Origin: an uncultured Coriobacteriaceae bacterium
GTDB lineage: Bacteria > Actinomycetota > Coriobacteriia > Coriobacteriales > Coriobacteriaceae
NCBI GenBank assembly: GCA_944322175.1
Contig: CALUOB010000001.1
Coordinates: forward strand, 62,001-126,000
Direction: 5' to 3'
DNA: 64,000 nt
How positions within the stretch are numbered: the first letter of the stretch is position 1; every line of letters begins with the position of its first letter. Under the pieces are notes generated by a model. The model did no database searches. It saw only the letters and a program-made list of their open reading frames with translations, and was not told where the DNA came from. Below are positions 1 to 64,000 of the stretch, one piece after another. A program made the translations under genes and the position numbers.

Positions 1-468
1 AACCTCGTGTGGCAGGGCATCGGCTGGAAGGCCCTCGAGAACGGCCAGACTCACAAGCTCTACGCGGTCGACATGGTTCTCCCCTGGATCTCCCACATCG
101 TCTGCTCGTTCATCCCGACGTTTGTCATCGTGTACTTCGGTCAGGACATGGTCGACGTGATCATGAACAGCCTGCCCATGGACGGTCTGCCCATGAAGAC
201 GCTGTTCGCGGTCGGCTCGCTTCTTCCCTGCGTCGGTATCGCGATCCTGCTCAAGCAGGTTATCGCCAAGCCCACTGATTTCCTGACGTTCTTCTTCGGC
301 TTCACGCTCGCTGCGGTCATGGGGTGCAACCTCATCGCCTGCTCCGCCATCGCCTGCTTCTTCGCGCTGATCAGCTTCCAGATCTCCACGATGAAGAGCA
401 AGCTCGATCGCGTGGGCACCGCTGGCGCCATTACCGCCGGAGACGACGATGACGAGGAGGACATCTAA
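1..468 (+). CDS. PTS mannose/fructose/sorbose-family IIC component (3' part)
   Basis: This is the C-terminal ~155 residues of a sugar-specific membrane permease subunit (EIIC) of the mannose-family phosphotransferase system; the reading frame is open from base 1, so the start lies outside the window. Several hydrophobic helices are visible, and the protein ends in a short acidic tail (DDDDEEDI). The IID gene starts 2 bases after its stop, which is the standard order in this PTS family and identifies it well. With the GH32 fructanase downstream, fructose is a reasonable substrate, but mannose-family systems also carry glucose, mannose or sorbose, so the sugar is inferred. Confidence 0.88.
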   Translation, partial: NLVWQGIGWKALENGQTHKLYAVDMVLPWISHIVCSFIPTFVIVYFGQDMVDVIMNSLPMDGLPMKTLFAVGSLLPCVGIAILLKQVIAKPTDFLTFFFGFTLAAVMGCNLIACSAIACFFALISFQISTMKSKLDRVGTAGAITAGDDDDEEDI

Positions 469-470
469 TC

Positions 471-1307
471 ATGGCTGAGTACAACAAGAAAGTATCCAAG
501 AAGGCACTCGCCAAGTCCTTCCGCAACTGGTACTACGGCAACCTGACCTGCTTCTCGCAGGAGCACATGCAGACCTTCGGCTACCTGGTCTCGATGCTCC
601 CGATCGTCGAGGATCTTTACGAGAAGAAGGAAGATCAGGTCAAGGCACTTCAGACCTATTCCGCGTTCTTCAACACCGAGCCTCAGATCGGCTCCATGAT
701 CGTCGGTGTCACGGTCGGCCTCGAAGAGGCCCGCGCCAACGGCGAGGCCATTGACGACGAGACCATCAACGGCATTCGCGCCGGCCTCATGGGCCCGCTC
801 GCCGGCATCGGCGACTCGCTCATCGTCGGCACGCTCATCCCGATCCTGCTCGGCATCGCCATGGGCCTTGCCCAGGGCGGCTCGGTTCTCGGCCCGATCT
901 TCTACATCGTGGTGTGGAACCTGCTCGCGTACTTCGGCATGCGCCTGGCGTACTACCGCGGCTACGACCTCGGCGGCGCTGCGGTTGAGGCCCTCGTCGG
1001 CCCCAACGCCACCGCGCTGCGCGACTCCATCGTCATGGTCGGCACCATGGTCATCGGCGCCGTTGCCGCAACCTGGGTCTCCATCTCCACGGTGCTCGAG
1101 CTCCCCGGCGGCGGCACGCTCCAGGGCACGCTCGACGGCATCTATCCCAAGCTGCTCCCGCTCATCTTCACGGTCTTCTGCTGGTGGCTCATGGCCAAGA
1201 AGAAGGTTAGCCCGATCATCACGATGCTCATCCTGCTCGTGATCGCCTTCATCGGCGCGGCAGTCGGCTTCTTCGGCGCCGCCACGATCGCGGCCCCGAC
1301 CGCGTAA
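471..1307 (+). CDS. PTS mannose/fructose/sorbose-family IID component
   Basis: A 278-residue EIID subunit that works with IIC as the membrane channel of a mannose-family PTS. The N-terminus (KKALAKSFRNWYYGNLTCFS) and the central GPLAGIGDSLIVGTLIPI segment are typical of the family, followed by a hydrophobic C-terminal half with several membrane spans. The length is that of normal IID proteins. It starts 2 bases after the IIC stop and is the last gene of that operon, because a strong hairpin follows about 40 bases after the stop. Together with the extracellular fructanase at 2044-6294 the arrangement resembles levF-levG-sacC of Bacillus, which supports fructose uptake; that is inference from context. 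Confidence 0.93.
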   Translation: MAEYNKKVSKKALAKSFRNWYYGNLTCFSQEHMQTFGYLVSMLPIVEDLYEKKEDQVKALQTYSAFFNTEPQIGSMIVGVTVGLEEARANGEAIDDETINGIRAGLMGPLAGIGDSLIVGTLIPILLGIAMGLAQGGSVLGPIFYIVVWNLLAYFGMRLAYYRGYDLGGAAVEALVGPNATALRDSIVMVGTMVIGAVAATWVSISTVLELPGGGTLQGTLDGIYPKLLPLIFTVFCWWLMAKKKVSPIITMLILLVIAFIGAAVGFFGAATIAAPTA

Positions 1308-1344
1308 CCACTTCGGCGAACGGAGCGCTTGGCGCTCGGTCCGC

Positions 1345-1382
1345 ACGGGGCCGCAGGCGCTAGACTTGCGGCCCCGTTCTTG
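1345..1382 (+). terminator. Intrinsic terminator after the PTS operon
   Basis: An 11-bp perfect stem (acggggccgca at 1345-1355 with tgcggccccgt at 1367-1377), an 11-nt loop and a short T-rich tail (tcttgtat). It lies 38 bases after the IID stop. Confidence 0.75.
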
Positions 1383-1487
1383 TATCAGGGGCGCCTCGAG
1401 GAATCTCCGAGCCGCGGGGCGCCCGACCCAAATAGTAAAACATCCAGGCACGGCGGCAAAGTCGCCGGCGTCGCAAAGGAGTCTGTC

Positions 1488-1856
1488 ATGCTCAAGCCCC
1501 TCGACACATCAGGCTGGTCGCGCCAGGACATCATCCGCGAGGCGAGCATGCAGTCGGCGGCGCTCGCACGCCTGGGCGTCTGGAAGCGCTTGGCCTACTC
1601 GTTCGTGGCCATCGGCTTCATCCTCGGCCTCTGGGGAGCCAACACGTCCAATACGGCCGCCATGGTAGGCGGCGTGGCGTGCCTGGTGATCGGAGGCTTT
1701 GCCTCGGTGGTTCTCACGGTGGGAACGAGCCGCGGCAAGAAGAACGTCGAGGCCATGCTCACCGTGGCCGGCATCGACGTTGACGAGCTCCTAAAGCCGC
1801 GCAGCAAGGCGGACGTGGAGCGCGCGCGGGCCGAGAAGAACGTCAAGGCTCGTTAG
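1488..1856 (+). CDS. Small two-span membrane protein, unknown function
   Basis: A 122-residue protein not assigned to a known family. ATG at 1488 is chosen because AAAGGA lies 7 bases upstream; the frame is open further upstream but that part runs through the terminator. Two hydrophobic segments are clear (about residues 30-50 and 55-80), with a charged C-terminal cytoplasmic-looking tail rich in Lys, Arg and Glu (ELLKPRSKADVERARAEK). It sits alone between the PTS terminator and the fructanase gene, in the same direction. It could be co-transcribed with the fructanase or be independent; nothing in the sequence settles this. Confidence 0.7.
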   Translation: MLKPLDTSGWSRQDIIREASMQSAALARLGVWKRLAYSFVAIGFILGLWGANTSNTAAMVGGVACLVIGGFASVVLTVGTSRGKKNVEAMLTVAGIDVDELLKPRSKADVERARAEKNVKAR

Positions 1857-1946
1857 CATGCCGGGCGCCGGGCACTTACCTTGGCACAGGATGACGGCGC
1901 GCTTCTGACGCGCGGCAACTTATTTTCAGCTGCACTGAATGACAGG

Positions 1947-2004
1947 GGCAAGGAGACCTTGCCTAGGGACCGCTTTGCTTCGGGAGCACCTGCTGGAGCA
2001 AAGC
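1947..2004 (+). promoter_or_regulatory. Two hairpins in the fructanase 5' leader
   Basis: Before the ribosome site there is a tight hairpin (ggcaagg-aga-ccttgcc, 1947-1963) and a second stem (gctttgct 1972-1979 with agcaaagc 1997-2004). They do not match the ribonucleic antiterminator consensus of SacT/LicT as far as I can see. A role in leader RNA regulation is possible but unproven. Confidence 0.35.
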
Positions 2005-2043
2005 ACGAGAAGAACGAACGGACAGAAACAGAACGGAGGTAAG

Positions 2044-5000
2044 ATGAACGGACGAAGAATAGCATGGGGCACAGCGGCGACGCTCGCCATCGTGGCCGGT
2101 CTCTCGCTCCCGGCTCCCGTGCTGGCGGAGCCCGAGGTTGTGGAGACAGCCGTGACTGACGTAGCCCAGGAACCCAGCGAAACGGATGACGTGACTGCCG
2201 AGGTGGACGGCCTTTCGCAGGAGGCGGAGGCTCTTTCGCAGGAGGCGGCGCCCGCCGCTGACGGCGAGGAGAGCACGGAAGAGGCTTCCGAGAAAGACGC
2301 AAAGGCGGACGACGATGCCGAAGCCGCAGAGGACGGTGCCTTCGAGAGCAACCTGACGGGTGATTATAAGGAGTTTGGCACCGGCGAGACGACCGAGACC
2401 GCCGGCGGGCTTCGCGTGGCATCGACGGGCGGCGACTACATGGTTCGCTGGCAGGACGAGGGTGCGTCCCTCGGTGACATGGTCTACTCGGCGGACGTGT
2501 CCTTCGAGAGCGCCGACGTGGATGGCGCCGCGTCGCTCGTGCTTCACAGCGACGATGGCGACCTCGGCGCCATGCAGTCCTACGTGGCGAACGTGAACCC
2601 CAAGACAGGCGAGTGCCGACTCTTCAAGTTTGAGCAGACGGCCAACGAGGGACGCATTTCCTACAACATGCTGACGCCCATCCAGCTGGGCGCGAGCGTC
2701 TCTGACACCTTCCATTTGAGCGTCACGACCATCGGCAAGCACATGGTCTTCTCGGTGTCCTACGAGGACGCCGAGGGCAACACCGTCACCAAGACGGCGA
2801 GCACGGCGGACTACACGCTCGGCACGGCCGACAACAACGAAGAGGTCTACGCGCACTACGGTCAGAACACCGCCCTGCGCGAGGGCTACTGCGGCCTGCT
2901 CTCGTTCAACGCTGACGTGACGTACCAGAACGTGACGGCTACGCCGCTCACCGAGAGCAACACCCCGCAGCTCACGAGCCTCAACATCACGGGCGATACG
3001 GTCGACATGCCCTTCGCGTTCCAGGACACGGCTTACGTGTACGTGGGGTACGTGCGCAACTCGGCCGATAGCGTGAAAATTGTCTACGAGACGACCAACG
3101 CGGACGCGTGCGTGAGCGTGGCCGACGCGGAGGGGAACGTTTACGAGCCCAAGGGCGGCACTGTGTCCGTTCCCGTAACCAACCGCGGGACCGACGCGCG
3201 CAACGAGGGCCTCAATCAGTATTCCCTCACGGTCAAGGATCCCGATACGGGGGCTGTTGCGGTTTACCAGCTGCGCGTTTTCTGCGAGGGGCCGGACGAC
3301 ACGTATTACTACGAGGATCAGCGCGACCAGTACCACTACAGCGTCAAGAACGGCTGGGGCAACGACCCGTGCGGCCTCGTGAAGACCTCCGACGGCGTGT
3401 ACCACTTCTACTACCAGGCCTATACCGACACCGACTGGGGCCCCATGCACTGGGGGTACGCCACCAGCAAGGATCTGGTGCATTGGGAGGAGCAGCCGAT
3501 CGCCCTCTACCCGGACGAGTACGGCGCGCAGTTCTCCGGTTGCGGCGTGTACGCCGACCACACTACGGCGCCCGAGATCTTTGACGAGGGCGAGGAGGGC
3601 ATGGTCTTCATCGTCACGGCCAACGGCCGCGAGGGACAGGACGGCAAGCAGCGCCTGACGCTCGCCTATGCGAAGTACGACCCGTCAAAGGAGACCATGG
3701 GCGCGTACCAGAAGTACGACGACGTCCTTCTCGACTACAGCACCGACGACATCATCACACCCGCCGATGGCGCCTTCCGCGACCCCAAGGTCTTCCGCTT
3801 CGACGGCAAGTGGTTCCTTATCGTGGCCGGCGGCCCCGTGCGCTTCTACTCCTCCGACGACCTCGTTCACTGGAAGGGCGAGAGCTATCTCAACGAGCCG
3901 GGGACCGAGAACCACGTGTACACCGAGTGCCCCGACCTCTACCCTGTTAAGGCCGAGGACGGCACCGTCAAGTGGATCCTCTCCCGCGGCGGTACGAGCT
4001 ACAAGGTCGGCGAGTTCGAGAACGTGGGCCACACCAACGTCGAGGGCGGCCAGTACGCCTTCGTGCAGGACAAGGGCACGCCCGACTACACGATGAACTT
4101 CGGACGCGACGCCTACGCCGCGATGACCTACTTCAACGCGGGCAGCGACTTCGGCACGTCGGGCAGCGTCAACTGCCCGGAGCTTGTCGCCATGAACTGG
4201 ATGAACACCTGGGACTACAACAAGCTCGTTCAGAACACCGGCAACTGGCGCTTCAACGGTACCTACAACCTTCCCGTCAAGCTGGGCCTCACCCAGGACT
4301 CGGACGGCGCGTACCGGCTCACGCAGGATCCGGTCGACAGCCTCGATGGCCTACGCGACGAGAGCGGCAAGGTGACCGTTGACGGGCTGAAGCTCGGCAA
4401 AGACGATGCGGTGACTCCGATCGACTTCAACGGGACCTCCTACGAGATCGAGGCTACGTTCACGCCCGAGAAGGGCGAGCAGCCTACCGTGGGCTTTGAC
4501 GTGCGCGTGGGCGCAGGCCAGAAGACGCGGGTTTCCTACGACTTTGCCACGGACACCATCACGCTCGACCGCAGCAAGTCCGGCTCCATCCTGAACGATG
4601 CGTTCGCCCAGCCGCGCTCCCAGGCAAACGTCGACCACAACGAGGACGGGTCCGTGACCCTGCATGTGTACGTGGACCGCATGAGCATCGAGGTGTTCAC
4701 CGGCGACTACGTTGCCGCCGGAGCCAACCAGATCTTCCCGTCGCCGCTGGCGGACGGTCTGCAGGCGTTCAGCGAGAACGGCACCGCCACACTCGATGCG
4801 ACGGTGTACCCGCTCAAGACCATCTGGGGCGACGAGCAGACGGGCACCCCGAGCTCCTCTGCCCAGAGCATTGGTCTTTCTCGCGACACGGTGACGGGCT
4901 ATGCGGGTACCACGGCGGACATCAGCGCGTGGGTGTCTCCCGCCGCTGCTCCGCAGGACCTGACGATCAAATCGAGCGATCCTTCCGTCGCATCTGCCGA

Positions 5001-6294
5001 GCAGACCGAGGGTGGGCTGCGCGTGACGTGCAACGCCCGCGGTACCGCCACGATCACCGTGGCGAGCAAGAGCGACCCGAGCGTGAGCCGCGATATCACG
5101 GTGAGCGTGTACGAGGGCGAGCTCCAGACCAACGTCGCAGGCGTTTCTCGACCGACGGGTGCATTCTACGTCGACGGATCGGTGCTCCACGTGAACGGCG
5201 TGGGCGCCAACAGCTTCCTGTTCTCGAGCGAGAAGTACCCGGTGGACGGCCTGACGTACGAGATTGACGTCCACCATAAGACCGGTCTGGAGAACCTCAT
5301 CTTCGGCAGCCAAGTGCAGGACGCCTATCAGGGCTGCTACGCTATCCAGCTCGACGGCAACGGCAAGATTCGCCTGTTCGATTTCAAGGGCGACAAGACG
5401 CTCTACCAGGACGACCACGCGGTTGCGGTTGACCCCGAGGGCAACTACCACGTGAAGATCTCGGTGGAGGGCAAGACCAAGACCATCAAGGTCGAGATCA
5501 ACGGCGAGCAGTACCTTGATTACACGCTCCAGGAAGGGGATCCCGACTACACCGACACCGAGGGCTACGTGGCCATCGGCATGTGGGACTCCGATCAGAC
5601 CACCTTCGAGAACTTCTACGTGGGCGGATCGGCGACCGAGGGCCCCGTCAAGGACCTGCAGGATGCGATCGACGAGGTGACCGACAAGGTCGACGGCCTT
5701 GATTCGTCCGACTACACCGAGGACTCGTGGGCGGCGCTCCAGGAGGCGCTGAAGAACGCCCAGACGGTGCTGGAAGACAAGAACGCTACGAAGACCGATA
5801 TGGCCGAGGCCGCGCAGGCGCTGCGCGACGCGTTCGATGCGCTGGAGAAGGTCGGGTCGAGCGAGGAGCCCGGCGGAGACGAGAAGCCTGGCGGAGACGA
5901 GAAGCCCGGCGACGACCAGAAACCCGGCAGCGGCGACGACCAGAAACCCGGCAGCGGCGACGACCAGAAGCCCGGCAGCGGGGATGACCAGAAGCCCGGC
6001 AGCGGCGACGACCAGAAGCCCGGCAGCGGGGATGACCAGAAGCCCGGCAGCGATAAGCCGGCGGGCGGCAACCAGGGCTCCGGCCAGGGCGGCAGCCAGC
6101 AGACGGGCGGCAGCGGCTCTTCTCAGGGCGGATCTGCATCTGGTTCCGGCCAGACGTCCGGATCGGCCACGGCAGGTGGCCTGCCCTCGACGGGCGATAC
6201 GATCGCCCTTGCGGCGGGCGCTACGGCAGTGGTAGGTGCCGGTGCGCTCGGAGGCGCGTACGTCCTGCGCCGCCGCAAGCGCAACCAGCAGTAA
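2044..6294 (+). CDS. Cell-wall-anchored GH32 fructanase (levanase/exo-inulinase type)
   Basis: A 1416-residue surface enzyme that should release fructose from fructans or sucrose outside the cell. The start at 2044 has a GGAGG site 4 bases upstream. Order of parts: Sec signal peptide (about 1-30), acidic region, a CBM66/laminin-G-like sandwich (about 130-310), the GH32 five-blade propeller with its nucleophile motif GWGNDPCG (Asp441), the RDP motif (Asp580) and the ECPDL acid/base motif (Glu628), a GH32 C-terminal sandwich, a Big_2-like domain (about 960-1025), a second CBM66-like domain (about 1035-1200), a FIVAR-like helical repeat (about 1205-1275), a Pro/Gly/Asp stalk and an LPSTG sortase motif (1380-1384) with a hydrophobic span and RRRKR tail. 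B. subtilis SacC also pairs GH32 with CBM66 and follows a mannose-family PTS. The exact linkage preference cannot be read from sequence. Confidence 0.93.
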   Translation: MNGRRIAWGTAATLAIVAGLSLPAPVLAEPEVVETAVTDVAQEPSETDDVTAEVDGLSQEAEALSQEAAPAADGEESTEEASEKDAKADDDAEAAEDGAFESNLTGDYKEFGTGETTETAGGLRVASTGGDYMVRWQDEGASLGDMVYSADVSFESADVDGAASLVLHSDDGDLGAMQSYVANVNPKTGECRLFKFEQTANEGRISYNMLTPIQLGASVSDTFHLSVTTIGKHMVFSVSYEDAEGNTVTKTASTADYTLGTADNNEEVYAHYGQNTALREGYCGLLSFNADVTYQNVTATPLTESNTPQLTSLNITGDTVDMPFAFQDTAYVYVGYVRNSADSVKIVYETTNADACVSVADAEGNVYEPKGGTVSVPVTNRGTDARNEGLNQYSLTVKDPDTGAVAVYQLRVFCEGPDDTYYYEDQRDQYHYSVKNGWGNDPCGLVKTSDGVYHFYYQAYTDTDWGPMHWGYATSKDLVHWEEQPIALYPDEYGAQFSGCGVYADHTTAPEIFDEGEEGMVFIVTANGREGQDGKQRLTLAYAKYDPSKETMGAYQKYDDVLLDYSTDDIITPADGAFRDPKVFRFDGKWFLIVAGGPVRFYSSDDLVHWKGESYLNEPGTENHVYTECPDLYPVKAEDGTVKWILSRGGTSYKVGEFENVGHTNVEGGQYAFVQDKGTPDYTMNFGRDAYAAMTYFNAGSDFGTSGSVNCPELVAMNWMNTWDYNKLVQNTGNWRFNGTYNLPVKLGLTQDSDGAYRLTQDPVDSLDGLRDESGKVTVDGLKLGKDDAVTPIDFNGTSYEIEATFTPEKGEQPTVGFDVRVGAGQKTRVSYDFATDTITLDRSKSGSILNDAFAQPRSQANVDHNEDGSVTLHVYVDRMSIEVFTGDYVAAGANQIFPSPLADGLQAFSENGTATLDATVYPLKTIWGDEQTGTPSSSAQSIGLSRDTVTGYAGTTADISAWVSPAAAPQDLTIKSSDPSVASAEQTEGGLRVTCNARGTATITVASKSDPSVSRDITVSVYEGELQTNVAGVSRPTGAFYVDGSVLHVNGVGANSFLFSSEKYPVDGLTYEIDVHHKTGLENLIFGSQVQDAYQGCYAIQLDGNGKIRLFDFKGDKTLYQDDHAVAVDPEGNYHVKISVEGKTKTIKVEINGEQYLDYTLQEGDPDYTDTEGYVAIGMWDSDQTTFENFYVGGSATEGPVKDLQDAIDEVTDKVDGLDSSDYTEDSWAALQEALKNAQTVLEDKNATKTDMAEAAQALRDAFDALEKVGSSEEPGGDEKPGGDEKPGDDQKPGSGDDQKPGSGDDQKPGSGDDQKPGSGDDQKPGSGDDQKPGSDKPAGGNQGSGQGGSQQTGGSGSSQGGSASGSGQTSGSATAGGLPSTGDTIALAAGATAVVGAGALGGAYVLRRRKRNQQ
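5911..6051 (+). repeat. 24-bp tandem repeat coding for the wall-spanning stalk
   Basis: Six units of about 24 bp encode DDQKPGSG, preceded by two GGDEKP units. Such Pro/Gly/charged repeats commonly carry a sortase-anchored enzyme through the peptidoglycan. Copy number is likely to vary between strains because the units are nearly identical. Confidence 0.9.
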
Positions 6295-6302
6295 ATGCTG
6301 CG

Positions 6303-6330
6303 AGGCCCGCGTCCAACGCGGCGCGGGCCT
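6303..6330 (+). terminator. Hairpin after the fructanase gene
   Basis: A 9-bp stem (aggcccgcg 6303-6311 with cgcgggcct 6322-6330) starts 8 bases after the stop codon. There is no T-run behind it; instead it runs directly into a second, longer inverted repeat. Confidence 0.5.
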
Positions 6331-6410
6331 GCGCAGGTTGCGAGAGCGAGCAAAGCGGGTGCACGCCTAAGTGCCGAGACGCGCGCCGGCCGCTCTCGCA
6401 ACCTGCGCAG
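6329..6410. repeat. 18-bp perfect inverted repeat with 46-nt spacer
   Basis: The arm ctgcgcaggttgcgagag (6329-6346) is exactly complementary to 6393-6410. It overlaps the previous hairpin by 2 bases, which makes the two stems partly exclusive. It lies in the leader of the following HAD phosphatase gene, 53 bases before its start. Confidence 0.8.
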
Positions 6411-6463
6411 ACATAAGACGGCGCAACGAACAGGGCTGCGCCCTGAGAGAGGCGGAGATCGCG

Positions 6464-7258
6464 ATGAAGACCGTGGTATTCAGCGATATTGACGGCACGC
6501 TCCTCAATTCGGAGCACCAGATCACGCCGCGCACCAAGCGCGCGATCGAGCGGCTCGAGGCATCGGGCACGCCCTTTGTGGTTGTGACGGCGCGCGGCAT
6601 CACGGGCACGTATCCGGTGCTCGAGCAGAGCGGCATCAGCTGCTCGGTCATCACCTACAGCGGCGGCGTCATCTTGGACGAGCAGCGCCGCATCGTCGAT
6701 CATCACGGACTCAGCAAGGCCCAGGCGCAGGAAATCGTGGAGTTTTGCGATGCCGAGGGCTTTGACATGGTGTGGAACGCGTACTCGTTCGAGGACTGGG
6801 TCGTGCCCGACAAGAGCGATGCCCGCGTGCAGAAGGAAGAGTCCATCGTCATGGCCGAAGCGCGCGAGGGGACGATCGCGTCAATCGAGCGTGACGAGGT
6901 GCAGAAGATCCTCTGCATCTGCAATCCCGAGAAGACGCATGAGATCGAGCGCCGTCTCAAGGAGCGCTTTCCCGAGCTTTCGATCGCGCTTTCCGCCGCT
7001 GATCTTATCGAGGTCATGCAGGCGGGTACGACCAAGGCCAGGGCCGTGCGCCGCCTCTGCGACCTGTGGGGCGTCGACCCTGCTGACGCCATTGCATTTG
7101 GCGACAACTACAACGACGTGCCGATGCTCGAGGCGGTGGGGCAGGGCTACCTCATGGCCAACGCGCCGGCTGAGCTTCTCGACCGCCTGCCTTTGCACAC
7201 GGCGAGCAACGACGAGGACGGCATTGCCGCAGCGCTCGAGAAACTCGGGCTTCTGTAG
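6464..7258 (+). CDS. HAD-superfamily (Cof-type, IIB) phosphatase
   Basis: A 264-residue hydrolase expected to dephosphorylate a small metabolite such as a sugar phosphate or flavin phosphate in the cytoplasm. Motif I is FSDIDGTLL at residues 6-14 with the two catalytic Asp residues; motif II is VVVTARG; the C-terminal motif GDNYNDVPML supplies the Mg-binding acids. The cap domain between them is of the C2 type seen in Cof proteins. ATG at 6464 follows a GGAG site; the frame is open upstream only through the inverted-repeat region. The gene stands alone, so the substrate cannot be inferred from neighbours. Confidence 0.9.
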   Translation: MKTVVFSDIDGTLLNSEHQITPRTKRAIERLEASGTPFVVVTARGITGTYPVLEQSGISCSVITYSGGVILDEQRRIVDHHGLSKAQAQEIVEFCDAEGFDMVWNAYSFEDWVVPDKSDARVQKEESIVMAEAREGTIASIERDEVQKILCICNPEKTHEIERRLKERFPELSIALSAADLIEVMQAGTTKARAVRRLCDLWGVDPADAIAFGDNYNDVPMLEAVGQGYLMANAPAELLDRLPLHTASNDEDGIAAALEKLGLL

Positions 7259-7456
7259 GTTCACGGGTGTCTGAGCGTCTGTTTGACGCCTTGCGGGAAA
7301 CTATCAACGTCGTGAAATATTGCCGTTGGCAAATAAACAATTGGAAGGCTTGACCGCACCTTTGTTACACTGGGTGCACGGAATCCGTTGGTCCCTGCGC
7401 CCGTTTTGCGGCATAGCAGTCCGCTGTTCTCGTGCCTCTGAAAGGATTGCAGGACG

Positions 7457-8092
7457 ATGGATGCAGTAATGGAGCTTATGCCGGGCGCCGATAGCGGCTT
7501 TTGCCCTGTTGGCGCACGGCTTTCTGACCTGAAGCGCGCTTTGCGGGCGTGTGCCGCAACTGCGGCGCAGCATCTTGGCGATGCGATTGCCGAGCACCGC
7601 GCGAGCGCGCCTGTTGGTGATGCCCCCGACACGGGGGCGGAGGAAGAGAACGTGGACTACGAGGACGTTGCGAAAAAACTGATCGTGTACTCGCGATCCC
7701 TCGCCAAGGGGTCGCTCAGTACCGTGCGCGGCGCGAGCATGGGCGAGGAGCCGGTGCTCCAGTACCTCTCCAAGATCGAGGGCGGCGTTGCCCCGTCCGA
7801 GATCGCCAAGCGCTTGGGGTACTCGCGTGCTCGCATGTCCCACATCCTCAACAGCCTCGAAAAGAAGGGCTACATCGAGCGGATTCCCGACGTCAACGAC
7901 AGGCGCCGCGTCATCGTGTGGATCACGGTCGAGGGCAAAGAGCGCGCCCAGGAGAAGGACGACGCCAGCGCTAAGGCGCTTGCCAAGCAGCTCGAGGCCC
8001 TGGGAGAGAACGACGCCACCGAGCTCGTGCGCATTCTCAACAAAGCCTACAGCATCACCTACGACCAGGACGACTACCTGAACAACCTGTAA
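7457..8092 (+). CDS. MarR-family winged-helix transcription regulator
   Basis: A 211-residue protein with a central MarR-like winged helix: EGGVAPSEIAKRLGYSRARMSHILNSLEKKGYIERIPDVNDRRRVIVWIT contains the recognition helix and the D-x-R-R-R wing typical of the family. The first ~70 residues are an Ala-rich extension not found in minimal MarR proteins, and the C-terminal helices (KQLEALGENDATELVRILNKA) fit the dimer interface. ATG at 7457 is preceded by GAAAGG. The gene is monocistronic between the HAD gene and hpt, so its target and ligand are unknown. Confidence 0.85.
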   Translation: MDAVMELMPGADSGFCPVGARLSDLKRALRACAATAAQHLGDAIAEHRASAPVGDAPDTGAEEENVDYEDVAKKLIVYSRSLAKGSLSTVRGASMGEEPVLQYLSKIEGGVAPSEIAKRLGYSRARMSHILNSLEKKGYIERIPDVNDRRRVIVWITVEGKERAQEKDDASAKALAKQLEALGENDATELVRILNKAYSITYDQDDYLNNL

Positions 8093-8261
8093 CGGTCGTG
8101 CCGTAGCTCTCGGTCGGCCGTTCTTCTCGCCCCGCCGCCGGGAGAAGCGCCCTCGGGGCGCGCCTACGGCGAGCGGGGCCGCGACGCCGCAAATCGGCTC
8201 ACTCCCGCGCGTGTTCTCCTGCCAAAACGCATGCTTATCCGCAACGTCGGATTGTTGGTCC

Positions 8262-8270
8262 TGCTACACT
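8262..8270 (+). promoter_or_regulatory. Extended -10 promoter element of hpt-ftsH
   Basis: TGCTACACT is an extended -10 (TGn plus TACACT) 36 bases before the hpt start. No good -35 hexamer is seen 17 bases upstream, as is usual for extended -10 promoters. The same nine bases recur at 52171-52179 before the ECF ATPase gene. Confidence 0.5.
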
Positions 8271-8305
8271 AGGAAGGTCCATAGCATGAGCAGGAAGGTA
8301 CGGGC

Positions 8306-8854
8306 ATGAACGATCTGCATCCCGATGTTGAGAAAGTGCTGTTCTCAGAGGACGACATCAAGGATATCGTGGCGCGTCTGGGCGCCGAGATCACAAAGGA
8401 CTACGAGGGCAAGGACCTGGTGCTTATCGCCGTGCTGCGCGGCGCCGTGGTGTTTATGGGCGACCTCATGCGCGCCATCGACCGCCCGCTCGCCATCGAC
8501 TTCATGGCGGTCTCGAGCTACGGCGCGGCCGCCAAGAGCTCGGGCATCGTGCGCATCGTCAAGGACCTCGACATGGACATCAAGGGCCGCGACGTGCTGA
8601 TCGTCGAGGACATTCTCGACTCGGGCCTCACGCTCAAGTACCTCATCAAGAACCTCTCCGCGCGCAAGCCCGCCTCCATCGAGGTGGCCGCGTTCCTATG
8701 GAAAGACATCGCCGGCAAGCAGGCCGCCATCAACCCCAAGTACGTGGGCGCCCACTGCCCCGACGAGTTCATCGTGGGGTACGGCCTCGACTTTGCCGAG
8801 CGCTACCGCAACCTGCCCTATGTGGGCGTGCTCAAACCGGAGGTTTACGCGTAA
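8306..8854 (+). CDS. hpt: Hypoxanthine phosphoribosyltransferase
   Basis: A 182-residue purine salvage enzyme that makes IMP (and usually GMP) from hypoxanthine or guanine and PRPP. The PRPP-binding loop is VLIVEDILDSGLTL, with the acidic pair followed by the D-S-G-x-T phosphate loop, and AVLRGAVVFMGDL carries the early pyrophosphate-binding segment; the C-terminal VGYGLDFAERYRNLPYVGVL is highly characteristic of bacterial Hpt. It lies 2 bases upstream of ftsH, the classic hpt-ftsH order of Gram-positive bacteria, so both are likely to share the promoter at about 8265. Confidence 0.97.
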   Translation: MNDLHPDVEKVLFSEDDIKDIVARLGAEITKDYEGKDLVLIAVLRGAVVFMGDLMRAIDRPLAIDFMAVSSYGAAAKSSGIVRIVKDLDMDIKGRDVLIVEDILDSGLTLKYLIKNLSARKPASIEVAAFLWKDIAGKQAAINPKYVGAHCPDEFIVGYGLDFAERYRNLPYVGVLKPEVYA

Positions 8855-8856
8855 GC

Positions 8857-11193
8857 ATGGCAACTGAAGAAACGAATACGATGCTCGCCGCCGCACCGCG
8901 GGTGCTGGCGGCTGGCGGCGAGGGCAACCGGCAGGACGGCTCCCCGGGCGATAAGAACGGCCATGGCAAGCAGGGTCGATCGCCCGAGAACCGCGACCCG
9001 CGCAACCCGTTTTCTGACGACGACCCGATCTTCGGGCGCTTCGGCGGCTCGGGCGGTCACGGTCCCAGCCGCGTCAACTGGCTCTACGGCCTCCTGATCG
9101 TCGTTCTCGTGGTCTACCTCGTGATGAACGTGGCCAACCGTCAGTCGTCCGACCCGGCGACTGAGCTCACCACCAGCCAGTTTGTGACGGCGGTGGAGGA
9201 GGGCCGCGTCGACACGGTCACGTACACGGTGGTCAACGGCGCCCTCGACGGCACCTACTGGGAAGACGCCGCCGACGTGGACACCAAGGTCAAGCCCGAG
9301 AAGTTCACGTCGACCTACGTGGGGTCCGACTCGCTGTCGGAGCTTATGGCCGAGCATCCCAAGGTGACCTACAACGTCAACACCGACGACCCCAACTTCC
9401 TTACCGAGTTCTTGGCCCAGCTGCTGCCCACGGTTCTGCTCGTGGTGGTCATGTACTTCTTCATGCGCCAGATGCTCGGCGCCAACAACAAGGCCATGCA
9501 GTTCGGCAAGACCAACGCCAAGACCAACGAGGCCACACGCCCCAAAGTCAAGTTCAAAGACGTGGCGGGCATCGACGAGGCGGTAGAGGAGCTGCAGGAG
9601 GTCAAGGACTTTCTCGCCCATCCCGAGCGCTACCGCAAGCTCGGCGCCAAGATTCCGCGCGGCGTGCTTCTGGTGGGCCCTCCGGGCACGGGCAAGACGC
9701 TGCTCGCCAAGGCCGTTGCCGGCGAGGCGGGCGTGCCATTCTTCTCGATATCGGGCTCCGACTTTGTGGAGATGTTTGTTGGCGTGGGCGCGAGCCGCGT
9801 GCGCGACCTCTTTAAGGAGGCCAAGGCGCAGGCGCCCTCCATCATCTTCATCGACGAGATCGACGCGGTGGGCCGCCAGCGCGGCGCGGGCCTCGGCGGC
9901 GGTCACGACGAGCGCGAGCAGACCCTGAACCAGCTGCTGGTCGAGATGGACGGCTTCGAGGAGACCGAGAGCGTCATCCTCATTGCCGCCACCAACCGCC
10001 CCGACATCCTCGACCCGGCCCTGCTTCGTCCCGGCCGCTTTGACCGCCAGATCACGGTGGACCGTCCCGACGTGGCGGGCCGCGAGGAGATCCTCAAGGT
10101 CCATGCCGACGACAAGCCCATGGACCCGTCCATCGACTTTGCCAAGCTCGCCAAGCTCACGGTGGGCTTTACGGGCGCCGACCTGGCGAACCTCTTGAAC
10201 GAGGCCGCGCTTCTCGCCGCGCGCCGCAACCACAGCTGGATCAGCATGGACGAGATCGAGGAGTCCATGGAGCGCGTGATCGCGGGCCCGGCCAAGAAGG
10301 CCCGCGTGATGACCGAGACGGAGCGCACCACCATTGCCTACCACGAGAGCGGCCATGCGCTCGTGGGGCACGTGCTCGAGCATTCCGACCCGGTGCACAA
10401 GATCACGATCATCCCGCGCGGCCAGGCGCTCGGCTACACCATGCAGCTGCCGACCGAGGACCACTACCTTAAGACCAAGAACGAGCTGCTCGACGAGCTC
10501 GCCGTGTTCTTGGGCGGCCGCGTTGCCGAGGAGCTCATGTGCGACGACGTTACGAGCGGCGCCTCCAACGACCTCGAGCGCGCTACCAAGATGGCCCGCG
10601 AGATGGTCACGCGTCTCGGCATGAGCGAGGCGCTCGGCGTGCAGGTCTTTGGCGAGGCGCAGCACCAGGTGTTTTTGGGCCGCGACTACGCCGACCACCA
10701 GGACTACTCCGAGGAGACGGCGCGCCGCATCGACGAGGAGGTCCAGCGCATCATGCGCGAGGCGCACGACCGTGCCGAGAAGATCCTGCTGGAGCGCCGC
10801 GACCAGCTCGACCTCATGGCGCACGTGCTGCTGGCGCGCGAGACCGTCGAGGGCGACGCCGTGACCGCGCTTCTCAACAACACGTGGGACGAGTACGTGG
10901 CCGCGCACCCCGAGGAGGCCGAGCCCAAGGCGGGCGCAGGCGCTGCGCCTGCTGAGAAGGGCGCTCCGACGGGTGCTGCCGCGAGCTCGGGGTCGACGCG
11001 CCCCGGGAGCCTGAGGGCGCGCTTCTCGCCCGAGGCCGAGGCCGAGCTGCGCGACGAGGCCGCTCGCTACGCGCAGGAGGCCATGGCCGCGGAAGAGGCC
11101 GACGCAGCCGCTGCCGAGCCGGGAGCCAACGGACAGACGCCTGTCTCCGAGCCCGCCACTGAGCCACACGACGAGGCTGACGCGGAGCGCTAG
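8857..11193 (+). CDS. ftsH: ATP-dependent zinc metalloprotease FtsH
   Basis: A 778-residue membrane AAA+ protease that removes damaged or unassembled membrane proteins and some regulators. It has an N-terminal Gly/Asp-rich cytoplasmic stretch, one span near residues 75-95, an extracytoplasmic domain, a second span ([15 protein letters not shown]), the AAA module with Walker A GPPGTGKT (274-281), Walker [12 protein letters not shown] and the second region of homology, and the zinc site HESGH (496-500). After the protease domain there is a ~100-residue Ala/Glu/Gly-rich tail that is longer than usual and looks disordered. The start at 8857 lies 2 bases after the hpt stop; its GGAGG site is 13 bases upstream. 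Confidence 0.97.
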
Positions 11194-11217
11194 GCGCGCG
11201 CACAGCAACAGGCATGC

Positions 11218-11250
11218 AAACGGGACCGTCTACGGGCGGTCCCGTTTTTT
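11218..11250 (+). terminator. Intrinsic terminator of hpt-ftsH
   Basis: Stem cgggaccg/cggtcccg with an 8-nt loop and a run of six T residues; the A-run on the left arm could pair with the T-run. Confidence 0.92.
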
Positions 11251-11384
11251 ATGGCGATGGGCGCCGCCGATGCAGCGAGCAGCGCCGCTGCGGACCAGTT
11301 TCGTAACAACGGCCGAGAAGCGCGGGGCAGGCGGCCTGCGCGCCGTATCATAGGGGGCAGCAAAACCGAGGAGGGAGAGCTCCC

Positions 11385-12584
11385 ATGATCAACGAGAAGA
11401 TGTACGGCTACGGAGCTGCCAAGTCGGCGATCCGCGAGATTTCGGCGTATGCCGCGCGCCGCAAGGCCCAAATCGGGGCCGAGAACGTCTTTGACTTCAG
11501 CCTGGGCAACCCGAGCGTGCCCGCGCCCGACGAGGTGCGCGCGGCCATCGAGCGCGCGCTCGAGCTGCCGCCAACCGAGCTGCACGGATACACGCCGGCA
11601 GCGGGCCTTCCCGCCGTGCGAGAGGCCGTTGCCGCCTCGCTGAACCGCCGGTTCAACACCGCCTACACGGCCGATAATCTCTACCTCACGGCGGGTGCCG
11701 CCGCGTCGCTCTCGATCACGATCAGCGCCATCACGCGCCCCGGCGACGAGGTCGTGGTTATCGCTCCGTACTTCCCCGAGTACCGCGTGTGGATCGAGTC
11801 CGCCGGCTGCACGTGCGTCGAGGTCCTGGCCGACCGCTCCACGTTTGAGATCGACGTCGACGCAGTGCGCCGTGCCATCGGCCCGCGCACGAGCGCGGTT
11901 ATCGTGAACTCGCCCAACAACCCTACCGGCGCCGTGTACTCGCGCGAGAACCTCGAGAGGCTTGCCGCCGTGCTCAACAAGAAGAGCTGCGAGCTGTGCC
12001 GTCCGGTTTACCTTATCTGCGACGAGCCGTACCGCGAGATCACCTACGGCGCCGAGGTGCCCTGGGTGCCTTCGATCTACGCGCGCACGCTGGTGTGCTA
12101 CTCGTACTCCAAGTCGCTGTCGCTGCCGGGCGAGCGCATCGGCTGGGTACTCGTGCCCGACACCTGCCCCGATGCCGGCCGCGTGATGCTCGCCGTTGCC
12201 GGCGCGGGCCGCGCGCTCGGCTTTGTGTGCGCCCCGGCGCTCTTCCAGCGCGTGCTGGCAGATTGCGTTGACGTGCCGAGCGACGTGGAGGCCTATGCGC
12301 GCAACCGCGACGCGCTCTGCCAGGGGCTCAGCGACGCCGGCTACACCTACGTGGAGCCCGAGGGGGCCTTCTACCTGTGGGTGCGCGCGCTCGAGCCTGA
12401 TGCCGAGGCGTTCTTCCGCCGCGCGCGCGACCACGAGCTGCTGCCCGTGCCCTCGACGAGCTTCGGCGTGCCCGGCTGGGTGCGCGTGGGCTACTGCGTC
12501 TCGTACGAGACCATCACGGGCTCGCTGCCGGCGTGGCGCGCGCTTGCCGACGAGTACCGCGCCCAAGGCGAGGAGCAGGCATGA
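11385..12584 (+). CDS. PLP-dependent class I/II aminotransferase
   Basis: A 399-residue fold-type I aminotransferase. The pyridoxal phosphate lysine is in YSYSKSLSLPGERIGW, the N-P-T-G motif is in VNSPNNPTGAVYS, and the D-E-P-Y motif (LICDEPYRE) binds the cofactor ring. The N-terminus (FDFSLGNPSVPAPDEV) is that of aspartate/aromatic aminotransferase relatives. The preferred amino acid cannot be fixed from sequence. GAGGAGGGAG precedes ATG 11385. Its TGA stop overlaps the start of the PHP gene (ATGA), so the two are translationally coupled. Confidence 0.93.
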   Translation: MINEKMYGYGAAKSAIREISAYAARRKAQIGAENVFDFSLGNPSVPAPDEVRAAIERALELPPTELHGYTPAAGLPAVREAVAASLNRRFNTAYTADNLYLTAGAAASLSITISAITRPGDEVVVIAPYFPEYRVWIESAGCTCVEVLADRSTFEIDVDAVRRAIGPRTSAVIVNSPNNPTGAVYSRENLERLAAVLNKKSCELCRPVYLICDEPYREITYGAEVPWVPSIYARTLVCYSYSKSLSLPGERIGWVLVPDTCPDAGRVMLAVAGAGRALGFVCAPALFQRVLADCVDVPSDVEAYARNRDALCQGLSDAGYTYVEPEGAFYLWVRALEPDAEAFFRRARDHELLPVPSTSFGVPGWVRVGYCVSYETITGSLPAWRALADEYRAQGEEQA

Positions 12585-13393
12585 CCTACCGCATCCAAGG
12601 CGACGTCCACACGCACACGCTCTTCTCGCGCCATGCGTACTCAACGATCGGGGAGTGCATAGCCGCGGCGCGCGAGGCGGGCCTCGACCTTCTCGGGTCA
12701 ACGGACCACTTCAGCTCGATGCTCTTTGACGAGCAGACCATCAAGAACTTCCAGTTCTTTTTGAACCGCAGCGCCTGGCCGCGCACGTGGGACGGCGTGA
12801 GCGTTCTGCGCGGCGCCGAGGTCGACATCGAGGGGCTCGGCGGCGAGCTTTTCGGCCAAGATATCCCTGTGCCCAAAAGCATTACCGGCCGGCCTGAGAA
12901 GGACGGGCTCACGCTCTTCGACGAGGTAACGCGCGGCTGTGACTACCTCATCGCAAGCGTGCACGCCGCCCCCTTCGCGCGCGGCGCGTCGCTTGCCCAG
13001 ACGACCGCCATGTACGTGCGCGCGCTCGAGAGCCCCAAGGTGCTCGTACTCGGCCACACGGGCCGTGCCGGCATTCCGTTTGACCTGGACGAGGTTCTTA
13101 GCGTCGCGCGCGAGAAGGGCAAGCTCATCGAGCTCAACGAGCACAGCCTGGCGGCGCGCGGCGACCGTACGCGCTCCGCCTGCCACCGCATTGCCGAGCG
13201 CTGCGCCGAGCTCGGGGTCGGCGTCGTGGTGAACTCCGACGCGCACGTGGCGCCGCGCATCGGGCGCTACGCCCGCGTCGAGGCGCTTCTCTCCGAGATC
13301 GGCTTTCCCGAGGAGCTCGTGGCCAACCGCAGCGCCGCAGCCTTCCGCGAGGCGCTGGGCGCTGCCGGCTTTGCGGCGGCGGAGGCTTTCTAG
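12581..13393 (+). CDS. PHP-domain metal-dependent phosphoesterase
   Basis: A 270-residue member of the PHP superfamily, closest in outline to YcdX-type phosphatases. The metal-binding motifs are present: GDVHTHTLFSRHAYS near residue 6 (H-x-H), GSTDH (Asp-His), ELNEHS, and a late NSDAH. ATG at 12581 is chosen because it overlaps the preceding TGA and is preceded by GAGGAG; the frame upstream of it lies inside the aminotransferase. The pairing with an aminotransferase suggests amino acid or sugar phosphate metabolism, but no substrate can be named. Confidence 0.88.
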   Translation: MTYRIQGDVHTHTLFSRHAYSTIGECIAAAREAGLDLLGSTDHFSSMLFDEQTIKNFQFFLNRSAWPRTWDGVSVLRGAEVDIEGLGGELFGQDIPVPKSITGRPEKDGLTLFDEVTRGCDYLIASVHAAPFARGASLAQTTAMYVRALESPKVLVLGHTGRAGIPFDLDEVLSVAREKGKLIELNEHSLAARGDRTRSACHRIAERCAELGVGVVVNSDAHVAPRIGRYARVEALLSEIGFPEELVANRSAAAFREALGAAGFAAAEAF

Positions 13394-13647
13394 CGCATCG
13401 TGCGGAGCATGCGCGGCTTCGCAGGACGCGCGGCGGCGTGTGCGCTGCGCAAGGCCCGGCGGGCATGGCGGCTTTTTGCAAATGGCACGCAGCGGCTGCT
13501 TGAGGGCCGCTGCTCGGCGGCGCTGTGCGACAATGTATGTTTGTCTGCGAGGCTGGGTCGGCCTGCGGGGCGGGGCCCTGCGGGTGGCCGGCAGAGCGGC
13601 GCATTGCGCCATATTGTTAGCAGGATCCGAGGCCAAGGGGTAAGCAC

Positions 13648-15033
13648 ATGGCTGATCATAACGAGCAATCGCATACCGGCGGGGCAAAGGGCTCCCGCAC
13701 GCATACGTCGGCGGCGCGCGCACGCGTGGCGCGCCCCAAGGACGACAAGAACAGCGCCAAGGACGGCGCCGAGCGCAAGCCCTCGTTGGGCCGCGGCGGC
13801 TCCGGTGCGTCTTCCGCGCCTGCTACGGGTTCCGAGGCGCGCGCTGAGCGCCGCGAGCGCAAGCAGCGCCGCCACGAGCGTCTCTCCAAAACCGGCAAGA
13901 TCATCCTCGTTGCCATCGGCTGCCTGGCCATGGTGCTCTCGGTGAGCGCCATGGCGTGCTCGGGCGTTATCAACGTGGCAACCTCCGACGACCAGGGCTA
14001 CGAGCTCACCGGCGGCGTGGCGGCCACGGTCAACGGCACCAACATCACCGAGGACACCGTGACGCGTCAGATCATGAGCATGCGCCAGAGCTACGGCTAC
14101 GACGACGACAAAGACTGGGCCCAGTACCTCGTCGATTCCGGCGCCACTCCCGAGAGCCTGCGCGAGAACGTCATCAACAGCTACGTGAGCCAGCTCACGA
14201 TCCAGCAGGCCATTGCCGACAACAACATCGAGGTCTCGGACGCCGAGGTCGACAAGGCCTACGACGAGGCCGCTGCGGGCTACGAGTCCCAGGAGGCCTT
14301 CGAGTCGGCCATCTCCATGTACGGCTACACGTCCGACACCTACCGCGAGCAGCTCAAGAGTTCGCTTGAGCAGGAGAAGCTGCGCGAGAAGGTCGCCCCG
14401 GTGGACGAGCCCTCCGACGACGACGTTCTCGCCTACCTCAACGAGAACATCGACACCTACGGCGACGCGCGCCGCAGCTCGCACATCCTCTTCAAGGTCG
14501 ACTCCGACGGCAGCAACGACGAGGAGCAGAAGAAGGCCGCGCAGGACGTGCTCGACAAGATCAACGCCGGCGACATCAACTTTGACGATGCGGCGAAGGA
14601 GTACTCTGAGGACAGCTCTGCCGAGGATGGCGGCGACGTGGGCTGGGACTGCCTCACCACGTTTGTGACCGAGTACGAGGACGCGCTGAAGGAGCTCGAC
14701 AAGGGCCAGGTCAGCGGCTTGGTTAAGTCTACGTACGGTTACCACATCATCAAGTGCACTGATGTGTTTGCGCCCGAGAGCGAGGTCGAGTCGATCGACG
14801 ACGTGCCCGAGGAGATCGCGGACGCCGTGCGCGACGCTCTGACGAGCGAGGAGGAGAGCACCGCCTACAACGAGTGGTACAACAAGTACAAGGAGGGCAT
14901 GGACATCGTGATCAACGACATGCCCGAGGACGTGCCCTACAACGTCGACCTGAGCGGCGTCGAGCCCTCTACGGGCTCCGCCTCGGCAGACACCACCGCC
15001 GACTCCGACGAGAGCGCGGAGGATTCCGAGTAG
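13648..15033 (+). CDS. Membrane-anchored parvulin-type peptidyl-prolyl isomerase (SurA/PrsA-like)
   Basis: A 461-residue extracytoplasmic foldase. A long basic cytoplasmic N-terminus (about 80 residues, many Arg and Lys) precedes one hydrophobic span (KIILVAIGCLAMVLSVSAMA). A SurA-N-like helical chaperone region follows (GTNITEDTVTRQIMSMRQ onwards), then a parvulin rotamase domain with its signature SSHILFKV, ...GDINFDDAAKEYSED, GGDVGW, and YGYHIIKC. The C-terminus is a Ser/Glu/Asp-rich tail. A Cys follows the span (MACSG), but the long N-terminus makes a classic lipoprotein less likely than a type II anchor. It has its own ribosome site (AAGGGG) and is followed by a terminator. Confidence 0.92.
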   Translation: MADHNEQSHTGGAKGSRTHTSAARARVARPKDDKNSAKDGAERKPSLGRGGSGASSAPATGSEARAERRERKQRRHERLSKTGKIILVAIGCLAMVLSVSAMACSGVINVATSDDQGYELTGGVAATVNGTNITEDTVTRQIMSMRQSYGYDDDKDWAQYLVDSGATPESLRENVINSYVSQLTIQQAIADNNIEVSDAEVDKAYDEAAAGYESQEAFESAISMYGYTSDTYREQLKSSLEQEKLREKVAPVDEPSDDDVLAYLNENIDTYGDARRSSHILFKVDSDGSNDEEQKKAAQDVLDKINAGDINFDDAAKEYSEDSSAEDGGDVGWDCLTTFVTEYEDALKELDKGQVSGLVKSTYGYHIIKCTDVFAPESEVESIDDVPEEIADAVRDALTSEEESTAYNEWYNKYKEGMDIVINDMPEDVPYNVDLSGVEPSTGSASADTTADSDESAEDSE

Positions 15034-15062
15034 CGCGCGTGCTTCTCAACGAGCTTTGACGT

Positions 15063-15107
15063 CCGCCCGCCTGCGAGAGCGCTTCTCGCAGGCGGGCGGT
15101 TTGTTTT
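15063..15107 (+). terminator. Intrinsic terminator after the foldase gene
   Basis: A 16-bp perfect stem (15063-15078 with 15084-15099), 5-nt loop and the tail tttgttttt. Confidence 0.95.
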
Positions 15108-15192
15108 TGCGGGCGGCTGCCGTTCCGCGCTTATTTGGGTACGCTCGGCACGCCCGGCTGGTATTTGTGCGCCGAAGCGGGTATACCTTTTG

Positions 15193-15206
15193 TTACCGTA
15201 AGGTAA
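15193..15206. promoter_or_regulatory. TTACC-GTAA-GGTAA dyad upstream of a small gene
   Basis: A short symmetric site inside a locally AT-rich stretch (starting with gtatacc at 15181) 131 bases before the gene at 15337. It may be a regulator site; the stretch resembles the spaced dyads bound by MerR-type proteins, but this is only a resemblance. Confidence 0.25.
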
Positions 15207-15336
15207 GGTCTCTCGTTGCGACGCCGGTTGCGAGGGGCAGCCTCGTTCGGGTGTTCCCGGCCGCGCTTGCTGGCCGGTTCAGAAGGTAAGGACGCGCGGT
15301 CCACAAGGCGGGCCGCCACGAGAAAGGAGCGCCATC

Positions 15337-15633
15337 ATGGGACTCAAGGTTGAGGAGACGGTAACGTTCGACTACGACGAGTTCGTGAACTACCTGCGCG
15401 CCAAGACGCGTATTTTTATGGATGTCGATGGCAGCGAGTACTATCTCACCCACACCGACGGTTACTGGCGCGCCCAGGACTGCTCCAAGCTTAACGAGAA
15501 AGACCACTTCACCGACTGCTCCGAGCTCGTGACCACGCTCGCCGAGTTCCTCGAGCTCCCGTGGCTCGACGGTGGCAAGAGCATCAAGGACGTCTTCGAC
15601 GACGCCGTCTTCCACGAGTCCCAGCAGGAGTAA
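15337..15633 (+). CDS. Small acidic protein, unknown function
   Basis: A 98-residue soluble acidic protein (start supported by AAAGGAG 8 bases upstream). Composition is unremarkable: no signal peptide, no membrane segment, no metal motif. Repeated aromatic and acidic residues (FDYDEFVNYLRAK, EYYLTHTDGYWRAQD) suggest a small globular fold. It is a single-gene unit closed by a terminator at 15682, at the last high-GC position before the low-GC island. I do not recognise a family. Confidence 0.75.
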   Translation: MGLKVEETVTFDYDEFVNYLRAKTRIFMDVDGSEYYLTHTDGYWRAQDCSKLNEKDHFTDCSELVTTLAEFLELPWLDGGKSIKDVFDDAVFHESQQE

Positions 15634-15681
15634 CGCACGCAGCAACGCGCCGCACCCGCCGCACATCAAGCAACGCAAGCC

Positions 15682-15711
15682 AAGGCCGATCCGCAAGGGT
15701 CGGCCTTTTTC
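15682..15711 (+). terminator. Intrinsic terminator
   Basis: aaggccga/tcggcctt stem, 10-nt loop, then a five-T tail. It marks the left edge of the low-GC island; from about 15715 to the promoter at 15889 no gene is seen. Confidence 0.88.
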
Positions 15712-15888
15712 GTGGGTTCGTAAGAGGGGATTTCAATCGCGTGCGGATCGGCTGCAAGGCGAATGCCAGGGCATTTCGACGTCGAGGTTCTATCCTGTCT
15801 GTCTCTATCAGCTTTGGCAGGAGGGTCATAGCTTGTCATGAGGCATTGTGTTCCGTGAGAAAGTGCCCAAAAATGTTGTCGTAGAAAC

Positions 15889-15917
15889 TGGACAAACAGG
15901 TAGAAAGTTCGCATAAT
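15889..15917 (+). promoter_or_regulatory. Strong sigma-70-type promoter of the radical SAM island
   Basis: TGGACA (15889-15894) and CATAAT (15912-15917) with 17-base spacing, each one mismatch from consensus. Predicted start of RNA is near 15924, 43 bases before the 27-codon ORF. This is the best consensus promoter in the window. Confidence 0.7.
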
Positions 15918-15966
15918 TCCAGTATTAATTAAAAGAATCACTTAATGAGTTGAGAGGGAAGCCAAT

Positions 15967-16050
15967 ATGTTGTTCTATGGGATTAAGCACACGGGGAAGA
16001 TATGCTCTAACATCGGGATCTCTGGAGTTTGCCTGACAATCGGGGCGTAA
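15967..16050 (+). CDS. 27-residue peptide at the head of the island transcript
   Basis: A short frame (ATG 15967 to TAA 16050) with AGAGGGA 8 bases upstream, directly behind a near-consensus promoter. The peptide begins MLFYGIKHTGK, then has two Cys residues (13 and 22) within a Gly/Ile/Ser-rich half (CSNIGISGVC) and ends in LTIGA. It could be a leader peptide, a signal peptide or a minimal modified-peptide precursor for the radical SAM protein 1 kb downstream. Nothing proves translation, and its small size keeps confidence low. Confidence 0.4.
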   Translation: MLFYGIKHTGKICSNIGISGVCLTIGA

Positions 16051-16149
16051 ATGGCAGTTGCTTGGTGATCACCGCGTTCTTGGCGACGAACTTCTTCGTT
16101 ACGGTTGCGGCGGTTCTTCTAGTTGGATATGAGCCAGGGAGTGGCCCTC

Positions 16150-16698
16150 ATGATTATGGGGACAAATGCAATAAAGAAGGCGTTGGAACTACTGCGAGTA
16201 CGGTCAAAGTATCTTCGTATTGTGGTTTTAGCGCTGCTCGCAATATACGTTGTGGGCAGTTGCGCAGTGCTTGGCATGCTTGTGATCAGTTGCGTGAGCG
16301 GCTCCTTCTCCTCGCTAGATTATCTTAACTTGGGTCTTTCTGTGGTGGTGTCGGTCCTATCGATTGCTGCCTCGGCTTGCATTATGACAGTGCTGCTGCG
16401 ATCCTTCGAAGATATTGCTGCTTTGCGCTCGCCATTCTCAAGGCGCCAGGCAAAGCGGTTTCGGCTCGCGGGCGTGCTCATGGTCGTCAAATTTGTCCTG
16501 CTTCTTGTCGCGTCGGTCCTTCCGACGGTTGCCTTGCAAGTTGGCGAGGTGTCGTTCGGGTTTCCCACTGTGTCGGATGCTCCTGGATCGCCTGTTTTAG
16601 ACTTCTCTTCCTTGTTGTGGGCTGTAGTGCTGTTCGGCTTGTCGTATATTTTCCAATACGGGACTTTGCTCCAAGAACTTTCAGACGACACCGTATAG
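16150..16698 (+). CDS. DUF2975-like four-span membrane protein
   Basis: A 182-residue membrane protein with four clear hydrophobic segments (about residues 20-45, 55-80, 105-130 and 150-172) and an Arg/Lys-rich loop in the middle. Its size, topology and position immediately before a small XRE regulator match DUF2975 proteins, which are normally paired with YozG-like regulators; the family call is from this pattern. AGGGAG precedes ATG 16150 by 8 bases; in-frame starts at 16129 (ATG) and 16123 (TTG) are possible. Function of the family is unknown. Confidence 0.7.
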   Translation: MIMGTNAIKKALELLRVRSKYLRIVVLALLAIYVVGSCAVLGMLVISCVSGSFSSLDYLNLGLSVVVSVLSIAASACIMTVLLRSFEDIAALRSPFSRRQAKRFRLAGVLMVVKFVLLLVASVLPTVALQVGEVSFGFPTVSDAPGSPVLDFSSLLWAVVLFGLSYIFQYGTLLQELSDDTV

Positions 16699-16707
16699 GT
16701 GGATGGC

Positions 16708-16977
16708 ATGGCAATTATCTTTAACCTCGACAGGCTCCTCGCATCCAAGAAGATGCGGTCCGTCGAGCTTGCGGAGAAGCTCGGCTGTACGGTTCAAACT
16801 ATCTCGAGGATAAAGAACGGTCGGGTTCGGGCTTTCCGGATTGAGACTATCGACCAGCTTTGCGAGATATTTCAGTGCCAACCCGGAGATCTTCTCGAAT
16901 ACATGAGCGACGACGAAGCGAGAAGACGCTTTGGAGACGAGTATCTCGAGGAGCGTAAACGCTATTACTCCGGTTAG
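16708..16977 (+). CDS. YozG-like XRE-family helix-turn-helix regulator
   Basis: An 89-residue Cro/CI-type DNA-binding protein: FNLDRLLASKKMRSVELAEKLGCTVQTISRIKNGRVRAFRIETIDQLCEIFQCQPGDLLEY covers nearly the whole chain, as in YozG proteins. ATG at 16708 has AGGTGG 5 bases upstream; a GTG three codons earlier is the alternative. It begins 9 bases after the DUF2975-like gene, so they form a pair and it probably controls the island. Confidence 0.85.
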   Translation: MAIIFNLDRLLASKKMRSVELAEKLGCTVQTISRIKNGRVRAFRIETIDQLCEIFQCQPGDLLEYMSDDEARRRFGDEYLEERKRYYSG

Positions 16978-17024
16978 ATGTTCATTGTATAGAACCGGCA
17001 CAATAGGTGGGTGTTGGTAGGGAT

Positions 17025-18278
17025 ATGTGCGGCAGTACGGGCTTCGCCGGAAGTGTGCAGCTAGTTGACTACGATGGGCTGCCGGTGCTTGTAAATTACA
17101 CTACTGGTGCTGTTGTCGGGCTGACTCGGGATGGGCTTCAGCTCTGCAAGTGCTTTATCTCAGGTCAGCTCGCGCGAGCAGATTTCCGTGCGGCTGATGT
17201 GCAGCTGTACACTTTTCTCGAAGACGGTGGTTACCTCGATGAGTCTGAGTTTGAAGGATCCGATAATTCCTGCATGGAGTCAGCGTATTTGCACGTCACG
17301 CAGCGCTGCAATCTAGACTGCCGGGGCTGCTATTCGAGAAATACGACGCGTAATCGAATCCCAGACCCTAGCCTATCTATGCTCGAACGAGCGGTTGATG
17401 GGCTTTCGCGATGCGGCGTAAGGCGACTCATTATTTCAGGTGGAGAACCATTCTTGCGCGAAGATCTCGCGTTGCTGGTGGATCATGCCTTCGCTCAGCA
17501 CGGTATAGACAATATATCTATCTTATCGAATGGCCTCTGTATTGACGATCATGCTTTAGATGCCCTGCAGGAAACTCCTGCGCAGATTGCCGTGTCCTTT
17601 GACGGGTATAGCCGTGACTGTGAGGCCTTCATTCGGGGTGAGCAGCGTTTTGATTGCCTCGTATCAGCTGTGGAGAGAATTAAACGGTACGGTATCCCTG
17701 TGCACCTCATCGTTACCATACATCGAAAGAATTACAGAGACCTAGCAGCATATGCCAGTTTGGCAGAGAAGCTGGGCACGACGTTTAACTACAGCATCTT
17801 TACCTGTGGTGCCTGTAACGATGGCTTACGGGATCTTGTTCCCGGCGACTTAGAGCTTAGAGAAATAGCAAAATCGTTGCTGCAGCTTGGCCTGTCCAAC
17901 GCTCCTATGGAGAGCGGGGCTGGGGTAGCGCTCGTTGCAAAGAAGGGGTGCGGGGCAGGGATTCGTACGGTGAGTATCGATGCAGACGGTACGATTTATC
18001 CATGCCATATGTTCCACGCTGAGGAGTATGCGCTGGGAAACGCATTCTTTGGCTCCATTGAAGACGCTCGGAGACGGTTGAATGCCACCGGGTTTGCAAA
18101 CTATGAGCCGGCGGAGACGGCGCTCTGCCGCGACTGTTCGTACGTTGCGTTTTGTGCCGGCGGCTGTCGTGCGAGAGCATATGGTTTGCACGGTGACATT
18201 AGTGCTCTGGATCCGTATTGCTCACTTATGAAAGAGTTCTACCGGGGCCTTGCATTGCGTTTGCGCAAAATGTCCTAA
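17025..18278 (+). CDS. Radical SAM/SPASM protein with PqqD-like (RRE) N-terminus
   Basis: A 417-residue iron-sulfur enzyme of the peptide-modifying radical SAM class. The first ~80 residues (LVDYDGLPVLVNYTTGAVVGLT... LYTFLEDGGYLDE) look like a PqqD-type peptide-recognition domain. The 4Fe-4S/SAM site is CNLDCRGC (Cys95, 99, 102), followed by the GGEP motif (IISGGEPFLRED). The C-terminal SPASM part has many Cys residues: CGAGIRTVSIDADGTIYPCH, CRDCSYVAFCAGGC and DPYC. SPASM/RRE enzymes mature ribosomal peptides through thioether, epimer or C-C links. Start: ATG 17025 is chosen; GTG 17007 is the alternative and neither has an ideal ribosome site. The substrate is unknown; candidates are the 27-residue peptide and the exported protein downstream. 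Confidence 0.88.
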   Translation: MCGSTGFAGSVQLVDYDGLPVLVNYTTGAVVGLTRDGLQLCKCFISGQLARADFRAADVQLYTFLEDGGYLDESEFEGSDNSCMESAYLHVTQRCNLDCRGCYSRNTTRNRIPDPSLSMLERAVDGLSRCGVRRLIISGGEPFLREDLALLVDHAFAQHGIDNISILSNGLCIDDHALDALQETPAQIAVSFDGYSRDCEAFIRGEQRFDCLVSAVERIKRYGIPVHLIVTIHRKNYRDLAAYASLAEKLGTTFNYSIFTCGACNDGLRDLVPGDLELREIAKSLLQLGLSNAPMESGAGVALVAKKGCGAGIRTVSIDADGTIYPCHMFHAEEYALGNAFFGSIEDARRRLNATGFANYEPAETALCRDCSYVAFCAGGCRARAYGLHGDISALDPYCSLMKEFYRGLALRLRKMS

Positions 18279-18431
18279 CTCCTTAAAAACAGTCAATACT
18301 GTTCGACAGATTGAGTACTAATCGATGGAATCTATTGAAATAGTTAAGCAAATTGATTAACATATTAAGCAATTCATGAGTGGATTAGCCGAAAGATGCA
18401 ATCGCGAGCATGTAGAAAGGGGCGTGGGGAA

Positions 18432-18824
18432 ATGAAGTGGTTGAAGTCGAAGGGGCGTATTGTTGCAGCCGTGGGACTTGCCACGATGCTTGTTCTGTCC
18501 TTCGGAGTGTCTGCCTTTGCCTCGTCTGGCACTTTCGGGTATACGCTCCCCGGTTATCAGGAGAACGTTACTGTGCGTTCGGGCACCCGTACGAGTTCGT
18601 CAACGGGCGCGTCTGTTCGAATTGACCAGGGTGGCACAAAAAGGCTTTGGCTGTGGTGCGATGCACCGAAAGTCAACACGCGCGTGACCAATTCGTGCCT
18701 TGTCACAAAGAACACGCGCTATACCCTCTCATATTGGAGTAGGGCAAAGGGAAATGTCTATCTCCGTGCTTGTACGGATGGATGGCAGGAGCCTAATTAT
18801 ATTTCGGGCACCGTGTCGTTCTAG
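18432..18824 (+). CDS. Small Sec-exported protein (DUF2712/bacteriocin-like outline)
   Basis: A 130-residue precursor with a textbook signal peptide (MKWLKSKGRIVAAVGLATMLVLSFGVSAFA, cleavage near residue 30; GGGGA at 18427 is its ribosome site). The mature part is short, Ser/Thr/Tyr/Trp-rich and beta-like: GTFGYTLPGYQENVTVRSG at its start, three Cys residues (in LWCDAP, NSCLV and RACTDG) and a C-terminal YISGTVSF. The layout resembles small DUF2712 or lactococcin-972-like proteins that sit beside two-permease ABC transporters. It is followed by a stable hairpin and then the transporter genes. Being Sec-exported, it is an unusual partner for a radical SAM enzyme. Assignment is by outline only. 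Confidence 0.7.
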   Translation: MKWLKSKGRIVAAVGLATMLVLSFGVSAFASSGTFGYTLPGYQENVTVRSGTRTSSSTGASVRIDQGGTKRLWLWCDAPKVNTRVTNSCLVTKNTRYTLSYWSRAKGNVYLRACTDGWQEPNYISGTVSF

Positions 18825-18856
18825 TCAATTGCGAATTCGCTAATTCTCTCACCAAG

Positions 18857-18897
18857 GGTGCAGGTCTCTTGTGACGATGTCTTACGGGACCTGCACC
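18857..18897 (+). promoter_or_regulatory. Stable hairpin between exported-protein gene and ABC genes
   Basis: ggtgcaggtc (18857-18866) pairs exactly with gacctgcacc (18888-18897) around a 21-nt loop, without a T-run. In bacteriocin operons such hairpins often cause partial termination or protect the precursor mRNA, giving more precursor than transporter. Confidence 0.55.
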
Positions 18898-18924
18898 AAT
18901 TCTGAGTAGAGACAGGTAAGACTC

Positions 18925-19770
18925 ATGCATGGACTGTACAGTGCTTTATTTAAGCACATGCTTCGTCGGTGGCAGTTTTCTGCAGCGATCTTAGCCGCAG
19001 CGTTGTTTGCCCTGGCTTCGTTCTCAGAGACCTGCTTCCGTTATTATGGATCCGATCTCGGCGAAGTGCCGTCGCCTGCTTATGGATGGGCATGGAATAT
19101 GACCGCCATGCAAAATAATTCTGCCAGAATATACTTGTTCTTTTTTATGTTGCCCCTTGCGGCGCTCATATTCTCGGGCAGTGCGCGCCAAGATATTGTG
19201 TCTGGAAGCAGCGCCTGTTTTATTTCTAGAATGTCTTTGCGTCGCTATATCGTGGCGCATGCGGTCATGAGCTTTGTTGCTGGTTTTGCTCTCACCCTCT
19301 CCCTTTTATGCTTATTACAGGCTCTGGCCTTTATAGCGTTCCCGCTGTCAGGGGTTTCTGAAGGCTATATAGATACCCCGATATATCTCGATGTTATTCC
19401 TACGGATGGGATGCTTGCAGGCACAAAGGCTTCCTTGCCGTATGTATACAACGTCATTTTTATGGTATGGACGTCGACTTGGGCGGGGGCTTCCTCTCTG
19501 ATATCGTTCGGGCTGTCGTTGTTGATCAAGGGTAGTAAAGCCTTTGCCCTCTTGTCTCCGACTGCGTTTTGGCTTGCTGTTTTTCAGGTGTCCCCGTTGT
19601 TGCCGTCGTCTTGGTCGGGGTGCCTGTACATGAACCTGTCTTACCCGGACATAGGCTCACAGACGCTCCCCTTCCCTCTGTTCGCAGCCGTTCCGATTGC
19701 CTACCTTGCGTTTGCGCTACTGTTCATCCTCATCGTTGTGCGTGTTGAGGGGAGGGACATATTGCTGTGA
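18925..19770 (+). CDS. ABC transporter permease, island copy 1
   Basis: A 281-residue polytopic membrane protein with about six hydrophobic segments. Its outline (N-terminal span, extracytoplasmic loop containing YGWAWNMT, then paired spans, SRMSLRRYIVAHAVMS loop, further spans) parallels the protein at 46167-47042, which suggests the two are paralogues in equivalent transporters. It starts 28 bases after the hairpin and its stop overlaps the next start (GTGA). Together with the next permease and the ATPase it would form an ABC-2-type exporter or immunity transporter. Confidence 0.8.
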   Translation: MHGLYSALFKHMLRRWQFSAAILAAALFALASFSETCFRYYGSDLGEVPSPAYGWAWNMTAMQNNSARIYLFFFMLPLAALIFSGSARQDIVSGSSACFISRMSLRRYIVAHAVMSFVAGFALTLSLLCLLQALAFIAFPLSGVSEGYIDTPIYLDVIPTDGMLAGTKASLPYVYNVIFMVWTSTWAGASSLISFGLSLLIKGSKAFALLSPTAFWLAVFQVSPLLPSSWSGCLYMNLSYPDIGSQTLPFPLFAAVPIAYLAFALLFILIVVRVEGRDILL

Positions 19771-20474
19771 ATGTCATTCGACGCATGTATGCTCGCAGCA
19801 GCGGCATTCTGTGTTGCTGCGCCGTCCTTGTGCTGGTGTTGCGCCTGTTGCAGCTGTTGCTTTGGCAAGAGCTGGCGGGTGCGTCCTCTTACGAGGCTGC
19901 TGAAAGATACCTCTATTTCAACGGATGCAATATATTTGCATTTGTTTTGGTTCCCCTCTACCTGCTTGGATCAACAAGGGCGCTCCATCTTGTTAACCGT
20001 CCTTTCTATCTATTGCGAAGCGGCGGTATCGTACGAGCGTCCGTGCGTTGCTTGTGTTACGCCTGCGTGCTCGGTGCGGCTGCATCTGTGGTAACGGTGA
20101 CAAGCGGCTGTGCTGCGGTTTGGGCGTCGGGGCCAAGCGAGCCTGACTGGAGTGGTCTTGCATGCTCGGTTCTACTAGGCGGATATGTTTATGCCATAGC
20201 GCTGTTGGCGGGTATTGGTGTTGAGTTGCTATCGGGCTCATCGTCCATGGCTTATCTCGTTGTGCTGTTTTATGGGCTTTGGGATTTCATGGCGCAAAAT
20301 GTTGTTGGAGGCGGAGTTCCCTCTATTGCCTGGGGGTTGGCAAACAGTTCTTCTTGGGCGGGAACGATGCACATGGCATTCTGCTTATCGTATTACTCGT
20401 GTTGGTTGGCCGGGCTTTTTTTGATCGTGTTGCTTGCGTTCTGGCGGATAGAGTACGTGCCCAAACAGGCGTAG
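19767..20474 (+). CDS. ABC transporter permease, island copy 2
   Basis: A 235-residue membrane protein with about six spans (for example ILCCCAVLVLVLRLLQLLL and LAGLFLIVLLAFW). It starts with GTG overlapping the previous TGA, so translation is coupled. Cys-rich first span and Ser/Gly-rich loops are unusual but no catalytic motif is seen. The ATPase gene follows 38 bases later, supporting a permease role. The equivalent gene in the second cluster is at 45313-46170. Confidence 0.78.
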   Translation: MNVIRRMYARSSGILCCCAVLVLVLRLLQLLLWQELAGASSYEAAERYLYFNGCNIFAFVLVPLYLLGSTRALHLVNRPFYLLRSGGIVRASVRCLCYACVLGAAASVVTVTSGCAAVWASGPSEPDWSGLACSVLLGGYVYAIALLAGIGVELLSGSSSMAYLVVLFYGLWDFMAQNVVGGGVPSIAWGLANSSSWAGTMHMAFCLSYYSCWLAGLFLIVLLAFWRIEYVPKQA

Positions 20475-20512
20475 GTTAAACGGGCGCTGATTGTGGGGAG
20501 GCGCGAGCTGAA

Positions 20513-21181
20513 ATGTCTCGAGATCGGACTAAAGACAAGTCGAGCTTTAGCGGCGTATTGCTGGAGAATGTTAGCAAGCGTATCCGCTCCAAGATTGTGT
20601 TGGACGGAGTATCGGCATTGTTCCCGTCGGAAGGTGTCTCTGGTATAAGCGGGGCTAACGGCTCGGGTAAGACGATGTTGCTGCGAGCTATAGCGGGGAT
20701 GATACGGATCGACTCGGGGACAATTTCCGTATTCGGATCTATTGTTGATCGGTGCGGCGAGCTTCCGGTGCGTACAGGAGCGATGATCGAGCCAATCGGG
20801 CTATGGGGTGAGTTTACCGGTCTTGAGAACCTCGAGCTACTTGCTTCACTCCAGACCGGGGGCGTGGAGCCTGGCCCACGGCAGGTTCTTGAGCGAGTCG
20901 GCCTTGACCCTGATGATCGTCGCATAGTTAGGGACTATAGTCTTGGCATGAAGCAGAGGCTCTGTCTTGCTCAGGCAATTATGGGAGCGCCACGGCTGCT
21001 TCTCCTTGATGAGCCTACTAATGCGCTTGATGACAATGGGAAAAAGCTTATGAGAAGTGTGGTTGCGGCGGAACGCGAGCGTGGCGCTGCGATCGTTCTT
21101 GTTTCACATGACTTGGAAGAGCTGAATAGCTTATCGGATATTCAGTATTCCATGGCGGACGGTATGCTGCGGCAGAGGTGA
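20513..21181 (+). CDS. ABC transporter ATP-binding protein (island)
   Basis: A 222-residue nucleotide-binding subunit. Walker A is GANGSGKT (in SGISGANGSGKTMLLRAI), the signature is YSLGMKQRL, Walker B is LLLLDEPTNAL and the switch His follows in LVSHDLEEL. It is of the small CcmA/bacitracin-export type and shares wording with the protein at 44672-45316 (GSGKTML, SLGMKQRL, VVAAERERGAA), so they are paralogues. The next gene overlaps its stop by 4 bases. Confidence 0.93.
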   Translation: MSRDRTKDKSSFSGVLLENVSKRIRSKIVLDGVSALFPSEGVSGISGANGSGKTMLLRAIAGMIRIDSGTISVFGSIVDRCGELPVRTGAMIEPIGLWGEFTGLENLELLASLQTGGVEPGPRQVLERVGLDPDDRRIVRDYSLGMKQRLCLAQAIMGAPRLLLLDEPTNALDDNGKKLMRSVVAAERERGAAIVLVSHDLEELNSLSDIQYSMADGMLRQR

Positions 21182-21894
21182 TCATTGTGAGGAGGGCTTG
21201 CAGAAGGGATCGCATGAGGCGTGCGGTCTTTGTTTTGATGGGTGTGTTGCTGATGAGCGCGACGATGGTAGGCTTTCTGACGCGAATCAGCTTCAGCGAT
21301 TTTGCTTCCGATCCGAGCAGACTCAACAACCTACCTTATATTGCTGCTCCCTATTCGGTCGCCGAAGAACGGCGTTTTACCGGCAGCTCAAAAAAACATG
21401 ATGACTCTTGGCTCATTGAGCAGTCTGAACTAATCGTACACATAAGGTTTAATGGGGAGCGGAAGTATTACGCAAAATCTTTTCTTTCATCAGTTGAGGT
21501 GGCGGGCGTATACAAGGGGAGCGTTGAGCGCTCAGAGTCAGATATTATGATCTATGAGCCACTTGGAGTGTATCAGCTGACGGACCATCGTGCCGTTGTT
21601 GGAGAAGGGGCATATTTGCTTGGCGGAACGCTGATGCGAAGTGGTGCGGAGTATGTCCTGTTTTTGAAACATGCCCCTGCTCGCATGGATGTTCCTAAGG
21701 GCTATGTGCTTCTGGAGTCGCCGCTGGCAAAACTGCCTGTTAGCCGGTCTTGCCCGTATCGTTTGCTTGGCGAAGGGGAAGTCGTATCAATGTCTGAAAC
21801 GGCAAAAGTCGATCTCCTTGTCGCGAGTGAAGATGATTTTAGGAACTATGATTCAAGGTGTCTTGCACTCCTCTCACAGCTTGTTGATGATTAG
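21178..21894 (+). CDS. Membrane-anchored extracytoplasmic protein, unknown function
   Basis: A 238-residue protein with a basic N-terminus, one hydrophobic anchor (VFVLMGVLLMSATMVGFL) and a ~200-residue extracytoplasmic part. GTG at 21178 overlaps the ATPase stop; ATG at 21214 with AAGGGA upstream is an equally plausible start. The soluble part is beta-rich with motifs such as LIVHIRFNGERKYYAKSFLSSVEVAGVYKG and GEGAYLLGGTLMRSGAEYVLFLKH; I do not recognise it. It takes the position held by the anchored protein at 47039-47710 in the second cluster and may act with the transporter. Confidence 0.72.
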   Translation: MIIVRRACRRDRMRRAVFVLMGVLLMSATMVGFLTRISFSDFASDPSRLNNLPYIAAPYSVAEERRFTGSSKKHDDSWLIEQSELIVHIRFNGERKYYAKSFLSSVEVAGVYKGSVERSESDIMIYEPLGVYQLTDHRAVVGEGAYLLGGTLMRSGAEYVLFLKHAPARMDVPKGYVLLESPLAKLPVSRSCPYRLLGEGEVVSMSETAKVDLLVASEDDFRNYDSRCLALLSQLVDD

Positions 21895-21900
21895 CTCTCG

Positions 21901-22125
21901 ATGGTAGACAGCATGTCGCAGTATCGATCTTTGCTCGTTGTCTATTGCGTAGGTCCTGTGTTTGATGCTTCACGGGAATGGCACGCCGGCTCCGGCAGAG
22001 ATCTGAGTCGCTTGATTGCAAAATCTGTTGCTGCTGCCCGCGGGGAGAATGGAAACAGCACCATGGCTGATGGAATGCGCTGTTCCGTCCGCCAAGCCAA
22101 TGTAGATCAGGTTAACTGGTATTAA
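21901..22125 (+). CDS. Doubtful 74-residue ORF at the island edge
   Basis: An open frame 6 bases after the previous stop, without a clear ribosome site. The predicted peptide begins MVDSMSQYRSLLVVYCVGPV and has no recognisable domain. It may be a degraded remnant or non-coding. Listed because the stretch holds nothing else. Confidence 0.22.
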   Translation: MVDSMSQYRSLLVVYCVGPVFDASREWHAGSGRDLSRLIAKSVAAARGENGNSTMADGMRCSVRQANVDQVNWY

Positions 22126-22187
22126 AATCAGCATACCACTAACGACAGCGTGCTTCTCGCAGCGTAGTATGTTTTGAGAAGTTCAAG

Positions 22188-22251
22188 GATCCGGCACGCC
22201 GAGCGCTTTGCGTACGCGGTGAGCGCAGCAAACGCCTCGGCGTGCCGGATC
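22188..22251. repeat. 64-nt extended hairpin at the right end of the island
   Basis: gatccggcacgccgag (22188-22203) is exactly complementary to 22236-22251, and the inner part (gcgctttgc with gcaaacgc) continues the pairing imperfectly. A weak T-rich tail (cttctgtct) follows. It may terminate the island operon or sit in the glmS leader. Between it and the glmS start no other gene is seen. Confidence 0.75.
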
Positions 22252-22417
22252 TTCTGTCTGACGCAGGCAGAAGGGCTCAGATGTGTTCCCTGCGCCGGCG
22301 AGATGGCATTGCGCGCTGCGCCGTGTCGCTGCCGCAGAGGCGGTGGCGCGGATGGGAGCTCCCGTGCTGACGCGCTCGGCCGCGCCGTGCCTGCGCTGCG
22401 AGTAGGGAGGACCGACT

Positions 22418-24304
<1,887 letters not shown>

Positions 24305-24420
24305 TCGCGGCTTCCCAGGCACCCCACCTTGCCCCTCAATCGTCGGGCATGACCGAGAAGGTCAACGCCCTCCTTGTTCTGGGGTTGCTGGGGCGCGGGG
24401 TTGCCCGTGTTTGTGCATAA

Positions 24421-25029
24421 ACTCTCGACTTGGGAGTAGCTGCCGTTTCTGACCGCCGCATTACTCCCAAGCCGAGACCTTGTGCCGTTTTTTCTGAATA
24501 TTGTCTCGGCTTTGGAGACCCGGAGCTCCTGAGGGGCTCTTCTCGTGTGCGTTTCTCTCCCAAGCAAGGACGTTGTGCAAGACGGGTGGTACATTATCTC
24601 GCCTTGGGAGAATTACGGCTGCTGGAGAACTAAACGGGCGACATTCTGCCGCAACGTCCCGCCTTGGGAGAGAAGGGCAGGCTGGGGCACGGCTAGCCCG
24701 CGGCGTTTCCGCAGGTAGACGCGCCGCTCTTCTCGGCTGCTCTCCAAAGCCGAGATCTTGCGCGCCGAAATCTCTCCCAAGCAGGGACGTTGTGCGAGAA
24801 TCGCGGAGTTTTCCAACTGGCGAGCGCATGTTTCTCCCAAGCAAGGACGTTGGGCCACTTTTCTTACGCAACGTCCCGCCTTGGGAGAGACGGGCTTGCT
24901 GGCGGCTGCGATCTCTCCCAAGCCGGGACAGTGTGTCACCTGCGTGTGAACATCGTCCCGCGTTGAGAGACGGGCGCCTCTAGGATGATCTTCTCGCTAG
25001 GGTGTTTCTCCCAAGCAAGGACGTTGCGC
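24421..25029. repeat. Array 1 of alternating inverted ~24-nt repeats after glmS
   Basis: About 13 copies of a unit close to CTCCCAAGCAAGGACGTTGC occur in both orientations. Forward copies begin near 24463, 24553, 24740, 24771, 24832, 24913 and 25005; reverse copies (CTTGGGAG form) lie near 24421-24439, 24501-24520, 24590-24613, 24651-24674, 24868-24892 and 24950-24971. Spacers are 10-60 bases and not alike. Facing pairs can form stems of up to about 19 bp. No protein-coding gene is supported here; stops and repeats occur in all frames. It resembles REP/BIME clusters. Confidence 0.85.
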
Positions 25030-25273
25030 ACTGATCTTGCCGATGCGCCCCTCTCTTTGGCCGTCGGGCGCGGCATGAATACCCGCTGGCATGAGGTTCT
25101 CGGCCGGTCCCCGAATGTTTCCAAATTATTACAGAAAGCCGGTTTTATGCCGCGCCGCCTGCGTTACCATACGGGCGGCGCGGCGCTTTTGCTGCGCTTA
25201 TCTGTTGGAACGCGCCGCTGCCTGAGGCGGACGGTGCCCGAGGGGCGCAGCCGCGCCCAAGGAGACTGCCGAG

Positions 25274-26437
25274 ATGCCGAGCGAATCCCGAGGTAAGGGC
25301 CGCCGCACGTACACGCTGCCCGATCGTCTTGCAACGCGCCGCAAGGCCGCGCGCGCCGAACGCGAAAGCGCCCGGGCCGAAGAGGAGAAGGGCTTCGAGC
25401 AGGCGGCGTCTGCACCAGAGGGCGAGTCTGCATCTGCCGATGAGGCGCCCGCCAACACGGCGTCCGCAGACGGTGCGGCCGCGTCATCGGAGCACGGCTC
25501 GGGCAAGAAGCACCACCACCATCACCACGAGCTGCCCAAGGTCGACATCAAGGCAGAGCTCGAGCGTCTTAAGCGCCTGCGTCGCTACACCATCATCAGG
25601 CGCATCTTCCAGATCTGCTCGGTGGTGCTCTCCGCCTTCCTGCAGGCTTACGCTATCCAAACGTTCGTGCAGCCCGCCATGCTGCTTTCGAGCGGCTTTA
25701 CCGGCCTCGCCATCCTCATCGACCGCATCACGTCGCTCTTTGGCCTGAGCTTCCCCACCTTTGTGGGCATGGTTGCGCTCAACATCCCGGTGGCGATCAT
25801 CTGCTGGCGCAGCATCTCCAAGCGCTTCGTGGTGTTCTCGATGCTGCAGGTTGTGCTCTCGTCGCTGTTCCTGCAGATCCTCGACCTCGACCCGGTGCTC
25901 TACGAGCCGCTGCTCGAGGTGGTCTTCGGCGGCTTCGTGTACGGCTTCTCCATCGCGGTTGCCCTGCGCGCCGGCGCCTCGACCGCAGGCACCGACTTCA
26001 TCTCGCTCATGGTCTCCAACAAGACCGGCAAGTCGATCTGGGGCCTCGTGTTTGCGGGCAACTGCGTGGTGCTCGTGATCTTCGGCGCCCTGTTCGGCTG
26101 GACGGCGGCGGCCTACTCCATCGTGTTCCAGTTCATCTCGACCAAGACCATCGAGACCTTCTACCACCGCTACGACCGCATGACGCTGATCATCACCACC
26201 AAGCGCCCCGACGCCATTCTCGCGTCGTACAACGCCACGTACCGCCACGGCTCGTCGGTCGTCGAGGCAACGGGCGGCTACAGCGGCGAGACCTTCTGGC
26301 AGATCACCACGGTGGTCTCGTCGTTCGAGGTCGACGATATCGTTCACCTCGTGCGCATCCAAGACAGCCAGGCCGTGGTAAACATGGTCCGCACCGAGGA
26401 CTTTGTCGGAGGCTTCTACCGCGCTCCCATCGACTAG
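25274..26437 (+). CDS. YitT-family membrane protein with DUF2179 tail
   Basis: A 387-residue protein. After a ~95-residue charged, Ala/Glu-rich cytoplasmic N-terminus there is a natural run of six His residues (KKHHHHHHEL, about residues 78-83), then five to six membrane spans of the YitT type (LQAYAIQTFVQPAMLLSSGFTGLAILI; GASTAGTDFISLMVS), and a C-terminal cytoplasmic DUF2179 domain (YHRYDRMTLIITTKRPD... VEATGGYSGE). YitT proteins are widespread and of unknown transport function. Start ATG 25274 has AAGGAGA 8 bases upstream. It faces kup across a shared terminator. Confidence 0.9.
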   Translation: MPSESRGKGRRTYTLPDRLATRRKAARAERESARAEEEKGFEQAASAPEGESASADEAPANTASADGAAASSEHGSGKKHHHHHHELPKVDIKAELERLKRLRRYTIIRRIFQICSVVLSAFLQAYAIQTFVQPAMLLSSGFTGLAILIDRITSLFGLSFPTFVGMVALNIPVAIICWRSISKRFVVFSMLQVVLSSLFLQILDLDPVLYEPLLEVVFGGFVYGFSIAVALRAGASTAGTDFISLMVSNKTGKSIWGLVFAGNCVVLVIFGALFGWTAAAYSIVFQFISTKTIETFYHRYDRMTLIITTKRPDAILASYNATYRHGSSVVEATGGYSGETFWQITTVVSSFEVDDIVHLVRIQDSQAVVNMVRTEDFVGGFYRAPID

Positions 26438-26529
26438 GGTGCCGGCACAGGACGTGCGCCAGGATGCCCGCGCTCGCTCGGCGCAGGATGTCCGCGCCGC
26501 CGTAGAGAAAAACCGCCCTCCGCACATGC

Positions 26530-26566
26530 AAAAAAGGGACGCCGACCGAGGTCGACGTCCCTTTTG
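26530..26566. terminator. Bidirectional terminator between YitT gene and kup
   Basis: Stem aaaagggacg.../...cgtccctttt with A- and T-runs on both sides, so it can serve both converging genes. Confidence 0.88.
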
Positions 26567-26604
26567 GGTTAAGCGAGAAGCACGGCGCCCCAGCGGCGCG
26601 CCCT

Positions 26605-28791
26605 TTACTTCTTGGCGGGAGCCTTGTGGGCCTTCGCCCCCTCGCCCTTCTTGGCGGAGGCAGCGGCCTTCTCCTGCTCCTGCAGCTTCTTGCGGCGCTG
26701 GGCGCGCGTGCCCGAAAGCGCGTTCAGACGGGCTTCGTCCTGCTCGTGACCGTTGGGCAGGCGCTTGAGCGGCGGGGTCTTCTTGAACTTGGTGAACAGC
26801 GGCATGTACTCGTAGAACACCGAGGAGCTCTCGAGGCCGTACCAGCGCACCGGCGAGCCGGCGACCGAGCGGATGGCGTACTTGAGGGCAATTGCGGAGC
26901 GGGTGGCGCCGTCGACGTCAGAGTCGGGCGCGAGCGTCTTGCGCAGGATGCAGAACTTGAACGAGCCGATGGTGCGCGGCTGCTGGAAGCTCGTGTACTC
27001 GCGGCGCTGCGGCGGCAGCTCGCCCGACTTGGCGAGGTCCTGAACCACGCAGCGGATGTAGGAGTTCACGCGCTGGTTGATCTTGTAGCCCAGGTAGAAG
27101 GTGACCTTGAAGATAAAGTCGGTGCCGTAGTTCTCGACCGAGTAGGTGTAGGTGTGCGGCGCGTTGGTGGTGCGCACGGTCACGAACCAGTAGGTCTGGG
27201 CGCGCTTGGGCTGGCGGTCGAGGATCGAGTAGAGAATGTCGCGGTCGATGCGCTCGGTGCCCGTGATGTTGGTCAGGTACACGAGGTTGTCGGCGATGGG
27301 GTCGATGTCCTCGTCCTCGCGCAGACGGCGCAGCGTGTCGATGTAGTCGCGGATCGGCAGCGTGGTGGCCTGGGCGCGCTCGACGGTGGTGCCGTGGTAC
27401 CAGCACACCATGACGCTCATGATGAGGGCGGCGAGAATAACGGTGAAGTAGCCGCCGTGGGTGAACTTGGTGAGCGAGGACAGGAAGAAGAAGCCCTCGA
27501 GCACGACGAAGAACGCCCCGAAGATCCACGGAAGCAGGCGGATCTTGCGCACCGCGTGCAGGTAGGTGGTCAGCAGCAGCGTGGTCGAGAGCATGGTGAT
27601 GGTGATGGCCAAGCCGTACGCCGCCTCCATGTGCGCCGAGGTCTGGAAGAAGAGCACCACGACGATGCAGCCCACGAACAGCACGTGGTTGACCATGGGG
27701 ATGTAGAGCTGGCCCTTGGTCTCGGCCGGGTAGAACGTCTGCATGTGCGGCATGAGGTTCAGGCGAATGGCCTCGGACACGAGGCTGAACGCGCCGGTGA
27801 TGAGCGCCTGGGAGGCGATGATGGCCGCCATGGTGGAGAGCAGAACCGCAAACGGGCGGATGTTCTGGCCGAGCATCTGGAAGAACGGGTTGAGGTCGGC
27901 CACGCCTACAAGCGCGGGGTCGCCGGCGGCCTGGAGCAGCCAAGCGCCCTGGCCGAGGTAGTTGAGGATCAGGCAGATCTTGACGAAGGGCCAGGTGGCG
28001 TAGATGTTGCCGCGGCCCACGTGGCCCATGTCGGAGTAGAGCGCCTCGGCGCCGGTGGTTGCCAGGAAGCAGCTGCCGAGGATCATGACGCCCGCGTGGT
28101 TGTGCGGGCTAAAGAGGAACATGATGCCGTACAGCGGGTTGAAGGCGCGCAGGATGCTGAGGTTGCCGAGCACGTAGTACAGGCCCGCGCAGCCGAGGAA
28201 GAGGAACCACAGCGTCATGACCGGGCCGAACGCCTTGCCGATGCGGCTCGTGCCGGCGCGCTGCACCATGAACAGGATGCAGACGATGGCGAGCGTGATG
28301 ATGATGACGTTGGTTTGGTTGTCGCCCATGAGCGAGTGCGCAAACGGAATGGTGCGCAAGCCCTCGATGGCGGTGGTGATGGTGACCGCCGGGGTCAGGA
28401 TGCCGTCGGCGAGAAGCGCCGAGCCGCCGAGCATGGCGGGGATGATGAGCCAGCGGCCGCACTTGCGCACGAGCGAGTAGAGCGCGAAGATGCCGCCTTC
28501 GCCGTGGTTGTCGGCTTTGAGCGAGATCAGCACGTACTTGACCGTCGTGAGCAGCGTGACCGTCCAGATCACGAGCGACAGCGACCCGAGCACCAGCTCC
28601 TCGTTGACCGTGGTGATGCCGCCGTTGCCGGCGAGGATCGCCTTGGTGACGTACATGGGCGACGTGCCGATGTCGCCGTACACGACGCCGAGCGTGACGA
28701 GCATCGCCGCCAGGCTGACCGGAATCGCGCCGTGCTTGGCCGATGCCGCCGCGGGCGTTGCCTTGCCCGCGCGAGCTTTCGATAGTTTCAC
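26605..28791 (-). CDS. kup: KUP-family potassium transporter
   Basis: A 728-residue K+ uptake permease (proton-coupled in the family). The N-terminus has the signature LGVVYGDIGTSPMYV, followed by about 12 spans and a ~180-residue cytoplasmic domain (RVNSYIRCVVQDLAKSGELPPQ). Other typical segments are ADNHGEGGIFALYSLVR and GAEALYSDMGHVGRGNI. The C-terminus is a Lys/Ala-rich tail (KLQEQEKAAASAKK). A promoter is seen just upstream inside the end of rlmKL. Confidence 0.96.
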   Translation of the reverse strand: MKLSKARAGKATPAAASAKHGAIPVSLAAMLVTLGVVYGDIGTSPMYVTKAILAGNGGITTVNEELVLGSLSLVIWTVTLLTTVKYVLISLKADNHGEGGIFALYSLVRKCGRWLIIPAMLGGSALLADGILTPAVTITTAIEGLRTIPFAHSLMGDNQTNVIIITLAIVCILFMVQRAGTSRIGKAFGPVMTLWFLFLGCAGLYYVLGNLSILRAFNPLYGIMFLFSPHNHAGVMILGSCFLATTGAEALYSDMGHVGRGNIYATWPFVKICLILNYLGQGAWLLQAAGDPALVGVADLNPFFQMLGQNIRPFAVLLSTMAAIIASQALITGAFSLVSEAIRLNLMPHMQTFYPAETKGQLYIPMVNHVLFVGCIVVVLFFQTSAHMEAAYGLAITITMLSTTLLLTTYLHAVRKIRLLPWIFGAFFVVLEGFFFLSSLTKFTHGGYFTVILAALIMSVMVCWYHGTTVERAQATTLPIRDYIDTLRRLREDEDIDPIADNLVYLTNITGTERIDRDILYSILDRQPKRAQTYWFVTVRTTNAPHTYTYSVENYGTDFIFKVTFYLGYKINQRVNSYIRCVVQDLAKSGELPPQRREYTSFQQPRTIGSFKFCILRKTLAPDSDVDGATRSAIALKYAIRSVAGSPVRWYGLESSSVFYEYMPLFTKFKKTPPLKRLPNGHEQDEARLNALSGTRAQRRKKLQEQEKAAASAKKGEGAKAHKAPAKK

Positions 28792-28937
28792 GTTTCCTCA
28801 TCTTTCGCGGCCCAGGCGTGTGCTCGCTGTTTGGGCCATCGGTTTCGGGCGCCATGGCACCCGCAGGGCAAAACGCCGGCGCGCCCCGTCCCGCCGCATG
28901 CGACGAGGGCGGAGCATGCCGTAAAGACAAACACTAT

Positions 28938-28965
28938 AGTATAGCCCCTTATAGGCTCTCTTCAA
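28938..28965 (-). promoter_or_regulatory. Promoter of kup
   Basis: On the minus strand TTGAAG (28965-28960) and TATACT (28943-28938) are 16 bases apart; the -35 lies within the last codons of rlmKL. The leader to the kup start is about 140 bases. Confidence 0.6.
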
Positions 28966-31345
28966 GAAAGCGCATGGCCTGGGCCGGTGTTGTGCGCCGG
29001 ACCAGATAGCAATGGTGGATGCGCGGGTTGCGCGCAAAGTCCTCGGGGATGGTCTCGGCGGTAATGTCCTCGAGCACCACGCCGGCGCGCGCGAGCTTCT
29101 CGAGGTCGGGCTTGAAGCGCCGCAGGTTGCACGAGAAGATCGCCATACCGCCGCGCGTGAGCAGGCGCGTGACGCCGATGAGCAGCTCCGCGTGGTCACG
29201 CTGGATCTCGAAGCTTCTCTGGCTCATGCTCGCGGAGTTGGAGAAGGTCGGCGGGTCGCAGAAGATCAGGTCCCAGCGGTTGGCGCTGTGGCGCTGCTCG
29301 TTGATCCAGCTCAGCACGTCGGCGCGCACAAAGGTGTCCTCGGGTCCGGTGAAGCCGTTCAGGGCCATGTTGCGCTGCGCCCAGGCGAGGTAGGTGTTGG
29401 AGAGGTCCACGGTCACGGTCTCTTTGGCGCCTCCGTCGGCGGCGTAAACGCTCGCGGTGCCCGTGTAGGCAAAGAGGTTCAAGAAACGGTGGACGCCGGC
29501 CGCGCGCTCGCGCACGATGGCGCGCGTCACGCGGTGGTCGAGGAAGATGCCGGTGTCGAGGTGCGCGTCAAAGTTGACCTCGAAGGTGAGGCCGCCCTCT
29601 TGCACGAGCACGGGCGGGCGCTTGTCGGCCTTGGCGGCACGGGGGTCCTGCGCGTACTGCGAGCCGCCCTTGGCGCGCTGGCGCGTCTTGGCAAACACGT
29701 TCTCGGGGGCAACGTCCAGGATCTTGGGCGCCAGGGCGAGAATGTCGAGCATGCGCGCCTGCGCCTTGGCGGGGTCGATGGTCTTGGGCGCCTGGTACTC
29801 GGCGATGACGAGCCAGCGCCCCGGCGTTTCGTCGGTGCCCGTGTAGAGGTCGATGGCGGCAGCGTAGTCGGGCAGGTCGGCGTCGTAGACGCGGTAGCAG
29901 CTCACGTGCTCGCGCTTGGCCCACTTGCGCCTCAGGCGCGCCACCTTCTTGAGGCGGGCCGCAAACTGCTCGGACTCGGGAACGAGCACGGGCACCGTGC
30001 CCTTGTCGCCGAGGTCGATAACGGCGGCAGCGGGGGAGGCCTGCGTGGTGCGCGAGGCGCCGGCTGCGGAGGTCTTGCCTGTGCCTGCGGCAGGCGTGTG
30101 CTTCTCGGCTCCGGCGGGCTGGGCGGCGCCGGCGGCCGCGGGCACGGCACCGGGCGCGTCCTCGGCGGGAGCGTCCGCCGCCGGGTAGACGATGAGGCGC
30201 AGGTCGCGCTGCTGAGGCTTGATCTCCACGTTGTGAGAGGGCGCTACGCCGAGCGCCGGCGAGAGCACGTCCTGCTCGGCGATGCAGGCGAGCGGCATGC
30301 GCGCGCAAGCCGGTGCGCGGCGCAGGGCTGCGGCACGTGCGAGCACGAGCGGCAGCTGGGCGGGGGTAACGGCGCTCATGTCGAGCACGATGGCGCCGGG
30401 GTGCGCCTTGGCGCCATCGGGGCGCATGCCGGCGAGCGCAATGAGCTCGGCGGTGTCGCCGCCGGTAAAGGTCACGTAGTTGCCTACGCCGCCCGCGCGC
30501 ACGATGCGCTGCGCAAAGGCGCTGGCGTCGGCGTCGATGTCGGTGGCGAGGATGCGCGGCGTGCGATTCTCCGCTGCCTCGGCGCGGGCGTCTGCCTCGT
30601 CGAGGAGGGCGTCCCAGGCTGCCTGGTCGTGCTGCGCCCAGCCCTCAAAGCCCCAACGCGCGCGGGCAATGCCCGGGGCGCGGTCGAGGGCGCAGGCGGC
30701 GGCTTCGAGCTCTATGCCGCCACCGGCGCACGCAAGGTCCACGAGCACGGGCTGCTCTTCGGTGGCGCACGCCGCGGGCCAGCCGGCGAGCTCGAGCGCG
30801 AGGGCGGCGTAGTCGGGGCGCAGCACCGCCGCGGCGCCGGGTCGCGCCGCCTCGCGGGGGAGGCGCTTGAAGAGCGGGTCTCCGGAGAGGTCGAGGCTGA
30901 ACGAAACGCGGCCGCGCGCGAGCGAGACGCCGATGCGGGCGTCGGCGTGCTGCGGGTCAACGTCGGGGCGGCCTCCGCGCTTCTCGGCCAGCCGGTCGCA
31001 CACGGCGTCTTTGACGCGCAGGGCCGAGAAGTGCGTGTTGCGCAGCTCGGGCGTGGTGCCGCGGGCGGTCACGGCAAAGGTGGCTCCCTCGGCGAGCACC
31101 TCTTCCCAGGCAACGTTGCGCGCCGCTTCGTACAGCTCGTCGGCGGTCTGCGCGGCGGCGCGGCCGAGCACGAGAAACACGCGGCTCGCCAGGCGCGACC
31201 AGAGGCACACGCGGTAGGCGTGCGCGGGGTCTCCCTCAAAGCCGACGCGGCCCTTGAGCGGGCGCACGCGCGGCGCATCGAGCCTCTTGAGCTCGGCGGC
31301 GAGGGCTGCTTCAAAGCCGGTCGGGCAGCTTGCGTAGAATTCCAT
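28949..31345 (-). CDS. rlmL: Bifunctional 23S rRNA methyltransferase RlmK/RlmL
   Basis: A 798-residue fusion of two rRNA methyltransferases that in E. coli modify G2445 (RlmL, N2) and G2069 (RlmK, N7). The N-terminus (MEFYASCPTGFEAALAAELKRL) and THUMP domain lead into the RlmL Rossmann domain (VDLACAGGGIELEAA in place of the usual DPxCGSGT, then ATDIDADA and GGDTAEL). A ~70-residue Ala-rich linker (about 395-465) separates it from the RlmK/RlmI-like half with FLNLFAYTGTASVYAA and FCDPPTFSNSASM. The RlmL catalytic motif looks altered from the usual form (a D-x-x-C core is kept), so its activity is less certain than that of the RlmK half. Confidence 0.88.
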   Translation of the reverse strand: MEFYASCPTGFEAALAAELKRLDAPRVRPLKGRVGFEGDPAHAYRVCLWSRLASRVFLVLGRAAAQTADELYEAARNVAWEEVLAEGATFAVTARGTTPELRNTHFSALRVKDAVCDRLAEKRGGRPDVDPQHADARIGVSLARGRVSFSLDLSGDPLFKRLPREAARPGAAAVLRPDYAALALELAGWPAACATEEQPVLVDLACAGGGIELEAAACALDRAPGIARARWGFEGWAQHDQAAWDALLDEADARAEAAENRTPRILATDIDADASAFAQRIVRAGGVGNYVTFTGGDTAELIALAGMRPDGAKAHPGAIVLDMSAVTPAQLPLVLARAAALRRAPACARMPLACIAEQDVLSPALGVAPSHNVEIKPQQRDLRLIVYPAADAPAEDAPGAVPAAAGAAQPAGAEKHTPAAGTGKTSAAGASRTTQASPAAAVIDLGDKGTVPVLVPESEQFAARLKKVARLRRKWAKREHVSCYRVYDADLPDYAAAIDLYTGTDETPGRWLVIAEYQAPKTIDPAKAQARMLDILALAPKILDVAPENVFAKTRQRAKGGSQYAQDPRAAKADKRPPVLVQEGGLTFEVNFDAHLDTGIFLDHRVTRAIVRERAAGVHRFLNLFAYTGTASVYAADGGAKETVTVDLSNTYLAWAQRNMALNGFTGPEDTFVRADVLSWINEQRHSANRWDLIFCDPPTFSNSASMSQRSFEIQRDHAELLIGVTRLLTRGGMAIFSCNLRRFKPDLEKLARAGVVLEDITAETIPEDFARNPRIHHCYLVRRTTPAQAMRFLEESL

Positions 31346-31539
31346 GGGCGCTCTTCTCGTCTGCGTGCGGTTCTTCGTTGCGCACCATTGTATAAGAGGG
31401 TCCGCGGCGGGGTGCTTGCGCGGGGTTTCCTGCGCAGAGATTGCGGACGCCTGCCCGGCGGCCGTAGCGGGCGCCTCCTGCTCTATACTGTGCGTGGTCG
31501 TTACGAGCCATCGCGCGCAGGCGCAGCAAGGAGACTCCC

Positions 31540-32313
31540 GTGATCAAGGCGGCGTTTTTTGATATCGACGGCACGCTTCTGAGCTTTGCCACGCACAGCG
31601 TCCCGGATTCTGCCTGGGCGGCAATCAACGCCATGCGCGAGCGCGGCATCAAGGTGTTTATCGCAACCGGCCGCGAGCGCGACATGATCCCCGACGCCGT
31701 GGCCACGGGCTTCGACGGGTACGTGACCATCAACGGCCAGTCGTGCTTTGACGAGCACGGCGAGTTTCGGCACCAGTCCATCGACCCCGAGGGCGTGCGC
31801 CTGGTGGTTGAGCAGGTTGAGGCGGGACTCTACGAGGCCCTGTTCATGACCAAGGGCTATTCGTTTGTGAGCGGGCACTCCCCGCGCGTGCTGCACAACG
31901 AGCGCCACTGCGGGCTCACCTACGCGGTGGCCGACCCGCGCTCCGCGCTCGATCTCGAGATCATGCAGATGTGCGCCTACCTCGGCGAGGACGAGGAGCA
32001 TATCGTGGCCGAGGGCAACCCGCACGTGCACACCACGCGCTGGTGCGACGACTTCTGCGACGTCATGCCGGTGGGCGGCGGCAAGCCCGAGGGCGTGCAG
32101 GCCATGTGCGAGCGCTACGGCTTCACGCTGGGCGAGGCGGTCGCCTTTGGCGACGGCGGCAACGACATCGCCATGCTCAAAGCCGTGGGCGTGGGCGTTG
32201 CCATGGGAAACGCAGGCGACAGCGTCAAGGCCGCCGCGGACTTCGTGACCACCGACGTCGATAACGACGGTATCTGGAACGCCTGCGTTGAGCTGGGGCT
32301 TATCGAGGGCTGA
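31540..32313 (+). CDS. HAD-superfamily (Cof-type) phosphatase
   Basis: A 257-residue hydrolase with motif I AFFDIDGTLLSF, motif II IATGRERDM, and motif IV VAFGDGGNDIAMLKAVGVGVAMGNA. It belongs to the Cof/IIB group like the gene at 6464, but the two are only distant relatives. Start is GTG at 31540 with AAGGAG 6 bases upstream; TATACT at 31484-31489 may be its -10. It is divergent from rlmKL. Likely substrates are sugar or nucleotide phosphates. Confidence 0.9.
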   Translation: MIKAAFFDIDGTLLSFATHSVPDSAWAAINAMRERGIKVFIATGRERDMIPDAVATGFDGYVTINGQSCFDEHGEFRHQSIDPEGVRLVVEQVEAGLYEALFMTKGYSFVSGHSPRVLHNERHCGLTYAVADPRSALDLEIMQMCAYLGEDEEHIVAEGNPHVHTTRWCDDFCDVMPVGGGKPEGVQAMCERYGFTLGEAVAFGDGGNDIAMLKAVGVGVAMGNAGDSVKAAADFVTTDVDNDGIWNACVELGLIEG

Positions 32314-32539
32314 CAGAGCGCTTACGCGGCAAGTACCCAGCGGTAACACGTTTCTTTGACAATAGGTTCAGTTGTGCATGCGCCGGCGGCGCGCGGCAGG
32401 TCCGCGGCCGGACTCGGCGGCGCATGGGCGAAGACGTTCGTGATCGCCCCCTTCCGCGGCCCGTTTCCGGGTCGCGGTCTGCGCAACGGAGCGCTGCGCT
32501 TGCGGCGTCAGTTCCAACGCCTATTAGAGGAGATGCTGT

Positions 32540-32686
32540 ATGGCCGAGCCCGATTTCTCCGAGCGCTACCTGTATGCCGACGACGTTGTTATGTGGAAAG
32601 GCGCTGCTGCCGTTGTCTTTTGCCTGGCGCTCGTCCTTTTGGTCGTGTGCGTGGTTCTCGGCGTTCCTGAGTCGCTAGGACTCTAG
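32540..32686 (+). CDS. 48-residue single-span membrane protein
   Basis: A short gene with a good ribosome site (GAGGAG, 5 bases before ATG). The peptide starts MAEPDFSERYLYADDVVMWK, then a single hydrophobic helix (AAVVFCLALVLLVVCVVLGV) and a PESLGL end. Its stop codon TAG shares the palindrome CTAG (32683-32686) with the stop of the opposing gene. Function unknown; many small membrane proteins of this shape act as subunits or regulators of membrane complexes. Confidence 0.6.
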   Translation: MAEPDFSERYLYADDVVMWKGAAAVVFCLALVLLVVCVVLGVPESLGL

Positions 32687-32895
32687 CGCGGAGAGACCGG
32701 CTCCTGCTCTCGCTCGGGCCTGTCTTGTTCGTGCACGTCTCTGCTGCGTTTGGGCAGGCGCCCGTAGCGCTTGAGCGCGTCGCGCAGGATCCACTCCACC
32801 TGTCCGTTGGCGCTGCGCATCTCATCGTCGGCCCAGCGCTGAACGGCCTCCCATACGGCGGGATCGATGCGGAGAGGGTATTGCTTACGGGCCAT
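32683..32895 (-). CDS. Ribbon-helix-helix (Arc/MetJ-type) protein
   Basis: A 70-residue protein with the RHH outline: ARKQYPLRIDPAVWEAVQRWADDEMRSANGQVEWILRDALKRYG (strand, helix, turn, helix), plus a basic/acidic C-terminal tail. ATG 32895 is preceded by AGGTG 6 bases upstream. No toxin gene is adjacent, so it is either an orphan antitoxin-like regulator or a small chromosome-associated regulator. Confidence 0.75.
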   Translation of the reverse strand: MARKQYPLRIDPAVWEAVQRWADDEMRSANGQVEWILRDALKRYGRLPKRSRDVHEQDRPEREQEPVSPR

Positions 32896-32943
32896 GACGG
32901 TCACCTGCTTGCACGCGCTACAGGGGCTTATGTAAAGAATGCT

Positions 32944-32979
32944 CCGTCGGCAGGACCTGCGGACGGGACCTGCCGACGG
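32944..32979. terminator. Hairpin downstream of the SPFH gene
   Basis: ccgtcggcagg (32944-32954) pairs perfectly with cctgccgacgg (32969-32979). On the minus strand it is followed by the T-containing stretch attcttt, so it may end the SPFH transcript. Confidence 0.5.
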
Positions 32980-33047
32980 CTTGGTTGCTTGTTCTGCTCC
33001 CCGCGTTTCTCGGTCCTACGCCGATGAAGCGGGGCGCAGGGGGGGCG

Positions 33048-34079
33048 TTAGTACAGCGATCCAGCGTTGAGCACGGGATGCGCTTCGGATTCGCCGCAGA
33101 GCACGACCATGAGGTTGGAGGCCATCTGGGCCTTGCGCTCCTCGTCGAGCTCAACCTGACCGCCCTTGGAGAGCTCGGTCACGGCCATCTCGACCATGCT
33201 CACCGCTCCCTCGACGATCTTCTTGCGCGCGGCAATGACGGCCTCTGCCTGCTGGCGGCGCAGCATTGCCTGGGCGATCTCGGGCGCGTAGGCGAGGTGG
33301 GTGAGGCGCGCGTCGTCAACGGTCACGCCCGCAGGCGCCAGGCGCTGAGTGAGCTCGTACTTGAGCGCGGTCGAGACCTCCTCGATGTTGGAGCGAAGCG
33401 TGATCGACTCCATGGAGTCGGAGGAGTCCTCGGCGTGGTCGTAGGCGTAGATGCTCGCCACGTGGCGCAGCGCCGTCTCGGCTTGCGTGGCCACGAACTG
33501 CTCGTAGTTGTCCACGTCGAAGAGGGCCTTGGCGGTGTCGGCCACGTGCCAGACCACGACGTTGGCGATCTCGATGGGGTTGCCGACCTTGTCGTTGACT
33601 TTGAGGATGTCGCCGTTGAGGGTGCGGGCGCGGACGGAGACCTTGGTGGAGAGGTTCGACGCCGCCTTGCTGGCGACGCTGATCTGCTTGCCGAGCGACA
33701 GGCTCGATTTGCTCAGCACCTCGGCGGTGGCGTCCTCGGCCGAGGCGTTGGTACCCATGGAGCGGCTGTAGAACGGGTTGGCCCAGAAGAAGCCCTCTTG
33801 GCGCACGGTGCCCTTGTAGTCGCCGAAGAGGATGCAGACGCGCGCCTGGCCCGGCTGCAGCGTGAAGAAGCCCGAGACGAGGATGCACCATGCGATGAAG
33901 AGAACGACGCTCACAACGACCATGACGACCGGGAGCGTGACGGACTCGCCGGAGTCTTCCGTGGCGATAGCGATTGCGATTCCGACGACAAACAGGGCGA
34001 GGATGACGACGATGCCTACGATGCTCAGCGCGAGCATGCCCCAGCCGGACGCGGCTTTGATCTTTTTCTCGGCACTCAT
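33048..34079 (-). CDS. SPFH/Band 7 (prohibitin-like) membrane protein
   Basis: A 343-residue protein with two N-terminal spans (about residues 14-38 and 48-70), then the SPFH domain: [32 protein letters not shown] is the typical start, and [33 protein letters not shown] with [46 protein letters not shown] are conserved family blocks. SPFH proteins scaffold membrane microdomains and modulate FtsH-type proteases. ATG 34079 is preceded by AAAGGA. Upstream is a perfect TGTGATATCACA palindrome. Confidence 0.92.
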
Positions 34080-34218
34080 GAGAGTTCCTTTCTCGAAACC
34101 GGTCGCAGAGCGACGTGCGCTGCGGACGGCCTCCCGCGCCGCCGGAGCGCTTCCCCTTTTTGGTGGCGGGGGAGGGTACTCCCCGAACAAGCGCTTCTCT
34201 TCCGCTCGTTGATTGCAT

Positions 34219-34230
34219 TGTGATATCACA
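34219..34230. promoter_or_regulatory. Perfect TGTGATATCACA palindrome
   Basis: A 12-bp perfect dyad in the 640-bp space between the SPFH gene (minus) and pflB (plus), about 140 bases before the SPFH start. It resembles half-sites of CRP/FNR- or Rex-type operators but with a 2-base centre. Regulator unknown. Confidence 0.4.
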
Positions 34231-34563
34231 TTGAGATCTCGTCAAGAGGCGCGGGCATGTCGCCGCCAGCGGCTGCCCGCCGTCGGCGAACGGTGGACCT
34301 GTCCTTTGCGGCGTGCAGGGAACGACAAGCCGCGCCGGGTTATTGCGTGGTTCTCGGCAGCCGGGCACCAAAAATGCCACTATTGCTATCTAACATTAAA
34401 GTAAAATGCGACTAACAATGTGTAGCTCACGTGTACGGTGGCTTCGCACGCAAAAATGCGGCCCTGCGCGCGAGGATACGCGGGACCGTATGGTATGCTG
34501 ATCGATGCAGCGTGTCTCTTAGAAACGACATGAAACACCACGTAGATGCGGGTGTTTGGTTTC

Positions 34564-34587
34564 GTGATAGTAAGACTTTATTATCAC
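34564..34587. promoter_or_regulatory. 24-bp inverted repeat upstream of pflB
   Basis: gtgatagtaa (34564-34573) and ttattatcac (34578-34587) match in 9 of 10 positions around a gact centre. Its position ~130 bases before the pflB start and AT-rich symmetry fit an operator for a redox or carbon regulator such as Rex or an FNR-like protein; that is inference. Confidence 0.45.
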
Positions 34588-34718
34588 CCTGCCGTCCCGT
34601 CAAGCCCTCATAGGTGGGCGTTGCGCATGTTTTCGGCCATCGTTCTAAGACGCGTTCTCAATTCATACGGCGCGGCGCGAGCCGCGTTTCGACGACCCTC
34701 TTTAGGAGAGTGATCGCT

Positions 34719-36830
34719 GTGCAAGAGGCTTGGGAAGGCTTCACTGGAGGCAATTGGCAGAGCGAGGTGGATGTTCGCGACTTCATCCAGCGCAACTACA
34801 CCCCGTACGAGGGCGACGAGTCCTTCCTCGCCGGTCCGACCGAGCGAACCAAGGACCTGTGGAACACGGTTCTCGGCCTGCTCGAGGAGGAGCGCCAGAA
34901 GGGCGGCGTTCTCGACATGGACACCAAGGTCGTGACGGGCATCACCGCTCACCCGGCCGGCTACATCAACAAGGACGAGGAGACCATCGTCGGCCTGCAG
35001 ACCGACAAGCCGCTCAAGCGCGCCCTGCACGTAAACGGCGGTATCCGTATCGCCATGCAGGCCGCTGCGCAGCACGGCTACGAGCTCGACCCTGAGGTTG
35101 TCGACATCTACACCAACAAGCGCAAGACGCACAACGCCGGCGTGTTCGACGTGTACAAGCCCGAGATGCGCGCCTGCCGCTCCGCGCACATCATCACCGG
35201 TCTGCCCGACGGCTACGGCCGCGGCCGCATCATCGGCGACTACCGCCGCGTTGCGCTCTACGGCGTTGACTACCTCATCCAGGACAAGAAGGCCCAGAAG
35301 GCCTCCACGCCGTCCGTTATGACCGAGGCCAACATCCGCGACCGCGAGGAGCTCGCGGAGCAGATCCGCGCCCTGCAGCAGCTCATCGAGCTCGGCAAGA
35401 TCTACGGCTTCGACATCTCGCGCCCCGCTGCCAACGTGCAGGAGGCCATCCAGTGGATGTACTTCGGCTACCTGGCCTCCGTCAAGGACCAGAACGGCGC
35501 CGCCATGTCCATGGGCCGCACCTCGACCTTCATCGACATCTACGCCGAGCGCGACCTCGCCCGCGGCACCTTCACCGAGGAGCAGATCCAGGAGTTCGTC
35601 GACCACTTCATCATGAAGCTTCGCATGGTCAAGTTCGCGCGTACCCCTGAGTACCAGAACCTGTTCTCCGGCGACCCGCAGTGGGTCACCGAGTCCATCG
35701 GCGGTATGGGCGTCGACGGCCGCACCCTCGTGACCAAGACGGCGTTCCGTTACCTCCACACCCTCGAGAACATGGGCACCAGCCCCGAGCCGAACCTCAC
35801 CGTGCTCTGGAGCACCCGTCTGCCCAAGGCGTTCAAGGAGTTCTGCGCTAAGACCTCCATCGCCTCGAGCTCCATCCAGTACGAGAACGACGACCTCATG
35901 CGCGTCTACCACGGCGACGACTACGCGATCGCCTGCTGCGTGTCCTCCATGCGCGTCGGCAAGGAGATGCAGTTCTTCGGCGCCCGCGCCAACCTCGCCA
36001 AGTGCCTGCTTTACGCGCTCAACGGCGGCGTGGACGAGGTCTCCAAGAAGCAGGTCGGCCCCAAGTACCGTCCTGTGGTCGGCGATACCCTCGATTACGA
36101 CGACGTCATCGACAAGTACAAGGACATGATGAAGTGGCTGGCCGGCGTGTACGTCAACTCGCTGAACATCATCCACTACATGCACGATAAGTACTGCTAC
36201 GAGGCCATTCAGATGGCGCTGCACGACAAGCACGTGCACCGTTGGTTCGCCACCGGCATCGCCGGCCTTTCCGTTGTCGCTGACTCGCTGTCCGCCATCA
36301 AGTACGCCAAGGTCCACCCGATCCGCGACGAGAACGGCGTCATCGTCGACTTCGACATCGAGGGCGACTTCCCCAAGTACGGCAACGACGACGACCGCGT
36401 CGACCGCATTGCCCACGACATCGTGCACCAGTTCATGGAGTACATCCGTCGCAACGACACCTACCGCAACTCCGTTCCCACCACGTCGGTTCTCACCATT
36501 ACCTCCAACGTGGTGTACGGCAAGAACACGGGCTCCACGCCTGACGGCCGTAAGGCCGGCGTGCCGTTCGCCCCGGGTGCCAACCCCATGCACAAGCGCG
36601 ACACCCACGGCGCGATCTCCTCGCTGAGCTCCGTTGCCAAGCTCCCGTTCCGTGATGCTCAGGACGGCATCTCCAACACGTTCAGCATCATCCCGGGCGC
36701 GCTCGGCAAGGAGGACCAGGTCTTCTTCGGCGACATCGATCTCTCTGAGGTCGATATCCAGATCGAGAACCCGGTTTGCAGCGCGTGCGACACTGACTCC
36801 TCCGCTCCCGAGGGCGCCGAGGACCGCTAA
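34719..36830 (+). CDS. pflB: Pyruvate formate-lyase catalytic part, lacking the glycyl-radical domain
   Basis: A 703-residue protein collinear with E. coli PflB from [21 protein letters not shown] to [19 protein letters not shown]. It converts pyruvate and CoA to acetyl-CoA and formate. The catalytic cysteines are in [10 protein letters not shown] (Cys406-Cys407). It stops just where E. coli PflB continues into the glycyl-radical loop; in place of that it ends with a tail of ~30 residues holding a CSAC motif ([11 protein letters not shown]). The missing domain is encoded separately at 36999-37250. GTG 34719 is the chosen start (AGGAGAG 8 bases upstream and alignment with known N-termini); an in-frame GTG lies at 34710. 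The codon use is strongly biased, as in highly expressed genes. Confidence 0.95.
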
Positions 36831-36840
36831 GCGCATCTGA

Positions 36841-36880
36841 CAGGGCGCGGCTCGTCCGGCGAGCCGGGTGCCGTGCCCTG
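36841..36880 (+). terminator. Branched hairpin between pflB and the radical-domain gene
   Basis: cggctcg/cgagccg forms an inner stem and cagggc/gccctg an outer stem 10 bases after the pflB stop, with a cttgcac tail. It may partly or fully terminate pflB transcription. Confidence 0.55.
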
Positions 36881-36915
36881 CTTGCACAAAATCGTGCGTA
36901 AAGACAAGAAATGTC

Positions 36916-36945
36916 TGTACATCAGTAGCATCTAATTGCTACAAT
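36916..36945 (+). promoter_or_regulatory. Promoter of the glycyl-radical protein gene
   Basis: TACAAT at 36940-36945 preceded by TG (extended -10), with TGTACA at 36916-36921, 18 bases upstream, as a weak -35. It is 54 bases before the start codon, supporting transcription separate from pflB. Confidence 0.5.
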
Positions 36946-36998
36946 GAGTTGCAGGAGGCGTACTTAGCGCCTTGCGACTCGACACAAAGGAGACTTCC

Positions 36999-37250
36999 AT
37001 GCAGGTCAAAGACGTTGCTCAGTCCCAGGCCGACAACCTGGTCGATATGCTCGATGCGTATGCCGAGAAGGGTGGTCACCACCTGAATGTCAACGTGTTC
37101 AACCGCGACACGCTGCTTGACGCCCAGGCGCATCCCGAAAAGTACCCGCAGCTGACCATTCGCGTGTCCGGCTATGCGGTCAACTTCCACAACCTCACTA
37201 AGGAGCAGCAGGACGAGGTTATCTCTCGTACCTTCCACGAGGCTATGTAG
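36999..37250 (+). CDS. grcA: Stand-alone glycyl-radical domain of pyruvate formate-lyase (GrcA-like)
   Basis: An 83-residue protein equal to the C-terminal domain of Pfl[40 protein letters not shown] contains the radical loop RVSGYAV (Gly58) and it ends [12 protein letters not shown]. In E. coli the similar GrcA/YfiD repairs oxygen-cleaved PFL, and phage T4 has another copy; there, PflB also keeps its own domain. Here the neighbouring PflB lacks it, so this protein should be the required radical-bearing subunit. AAAGGAG lies 5 bases upstream of ATG 36999. It has its own promoter-like element and is followed by a terminator. Confidence 0.95.
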
Positions 37251-37397
37251 TAACGGGTTCGACGCTGCGGGCGCATCTGGTGGCCAGGCTGGCTTTCATT
37301 TGTCGGCCATGATCGCAAGGTCAATGGCCCCATCGTTCAGGCCATCCTGACTCGCCAGCCGCGGTCTCGCTTTCCGACAAGCAACCTGTTTCGCTTT

Positions 37398-37430
37398 GGC
37401 CGGCCCCTTCGGGGGCCGGCCTTGCTATGT
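37398..37430 (+). terminator. Terminator after the glycyl-radical gene
   Basis: Ten-bp GC stem (ggccggcccc/ggggccggcc) closed by a ttcg tetraloop, with a ttgctatgt tail, 147 bases after the stop codon. Array 2 begins behind it. Confidence 0.75.
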
Positions 37431-37499
37431 GTCGGACGACTTGCCGACCGCGCTCGCCACCGTCCTGGGCGGGCATTCTCCAGTGCCCTTAAGCATTTG

Positions 37500-37994
37500 T
37501 CCTTCTCTCCCAAAAAAGGACGGTGCGCGGGAATTGCCCCGTCGGCCTGTAGGAAAGCTCACCATTCTCCCAAGCAAGGACGATGCGCGAGGCCATCGTG
37601 ACCATCGTCCCTGCTTGGGAGAGCCGAGGTCTTTCGAGCGTGAAGTCCCCCGCGGTTCCGCGCAAAGTCCCGGCTTGGGAGAGATCTGCCGGAACAAGAT
37701 CCCCGCTTGGGAGAGCGTCCAGAAAGCGCGGTCGATCTACCTGCGGGTTCATGAGACGCGCAGACCTCTCAAACAGGTGATTCTCTCCCAAGGCGGGATG
37801 ATGTGCAAAAAACACGCTGATTGCCGGCAGAAAGACCCCTCATCCTCCCAAGCAAGGACGATGCGCAGGGTGGTGTCGGTCAACGTCTCGGCTTGGGAGA
37901 GGCCTGGCCATTCAAGCGCGATAATCTCCGCGTTCTTGCGCAACGTCTCGGTTTGGGGGAGATTGGCGGGAGCAAGGTCCTGCCTTGGGAGAGC
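37500..37994. repeat. Array 2 of the same inverted ~24-nt repeats
   Basis: About ten copies of the unit of array 1, here mostly ctcccaagcaaggacgatgc. Forward copies are near 37503, 37565, 37782 and 37844; reverse copies near 37601-37625, 37660-37684, 37693-37717, 37881-37902, 37938-37962 and 37971-37994. The pair at 37566-37584 and 37602-37620 gives an 18-of-19-bp stem. No coding gene is supported between 37251 and 38408. Confidence 0.85.
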
Positions 37995-38067
37995 CACGAG
38001 CGGCCGCCGCGCGCAAAGCGGCTCATGGGGCGCGCGATTTGCCTGCCAGGTGCCCGTGCCAGGCACC

Positions 38068-38226
38068 AAAGTGTTCAAAAACGCAAGAAATCAGTCGTTT
38101 AGTCCGAGCATCGCTTCAAAACGTATAGACGTAAGCGCGTTCCCGCAGGAAAGAAATATCCCATAATGCGTTCAACTCGTTTTAGGCTCCTTCAAACAAC
38201 TGAAAACTTGCATTTTTGAACACTTT
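38068..38226. repeat. 159-bp palindromic-ended element, copy 1
   Basis: The ends (AAAGTGTTCAAAAA... and its reverse complement) form a ~33-bp imperfect inverted repeat with about five mismatches. A second copy of exactly the same length is at 50757-50915; the two align without gaps and share an internal core (ATAGA..., CGCGTT, CAGGA, AAATAT, AATGC). It looks like a small non-autonomous mobile or regulatory element. Confidence 0.8.
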
Positions 38227-38408
38227 TGCTTTGAAAATCGAACAGTCGCTGAAAATCAGCCCGCTGCGAGGTCCAACGCAGCCGGAATAATGTGCAGTTT
38301 GGCGAGATACAATAAGGCGTACGTACGGTGAGCTACGGGCAAGGGATCGCACGATCCGCATGTGAGGCGAGAGCCGTGCGAGGTCGCTGTAGCAAGAAAG
38401 GGCGAATT

Positions 38409-39236
38409 ATGGCGCAGCAGGTAATCGAGGCAACGCGTGACGTGACGCAGTCGCTGTATACGCCGGGCAGGCTTCATTCGGTCGAGACCATGGGCACGGT
38501 CGACGGCCCCGGCATCCGCTTTGTGATCTTCACGCAGGGCTGCCCCATGCGCTGCGCGTACTGTCATAACCCCGATACCTGGGAGGTCAAGGCAGGCACC
38601 CTCATCTCGGTAGAGCAGCTAGCCGACGAGTTCGAGAGCAAACGCGGCTTCTACAAAAACGGCGGCGTGACCGTTTCTGGCGGCGAGCCGCTTCTGCAGC
38701 CCGACTTCTTGTCGGACCTCTTTACCGTCTTTCACGGCAAGGCACGGCGCGACGCGTCCGGCGAGCGTTTGGAACCCGTGCACACCTGCCTCGACAGCTG
38801 CGGATACGCCTTCGACCCTGCGCATCCCGAGAAGTTCGAGCGCGCGCTTGCCGAGACCGATTTGGTGCTGCTTGACATCAAGCATGCCGACCCCGAGGGC
38901 CACAGGAAGCTCACCGGCCGCAGCCCAGAGCGCATCATCGCCTTCGGCAACGAGCTTGCGCGTCGCGGCGTGAAGGTTGTGATCAGGCACGTAGTCGTGC
39001 CGGGCATCACCGACTCCGAGGAGGAGTGCGAGAAACTCGGGCGCCTCATTGCCCCGTGGAAAAACGTCGTTGGCCTCGAGATGCTGCCCTACCACACCAT
39101 GGGCGTCGTGAAGTACGAGAAGCTCGGGCTTCCGTACCCGCTCGAAGGCGTGCCGCAGATGGATAAGAAGCGTATCCCCGCGTTGCGCGAGGCCGTCATG
39201 CGCGGCATCCGTGAGGGCCGCGGGCTGGCAAGATAA
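38409..39236 (+). CDS. pflA: Pyruvate formate-lyase activating enzyme
   Basis: A 275-residue radical SAM enzyme that abstracts hydrogen from the PFL glycine to create the radical. The SAM/4Fe-4S site is CPMRCAYC (C-x3-C-x2-C), preceded by TVDGPGIRFVIFTQG and followed by HNPDTW and SGGEPLLQP, all standard in PflA. ATG 38409 has GAAAGGG 6 bases upstream. In most bacteria pflA follows pflB closely; here it is separated from the radical-domain gene by 1.16 kb holding array 2 and the 159-bp element, so it probably has its own promoter. Confidence 0.96.
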   Translation: MAQQVIEATRDVTQSLYTPGRLHSVETMGTVDGPGIRFVIFTQGCPMRCAYCHNPDTWEVKAGTLISVEQLADEFESKRGFYKNGGVTVSGGEPLLQPDFLSDLFTVFHGKARRDASGERLEPVHTCLDSCGYAFDPAHPEKFERALAETDLVLLDIKHADPEGHRKLTGRSPERIIAFGNELARRGVKVVIRHVVVPGITDSEEECEKLGRLIAPWKNVVGLEMLPYHTMGVVKYEKLGLPYPLEGVPQMDKKRIPALREAVMRGIREGRGLAR

Positions 39237-39285
39237 ACAGGTGCGACCCCAAGCCTCGCGCTCATAAGTTCAACAGGCAAAAAGA

Positions 39286-39309
39286 GAAGGGAGCCGAAAG
39301 GCTCCCTTC
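39286..39309 (+). terminator. Hairpin terminator after pflA
   Basis: gaagggagcc-gaaa-ggctcccttc, a 10-bp stem with a GNRA-type loop 49 bases after the stop. The T-tail is poor. Confidence 0.65.
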
Positions 39310-39326
39310 CTGCTACTGGGCGTATT

Positions 39327-39460
39327 AAACTCAGTTGATTGCGTTTGCGGGCGAGCTTGCCGCGGTCGGCGAGGACGGGGCTGACGTTTCCGCAGGTCGC
39401 GCAGGCGTCCAGGCGCTCGCTGCTCAAGCAGGCTCAGGCAAAACGCAATCATCGGGGTTT
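39327..39460. repeat. 134-bp palindromic-ended element, family B copy 1
   Basis: Left end aaactcagttgattgcgttt and right end aaaacgcaatcatcggggtt are inverted copies of one another with a few mismatches. The same ends (GATGATTGCG type) bound the 139-bp element at 56262-56400. It fills the space between the pflA terminator and ysxC. Confidence 0.65.
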
Positions 39461-39485
39461 TGTCCCGAGCGCAAGTGCCCGGCGG

Positions 39486-40148
39486 CTATTCTTGGGCCTG
39501 GGCTTCGGCAGCCTCGGCGGCCTCCGCGGCGTCGTCCTCATCGTCCTCGAGGCAGGCGTCGGCAATGCGGGCGCGCAGCTCGTCGATGCCGGTGCCCTTG
39601 GCGCTCGAGGTCGCGATGATCTGGCTTGCGGGAATCCCGAGCTGGCGGGCAATGGCGGCGCGCTGCGAGCGCATCTTGTTCGAGCCGAGCTTGTCGGCCT
39701 TGGTGAGCACCACGATAAAGGGGAAACCCCCTTCTTTGAGAAACTCGACCATCTGCACGTCGAGCTTCTGTGCTTCGTGGCGAATGTCCACGAGCGCGCA
39801 GACCAAGTTGAAGCTGCGTTCCTGGTCAAAGTACCCGCCGATAAGCTCGTCCCAGCGGGCGCGCTCGGCATGACTCACGCGCGCGTAGCCGTAGCCGGGC
39901 AGGTCCACCAGGTGCAGGCCGTCGACGTCGTAGAAGTTGATGGTGGCCGTCTTGCCCGGGCGGCTCGAGACCTTGGCGAGCTGCTTGCGCTCAAAGAGCC
40001 TGTTGAGCAGCGAGGACTTGCCAACGTTGGAGCGCCCGGCAAACGTGACCTCGGGTCGCGTGGAGGGCGGCAGCTGCTTGGCTGTTCCGTAGGCCGCCTC
40101 AAACTTTGCGCTGCGGAAGTTGATGTCGTGCGCGGTATGCTCTGCCAT
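39486..40148 (-). CDS. ysxC: Ribosome biogenesis GTPase YsxC/EngB
   Basis: A 220-residue essential GTPase that assists large-subunit assembly. G1 is GRSNVGKSSLLN, G2/G3 are TATINFY and DLPGYGYA, G4 is TKADK and G5 is SSAKGTG, in the order and spacing of the family. The C-terminus is an acidic/Ala-rich tail (EDDEDDAAEAAEAAEAQAQE) that is longer than usual. The upstream gene mtnN ends 29 bases before its start, so they are co-transcribed. Confidence 0.96.
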   Translation of the reverse strand: MAEHTAHDINFRSAKFEAAYGTAKQLPPSTRPEVTFAGRSNVGKSSLLNRLFERKQLAKVSSRPGKTATINFYDVDGLHLVDLPGYGYARVSHAERARWDELIGGYFDQERSFNLVCALVDIRHEAQKLDVQMVEFLKEGGFPFIVVLTKADKLGSNKMRSQRAAIARQLGIPASQIIATSSAKGTGIDELRARIADACLEDDEDDAAEAAEAAEAQAQE

Positions 40149-40177
40149 GCGGGCTCCTCGTCAGTTGTCTCGCCGTC

Positions 40178-41122
40178 TTAGTTCTTGGCGTGCGCGTCGA
40201 TGCTGCCCAGTATATCCAAAACCAGCGCCGACGCCGAACGGGCGTACTCCTCAATATCAAAGACACGGCTGCTGAACGCGTCGTACGCCTCGTCGCAATT
40301 GTCCGAGATGGCGCGCAACACCAGGCAGTCGACGCCATTCTTGGCGCACACGTGCGCAACCGCCGCACCCTCCATCTCGGCGCAGTCTGCGTGCGTGGCC
40401 TCGAGCACCTGCGCCTTGAGCGGGCCGGTCACGAAGCGGTTACCCGTCGAGATGGTGCCCACCAAAAACTGCTGCTCGCCTTGAGCCGAGGTGACAGCGG
40501 GGGAGGAGGGGGCGCTTCCGTCGGCGCAATTGTTGCTCTTCTCTGCCGGCAGCTCGGTATAGCCGCGGGCGAGAAGCGCCTGCGCCGCAAGGTCGACGAG
40601 CCAGTCCGTGCTGTGGAACTCCTCGAGACCGGGGGCGGACTCGGCGATAAGGGCGGTGTCGGTGTCGACGTAGCGCAGGGTTTGGCCGATCACCACGTCC
40701 TCGATGTGCAGCGCGGGGTTGAGGCTGCCGGCGATGCCCGAGAAGATGACCGTGCGCGCGCCGAGCGCGATGAGCTGCTGTGTGGCGGCCGCCACGTTGA
40801 CCGTGCCCATGCCGGCCACGCAGGCGAGAACCTCGCGATCGCCCAGAGTGCCGTTGATGATCTGGATGCCGCCCGCCTTGGTGGTCCAGGTGTTCTCGAG
40901 CGATTCGGCGATAAGCGCCACCTCTTGGTCGAGCGCGCCGATGATGCCGATGCGGGCCTGGCTGCGGCCGGCACGGCGCGCGGCCTCGAGCGCTGCCTTG
41001 CGCGCCTCGCAGGCGGCTTGCGCCTCGCGAGCGGTGTCAGGCGGGCAGGGGAGCGCGACGGGCATGCCGTCGGCATCGGTTCCCACAAGGGTCCAGGTGA
41101 GTGGCTGCTGGTCGTTGCTCAT
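40178..41122 (-). CDS. mtnN: 5'-methylthioadenosine/S-adenosylhomocysteine nucleosidase
   Basis: A 314-residue protein whose residues ~55-314 match MTA/SAH nucleosidase: IGIIGALDQEVALIAE at the start, VAGMGTVNVAAATQQLIA, FSGIAGSLNP, the substrate motif AEMEGAAVAHVC and the catalytic Asp in RAISDN. It removes by-products of SAM use. A ~55-residue N-terminal extension (TWTLVGTDADGMPVALPCPP...) and a ~35-residue insertion near residue 200 (NNCADGSAPSSPAVTSAQGE) make it larger than the usual 230 residues. TACACT at 41164-41159 on the minus strand may be its -10. Confidence 0.93.
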   Translation of the reverse strand: MSNDQQPLTWTLVGTDADGMPVALPCPPDTAREAQAACEARKAALEAARRAGRSQARIGIIGALDQEVALIAESLENTWTTKAGGIQIINGTLGDREVLACVAGMGTVNVAAATQQLIALGARTVIFSGIAGSLNPALHIEDVVIGQTLRYVDTDTALIAESAPGLEEFHSTDWLVDLAAQALLARGYTELPAEKSNNCADGSAPSSPAVTSAQGEQQFLVGTISTGNRFVTGPLKAQVLEATHADCAEMEGAAVAHVCAKNGVDCLVLRAISDNCDEAYDAFSSRVFDIEEYARSASALVLDILGSIDAHAKN

Positions 41123-41237
41123 GACGTGCTCTCCTTACTCGGGTTGCTGCTTGTGCTAGTGTACCCCGCGCCGCAGCGGCCGTCATGCGTGCGCGCTGTG
41201 GTGAAGCGCGCAGGGGGCAGGGGGCGCTCGGACCCCA

Positions 41238-41246
41238 TGCTAGAAT
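41238..41246 (+). promoter_or_regulatory. Extended -10 element before murT-gatD
   Basis: TGCTAGAAT, an extended -10 with 5 of 6 matches to TATAAT, 158 bases before the start codon. No -35 is obvious. Confidence 0.45.
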
Positions 41247-41403
41247 GGGTCGCGTGCCAACGGCCTTGCTGCTTTTGCGGTAGCGGTCGTGCGTGGGCAA
41301 ACCATATCCGCTGCCTGCGGCATGCGCTCGTCCGTGGCCGGCACACGGTCGCGGCCCTGCTGCCCGGCAGCTTCTGCACCCGAGGACCTGTTCGGAGGTC
41401 GTT

Positions 41404-43725
41404 ATGAGCATGAACCCGAGAAACGCCGTTGCCGTAACCGCCGGCCGCCTCGCCGGTTGGGCGTCGCGCACGTTGCTGCATCGCAGCGGCGGCAACATTC
41501 CCGGCGCTGTGGCGCTGCGACTCTCGCCGCAGATCCTCGCGTCGTTCAGGTCGCTGTTCTCGGACGTGATCGTGGTTACGGGCACCAACGGCAAGACCAC
41601 CACCACCAACCTGCTCGCCGACTGCTTGGCGCAGACGCGCAAGCCGGTCATTACCAACCGCGCCGGCAACAACATGGAGGGAGGCATCACCACTGCCGTT
41701 ATGCAGGGGCGCCGCTCCCTCACCTCCGCGCAGCGCCGCGGCGGAGCCATCGGCTGCTTCGAGTGCGACGAGCTCTACACCGCGCGCGTGCTGCCCAAGC
41801 TGCGCCCCCGCTACCTGGTGCTTCTCAACCTGTTCCGCGACCAGCTCGACCGTTTTGGCGAGATCGACCACACGCAGGACGTCATCGCCAAGGCGCTCGC
41901 CTCCTCGCCCGAGACCACGCTCGTCTTCAACGCCGACGACCCGCTGTGCGCCTCCATCGCGCGCCGCGTGAGCAACCCCACCATCGCCTTCGGCCTCGAC
42001 GAGCCTACGGGCACCGAGTCCGACAAGGTCTCCGACAGCCGCTTCTGCGCGGTGTGCAACGCCCCGCTCGATTACGACTATGTGCAGTACGGCCAGCTCG
42101 GCAAGTATCGCTGCCCCAAGTGCGGCTGGGAGCGCCCCGAGCTCGCGGTGGCGGTGCGCAACATCGTGCTCGGCCCGCGCGGCTACACCTTCCGCATCAA
42201 CGCCGGCTCCCAGGCGGCGGGTCCGGCAGGCGCCGCGGCCTTCCCCGAACCGCTCGCGGTCGGCACGGCGTACCGCGGCCTCTACATGGTCTACAACATC
42301 ACGGCGGCCTTCACGGGCGCGCGCCTGCTCGGCGCCCCGTCCGAGCGCTTCGCCGAGGTTCTCGCCAACTACAAGCCGGCGCGCGGCCGCATGCAGACCT
42401 TCACCGTGGGCGGGCGCCCGGTGCTCGCCAACCTGGCCAAGAACCCCGTGGGCTTTGACCGCATGCTCCAGCTCATCAAGAACTCGTCGGGCCACGCTTG
42501 CGCGTTCTACATCAACGACAACGACGCCGACGGCCACGACATCTCGTGGCTGTGGGACGCCGACTTTGAGTGCCTGGCCGGCATGCCCGACCTGCAGGTC
42601 TTTGCCGGCGGCACCCGCGCCAACGACCTGCAGGTGCGCCTCAAGTACGCCGGCGTGCCGAGCAAGATCGCGCTGACGGTCTCGGAGGCGCTCGACCAGT
42701 GCACGCTGCCCACAGGCGAGATGCTCTACGTGGTGGGCAACTACACCGCCATGCCCGTGCTCTGCGACGAGCTCGAGAAGCTCGACGAAGGCGACGCCGC
42801 CAACATGACGGCAGAGGAGGCCATTGCCGCCGCCGACGCCGCTGCCGAGAAGGACGTTGCCGCGGCGGACAGGGTCGCCGCAGCCCCCGCCGCCGAGGCC
42901 GACGCCGCCGTAAAGCCCGCGGCGGCCTCGCACGAGCCGTGGGCGCTTCTCGCGCCAGGCGAGATCGCTCCCGAGTTCAAGGCGCTCGCCGCTCGCCCGC
43001 TGCGCATCACGCACCTGTACCCCGAGGAGATGAACCTCTACGGCGACACGGGCAACGTGCAGATGCTCTACAAGCGCTGCCTGTGGCGCGGCATTCCGGT
43101 CGAGGTCAACTCGCTCAACCGCGGCGAGCAGGCGGACTTCTCGGGCACCGACATCGCCATGATCGGCGGCGGCGCCGACCGCGACCAGCTGGCCGTTCAA
43201 GGCGAGCTGCTCAAGAACGCCGACGCGCTGCGCGCCTACATCAACGACGGCGGCGTGCTTCTCGCCATCTGCGGCGGCTACCAGCTGCTCGGCCGCCATT
43301 ACTATCTCGGCGACGAGAAGATCGAGGGCGCGGGCGCCGTGGGCCTCGAGACGCGACGTGCCGGCGAGGGCCCCAAGGCGCGCCTGATCGGCAACGTGAG
43401 CGTGCGCTCCGAGATCGTGCGCGACCCGATTTTGGGCTTCGAGAACCACGGCGGCCGCACGTTCCTCGACGAGAACGAGAAACCGCTTGGCGTGAGCCAA
43501 CTTCCCGGCACGGGCAACAACGGCGAGGACGGCTTTGAGGGCCTGGTGCATGACGGCGTGGTGGGCACGTATTTCCACGGCCCGGTGCTGAGCAAGAACC
43601 CCCAGCTCGCCGACTGGCTCATCGAACGCGCGCTGCGCCGCCGCGGCATGGACGTCGCGCTCGCTCCGCTCAACGATGCCGAAGAGGAAGGCGCACGCGC
43701 CGCGTTTGAGAAGCTGCTCAAGTAA
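41404..43725 (+). CDS. murT-gatD: Fused lipid II isoglutaminyl synthase MurT-GatD
   Basis: A 773-residue single protein joining two subunits that are separate in staphylococci and streptococci. The MurT half has the Mur-ligase P-loop GTNGKTT (60-66), the zinc-ribbon cysteines CAVC (215, 218) and CPKC (237, 240) and the C-terminal DUF1727 part. An Ala/Glu-rich linker (~ residues 465-530) leads to a GatD class I glutaminase beginning ITHLYPEEMNLYGDTGN, with nucleophile AICGGY (Cys623) and TYFHGP (His725). The enzyme amidates glutamate of lipid II with ammonia channelled from glutamine. GGAGG precedes ATG 41404 by 5 bases. Confidence 0.93.
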   Translation: MSMNPRNAVAVTAGRLAGWASRTLLHRSGGNIPGAVALRLSPQILASFRSLFSDVIVVTGTNGKTTTTNLLADCLAQTRKPVITNRAGNNMEGGITTAVMQGRRSLTSAQRRGGAIGCFECDELYTARVLPKLRPRYLVLLNLFRDQLDRFGEIDHTQDVIAKALASSPETTLVFNADDPLCASIARRVSNPTIAFGLDEPTGTESDKVSDSRFCAVCNAPLDYDYVQYGQLGKYRCPKCGWERPELAVAVRNIVLGPRGYTFRINAGSQAAGPAGAAAFPEPLAVGTAYRGLYMVYNITAAFTGARLLGAPSERFAEVLANYKPARGRMQTFTVGGRPVLANLAKNPVGFDRMLQLIKNSSGHACAFYINDNDADGHDISWLWDADFECLAGMPDLQVFAGGTRANDLQVRLKYAGVPSKIALTVSEALDQCTLPTGEMLYVVGNYTAMPVLCDELEKLDEGDAANMTAEEAIAAADAAAEKDVAAADRVAAAPAAEADAAVKPAAASHEPWALLAPGEIAPEFKALAARPLRITHLYPEEMNLYGDTGNVQMLYKRCLWRGIPVEVNSLNRGEQADFSGTDIAMIGGGADRDQLAVQGELLKNADALRAYINDGGVLLAICGGYQLLGRHYYLGDEKIEGAGAVGLETRRAGEGPKARLIGNVSVRSEIVRDPILGFENHGGRTFLDENEKPLGVSQLPGTGNNGEDGFEGLVHDGVVGTYFHGPVLSKNPQLADWLIERALRRRGMDVALAPLNDAEEEGARAAFEKLLK

Positions 43726-43767
43726 CGAGTAACGCGCCCGTACGCATTGCAGATCGTTCAGCCAGCA

Positions 43768-43792
43768 GGGCCCGCCTTTTTGAGGCGGGCCC
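43768..43792 (+). terminator. GC hairpin after murT-gatD
   Basis: gggcccgcct/aggcgggccc with a 5-nt loop, 42 bases after the stop, extended by gcag/ctgc arms. There is no T-run. Confidence 0.55.
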
Positions 43793-43812
43793 CGCTGCAT
43801 CGCGGCAGGCTT

Positions 43813-43921
43813 ACGAAAGATTCGTCGCATATACGAAAGTTCATGAACCATCGTTCACGAAAGTCAAGAAACCCCAGGTAACGGTAGATCGGACCGCCGA
43901 AAGTTCATGAACTTTCGGCGG
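43813..43921. repeat. ACGAAAG repeats and a 28-bp perfect palindrome
   Basis: Four related copies of (a/c)cgaaag(t) start near 43813, 43833, 43858 and 43898. The last lies in a perfect 28-bp palindrome (ccgccgaaagttca and its complement, 43894-43921) with tcatga in the centre; the second copy also carries ttcatgaac. The stretch is between converging genes and holds no ORF. Confidence 0.75.
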
Positions 43922-43979
43922 TGTCAAAAGACGCCCGCCCCAGATCTGCCAGAAGACCGGGGCAGGTCAAATGCGGTCT

Positions 43980-44675
43980 CTAGTCCAGCGTGATGTGGAT
44001 GATGCGCTTCTCGGGCAGGTTCGAGACGATAAGGTCGAACGACCTCGACGTTATGTCGGCGTAGTAGGTATCTTCAAAGCCTTGAAAATACGGTCCCGTT
44101 ACCTGGCCGGCAAAGGGGATGTGCGCGGTGTAGCTCGTGTTCGGCGCGATTCTGAACTTGGTGCTGCCGTTGAGCTCCGGGTGGGAAAGCTCGAGTATGA
44201 ATTGGTCCAGCTGGTAGCCAAAGTTGCGTGTCTCGTCTACGGCATGCCAGAGGTATCCGAGGATGCCCGAGGTCTCGTCGGTATTGCCGTCGTTCGTGAA
44301 GGTCATGGTCAGATCGAGCACGCACGGGTTGTCGTCACAGGGCGAGCCGAGGCGCGCCGACGGATCCTTGCCGTAGCGGCTCGCATACTCGTTGGGCGAT
44401 ATCACCTCCGCCGCGTCGACGCGGATCGAGTAGCCCTTCGTTCGCTCGTCAACCGGAGATCCGACGAAGGCGCCCTCCAGGCTGACCGTATCGCCCATGT
44501 GGTAGACAACCTCAGGAATGACAAGCGCGTTGGCGTTGACCTGCGCAATGCGCATGCCAACGGCGCCGGCAAGCGCCGCGCCGGCGCAGAGCGCGCCGGC
44601 AACTACGGCGCGCCGGCTCACGGGCCGGTGCGCGACGGGGCTGTTGTGCCCCCGCTTTGCGTGTTGGCCCCTCAT
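43980..44675 (-). CDS. Exported protein with twin-arginine-like signal, ABC-associated
   Basis: A 231-residue protein, last gene of a five-gene operon. The N-terminus has SRRAVVAGALCAGAALAGAVG, a twin-arginine-like export signal. The mature part is beta-rich with paired Cys (CDDNPCVLDLTMTFTNDGNTDETSG) and resembles the DUF4352/DUF5067-type immunoglobulin-like proteins that follow ABC genes; this is a structural impression only. ATG 44675 overlaps the ATPase stop (ATGA), so expression is coupled to the transporter. Confidence 0.7.
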   Translation of the reverse strand: MRGQHAKRGHNSPVAHRPVSRRAVVAGALCAGAALAGAVGMRIAQVNANALVIPEVVYHMGDTVSLEGAFVGSPVDERTKGYSIRVDAAEVISPNEYASRYGKDPSARLGSPCDDNPCVLDLTMTFTNDGNTDETSGILGYLWHAVDETRNFGYQLDQFILELSHPELNGSTKFRIAPNTSYTAHIPFAGQVTGPYFQGFEDTYYADITSRSFDLIVSNLPEKRIIHITLD

Positions 44676-45316
44676 CGCGGATCCTCCTCCCGCACAACGC
44701 GCCCCGCCTCCATGCAGTACACGTGATCGGCGACCGCGTCGAGCACGGACTTGTCGTGGCACGCCATGAGCACGGCAGCCCCGCGCTCGCGTTCAGCGGC
44801 AACCACGCGCTTGACCATCTCCACGCCCGAGGTGTCCAGAGCGTTGGTCGGTTCGTCCAAGATCACAAGGTCGGGCTTCTCAAACACCGCAGCGGCAATG
44901 CCGAGCCGTTGCTTCATGCCGAGCGAGTACTTCTTGAACTTCTTGCGCTCGTTGGGATCGAGCCCCACCTGGGCGATGGCGCGGCGGATGTCGCGATCGG
45001 TGGCGGTGCCGTTGATCATGCCGATGAGCCGCAGGTTGTCAAAGCCCGTGCGGTTGGCGAGCAGGGCGGGACCTTCGATGAGAGCCCCGGTGCTCAGCGG
45101 GTGGGCAAGGTCCCGACCGAGTACCTTGCGGTCAAACAGGACCTCGCCGGAGGTAGGGCGCACCAGCCCGCAGATGATGCGCATGAGCATGGTCTTGCCC
45201 GATCCGTTGATGCCCCAAAGCCCGGTGACCCTGCCGGCGGGTATCTGCACCGTTACATGGTCGAGTACCGTGGCGTCCTTGAATGCTTTGGTGATGTCGC
45301 GCGCAATGACGTTCAT
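44672..45316 (-). CDS. ABC transporter ATP-binding protein (second cluster)
   Basis: A 214-residue nucleotide-binding subunit: Walker A GINGSGKTML, signature YSLGMKQRLG, Walker B LVILDEPTNALD, switch ACHDKSVLD. It is paralogous to 20513-21181. ATG 45316 has AAGGAG upstream and overlaps the preceding stop (ATGA). Confidence 0.94.
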   Translation of the reverse strand: MNVIARDITKAFKDATVLDHVTVQIPAGRVTGLWGINGSGKTMLMRIICGLVRPTSGEVLFDRKVLGRDLAHPLSTGALIEGPALLANRTGFDNLRLIGMINGTATDRDIRRAIAQVGLDPNERKKFKKYSLGMKQRLGIAAAVFEKPDLVILDEPTNALDTSGVEMVKRVVAAERERGAAVLMACHDKSVLDAVADHVYCMEAGRVVREEDPR

Positions 45317-46170
45317 GCAAACAGCTCCTTTGCGACAAGATCGGTCCTGCGGAAGAAGAAAAGCCCGCCCACAACGGACGCTGGTGCGAGCACGGCGGCT
45401 ACTCCGAGTCCCACGAGGGGACTTACCCCTCCGGGCACGGCGTCTCCGAGTCGGGCGAGCATGAGGTAGTTGCCGAGCAGCGCCGGATGCATGGTGTGCG
45501 CCGAGACCACGAGCAAGGCGGCCATGCAGCCAAACGCAACCGAGGGACGCACGATAAAGGCGAGCGTCATTTGCGCCAGGCAGAGTGCGACGCTCATGCC
45601 GAGCACTCCGGCAAAGAAGGGTAGGCTGCCGATGCCGCCCGGGGGTACGTTTGCCAGTCCTGAGACGGTGGCGAAGGCCCCTTGTGTGAGCCTGAGCGAG
45701 AAGGGCACGCCGTCGAGCACAGTAATAACGGTGGCAGCTGCGACGACGATGGCCCAAAAGGCGATAACCGTCAGCACGATCCACGCGCACTTGGAGAGCC
45801 ACCACGAGGCGCGCGACGTGCGTATGAGCGCATGCTGGCCAAACCCCATGAGGTCGCGGTACGGATAGCCGAGGGTCATGTATGCAGGGAGCAGGAGGCC
45901 CAAAAGCCAGCCTGCGGGTGGTACGAAGATAAGGCCTTGCCTGAACACATAGGGCTCACACCCGCCGACAAAGAGGGCGAGGTGGTCAGCCCAGGTGAGT
46001 GACGCCTTCTCTATACCGAAGAAGTCGCTGCCCGCCACGGCGAGCTCGATTGAGCAGAGCGCGAACAACGCCGTGAGGACGTACCAGCGGGCGCTGGCAG
46101 AGAAGCCGAGCCTGAGATCGATGAGCAGCGTACGCCATGCGGTCCACTTGGTCGTCGTATGCCTGTTCAT
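45313..46170 (-). CDS. ABC transporter permease, second cluster
   Basis: A 285-residue polytopic protein with about six spans (WYVLTALFALCSIELAVAG, WLLGLLLPAYMTLGYPY, IVLTVIAFWAIVVAAATVITVL, VLGMSVALCLAQMTLAFI, AAVLAPASVVGGLFFF). Overlaps both neighbours by 4 bases. It matches the island gene at 19767-20474 in position. Confidence 0.82.
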   Translation of the reverse strand: MNRHTTTKWTAWRTLLIDLRLGFSASARWYVLTALFALCSIELAVAGSDFFGIEKASLTWADHLALFVGGCEPYVFRQGLIFVPPAGWLLGLLLPAYMTLGYPYRDLMGFGQHALIRTSRASWWLSKCAWIVLTVIAFWAIVVAAATVITVLDGVPFSLRLTQGAFATVSGLANVPPGGIGSLPFFAGVLGMSVALCLAQMTLAFIVRPSVAFGCMAALLVVSAHTMHPALLGNYLMLARLGDAVPGGVSPLVGLGVAAVLAPASVVGGLFFFRRTDLVAKELFA

Positions 46171-47042
46171 AAGACGTCGCGCCTCCTCTCGCAAAGGAAT
46201 AGGACAAAGGAGGCTGCAGGCAGGGCAACGAGGAGCGCTGCTGCCGCCAAGGGTTCGGGAGGGTCAGAAAAATGGGTTGCCATCATGCAGTGAATCAGAT
46301 CGGTTGAGAACCCTTGCACATTGGCGAAGACGATGTTGGGCACGAGGTAGACCCAGGCCAGCAATCCCAAGTACGGGACTATGAGCGTTGCCACGCGGTT
46401 GTTGCGGAAGAGCGTCGAGATTGCGAGGCAGAGTACCGCCCAGCATCCGGCAAGGCAAAAATCGAGCAGCGTAAAGAGCGCCACAAACATGAGCGGAGCA
46501 TTGTAGAAGAACCACGAGAAGTACGAGTCGTAGAACATGCCGGTGTAGTTGCACTCATTGTATTGAGGCATGTAGGCCGGTAGAAAGCACGAGACGATGA
46601 TGAAGTTGAGCACAAGGGGCAGGGCAACAACGGTTCCTCCCACCAGAAAGCTTGCCGCCGCTTTTGCCCCGTATGCCTGGGTTCGTGTGCGGCGCAGGAG
46701 AACGTGCGCAAGATAGGAGTCGCGCTCCTGCTGGTACGACCACGAGAAGGGTATGGCTGTGAGCAGTGGTGCCAAGTAGAAGAAAACCGTTGAAGAAAGG
46801 GGAGCGTTGGCGTTAACGGCCATCCAGTTTCCGTAGCTGCTCGCGGTGCTCAGCCCGAGGAACGTGGTTGCATCCAGGCCGTAGTGCTCGCCGTCTGCCG
46901 ACATGGAGCGGTAGAGCGCATCTACCGTGGTAATAGCCTCTGCTGCAGCGACAATGGCAAGAATGCAGCCAATGGCCAGGGCAACGGAAAGCCATCTGTT
47001 CCTGAATGTTTTAGTTAGCTCGTGTGCAAGGATGCCGTTCAT
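46167..47042 (-). CDS. ABC transporter permease, second cluster
   Basis: A 291-residue membrane protein with about six spans. It starts MNGILAHELTKTFRNRW, has a large first extracytoplasmic loop and the segment YGNWMAVNANAPLSSTVFFY comparable with the island permease at 18925. Overlaps both neighbours by 4 bases (ATGA). With the two genes downstream it should form an ABC-2-type transporter. Confidence 0.82.
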   Translation of the reverse strand: MNGILAHELTKTFRNRWLSVALAIGCILAIVAAAEAITTVDALYRSMSADGEHYGLDATTFLGLSTASSYGNWMAVNANAPLSSTVFFYLAPLLTAIPFSWSYQQERDSYLAHVLLRRTRTQAYGAKAAASFLVGGTVVALPLVLNFIIVSCFLPAYMPQYNECNYTGMFYDSYFSWFFYNAPLMFVALFTLLDFCLAGCWAVLCLAISTLFRNNRVATLIVPYLGLLAWVYLVPNIVFANVQGFSTDLIHCMMATHFSDPPEPLAAAALLVALPAASFVLFLCERRRDVL

Positions 47043-47710
47043 GACCGCGCACCTCTCAGATCTTCGATGTCGAGCTTGAAACGGTATTTGTACGGATGGT
47101 TTACGCCGGCGTGGATCCAGAGATCCGAGAGGTCAGACCCCGGATCGTCGATGAGAAGACCGACGTGGTACGTGGCTTCTTGCCCCTGGGGAAGATTGAA
47201 GAACGTGTCTTCTCTTCCGTCGGGAGATGCACCTTCGGCGGTTCCGTCAAAGTAGGAGTACTCGCAGGGTTGCAGCGTGCCGAGGTACGAGATGTTGAAC
47301 CATCCTCGCTCGTCGTCATCGAAGGACAGTGCGTCGATATTGCGCATGTCAACCGTGAGGACGAGCAGCGCCCCCTTGTTCTCGTACAGCCAGTGCTCGT
47401 CGCCGAGGTCCTTCTTTGCCTCTTCGATGTTGCGGTAGAGTTTGGCGTCTTTGATGGAGACCTCCATTTTGCCGGTCCATCCAAAATAGGCCGTGTACGC
47501 ATCCCCATTAGAGAGGACGAGGGAGTCATCGGCGTCGCCGTCCAGTACCAGTGATTCTCCCGGCTGCGCGGTGGTGTTGTGTGCCTTCTTCTCTGCGGTG
47601 ATTTTCTCGTGCTGGATGTACTCAAACACCTTCATGCCGCCAAATCCAACAGCGGCAACTAGGGCAATTGCTAGAAGTGCGGCAAGTGTTCCGCGTTCTC
47701 TTCCAGTCAT
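47039..47710 (-). CDS. Membrane-anchored extracytoplasmic protein, ABC-associated
   Basis: A 223-residue protein, first gene of the operon. One N-terminal span (LAALLAIALVAAVGFGGMKVF) anchors a ~190-residue outer part rich in acidic residues (DGDADDSLVLSNGD, NIDALSFDDDERGWF). It may sense or bind the transported compound. Function not recognised; its counterpart in the island is at 21178-21894 but the sequences are not obviously alike. Its stop overlaps the first permease start. Confidence 0.75.
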   Translation of the reverse strand: MTGRERGTLAALLAIALVAAVGFGGMKVFEYIQHEKITAEKKAHNTTAQPGESLVLDGDADDSLVLSNGDAYTAYFGWTGKMEVSIKDAKLYRNIEEAKKDLGDEHWLYENKGALLVLTVDMRNIDALSFDDDERGWFNISYLGTLQPCEYSYFDGTAEGASPDGREDTFFNLPQGQEATYHVGLLIDDPGSDLSDLWIHAGVNHPYKYRFKLDIEDLRGARS

Positions 47711-47842
47711 AATGGCTCCCTTCTCGTTGGGGTGAGTGGCGTGCCGGCACGAGTTCAGCGTGCGCCAAGAAGGGAGATTTGTCTGTAAACAGCGGGGGCA
47801 GACTTGCCAGCGTTGGGATGTTTACAGGATTTACCTGCTGGT

Positions 47843-50560
47843 TTACTGAAGAGCGTTTTGGAGCAGCCCGAGCAGCTCGGCGGTGTTGGCAACGCCGAGC
47901 TGTAAGAGGGCGGCGCGCTTTGCTGCCTTGACGGTGCTGCGCGAGTAGTGCAGCTCCTCCGCAATGACAGCGGGCATCTGGCCCTGCACGGTGCGCAGGA
48001 GCACGCGCACCTGAAGGTCTGAGAGTCCGCGCGCCGTCAGGTAAGCGGCTTGGCGGCGGGCATCTTGCGCGGGGCTCTGCTCTGCGGCTAAGCGGGTTGC
48101 GAGCTCTTCGCGGCGTTTGAGGCTGAGGTAGCGGTAGTGCGTCGCGCCTCCGAGTGCGAGGAGAACCGACGCGCCCGCGGTCAGAACAACGTTGTAGGCA
48201 AGGTTGCTGCCAAAGACCGATGCGACCGCGAAGCTAAAGGTACCCATGTAGTCGCCGAGCAGGTTACTCACGTACATTCCTGCGAGCATGCCCGCGCCGA
48301 TGCCAGCAAGTGCCGGGGTCAGGGAGCGGGGCATAAGGGCGGCGACAAATGCGGCGATGCCAACAACGGAGACGGCGCAGAACAGGTTGAGCGTGGCGGC
48401 AAAGATGGCCGCTGCCGGAAGGGCGGAGACGAGGAGGGCGCTTTTTGTGTGCGCGCCGCCGCGCTGGGCCAGGGCGCTTGCCACGATGAGCGCGCAAAGC
48501 GGCAGCACGGCTACCTGCAGAGTGAAGACGCCGAGCGAGCGCCAAAGCTCCTCGAAGCCGATGCCGAGGCAGAGACCCGTGACTGCGCAGCAGATAAGCT
48601 CTTCTTGGGCGCGCAGCGCGTCGGCGGGGTACGACTGCTGCGGGGGCACGTGCGGTAGGGCGGGGCTCTTGGTTTTGGCGGTTGGCGCGAACGCCAAGAA
48701 AACCGCTGCGGCAATGCCCGCGCCGCCACAGAGCAGCACGGGCGTTTTTGTCAGCAGCGTAGCGAGCGAGAACACGGCGAGCAAAAGACCGGAGGCGATG
48801 AGCTCGCGTAGTGTTGCAGGCATCTCGTCGATGTTGGGCGCGCTCGCACAACGGGCGGCGCAGAGAAGCGCGGACGTAAGAGCAGCGTATGCCAAGAAGC
48901 CCGCGGGCGAGAAGCGGGTGCCGAGGTCGTACGACACTTCTCGAATTTGGTCGGTAGCAAAAAGCGCGGCTCCGCAGCTTGCAGCAATGAGTACGGCGCC
49001 GAGTGCGATGCGCCGGGCAACTCGGAGCCCCGTGTGCTGCCGGTCGGTAGCAGCTTCAGTGTCGGGTGAGGCGCTGCTCCGAGCCGTCCGTTTGCGATAC
49101 CACGACACGAGGGCATAGCCCACGAGTCCTGTTGCCGCGCCCATGATGACTTCGCGTTCTGTGCCCCAGGGGACGATAACGCTGCTGTACGGCACGTACA
49201 ACACGCACAGGCAGAGCAAGCAAAGACGCAGGGCGTGCTGCGCGTAGGCGGCCGCTCCTCTGCGCGCGTGACCTCCGCGTGCGGAATCCGAAACAACGGA
49301 CGTTGCGGGTGCAGTGCTGGGTGCCGTGGTGCTGGTCTCGGCGAAGGGAGCTCCGGTTTCGTCGCTATGGCGGTCGGCAACGAGCCGGACGAGCTCTTCT
49401 CGTCCTTTGCATCCGACTTTCTGATAAACGCGATGCATGGTAGAACGCACTGTTGAGGCGGAGATGCCGAGTGATTGTGCCACTTCGGTCGAGCTGCTGC
49501 CGCTCACGATGGCGCGAGCTACCTGTTCTTCGCGCGGGGAGAGGCCGAACTCGCTCCAGATATGCGCGGCGGGGTTTTCGGCACTTGCGGGGACTTGGGC
49601 TTTCTCTGGTTTTGTTGCCGTGGTGGCACTGTCTGTCTGCTTATCGGTCCCGATGTCACGTCGGCTGCATACCAGACATGCTGCGAGCGCTATCAAGAGT
49701 AGGGCGGCGACAAGAAGGACTTTGGCGCCAGACGAGCCGACTGCCGTGCGCATGACAACGCAGCGGGTGGCCAACGACCAAGCGGCCGTGCCCAAAGCGA
49801 GCGAGCCGACGCATGTTTGAAGTGCAAAGACGCGGTCGCCTACGGGGCGAAGCTTGGCCGTGCGGGCGGTGCGCGTGCCCCAAGATATTGCTGCCGCCGC
49901 AAGGCCGGCTGCGAACAGGGGCGCAAGCATCAATAGGGGCGACGGCGGGAACGAGAAGTCTATGCCGCGGAAGGTCGCGGCTGCAGAAAAGTCGTTCGGC
50001 ATGACAAGCAGCCACAGGGCGCGGAGGGCTACGCCAAGGGTAAAGAAAGCAGCTGGGGCAAGCGCCGCCACGACCCTTGAGGTCGGGCTCGGCGTACTTC
50101 GAGCTGTACGAGCATCTTCGGCTGCAAACAATGAAGGCGCAGCAAGGGCGCAGAGCGCTCCACTTACCAGGAGGGCTATGTGGCGTATCGTGGCGAACGC
50201 ACCGAGGTCTATCTCGAAGGGCAGGGTCCAGAGCAGATTGAAAATCGCGGATGCCTCGAGGTCTTCCGGCCCATATGTCGGGAGACAGAGGAACTCGGGA
50301 ACGATACTCGCGAGGCAGAGAGCAAATCCTAGGGCAAAGAAGCGCTTTTCGCCCCGTGCGGCGCGCTTCTCGCGTTCGGGCGTGCGATAGACGGCTCGAC
50401 AACGCTCCGCAACGTACGGGCTTGCTGCTAACCCGGCAAGCAGTCCGAGCGCAGCCCAGCTGTACAGGGGCGAGAGCGCGGGGCCGTCGTAGCCGTTCTC
50501 AACAAAGTACGGTGTCCCCAGCAGAAGCGTCAGCCAAATTGTCCAGAGCGCTGCCCGCAT
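47843..50560 (-). CDS. Membrane protein with two LuxR-type HTH domains (tandem fusion)
   Basis: A 905-residue protein made of two similar halves. Half 1: about ten spans, then a LuxR-type HTH (residues ~336-396; LSPREEQVARAIVSGSSSTEVAQSLGISASTVRSTMHRVYQKVG). Half 2: another set of about ten spans (~445-815), then a second, more diverged LuxR-type HTH at the extreme C-terminus (~842-905; LSDLQVRVLLRTVQGQMPAVIAEELHYSRSTVKAAKRAALLQLG). Coriobacteria carry many ~450-500-residue proteins of one such half. ATG 50560 has GGGGAGAA upstream. It lies 132 bases upstream of the ABC operon and in the same direction, so it may control it. Confidence 0.85.
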   Translation of the reverse strand: MRAALWTIWLTLLLGTPYFVENGYDGPALSPLYSWAALGLLAGLAASPYVAERCRAVYRTPEREKRAARGEKRFFALGFALCLASIVPEFLCLPTYGPEDLEASAIFNLLWTLPFEIDLGAFATIRHIALLVSGALCALAAPSLFAAEDARTARSTPSPTSRVVAALAPAAFFTLGVALRALWLLVMPNDFSAAATFRGIDFSFPPSPLLMLAPLFAAGLAAAAISWGTRTARTAKLRPVGDRVFALQTCVGSLALGTAAWSLATRCVVMRTAVGSSGAKVLLVAALLLIALAACLVCSRRDIGTDKQTDSATTATKPEKAQVPASAENPAAHIWSEFGLSPREEQVARAIVSGSSSTEVAQSLGISASTVRSTMHRVYQKVGCKGREELVRLVADRHSDETGAPFAETSTTAPSTAPATSVVSDSARGGHARRGAAAYAQHALRLCLLCLCVLYVPYSSVIVPWGTEREVIMGAATGLVGYALVSWYRKRTARSSASPDTEAATDRQHTGLRVARRIALGAVLIAASCGAALFATDQIREVSYDLGTRFSPAGFLAYAALTSALLCAARCASAPNIDEMPATLRELIASGLLLAVFSLATLLTKTPVLLCGGAGIAAAVFLAFAPTAKTKSPALPHVPPQQSYPADALRAQEELICCAVTGLCLGIGFEELWRSLGVFTLQVAVLPLCALIVASALAQRGGAHTKSALLVSALPAAAIFAATLNLFCAVSVVGIAAFVAALMPRSLTPALAGIGAGMLAGMYVSNLLGDYMGTFSFAVASVFGSNLAYNVVLTAGASVLLALGGATHYRYLSLKRREELATRLAAEQSPAQDARRQAAYLTARGLSDLQVRVLLRTVQGQMPAVIAEELHYSRSTVKAAKRAALLQLGVANTAELLGLLQNALQ

Positions 50561-50756
50561 GCCGTTCTCCCCGCCGGTTGTGATTGATCTGCATCTCTTC
50601 AGAAGTATCCTCGTCACAGCCGTAGCGTGCAAGGCACCTTCCGGGAGTCCCTGCTAGGCTTAGGGAGCGGCGAAGCACGCCGACTTTATATCCGAAACGC
50701 ATGCGCGATCCTTTTCAGAACCGAGGCCGGGTGCGCGGTTTGGCTTTTCCGGCGCG

Positions 50757-50915
50757 AAAGTGTTCAAAAAATCAAATAATCAGTCATTTCAAGCTCTTGA
50801 AGCCCCTGAGCACATAGAAATATACGCGTTGTCCCAGGATGCAAATATGGCAAAATGCAGCTGCTCAGGATTTTGCCTTTCAGAACGACTGATTATTTGC
50901 ATTTTTGAGCACTTT
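50757..50915. repeat. 159-bp palindromic-ended element, copy 2
   Basis: Same length and internal core as 38068-38226. Here the ~30-bp terminal repeats are better kept (three mismatches or so). The two copies read partly as related peptides (VFKN..NQSF at both ends on both strands), which follows from the palindrome. Copy 1 has an in-frame stop, so coding is unlikely. Confidence 0.8.
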
Positions 50916-51087
50916 GGGCGCTCTTGGGAGGGTACGGGCGAAAAGTTGGATCGCGAGATCCGATTGGGAGGTTTGCGTGTGCGGCAAGGAGGCCTCCGAG
51001 CTCGCGATTTTGGAGAGCATGACGCCGGCCGAGGCGGACGAGCTCTGCCGCTGGCCGACGGTATTGTTACTGTTGTGTGTCCGTGGC

Positions 51088-51116
51088 TGGGCAACGGAGG
51101 GGCGCCGTGGTAGAGT
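51088..51116 (+). promoter_or_regulatory. Promoter of the Trp leader and trpP
   Basis: TGGGCA (51088-51093) and TAGAGT (51111-51116) with 17-base spacing and a TG in front of the -10 (TGGTAGAGT). RNA would start near 51123. From 50916 to here no gene is supported. Confidence 0.55.
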
Positions 51117-51164
51117 GCTTGCCAAGATGCACGATTGTTCGGGAACCAAGAAAGGAGCCGCCGT

Positions 51165-51251
51165 ATGAAGTGCGCAACACTCGCCGCTCTGAGCAGCGTG
51201 CAGCGCAACAACTGGTGGTGGCGTGGTTCTCGTCCGGTCGGTCGTCGGTGA
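51165..51251 (+). CDS. Tryptophan leader peptide (trpL-like)
   Basis: A 28-codon frame with an excellent ribosome site (AAAGGAG, 7 bases upstream). It contains three consecutive Trp codons (51213-51221, within QRNNWWWRG) and ends 29 bases before an intrinsic terminator. This is the hallmark of transcription attenuation by tryptophan: stalling at the Trp codons when charged tRNA-Trp is scarce would change RNA folding and allow read-through into trpP. Confidence 0.88.
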   Translation: MKCATLAALSSVQRNNWWWRGSRPVGRR

Positions 51252-51280
51252 GTCTGCGCGCATACCTATTGAGCGTTCAG

Positions 51281-51310
51281 AAGGCTCCCGGGTGACCGGG
51301 GGCCTTTTTT
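51281..51310 (+). terminator. Attenuator terminator upstream of trpP
   Basis: aaggctcccgg-gtga-ccgggggcctt, an 11-bp stem with one G-U pair and a six-T tail. ccggtc at 51234-51239, just behind the Trp codons, can pair with gaccgg at 51294-51299 and so compete with this stem. Confidence 0.9.
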
Positions 51311-51483
51311 CGTTTGTCCCTCGCGACTCGGGGGCGTGCGGATAAGGCTTCTGACATCCCAGGCAAAGCCGAGAATCACCAAAGACTGGATCCGGCGGGA
51401 GCCGCGCGCCTCCGTTCGCACGTACGCACGCCTGCACCTCGTATCTCACTCGGCCCCCAAGGGCCGCTCAGAAAGGAGCCATC

Positions 51484-52101
51484 ATGGCCGCCAACAACAT
51501 CGCTCGTCCCGCCGCTCACGCCCGTCCTTCCGGCAACGCTCATCCCGCTTCCCCGGCCCGCACCGTATCGACCGTCGATCGTGGCAAACTCGACGTCAAG
51601 GCGCTCGTGCTGCTCGCCGTGCTGCTGGCCGCAGGCTTTATCCTCAACATGTTCGTCGGCAAGGCCATCGGCGCCGCGTCCGGTGGCATGATCAACCCCG
51701 AGTTCATCATCTCGGCCTTCTGCCTCACCATCCTCGTGGTGCGCCCGGGCGTTGGCCAGGCGCTCATCATCGGCCTCGTTTCTGCTGCGGTCATCCAGCT
51801 CACCACGAGCCTGCCCGGTGCCGACTTTGTTGCCGAGGGCGTCGCCGCCGTGCTCATGGCGCTCATCGTCAACGCGGGCATGAAGACGCCTGCCAAGGGC
51901 GCCATCCCGCTCATCGGCACGTTCGTGACCACGTTCGTCTCGGGTTTCATCTTCATGCTCATCCGCATGGCTGTCATGCAGTTCGACATGGGTATCGCTG
52001 CGGCCATGCTGCCGGTGGTCGCGCTCACCGCCGTCTTCAACGCCGTGCTCGTGGCGGCGCTGTACCTGCCGGTGCGCGCGGCTCTTAAGCTCAACGACTA
52101 A
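51484..52101 (+). CDS. trpP: TrpP-like tryptophan-specific ECF transporter S-component
   Basis: A 205-residue membrane protein with about six spans after a ~30-residue polar N-terminus. The stretch GGMINPEFIISAFCLTILVVRPGVGQALIIGLVSAAVIQLTTSLPGA follows the pattern of Bacillus TrpP/YhaG (GGMKPD..., LTTSFPAG), and later AIPLIGTFVTTFVSGFIFM fits as well. It would bind tryptophan and work with an EcfA/EcfT module. The Trp leader directly upstream gives independent support for the substrate. A terminator after the gene separates it from the ATPase gene. AAAGGAG precedes ATG 51484. Confidence 0.88.
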   Translation: MAANNIARPAAHARPSGNAHPASPARTVSTVDRGKLDVKALVLLAVLLAAGFILNMFVGKAIGAASGGMINPEFIISAFCLTILVVRPGVGQALIIGLVSAAVIQLTTSLPGADFVAEGVAAVLMALIVNAGMKTPAKGAIPLIGTFVTTFVSGFIFMLIRMAVMQFDMGIAAAMLPVVALTAVFNAVLVAALYLPVRAALKLND

Positions 52102-52116
52102 CATCCGGATCCCTGT

Positions 52117-52145
52117 GCGCGGCGCCTTCGGGTGCCGCGCTTTTC
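52117..52145 (+). terminator. Terminator after trpP
   Basis: gcgcggcgcc-ttcg-ggtgccgcgc stem with a UUCG loop and a tttt tail. Confidence 0.85.
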
Positions 52146-52170
52146 TGTGCGCGCACGTCGCGCCCGCGCC

Positions 52171-52179
52171 TGCTACACT
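52171..52179 (+). promoter_or_regulatory. Extended -10 element before the ECF ATPase gene
   Basis: TGCTACACT, identical to the hpt element, 45 bases before the start. It indicates a transcription unit separate from trpP. Confidence 0.5.
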
Positions 52180-52224
52180 GAATGGCTGCAGTGCGCATTT
52201 ACTAACCCCTGAAAGGTCCTGCTC

Positions 52225-54204
52225 ATGCAGCCTATCGTTCATATCGATCACGTGTCGTTCTCGTATGGCAGCGCCGAGGGCGCGGAAGCCGAGGTGCCGC
52301 TCGCGCTCGACGACGTCTCGCTCGCCATCGAGCCCGGCGCGTTCGTGGGCGTCATCGGCCCCTCGGGCGCCGGCAAGTCCACGCTCGCCAGCGTCATGTC
52401 GGGCGCCATCCCGCACCACTACGCCGGCCGCCTCTTCGGCGCCACGTACGTAGACGGGCGCGATACCTGCGACGTCACGCTGACCGACATCTCGCAGATC
52501 GTCGGCTCGGTCCTGCAGGACATCGACGCGCAGATGGTGGCCTCGGTGGTCGAGGACGAGCTGCTCTTCGGCCTCGAGAACTTCGGCGTTCCGCATGACC
52601 AGATCGAGACGCGCATCACCGAAACGCTCGCCACGATCGGCATCTCCGACCTGCGCGACCGCGAGATCGCCACGCTGTCGGGCGGCCAAAAGCAAAAGGT
52701 CGCCATCGCCGCCATTCTCGCCCTGCGTCCGCGCATGCTCGTGCTCGACGAGCCCACCGCCGCGCTCGACCCCGCGAGCGCTCGCATGGTTTTCGAGACG
52801 CTGCGCACCGTCAACCACACGCTCGGCGTGACCGTGGTGGTGATCGAGCAGATGGTGGCACTCCTGAGCGAGTTCTGCGAGCGGATCGTGGTTATGGACG
52901 AAGGCCGCATTGCCCTCGACGGCACCCCGCGCGAGGTCTTCTCGCACAGTGCCGAGCTGCGCGCCATCGGTGTCGACAGCCCGCGCACCGCACGCGTCTC
53001 GAACAGCCTCATGGCCAAGGGCGTGGCGCCGCACGGTGCTCCCTGTCTTACGGTCGCCGACGCGTACGAGCTGGTGAGCAGCGTTGTGGGCCGTGCGCGC
53101 CTGGGCCGCTTGGCCGGTTTTGACGCGCAGGCAGAAGAGAAGAGCGCCTCGTACGGCGCCCACCTGGCCCCCTCGTCCCGATCGGCCTTTGGCGCCCCCG
53201 ACGACGAGCTGGCGGTGTTTGCCACCGCCGCCGCCATGGCAACGGACAGGCTCACGTTTGCGGCGCACGGCGCGTGGTCGCGCGACGCAGCGCGCGCGGC
53301 GTTTGAGGAGGAGCTCAACGCGCCCCGCGGCCGCCATGAGGATCAGGGCATTCAGTCGGTCGTGCCGGTGGTGGAGTTCAACCACGTGGGCTTTGCCTAC
53401 CCGGGTGGCGCGGCGGTCGAGGACCTATGCTTCGCCGTGCATCCCGGCGAGATCTTTGCACTTATCGGCCAAAACGGCGCGGGCAAGACCACGGCGACGA
53501 AGCTGTTGAACGGACTTTTGCAGCCCACCGAGGGACGCGTTGCCATTGCCGGCCTCGACACGCGCGACACCCCGGTGTCGACCATCGCGCGCCACGCGGC
53601 GACGCTGTTTCAAAATCCCGATCGCCAGCTCTGCAAGAACACGGTGCTCGACGAGGTAGCGTTTGGCTTGGAACTGCAGGGCGTGGGCGGCGACGAGGCT
53701 CGCGACCGGGCGCGCACGGTGATCGAGCGCTTCGGCCTGCCCGAGGAGGCCGCGCCCTTCTCGCTTTCGCGCGGGCAGCGCCAGATGGTGGCGCTTGCCT
53801 CCGTGGTGGTGCTCGAGCCCGAGGTCATCGTGCTCGACGAGCCTACGAGCGGCCTCGACTACCGCGAGTGCATGACCGTTATGGAGACGGTGAGCGAGAT
53901 GGCCGCCCGCGGGTCGGCCGTGGTCATGGTCTGCCACGACATGGAGGTCGTCTCGGACTTTGCCGACCGCGCGGCCGTGATGGCCGACGGGCGCATCGTT
54001 GGGTGCGGCCCGGTGGGCGAGATCTTCCGCAATCCCGTGTACATGGAGCGCGCGAGTGTGGCGCCGCCGCAGATTGTGGCTCTTTCGGAGCAGCTGGCCC
54101 GCGGCGTGTCGGCAGACTTTGCGGGCATCGGCGAGGTTTCGGCGTTGGTGGATACGGTCGTCGAGATGGTGACCGGCGGATCGGAGGCGCGTGCCCATGC
54201 TTAA
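52225..54204 (+). CDS. ecfA: Fused ECF transporter ATPase (EcfA-EcfA')
   Basis: A 659-residue protein with two complete ABC ATPase domains, so one polypeptide replaces EcfA1 and EcfA2. Domain 1: Walker A GPSGAGKST (45-53), Q-loop region GSVLQDIDAQMVASVVEDELLFGLEN, LSGGQKQK, VLDEPTAALDP. Domain 2: Walker A GQNGAGKTT (415-423), TLFQNPDRQLCKNTVLDEVAFGLEL, LSRGQRQM, VLDEPTSGLDYRE, VCHDMEVVSD. QDIDAQM/NPDRQL and DE(LL/VA)FGLE are typical of ECF ATPases. The ~120-residue segment between the domains is Ala-rich. The EcfT start lies inside its last codons. It may serve trpP and other S-components. Confidence 0.93.
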   Translation: MQPIVHIDHVSFSYGSAEGAEAEVPLALDDVSLAIEPGAFVGVIGPSGAGKSTLASVMSGAIPHHYAGRLFGATYVDGRDTCDVTLTDISQIVGSVLQDIDAQMVASVVEDELLFGLENFGVPHDQIETRITETLATIGISDLRDREIATLSGGQKQKVAIAAILALRPRMLVLDEPTAALDPASARMVFETLRTVNHTLGVTVVVIEQMVALLSEFCERIVVMDEGRIALDGTPREVFSHSAELRAIGVDSPRTARVSNSLMAKGVAPHGAPCLTVADAYELVSSVVGRARLGRLAGFDAQAEEKSASYGAHLAPSSRSAFGAPDDELAVFATAAAMATDRLTFAAHGAWSRDAARAAFEEELNAPRGRHEDQGIQSVVPVVEFNHVGFAYPGGAAVEDLCFAVHPGEIFALIGQNGAGKTTATKLLNGLLQPTEGRVAIAGLDTRDTPVSTIARHAATLFQNPDRQLCKNTVLDEVAFGLELQGVGGDEARDRARTVIERFGLPEEAAPFSLSRGQRQMVALASVVVLEPEVIVLDEPTSGLDYRECMTVMETVSEMAARGSAVVMVCHDMEVVSDFADRAAVMADGRIVGCGPVGEIFRNPVYMERASVAPPQIVALSEQLARGVSADFAGIGEVSALVDTVVEMVTGGSEARAHA

Positions 54205-54943
54205 CGTGATCGACTACGTGCCGGGAACCACGCTCCTGCACAAGCTCAACCCGGTGACCAAGCTCGCGCTCGCGGCTGCTATTATCGCTGCCACGCTGCT
54301 CGTCTCCGGTTTCCCGGCGCTTATCGGTCTGCTCGTGCTTACGCTGGCGCTCGCCGCCTACGCGGGCGTTGCGGACCGCATGCTGTCGCTGCTCAAGGTG
54401 CTCGTGCCAGTGGCACTCATTATGTTCGTCCTGCAGATTGCCTTTACGCGGGCAGGCAATCCCGTGCTCGGCTTCGTGACCGACCAGGGCCTTGTGACGG
54501 GCGGCAAGGCGTGCCTGCGCCTGCTCGGCGTGGCGTTGCCGCTCGTGCTCATGCTCATGGTCACCAAAACCACCGACCTTGCCAACGCGTGCGTTGAGAA
54601 GCTGCACATTCCCTATAAGTACGCGTTTACGTTTACTACGGCGCTGCGTTTTGTGCCGGTGTTCTCGCAGGAGATGAACGCCATCATGGAGGCGCAGACC
54701 GCGCGCGGCGTGGAGTTCGACACCAAGAACCCCTTGAAGCGCCTCACGCTCATGCTGCCCGTGTGCATCCCGCTGCTTGTGACCTCGGTCGCCAAGACCG
54801 ACGCCACGGCGCTCGCAGCCGAGCAGCGCGGCTTCTACCTCCGCACGCGCGAGAGCTCATTCAAGCGCTACCCCTTCACCGCGCTCGACGCCGGCGCCTT
54901 CGCCCTCTGTGCGGTGCTTATCGTCCTCGGCGTGCTGCTTTAG
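54197..54943 (+). CDS. ecfT: ECF transporter T-component (EcfT)
   Basis: A 248-residue membrane coupling protein. N-terminus MLNVIDYVPGTTLLHKLNPVTKL is typical, followed by spans and the two coupling-helix motifs with A-R-G (EAQTARGVEFD) and A-x-x-R-G (ALAAEQRGFYLR), which contact the ATPases. ATG 54197 has GGAGG 9 bases upstream and overlaps the end of the ATPase gene by 8 bases; a GTG at 54191 is in frame but too close to the ribosome site. Confidence 0.95.
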   Translation: MLNVIDYVPGTTLLHKLNPVTKLALAAAIIAATLLVSGFPALIGLLVLTLALAAYAGVADRMLSLLKVLVPVALIMFVLQIAFTRAGNPVLGFVTDQGLVTGGKACLRLLGVALPLVLMLMVTKTTDLANACVEKLHIPYKYAFTFTTALRFVPVFSQEMNAIMEAQTARGVEFDTKNPLKRLTLMLPVCIPLLVTSVAKTDATALAAEQRGFYLRTRESSFKRYPFTALDAGAFALCAVLIVLGVLL

Positions 54944-54970
54944 GCACTTCTCGAGAGCCTGAGTCAGATG

Positions 54971-54999
54971 AAGCCCGGTCCCCGAGGCCGGGCTTTTTT
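54971..54999 (+). terminator. Terminator after ecfT
   Basis: aagcccgg/ccgggctt stem, 9-nt loop, six-T tail. Confidence 0.92.
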
Positions 55000-55050
55000 G
55001 TTGCCAGATTTTCTCACGGGATATTTCTGGGTGCCCCGAAACGGCTCCGG

Positions 55051-55140
55051 CCAAAGCTCCGCCCCGGCCAAAGCTCCGCCCCAGCCAAAGCTCCGCCTCT
55101 GTCAAAGCTCCGCCCCGGCCAAAGCTCCGGCTCTGTCAAA
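55051..55140. repeat. 17-bp tandem repeat, about 5.3 units
   Basis: Units CCAAAGCTCCGCCCCGG start at 55051, 55068, 55085, 55102, 55119 and 55136 with few substitutions. The 17-bp period is not a multiple of three, so it is not coding. It lies between the converging ecfT and hydrolase genes. Confidence 0.9.
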
Positions 55141-55174
55141 ATCTGCTGTTAACAGCGTTATTTGGCCACCCCTA

Positions 55175-55209
55175 TCTACCTGCGCAAACAGGGGAGAAGC
55201 GCAGGTAGA
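55175..55209. repeat. 11-bp perfect hairpin in the same gap
   Basis: tctacctgcgc (55175-55185) pairs with gcgcaggtaga (55199-55209). On either side lie direct copies of a cagcgttatttggc-containing stretch (near 55152 and 55246). Confidence 0.6.
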
Positions 55210-55230
55210 CGAGGGTGCAACCGCCCTGCC

Positions 55231-55252
55231 AAAAAACGCCGTTAGCAGCGTT
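55231..55252 (-). terminator. Terminator of the C26 hydrolase gene
   Basis: Read on the minus strand: aacgc-tgctaacg-gcgtt followed by a T-run (55236-55231). It overlaps the stop codon, which begins at 55253. Confidence 0.6.
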
Positions 55253-56150
55253 ATTTGGCAGGGGACGTGGAGTATGGGGCGCGGGCGGCGTCCACAAGGG
55301 CAGAAAAGTACCGGTTCATGGGCTCCTCGAGGCCGTAGTATTCGGGATGCCACTGGACGCCGAGTACGTTGGGGAGCTCGCGGTGCTCGACGGCTTCGAT
55401 GACGCCGTCGGGGGCAACGGCCACGGCGCGCAGGCACGGGGCCACGTCGCGAACCGACTGGTGGTGCAGCGAGTTGACCATGAGGTGCTCGCAGCCGAGA
55501 ATCTCGGCGATGCGCGAGCCAGGCTCGAGGGCGGCGGGATGCGCGAGCGTGCCGTCGTGGTCGCCGTTTGGCAGCTCCTTGTGATGCGCGAGAACCGCGC
55601 TCTCGGCCGTAAGGCTGCTCACGCGGAAGGCCTCGGGCAGTGCGGCATCGGAGGGGGCGTCCGCACCGGCTTCGTCAGTGCTGACCTTCTCGGCGCCAAA
55701 GCCCCAGCTTGGCCAGAACCCGCAGGTAGCGGGGTCAAACTGAGCGGGCAGATCGTACCAGAGCGTGCCGCCGAAGTAGCAGTTGAGCACCTGGACGCCG
55801 CGGCAGATGCCAAAGACCGGCAGGTCGTGCGCAAGGGCGTAATCCAAAAGCGCGTACTCAACGCTGTCGCGCAGGGGTGTGATCTCGGCAACAAGCTCCT
55901 TGCCGTCCGTGCCGTGCGCTCGCAGAGCGTCGTCGTAGCGCACGGGGTCCACGTCGTTGCCGCCCGTGAGCAGCACGCCGTCGCCAAGCGCAAAGAGCTG
56001 CTCGTACACGGCAACATCTTCGGTGAGCGGCAGAATGAGCGGCGTGGCGCCTGCTTTGACGAGCGAGTCGGTGTAGTTGAGCGCGAGACGGATGTCTTCC
56101 TCGCGGTTGCGCTGAGTCGGCGGAATGAGAATGATCGGTCGGCGGGACAT
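55251..56150 (-). CDS. Class I glutamine-amidotransferase-like hydrolase (peptidase C26)
   Basis: A 299-residue protein of the PuuD/gamma-glutamyl-gamma-aminobutyrate hydrolase family, which cleave gamma-glutamyl amide bonds. The nucleophile elbow is FGICRGVQVLN (Cys), LLTGGNDVDP is the family's oxyanion-side motif, and VQWHPEY gives the catalytic His and Glu. A ~25-residue insert follows the elbow region (GAEKVSTDEAGADAPSDAALPEAF). It stands alone between a repeat region and an element-containing gap. The physiological substrate is not evident. GAGGA precedes ATG 56150. Confidence 0.9.
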   Translation of the reverse strand: MSRRPIILIPPTQRNREEDIRLALNYTDSLVKAGATPLILPLTEDVAVYEQLFALGDGVLLTGGNDVDPVRYDDALRAHGTDGKELVAEITPLRDSVEYALLDYALAHDLPVFGICRGVQVLNCYFGGTLWYDLPAQFDPATCGFWPSWGFGAEKVSTDEAGADAPSDAALPEAFRVSSLTAESAVLAHHKELPNGDHDGTLAHPAALEPGSRIAEILGCEHLMVNSLHHQSVRDVAPCLRAVAVAPDGVIEAVEHRELPNVLGVQWHPEYYGLEEPMNRYFSALVDAARAPYSTSPAK

Positions 56151-56261
56151 GAGTTCCTCGTAGGGTCAAAAGGCGGTCGCTGGCGGGTAGAGCTTCAGGG
56201 CGGCGGCTGACGAGACGGCGAGAAGCCGCTTGTGCGGCATCTGTCGGTCAGATGCGATCAT

Positions 56262-56400
56262 CAAAAGTCCGATGATTGCGGTTTTAGGGCCGCTCGCTCT
56301 GCGTCTCGTTGCATCAACCGCATCTGACCTGCGATTTTGCAGTTGACAGCTCGCGAATGTCCTGGCTTGGTCTGGCTAAAACGCAATCATTGGACTTTTG
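56262..56400. repeat. 139-bp palindromic-ended element, family B copy 2
   Basis: caaaagtccgatgattgcgg (56262-56281) and its near-perfect reverse complement (aacgcaatcattggactttt, to 56400) bound the element. It shares its ends with 39327-39460. It lies upstream of the C26 hydrolase gene, in a 515-bp gap. Confidence 0.75.
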
Positions 56401-56517
56401 GTTTGCCCGAGCGGTTGAAAACGGACCTCGGGCGTGCAGAAGAGGGCGTCAGCCGCTTGCCCGCAACACAGTAACCGCATCCGGCGCGCAGCGCAACAGC
56501 CGCCAGCGCCTCGCATC

Positions 56518-56555
56518 AAAAAAGAAGCAGCCGGCCGAGAAGATCGGTTGGCTGC
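56518..56555 (-). terminator. Terminator of the thrC-thrB operon
   Basis: On the minus strand gcagccaaccga (56555-56544) pairs with tcggccggctgc (56538-56527), including two G-U pairs, followed by ttctttttt. It lies about 110 bases after thrB; nothing else is seen in between. Confidence 0.8.
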
Positions 56556-56665
56556 CGTGCGCCAGAGGGAGAAGAACGCGCTGGCGTTATTTCAGCTAAA
56601 GAAGCGCCGCCGGTGGGCTCGGGACGTCGCTGAACGCGAGGGGCCGGCGGTGGCGGTCAAAACTC

Positions 56666-57592
56666 TTATGCCACCTTAACGCCTGTGGCGTTGCACGAGA
56701 GGATATGGACGCCGAAGCCGGGGAAGCGGCTTCGCAGCGCCTCGGCCACGCGCTTGGACACGGGGCAGAACGACGTGTTGGTCTCGGAGACCACGGCGCA
56801 CATGGTGCTGCCGCTGCCCGAGATCCACAGGGTCGAAGCGCCCGCCTCGAGCGCGCATGCGCGCACGGCGTCGTAGTCGGGGATCAGCGCGCGGCGGTAA
56901 GGCTCGTGCAGGCGATCGTCGTTGGCGGCGGCGATAAGCTCGGCGTCGCCGGTCTCGAGGCCGCGCGTCATGCCGGCGATGCGGCCCATCTGCCACACGG
57001 CGTCGCTGAGCGCGAGGGTTTTGGGCACCACGCGGCGCGCCTCGGACGTGCGCACCTCGTAAGGCGGGATCACGCACACAAAGCGCAGGTTGCTGGCAAC
57101 GTCGTACAGGATGCAGCGCGGCTCTTCGGGCTCGAGCTCGTTGTCGCAGCCCTCGGGGCTCACGCCCGCCGGCGTAAACGAGCACACGAGCGACCCGTAT
57201 ACCGCAGGCGCCACGTTGTCGGGGTGGCCCTCCATGCGCGTGGCGAGCGCCACGGCCTCGGAGCGGTCGAGCTCGCGGTCGGTGAGAAGCGCGGCGGCGT
57301 AGATGCCCGCCACCACGAGCGTCGAGCTCGAGCCGAGTCCGCGCGCAAGCGGCACGTCGGTTTCGATGTGCAGGCGGATGGGGAAGGGCTCGATGCCCCA
57401 AGTGCGCAGCGCATAGCACATGCTGACGTAAAACAGGTTGTCGGGCCCGGCGTAGGCCTCGTCGCAGCCGGTGATGGTGAGCGTGTCGGCGCGCTCTACG
57501 TCAAAGTGGGCGTAGAGCGTGAGCGCAAGGCCCAGGCAGTCGTATCCCACGCCAACGTTTGCCGAGGTCGCAGGTACGGTGATGCGCGGCAT
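56666..57592 (-). CDS. thrB: Homoserine kinase
   Basis: A 308-residue GHMP kinase that phosphorylates homoserine in threonine synthesis. The N-terminus is ITVPATSANVGVGYDCLGLAL; the ATP-binding loop is PLARGLGSSSTLVVAG; GHPDNVAPAVYG is the second GHMP-type motif; the C-terminal STLWISGSGSTMCAV is also family-typical. AAGGAGG lies upstream of ATG 57592, and thrC ends 12 bases before, so the two are one operon. Confidence 0.96.
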   Translation of the reverse strand: MPRITVPATSANVGVGYDCLGLALTLYAHFDVERADTLTITGCDEAYAGPDNLFYVSMCYALRTWGIEPFPIRLHIETDVPLARGLGSSSTLVVAGIYAAALLTDRELDRSEAVALATRMEGHPDNVAPAVYGSLVCSFTPAGVSPEGCDNELEPEEPRCILYDVASNLRFVCVIPPYEVRTSEARRVVPKTLALSDAVWQMGRIAGMTRGLETGDAELIAAANDDRLHEPYRRALIPDYDAVRACALEAGASTLWISGSGSTMCAVVSETNTSFCPVSKRVAEALRSRFPGFGVHILSCNATGVKVA

Positions 57593-57604
57593 GGCGTGCC
57601 TCCT

Positions 57605-59134
57605 TTAGGCGAGCTTCTCGGCGGCGGCGCGCTCAACGTAGGCGCCGATGCCCTCGGGGTCCACCACGTCGGCAAAGCGCTCTTCGGCGGTCTCGAGCGA
57701 GCGGAGCTGCTGGGGCGCCGTGGTCCCGGTGGCCTTCTGCAGCACGTCCATGGCAACAAAGTCCGCCTCGCGCCCGGGCGCGGCGGCACAGGCGGCAGCC
57801 ACGTCAAGGCCCAGCGCGCCGGCCACGGCCTCGGGGAACTTGTAGGGGCTCGCCGTGGAGAGCAGCACGCGCGGCACACCCGGAATCTCGGGGACCTTCT
57901 CGAGCGCGACCCAGCCGCAGGCGGTGTGCGGATCGAGCAGATAGCCGTGCTTCTCCCAGCACGAGCGAATGGCCACGCGCTGCTCCTCGTCGGTGGCGCA
58001 GGCGCAGGCAAAGTCGGCGTCCAGGCGCTCCTTAAGGGCGGCGGGAACCTCGTAGCGGCCGGTGCGCGCGAGGTCGTCCATGAGCTGGGCGATAAGCGCG
58101 CAGTTGCCGTCGGAGGCGTGGTAGAGCATGCGCTCCAGGTTGCTCGAGATGAGGATGTCCATGGAAGGCGAGATGGTGGTGAAGAACGGGCGGTTGCGGT
58201 CGTACACGCCCGTGGTGAAGAAGTCGGTGAGCACGTTGTTGGCGTTGCTCGCCACGATGAAGCGGCGCACGGGCAGGCCCATGGCCTTGGCGTAGTAGCC
58301 GGCGAGAACGTCGCCGAAGTTGCCGGTGGGCACGCAGAACTCGACCTCGTCGCCGAGCTTCACGGCACCGGAGCGCAGCATCTGCGCGTACGCGGCAAAG
58401 TAGTACACCACCTGTGGTACGAGGCGGCCGATGTTGATGGAGTTGGCGCTGGAGAGAACCACGCCCTTCTCGGCCAGGCGCGCGGCGAGCTCGGCGTCGG
58501 CGAAGGTGCGCTTGACGGCGCTCTGGGCGTCGTCAAAGTTGCCGCGCACGGCGCACACTGCCACGTTGCTGCCCGCCTGGGTGGTCATCTGCAGCTGCTG
58601 AACGGCGCTGACCTTGCCCTCGGGGTAGAAGACCGTGATCCCTGTGTCCGGCTTGTCGGCAAAGCCGGCGAGCGCCGCCTTGCCCGTGTCGCCGCTCGTG
58701 GCGGTGACGATCATGATGCGGTCGGCCTCGCCGCCGCGCTTCTCGGCAGCGGTGTTGCTCGCGCAGGCCATGAGCTGGGGAAGCATCTGCAGGGCCACGT
58801 CTTTGAAGGCGCACGTGGGGCCGTGGAAGAGCTCGAGCACCCAAGCGTTGCCGGCGGGCACCACGGGCGTGACCTCCGCGCTCTCAAACGTGCCCGTGTA
58901 GGCGCGCTCCACGCACGCGGCGATCTCGTCGGGGGTGTAGTCGGGCAGAAGCGCGCCGAGCACCGTGCGGGCGATTTCGGCGTAGCTCTTGGTCGCGAGA
59001 TCCCCCAGATCAACTCCAACGTTTCCTAACCAATCGGAAACAAACAATCCGCCGTCCGGGGCGATACCGCGCCGTACGGCGTCTTTGCTATAAGATACCG
59101 GGGTAACGCTGCGCGTGCTGTGATACGTGCGCAT
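57605..59134 (-). CDS. thrC: Threonine synthase
   Basis: A 509-residue PLP enzyme converting O-phosphohomoserine to threonine. The N-terminal MRTYHSTRSVTPVSYSKDAVRRGIAPDGGLFV, the PLP lysine motif HGPTCAFKDVALQ, TATSGDTGKAAL, and SINIGRLVPQVVYYF with PTGNFGDVLAGYYAK are all conserved in the long (E. coli/yeast-like) class. ATG 59134 is chosen for its AAAGGAG site; the open frame upstream is not supported. It is divergent from hom. Confidence 0.96.
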   Translation of the reverse strand: MRTYHSTRSVTPVSYSKDAVRRGIAPDGGLFVSDWLGNVGVDLGDLATKSYAEIARTVLGALLPDYTPDEIAACVERAYTGTFESAEVTPVVPAGNAWVLELFHGPTCAFKDVALQMLPQLMACASNTAAEKRGGEADRIMIVTATSGDTGKAALAGFADKPDTGITVFYPEGKVSAVQQLQMTTQAGSNVAVCAVRGNFDDAQSAVKRTFADAELAARLAEKGVVLSSANSINIGRLVPQVVYYFAAYAQMLRSGAVKLGDEVEFCVPTGNFGDVLAGYYAKAMGLPVRRFIVASNANNVLTDFFTTGVYDRNRPFFTTISPSMDILISSNLERMLYHASDGNCALIAQLMDDLARTGRYEVPAALKERLDADFACACATDEEQRVAIRSCWEKHGYLLDPHTACGWVALEKVPEIPGVPRVLLSTASPYKFPEAVAGALGLDVAAACAAAPGREADFVAMDVLQKATGTTAPQQLRSLETAEERFADVVDPEGIGAYVERAAAEKLA

Positions 59135-59159
59135 AGCAGCTCCTTTGGCAAAACGACGG

Positions 59160-59206
59160 GCGCGCCAAACGTCTTTGAGGGCGCGCGCTTTTGCTTGATC
59201 ATAGCA
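59160..59206 (-). promoter_or_regulatory. thrC promoter element and leader hairpin
   Basis: On the minus strand TGCTATGAT (59206-59198) is an extended -10 with one mismatch; downstream in the leader, gcgcgcc (59160-59166) and ggcgcgc (59179-59185) can form a hairpin followed by cgtcgtttt, possibly an attenuator. Confidence 0.4.
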
Positions 59207-59222
59207 GGTCGGCGAATCTGCT

Positions 59223-59250
59223 CGGCCGGGCGCGTCTTCGCGTCCGGCCG
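59223..59250 (+). promoter_or_regulatory. Strong hairpin in the hom leader
   Basis: cggccgggcgcg-tctt-cgcgtccggccg, a 12-bp stem with one G-U pair, 100 bases before hom. It has no T-run; role unknown. No leader peptide was found after it. Confidence 0.45.
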
Positions 59251-59349
59251 CTGTGTTAACAGTGACGCCGCGCCGGTTTTGCCTTGTTCCAGGCTCTGCC
59301 AACCCGCGCGGTGCCGCCCGCCCGCGCCCGACGAAAGGTACTCGCCCCT

Positions 59350-60495
59350 ATGAAGATCGGACTGCTTGGATACGGCACGGTCGGTAGCGCGGTTGCGCGC
59401 ATCGTCGAGCAGCGCTGCCCCGAACTCGAGGTCGCGCGCATCCTGGTTCTGCCCGAGTTTCTCACCGAGCCGCGCATGACGGCCAACTTCGACGACATCG
59501 TGAGCGATCCCGCCATCGACGTCGTAGTGGAGGCCATCGGCGGCATCGAGCCCGCGCACACCTACATTGCTCGCGCGCTTGCCGCCGGCAAGCACGTGGT
59601 CACCTCCAACAAGGCCGTGGTCGCCGCGCATCTCGAGGAGTTCATCGGCCTTGCCGACAAGCACGGCGTGCATCTCTACGTCGAGGCCTGCGTGGGCGGC
59701 GGCATTCCCTGGATCGCCTCGATTCTCAAGGCGCGTCGCATCGACGAGGTCACGTCGTTCAGCGGCATCCTCAACGGCACGAGCAACTACCTGCTCGACC
59801 GCATGGCGCGCGAGGGCGTGGAGTTTGACGAGGTTCTCGCCGACGCCCAGCGCCTGGGCCTTGCCGAGGCCGATCCGTCTGCCGACATCGACGGCTACGA
59901 CCTCAAGAACAAGGCGGTTATCACGGCCGCAGCCTGCTTTGGCGCCCCCTGCCGCCTGGACCTGCCGTGCTTTGGCGTCCGCACGCTCACGACTGAGCTT
60001 CTCGGCCGCCTGCGCGAGAAGGGCCTCATGGTCAAGTTCATGCTGCACGGCCGCGCTTCGGGTACGGGCTACGCGGCGGCGGTCGAGCCCACGCTCATGG
60101 CGTCCGGCTCCGTTGAGGCCGCGGTGCCCGAGAACTACAACATCGCGACGCTCGAGGGTGCCACGATCGGCACGCTCAAGTTCTACGGCCAGGGCGCGGG
60201 CGGCGACCCCACGGGCAACGCCGTGGTGCAGGACCTGCTCGACTGCGCCGAGGGGCGCCCGCAGGCGCTCGAGCTCACGCGCGAGCTCGCTTGGGAGCCC
60301 GAGCTGCTGCGCTGCGACCATGTGGTCGCGGTGAACGAGGAAGCTGCGGCGGCGTTGCCGGCCGACGCCGAGCCCTTTGCCGAGGGCATGTACCTCGTGC
60401 CCGGCCGCACCCACGAGGAGCTCGCCGCCATCATGGCGCAGGTGGCCGAGAAGGACCCCGCGCCGTTTGCGGCTATGTTCGAACCCGCGCGCTAG
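59350..60495 (+). CDS. hom: Homoserine dehydrogenase, short form without ACT domain
   Basis: A 381-residue NAD(P)H enzyme reducing aspartate semialdehyde to homoserine. The dinucleotide fold starts IGLLGYGTVGSAVARI; VVVEAIGGIEPA, TSNKAVVA, EACVGGGIPW, FSGILNGTSNYLL and the catalytic region AEADPSADIDGYDLKNKAVI are conserved. Usual Gram-positive Hom has ~430 residues with a C-terminal ACT domain; here the chain ends without one, suggesting loss of direct threonine feedback. ATG 59350 is preceded by AAAGG. lysC follows after 31 bases. Confidence 0.96.
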   Translation: MKIGLLGYGTVGSAVARIVEQRCPELEVARILVLPEFLTEPRMTANFDDIVSDPAIDVVVEAIGGIEPAHTYIARALAAGKHVVTSNKAVVAAHLEEFIGLADKHGVHLYVEACVGGGIPWIASILKARRIDEVTSFSGILNGTSNYLLDRMAREGVEFDEVLADAQRLGLAEADPSADIDGYDLKNKAVITAAACFGAPCRLDLPCFGVRTLTTELLGRLREKGLMVKFMLHGRASGTGYAAAVEPTLMASGSVEAAVPENYNIATLEGATIGTLKFYGQGAGGDPTGNAVVQDLLDCAEGRPQALELTRELAWEPELLRCDHVVAVNEEAAAALPADAEPFAEGMYLVPGRTHEELAAIMAQVAEKDPAPFAAMFEPAR

Positions 60496-60526
60496 GCGCG
60501 CCGCCCAGGGAAGGATGGATTGTCCC

Positions 60527-61897
60527 GTGATCAAAGTAGCCAAGTTCGGCGGCTCGTCGGTCGCCGATGCCCAGCAGTTCCGCAAGGTCAAGGCCATTGT
60601 CGAGGCCGACCCGGCACGCCAGTTTGTCGTGGTGTCCGCGTCGGGCCGTCGCTACAGCGGCGACTCCAAGGTCACCGACCTTCTCTACCTCGTCAACGCG
60701 CACGTGAACTACCACGTGAGCTGTGACTCGCTGCTCGACTCCATCGGCGAGCGCTTCTTCAGCATCGCCGCCGACCTCAAACTCAGCTACCCCATCGGCC
60801 AGCGCTTCGCCGAGTTCGTGCGCGCCGTCAAGGCCCGCGAGTACTCGCCGGAGTTCGTGGTGAGCCGCGGCGAGTACTTTACCGCCCAGCTCATGGCCGA
60901 GTACCTGGGCTACACCTTCGTCGACGCCGTTGACGTGGTGGCGTTCCATCAGGACGGCACGCTCGACCTCGACCGCACTAACGAGCAGCTTCAGCAGGTC
61001 ATGCAGGAGGTCTCGGGCCCGTTTGTGATGCCGGGCTTCTACGGTGCCACGCGCGACGGGCGCGTGCGCCTGCTCGACCGCGGCGGCGGAGACATCTCGG
61101 GCTCCATCTTGGCGCGCTGCCTGGGCGCCGACCTCTACGAGAACTGGACCGACGTCTCGGGCTTCCTTTCGGCCGACCCCCGCATAGTCGACAACCCCCA
61201 GCCCATCGCCCGCATCACCTATGACGAGCTGCGCGAGCTTTCGTACATGGGCGCGAGCGTGCTGCACGAGGAGGCCATCTTCCCCGTGCGCGAGGCAGGC
61301 ATCCCGCTCGTCATCAAGAACACCAACGCCCCCGGCGACCCGGGTACGGTCATCAGCGAGCACGCCAAGAGCGGTGACTCCGAGCCCATCATCACCGGCG
61401 TGACCGGCAGGTGCGGTTTCACGGCGATCCACATCGCGCGCGACCGCTCCACCGGCAAGATCGGCTTCATGCGCAAGGCGCTGTCGGTGTTCGAGCGCTA
61501 CCACGTGAGCGTCGAGCACATGCCCACCGGCGTTGACTCCTTCGCCGCCGTGGTGCAGACTGCCGACGTCAAGGACACGATCTACTCCATCATCGCCGAC
61601 ATCAAGGCCGAGGCGCAGCCCGCCGAGATCAAGGTCGTCGAGAACCTCGCTATGATCGCCACGGTCGGCCGCAACCTGCGCGGCCGCGCCGGCGTGTCGG
61701 GCCACCTCTTCGGCATGCTCGGCAACGTGGGCGTGAGCGTGCGCATGATCACCCAGGGCTGCGACGAGATCAACATCCTGATCGGCGTGGAGGAGAAGGA
61801 CTTCGAGCGCGCGGTCCGCGCGATCTACGATGCGTTCTCGGATCACGGCCGCATCGTCGAGACCTCCGAGCTCGAGCCTATGCCGCAGCGCTTCTAG
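60527..61897 (+). CDS. lysC: Aspartate kinase
   Basis: A 456-residue enzyme making aspartyl phosphate, first step of the lysine/threonine/methionine pathway. KVAKFGGSSVADAQQF holds the K-F-G-G-S-S motif; FVVSRGEYFTAQLMAEYLG and LDRGGGDISGSILARCL are further kinase motifs; two ACT domains follow (TAIHIARDRSTGKIGFM; MIATVGRNLRGRAGVSG). Start: GTG 60527 gives the usual MIKVAKFGG N-terminus; ATG 60515 is the alternative but its ribosome site is too close. It has the size of the lysine-inhibited class. Confidence 0.96.
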   Translation: MIKVAKFGGSSVADAQQFRKVKAIVEADPARQFVVVSASGRRYSGDSKVTDLLYLVNAHVNYHVSCDSLLDSIGERFFSIAADLKLSYPIGQRFAEFVRAVKAREYSPEFVVSRGEYFTAQLMAEYLGYTFVDAVDVVAFHQDGTLDLDRTNEQLQQVMQEVSGPFVMPGFYGATRDGRVRLLDRGGGDISGSILARCLGADLYENWTDVSGFLSADPRIVDNPQPIARITYDELRELSYMGASVLHEEAIFPVREAGIPLVIKNTNAPGDPGTVISEHAKSGDSEPIITGVTGRCGFTAIHIARDRSTGKIGFMRKALSVFERYHVSVEHMPTGVDSFAAVVQTADVKDTIYSIIADIKAEAQPAEIKVVENLAMIATVGRNLRGRAGVSGHLFGMLGNVGVSVRMITQGCDEINILIGVEEKDFERAVRAIYDAFSDHGRIVETSELEPMPQRF

Positions 61898-61996
61898 CGT
61901 TTGCGCGTCTTTTGCCGGGAAGGAGGGCAGCGCGCGTTCTTCTCGGCTGTATTTGAGCTTCTCAATCTGCCGTCCATTGAGAGAAAGGCTTACACC

Positions 61997-63040
61997 ATGA
62001 GCAAGCAGTACACCGTAGCAGTTCTCGGCGCCACGGGCGCCGTGGGCACCCAGATGATCACCTGCCTCGAGGAGCAGGAGATTCCCGTCGAGCGTCTGGT
62101 GCCGCTCGCGAGCGCGCGCAGCGCCGGCAAGACCGTGCGCTTCCGCGGCGAGGACGTTGTGATCGAGGAGGCGCGCGCCGAGGCGTCCGCTTTCGAGGGC
62201 GTCGACATCGTGCTCGGTGCCGCCGAGGACGACATCGCCCGCGCCATGGCCCCCGCCATCCGCGAGGCCGGTGCCGTGTTTGTCGACAACTCGCACGCGT
62301 TCCGTCTCGACGAGGACGTGCCGCTCGTGGTGCCCGAGATCAACGCCGCCGACATCGCTCAGCACAAGGGGGTCATCTCCAATCCCAACTGCGCCACCAT
62401 CATCGGTCTGCTTGCCGCTTACCCGCTGCACAAGGCCGCCGGCCTCAAGCGTATGATCGTCTCGACCTACCAGGCGGCGAGCGGCGCGGGCGTTCCGGGC
62501 ATGCGCGAGCTCGAGGCGCAGGTGCGCGCCCTTGCCGACGACGCGCCGATGCCTAAGCCGGGCGCCTTTGCGGCCCAGCTTGCGATGAACCTGATTCCGC
62601 AGATCGGCGGCTTCAACGACGAGGGCTACACGTCCGAGGAGATGAAGATGCAAAACGAGGGCCGCAAGATCATGCATCTTCACGACCTGCGCGTGAACTG
62701 CACCTGCGTGCGCGTGCCGGTTGCCCGCTCGCATTCCGAGAGCATGACGCTTGAGTTCGAGCGCCCGATCTCGGTCAAGGAGGCCCAGGCCGTGCTTGCC
62801 GCGGCGCCGGGCGTGAAGCTCGTCGACTACCTCGACGCCGACGACGCCTCCGACCGCTACCCCATGCCGCTCGACACCACCGACCAGGACCTCATCTTCG
62901 TCGGCCGTGTGCGCCGCGACATCTCGGCGCCCGACGACGTGCCCGCCATCAGCCTGTGGTGTTGCGGCGACCAGATCCGCAAGGGCGCTGCCACCAACGC
63001 CGTTCAGATCGTCAAGGCGCTTATCGAGCAGGACGTCTAA
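61997..63040 (+). CDS. asd: Aspartate-semialdehyde dehydrogenase
   Basis: A 347-residue enzyme reducing aspartyl phosphate. The NADP fold starts VAVLGATGAVGTQMI; VDNSHAFRLDEDVPLVVPEIN and NPNCATIIGLL (catalytic Cys) are conserved, RVPVARSHSES holds the catalytic His. ATG 61997 has AAAGG 8 bases upstream. The 99 bases between lysC and asd contain no terminator, so hom-lysC-asd are probably one transcript. Confidence 0.97.
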   Translation: MSKQYTVAVLGATGAVGTQMITCLEEQEIPVERLVPLASARSAGKTVRFRGEDVVIEEARAEASAFEGVDIVLGAAEDDIARAMAPAIREAGAVFVDNSHAFRLDEDVPLVVPEINAADIAQHKGVISNPNCATIIGLLAAYPLHKAAGLKRMIVSTYQAASGAGVPGMRELEAQVRALADDAPMPKPGAFAAQLAMNLIPQIGGFNDEGYTSEEMKMQNEGRKIMHLHDLRVNCTCVRVPVARSHSESMTLEFERPISVKEAQAVLAAAPGVKLVDYLDADDASDRYPMPLDTTDQDLIFVGRVRRDISAPDDVPAISLWCCGDQIRKGAATNAVQIVKALIEQDV

Positions 63041-63069
63041 CAGCCCCTGACCCTCGGGCGAGAAGAGCT

Positions 63070-63098
63070 GCGGCCCGCGTTCGCGCGGGCCGCTTTGC
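63070..63098 (+). terminator. Hairpin between asd and the lysO-like gene
   Basis: gcggcccgcg-ttcg-cgcgggccgc with a ttt tail, 30 bases after asd and only 17 bases before the next start codon. It may terminate, or limit read-through into the exporter gene. Confidence 0.75.
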
Positions 63099-63114
63099 GT
63101 TTGGAGAGACGTAC

Positions 63115-64000
63115 GTGGACATTCTGGTTGTTATGTGCGCGGGCGCGCTGGCGGGGCGCTTTGCGGTGCCCGTGCGCGCAAAGCGCTTGGTGGAGCTCGG
63201 GCAGACGGTGTGCACGGCGCTGCTGATCCTGTCTATGGGGGCATCGCTCGGATCGATGCCCGGCTTCGTGCGCAACGTCGGGCGGCTCGGCCTCCAGAGC
63301 CTGGTGTTTTGCGTGGCCGCCATGGCGTTCTCGGTGGCGTTTGTCTATATGCTCACGGAGCTGCTCATGCCGGGGGCGCGCGCGGGCGCGGGGGCTGCCG
63401 CTGATGGCGGGGCAGGCGAGGATGTTGAGGTGCCCGGCTCTGGCGCGGGCGACCGCGTCGCATCGGGCACTGGGGAGCGCCGGCCGTCGGAGCAGCCGTG
63501 GCGCTTGGACGGCATGGCGCTGCTCGCGCTCATGGCGCTGGTGCTCGGCGTGTGTCTGGGGCTTCTCGGCACGGCTGCGGGCGGCGGGGCGCTGCGGGCG
63601 GCGGAGCTTCTCGCCGCGGCGAGCGACCCGGCGCTCTACCTGCTCATGTTCCTGGTGGGCATCAGCGTCGGGGTGCACCGCGGCCTCTTCGCGAGCGTGC
63701 GCGAGCACCATATCAAGACGCTCTGCATTCCTGCGGGCGTGGTCGCGGGGTCGCTCGCGGGCGGCGCGCTCGCGTCGGTTCTTCTCGGCTTCGGGCTGCG
63801 CGAGGGCATGGCCGTGGCGGGCGGCATGGGCTGGTACAGCTTGGCCGGCGTGCAGGTCGGCTCGCTCGCGGGCGCCCAGCTCGGCGGCATCGCGTTTCTC
63901 GCCAACCTCATGCGCGAGCTCTTGTCGTTCTTCAGCATCCCCTTCATCGCGCGGCGGCTCAACTACTACAGCTGCATCGCTGCCGCCGCGTCTACCAGCG
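63115..64000 (+). CDS. lysO: LysO-like lysine exporter (DUF340), 5' part
   Basis: The frame runs from GTG 63115 (GGAGAGA 5 bases upstream) off the end of the window: 295 residues visible. The outline is that of LysO/YbjE: an N-terminal four-span part (VVMCAGALAGRFAVPVRAKRLVELGQTVCTALLILSMG), a charged cytoplasmic loop (~90-135, longer and more Gly/Ala/Glu-rich than in E. coli), then a second part with LMFLVGISVGVHRG, the hallmark GGMGWYSLAGV and LANLMRELLSFF. LysO exports lysine. Placement after lysC-asd agrees with that. Confidence 0.88.
   Translation, partial: MDILVVMCAGALAGRFAVPVRAKRLVELGQTVCTALLILSMGASLGSMPGFVRNVGRLGLQSLVFCVAAMAFSVAFVYMLTELLMPGARAGAGAAADGGAGEDVEVPGSGAGDRVASGTGERRPSEQPWRLDGMALLALMALVLGVCLGLLGTAAGGGALRAAELLAAASDPALYLLMFLVGISVGVHRGLFASVREHHIKTLCIPAGVVAGSLAGGALASVLLGFGLREGMAVAGGMGWYSLAGVQVGSLAGAQLGGIAFLANLMRELLSFFSIPFIARRLNYYSCIAAAASTS

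Follow-up and report, generated by a model that had tools for sequence, protein, structure and literature searches.

The window analysed here comprises 64,000 nucleotides from a gut bacterium related to Collinsella, whose assembly amounts to 2.1 Mb divided among 167 contigs; one of the sister genomes carries the label uncultured Collinsella. At approximately 15.5–22.0 kb the GC content is 0.49–0.56, against 0.62–0.71 outside, which bears out the low-GC island described in an earlier, sequence-only reading, and judging from the sequence the island is an insertion. Open reading frame and family profile searches recovered every gene named in that reading, all on the plus strand; a last open reading frame (21901–22125) has no support as a gene. 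The island consists of two modules and not of a single system. The head (15967–18278) encodes a 27-residue peptide, a DUF2975-like protein with four transmembrane helices, an HTH_26 regulator and a radical SAM enzyme with RRE and SPASM domains, and the cargo (18432–21894) encodes a Sec-exported beta-sandwich protein, two permeases, an ATPase and an anchored protein.

The head is preceded by a sigma-70-like promoter, TGGACA-N17-CATAAT (15889–15917, plus strand), which agrees with the consensus at 10 of 12 positions and is kept in a sister locus (L023) as TAGACA-N17-CATAAT. The promoter noted earlier is thus present, but matches of this kind are no commoner than after shuffling (4 against an expected 5.0), and a terminator scan likewise gave no excess over shuffled sequence. 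Directly after the promoter lies a putative operator, ATTAAAAGAATCACTTAAT (15928–15946), of the form RTTAAN9TTAAY, which has a counterpart in the sister species.

The sequence-only reading had seen no obvious precursor, wrongly: it is the tiny open reading frame at 15967–16050 (plus strand, MLFYGIKHTGKICSNIGISGVCLTIGA). Of 50 Coriobacteriia loci, 48 have a homologue of it ahead of the DUF2975-like gene, and one of the other two starts at a contig end. Both strands of these loci, 1.45 Mb in all, showed no further precursor-like frame with a ribosome-binding site. Members of the family have 21–38 residues, start with MLF (MQF in two), share the core C..[IV]G...G and are encoded immediately 5' of the DUF2975-like gene; in the family alignment one cysteine is aligned throughout and a second occurs in some members. 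Between the window and its sister G003 the peptide codons differ by eight synonymous and three non-synonymous changes (P = 5e-5 under neutral substitution), which indicates purifying selection on the 27-residue peptide. In most Bacillota relatives one to four such peptides, for example MLFATKKPATKPNCVSFGVFLCVSYGKNW, adjoin the same enzyme family, and carriers include Neobacillus, Lysinibacillus, Enterococcus, Staphylococcus, Kandleria, Lachnospiraceae and others. No NCBIfam model matches the precursor peptides. In the largely open-access literature searched we found nothing on radical SAM RiPPs of Coriobacteriia, and the Bacillota core motifs appeared in no paper; a description may exist elsewhere, and the precursors apparently form an undescribed radical SAM RiPP family.

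The enzyme (17025–18278, plus strand) matches PF04055 (1.4e-23) and PF13186 (8.9e-7), and its CX3CX2C motif and seven SPASM cysteines are invariant in the family alignment. Together with a short co-encoded precursor under purifying selection, the radical SAM core and SPASM cysteines place the locus among the predicted radical SAM/SPASM-modified RiPPs. In the AlphaFold model (pLDDT 82) the N-terminal domain has three strands and three helices and is of the RRE type, so that the leader-binding domain suggested earlier is supported, by predicted structure only. The best solved structural matches are CteB (3.8e-19), TigE, SuiB, anSME, SkfB and ChlB, and the enzyme aligns to CteB and SuiB along their full length. 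With the RRE-bearing RiPP maturases CteB, SuiB, SkfB and ChlB it shares the RRE-type domain, the CX3CX2C motif and the full set of SPASM cysteines, at approximately 14–22% identity, and none of the NCBIfam maturase models reached its cut-off. By its modelled architecture the enzyme is a predicted peptide maturase, and in architecture the earlier view of a peptide-modifying radical SAM/SPASM locus was right. Viperin matches in PADLOC were ordinary radical SAM cross-matches.

A very short precursor beside a radical SAM/SPASM enzyme and a regulator is also the arrangement of the streptococcal RaS-RiPPs streptide and tryglysin (PMC8092268, PMC13361665). The present locus resembles them in this respect, but its regulator is a DUF2975-like and HTH_26 pair instead of Rgg/SHP, the Coriobacteriia head has no transporter and the precursor motif differs. 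The epipeptide (yyd) locus likewise combines a radical SAM enzyme and a nearby ABC transporter in a single island, although precursor, enzyme and gene set differ and the ABC genes here are part of the other module. Neither a YydF/EpeX-like precursor nor an EpeE-like enzyme was detected by a model at its cut-off, and the structural match to EpeE is weak (3e-9, TM approximately 0.44). We also rejected the thuricin-like loci of PMC3132745 as relatives, in which the enzyme motif (GGEPLL) and the precursors differ.

Between precursor and enzyme lie the DUF2975-like four-helix membrane protein (16150–16698, plus strand, found by a family HMM; alternative TTG start at 16123) and the Cro/C1-type HTH_26 regulator (16708–16977, plus strand, PF13443 4.9e-20). 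Coriobacteriia enzymes adjoin such a pair, and in Lysinibacillus and Neobacillus it stands beside the enzyme in the gene order of the window, with a PF11188 (DUF2975) match of 1.2e-8. PF11188 is matched by 5 of 12 family members at E<=0.1 and the window protein itself falls below the model; the two genes are adjacent and homologous to the families, with the HTH protein above the cut-off. No paper on DUF2975 in such a role was found in the same, largely open-access literature.

The cargo begins behind a second putative operator, GTTAAGCAAATTGATTAAC (18343–18361), with the Sec-exported 130-residue protein (18432–18824, plus strand; signal peptide by inspection), a candidate bacteriocin-like protein. 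It is followed, on the same strand, by ABC permease 1 (18925–19770, kept in 12 of 12 cassettes), ABC permease 2 (19767–20474, GTG start, kept in 11 of 12), a LanF-like ATPase (20513–21181, PF00005 2.1e-22) and an N-terminally anchored extracytoplasmic protein (21178–21894), the conserved last gene of the cassette. AlphaFold models the exported protein with eight strands (pLDDT 81). It matches no Pfam family, and structure searches gave only generic beta-sandwich matches (best TM 0.57) and no toxin fold specifically. Membership in DUF2712 was rejected, because another head's cargo (L040) matches this family (2.4e-4) and the window's family does not; we found no paper on DUF2712 in the literature searched, most of it open-access. 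A small Sec-secreted beta protein followed by ABC genes recalls lactococcin 972 and LanFEG loci, and the ATPase is nearest to the lantibiotic-protection subunit, but the exported protein matches neither PF09683 nor TIGR01653 and the ATPase scores 130 bits against a cut-off of 310 for TIGR03740, the nearest NCBIfam model (7.8e-38). The permeases matched no family, and the cargo was not found among the PLSDB plasmids.

Relatives keep the head and exchange the cargo, as comparison of two unrelated chromosomal sites indicates. Site 1 extends from a 98-codon gene at 15337 to glmS at 22418, and in two congeners holds nothing but 212 (G001) or 426 bases (G002). In the window this site is filled by the head and the ABC cassette; in G003 the same head, with a radical SAM enzyme of 95% identity, precedes an unrelated 185-residue exported protein and a 48-residue membrane peptide. 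Homology between the two ends at 18264, at the end of the radical SAM gene, and restarts at 22093. A terminator-like repeat of 40 bp (90% identity) borders the insert in G003. Site 2, between folB and ygiQ in another genus, lacks the head in G020 and G032, carries the head only, 16 bases from ygiQ, in G022, a head plus genes for a thioredoxin-like protein, an exported DUF2599 protein and a membrane protein in G043, and a head with the window's ABC cassette in G033.

A first enzyme search of 67 genomes of the family gave 17 loci in 15 genomes, and a second set held 80 loci from named genomes. An exported protein lies beside the head in 10 of the 17 loci (crude signal predictor and inspection) and in few loci of other families; the further exported proteins that adjoin heads in the family, some with twin-arginine-like signals, often come with a small membrane protein. 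One Eggerthellaceae head (L047) stands beside a lactococcin 972 bacteriocin (PF09683 2.3e-11). Outside Coriobacteriaceae most heads have no exported cargo nearby, a point against the reading preferred below, and the head must therefore have a function of its own.

Twelve of 398 Coriobacteriia genomes carry the exported-protein operon, which adjoins a head in only two of them, the window's and G033; in the other ten no such enzyme lies beside it. In G065 it occupies a 12-kb contig with the same partition gene repeated at both ends, very probably a circular plasmid, and has no head. As the enzyme nearly always has its own peptide and the cassette is mostly found without the enzyme, the transporter belongs to the exported protein and is not, as first supposed, the enzyme's own. 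In 3 of 12 cassettes an internal stop interrupts the exported gene and the transporter genes stay open, as expected if a toxin decays before its immunity. One alternative, which we consider unlikely, is that the cassette exports the modified peptide, with the exported protein as its chaperone or receptor. The island has no other transporter and the Bacillota relatives have ABC genes adjoining their peptide genes, but in G065 the cassette is accompanied by neither peptide nor enzyme, and ABC genes of this kind are missing from the neighbourhood of most Coriobacteriia heads.

With the operon beside a head only twice, and once on a plasmid without one, the enzyme probably does not act on the exported protein. 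That it modifies this 130-residue protein seems highly improbable to us: the adjacency in two genomes speaks for it, anSME is among the structural matches, and in anaerobic sulfatases cytoplasmic radical SAM modification precedes Sec export, but the enzyme family comes with a peptide of its own, no such enzyme turned up at the threshold used in G065 or G019, which both encode the exported protein, and in the sister the exported protein next to a 95%-identical enzyme is an unrelated one.

The earlier interpretation is borne out in part: the radical SAM/SPASM locus is real and the grouping no pure accident, but enzyme and ABC cassette are separable. The grouping was to count as accidental if related enzymes always lacked these neighbours; they mostly do, yet the same cassette adjoins the G033 head, only 40% identical to the window's, at another chromosomal site. 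In the radical SAM tree the window lineage falls outside the Collinsella/Enorma clade holding G033, so the two pairings look independent. Physical adjacency in two of the four Coriobacteriaceae cassettes appears to be far above chance by a rough count of possible positions.

These observations bear on the main rival explanation, that two independent bacteriocin systems share one insertion hot spot, the head serving a modified antimicrobial peptide and the cargo being unrelated. The frequent separation of the modules favours it, as does their co-occurrence in genomes, at 4 of 12 against a background of 67 of 398 sampled Coriobacteriia genomes with radical SAM heads, which is not clearly above that background. 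So do the Bacillota relatives of the head with dedicated ABC transporters and in some cases LytTR/GHKL regulators, typical of bacteriocin loci. Against it stand the same cassette beside divergent heads at two sites and, as the chief evidence, an operator common to two sister species. Of the two copies of RTTAAN9TTAAY in the island, one (15928) closely follows the head promoter and the other (18343) lies 5' of the exported gene; 0.012 copies are expected there, and none of 2,000 simulated islands had two. The genome's one further copy falls on a contaminant-like contig of low GC. In the sister, too, one copy precedes the peptide and a second the cargo, itself a different one. Although the two cargoes are unrelated, their upstream regions agree at 16 of 18 positions. 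The shared repeat, which rests on these two sister species, could be a kept site or a shared remnant. Other head and cargo loci showed no shared sites above chance; a 15 of 18 match such as that at L040 also occurs in 3 of 70 unrelated pairs, and no shared operators are claimed elsewhere. Overall we regard the two-system explanation as possible, if rather doubtful.

The reading we prefer, although we hold it to be evenly balanced between right and wrong, is that the island is a modular competition locus, in which a radical SAM RiPP signalling or regulatory head drives an exchangeable bacteriocin-like cargo. The RRE-bearing enzyme would modify the very short peptide on its cysteine- and glycine-rich C-terminal half, giving a RiPP. 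The DUF2975-like and HTH_26 proteins would form a membrane-coupled regulator pair that responds to this product or a related signal, and the HTH protein would bind the RTTAAN9TTAAY operators and so control both head and cargo promoters. The cargo would be an effector with a beta-sandwich fold, secreted through Sec and most likely of the bacteriocin type, from which the LanFEG-like ABC transporter, of two permeases and an ATPase, and the anchored protein would protect the producer. Related bacteria keep a head and swap the cargo. The architecture is well supported, since the island, the precursor family, the module boundaries, the cargo exchange, the empty sites and the common operator-like repeat are all seen in the sequence; the functions (peptide modification, signalling, HTH regulation, bacteriocin activity and immunity) we infer. 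More tentatively, the head may be a portable peptide switch, in which a radical SAM-modified micropeptide signals through DUF2975/HTH_26 and commands whichever secreted weapon adjoins it, so that one pheromone class would serve interchangeable bacteriocins across Coriobacteriia.

The precursor family (approximately 21–38 residues, MLF start, C..[IV]G core) is spread over gut Coriobacteriia and many Bacillota, and genes of this size tend to escape annotation. The DUF2975/HTH_26 pair, otherwise without a function, gains a testable role, and at fixed sites in the chromosome a constant head is seen with secreted cargo that is exchanged. Should the head indeed regulate the cargo, these loci would lend themselves readily to testing how peptides control competition in the gut.

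Within the window, a GC-rich second cassette on the minus strand (43980-47635) has the gene order of the island's cargo cassette and encodes a 198-aa DUF5027-like protein, two permeases, an ATPase and a 231-aa DUF5028 anchored protein. There is a weak match (1.2e-4) between permease 1 of this cassette and permease 1 of the island, and the cassette is possibly a resident paralogue of the island's cargo cassette. Also in this assembly, a low-GC contig (L043, G000:C158) carries Hsp20-like and other genes foreign to the rest of the genome, and is probable contamination.

The exported/ABC cassette is found without any radical SAM gene on a contig of 12125 bases (L025, G065:C24). The contig ends overlap and a ParA-like gene is present, and we consider it probably a circular 12-kb plasmid. 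In three loci the exported-protein homologue contains a stop codon, TAA in L144 (8200-8720) and TAG in L149 (7480-8050) and L150 (7150-7720). The stops fall at a near-identical position within the mature protein and the transporter genes are intact; decay, assembly error or another cause could each account for them.

A second head type occurs in the same genus, on the minus strand of L037 (5552-7276) and L039 (5319-7031), with a divergently oriented LysR-type regulator, twin-arginine-like exported proteins whose C-terminal half is hydrophobic, and a membrane protein of 138-142 aa. In an uncultured Enterorhabdus, a lactococcin 972 family bacteriocin gene (L047, 6276-6623, minus strand) is divergent relative to the adjoining head module. 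Heads also adjoin genes for a thioredoxin-like protein, an exported protein with cysteine and a small membrane protein, in L032 (6352-7342, minus strand) and L028 (10172-11401), which are candidate disulfide bacteriocin loci.
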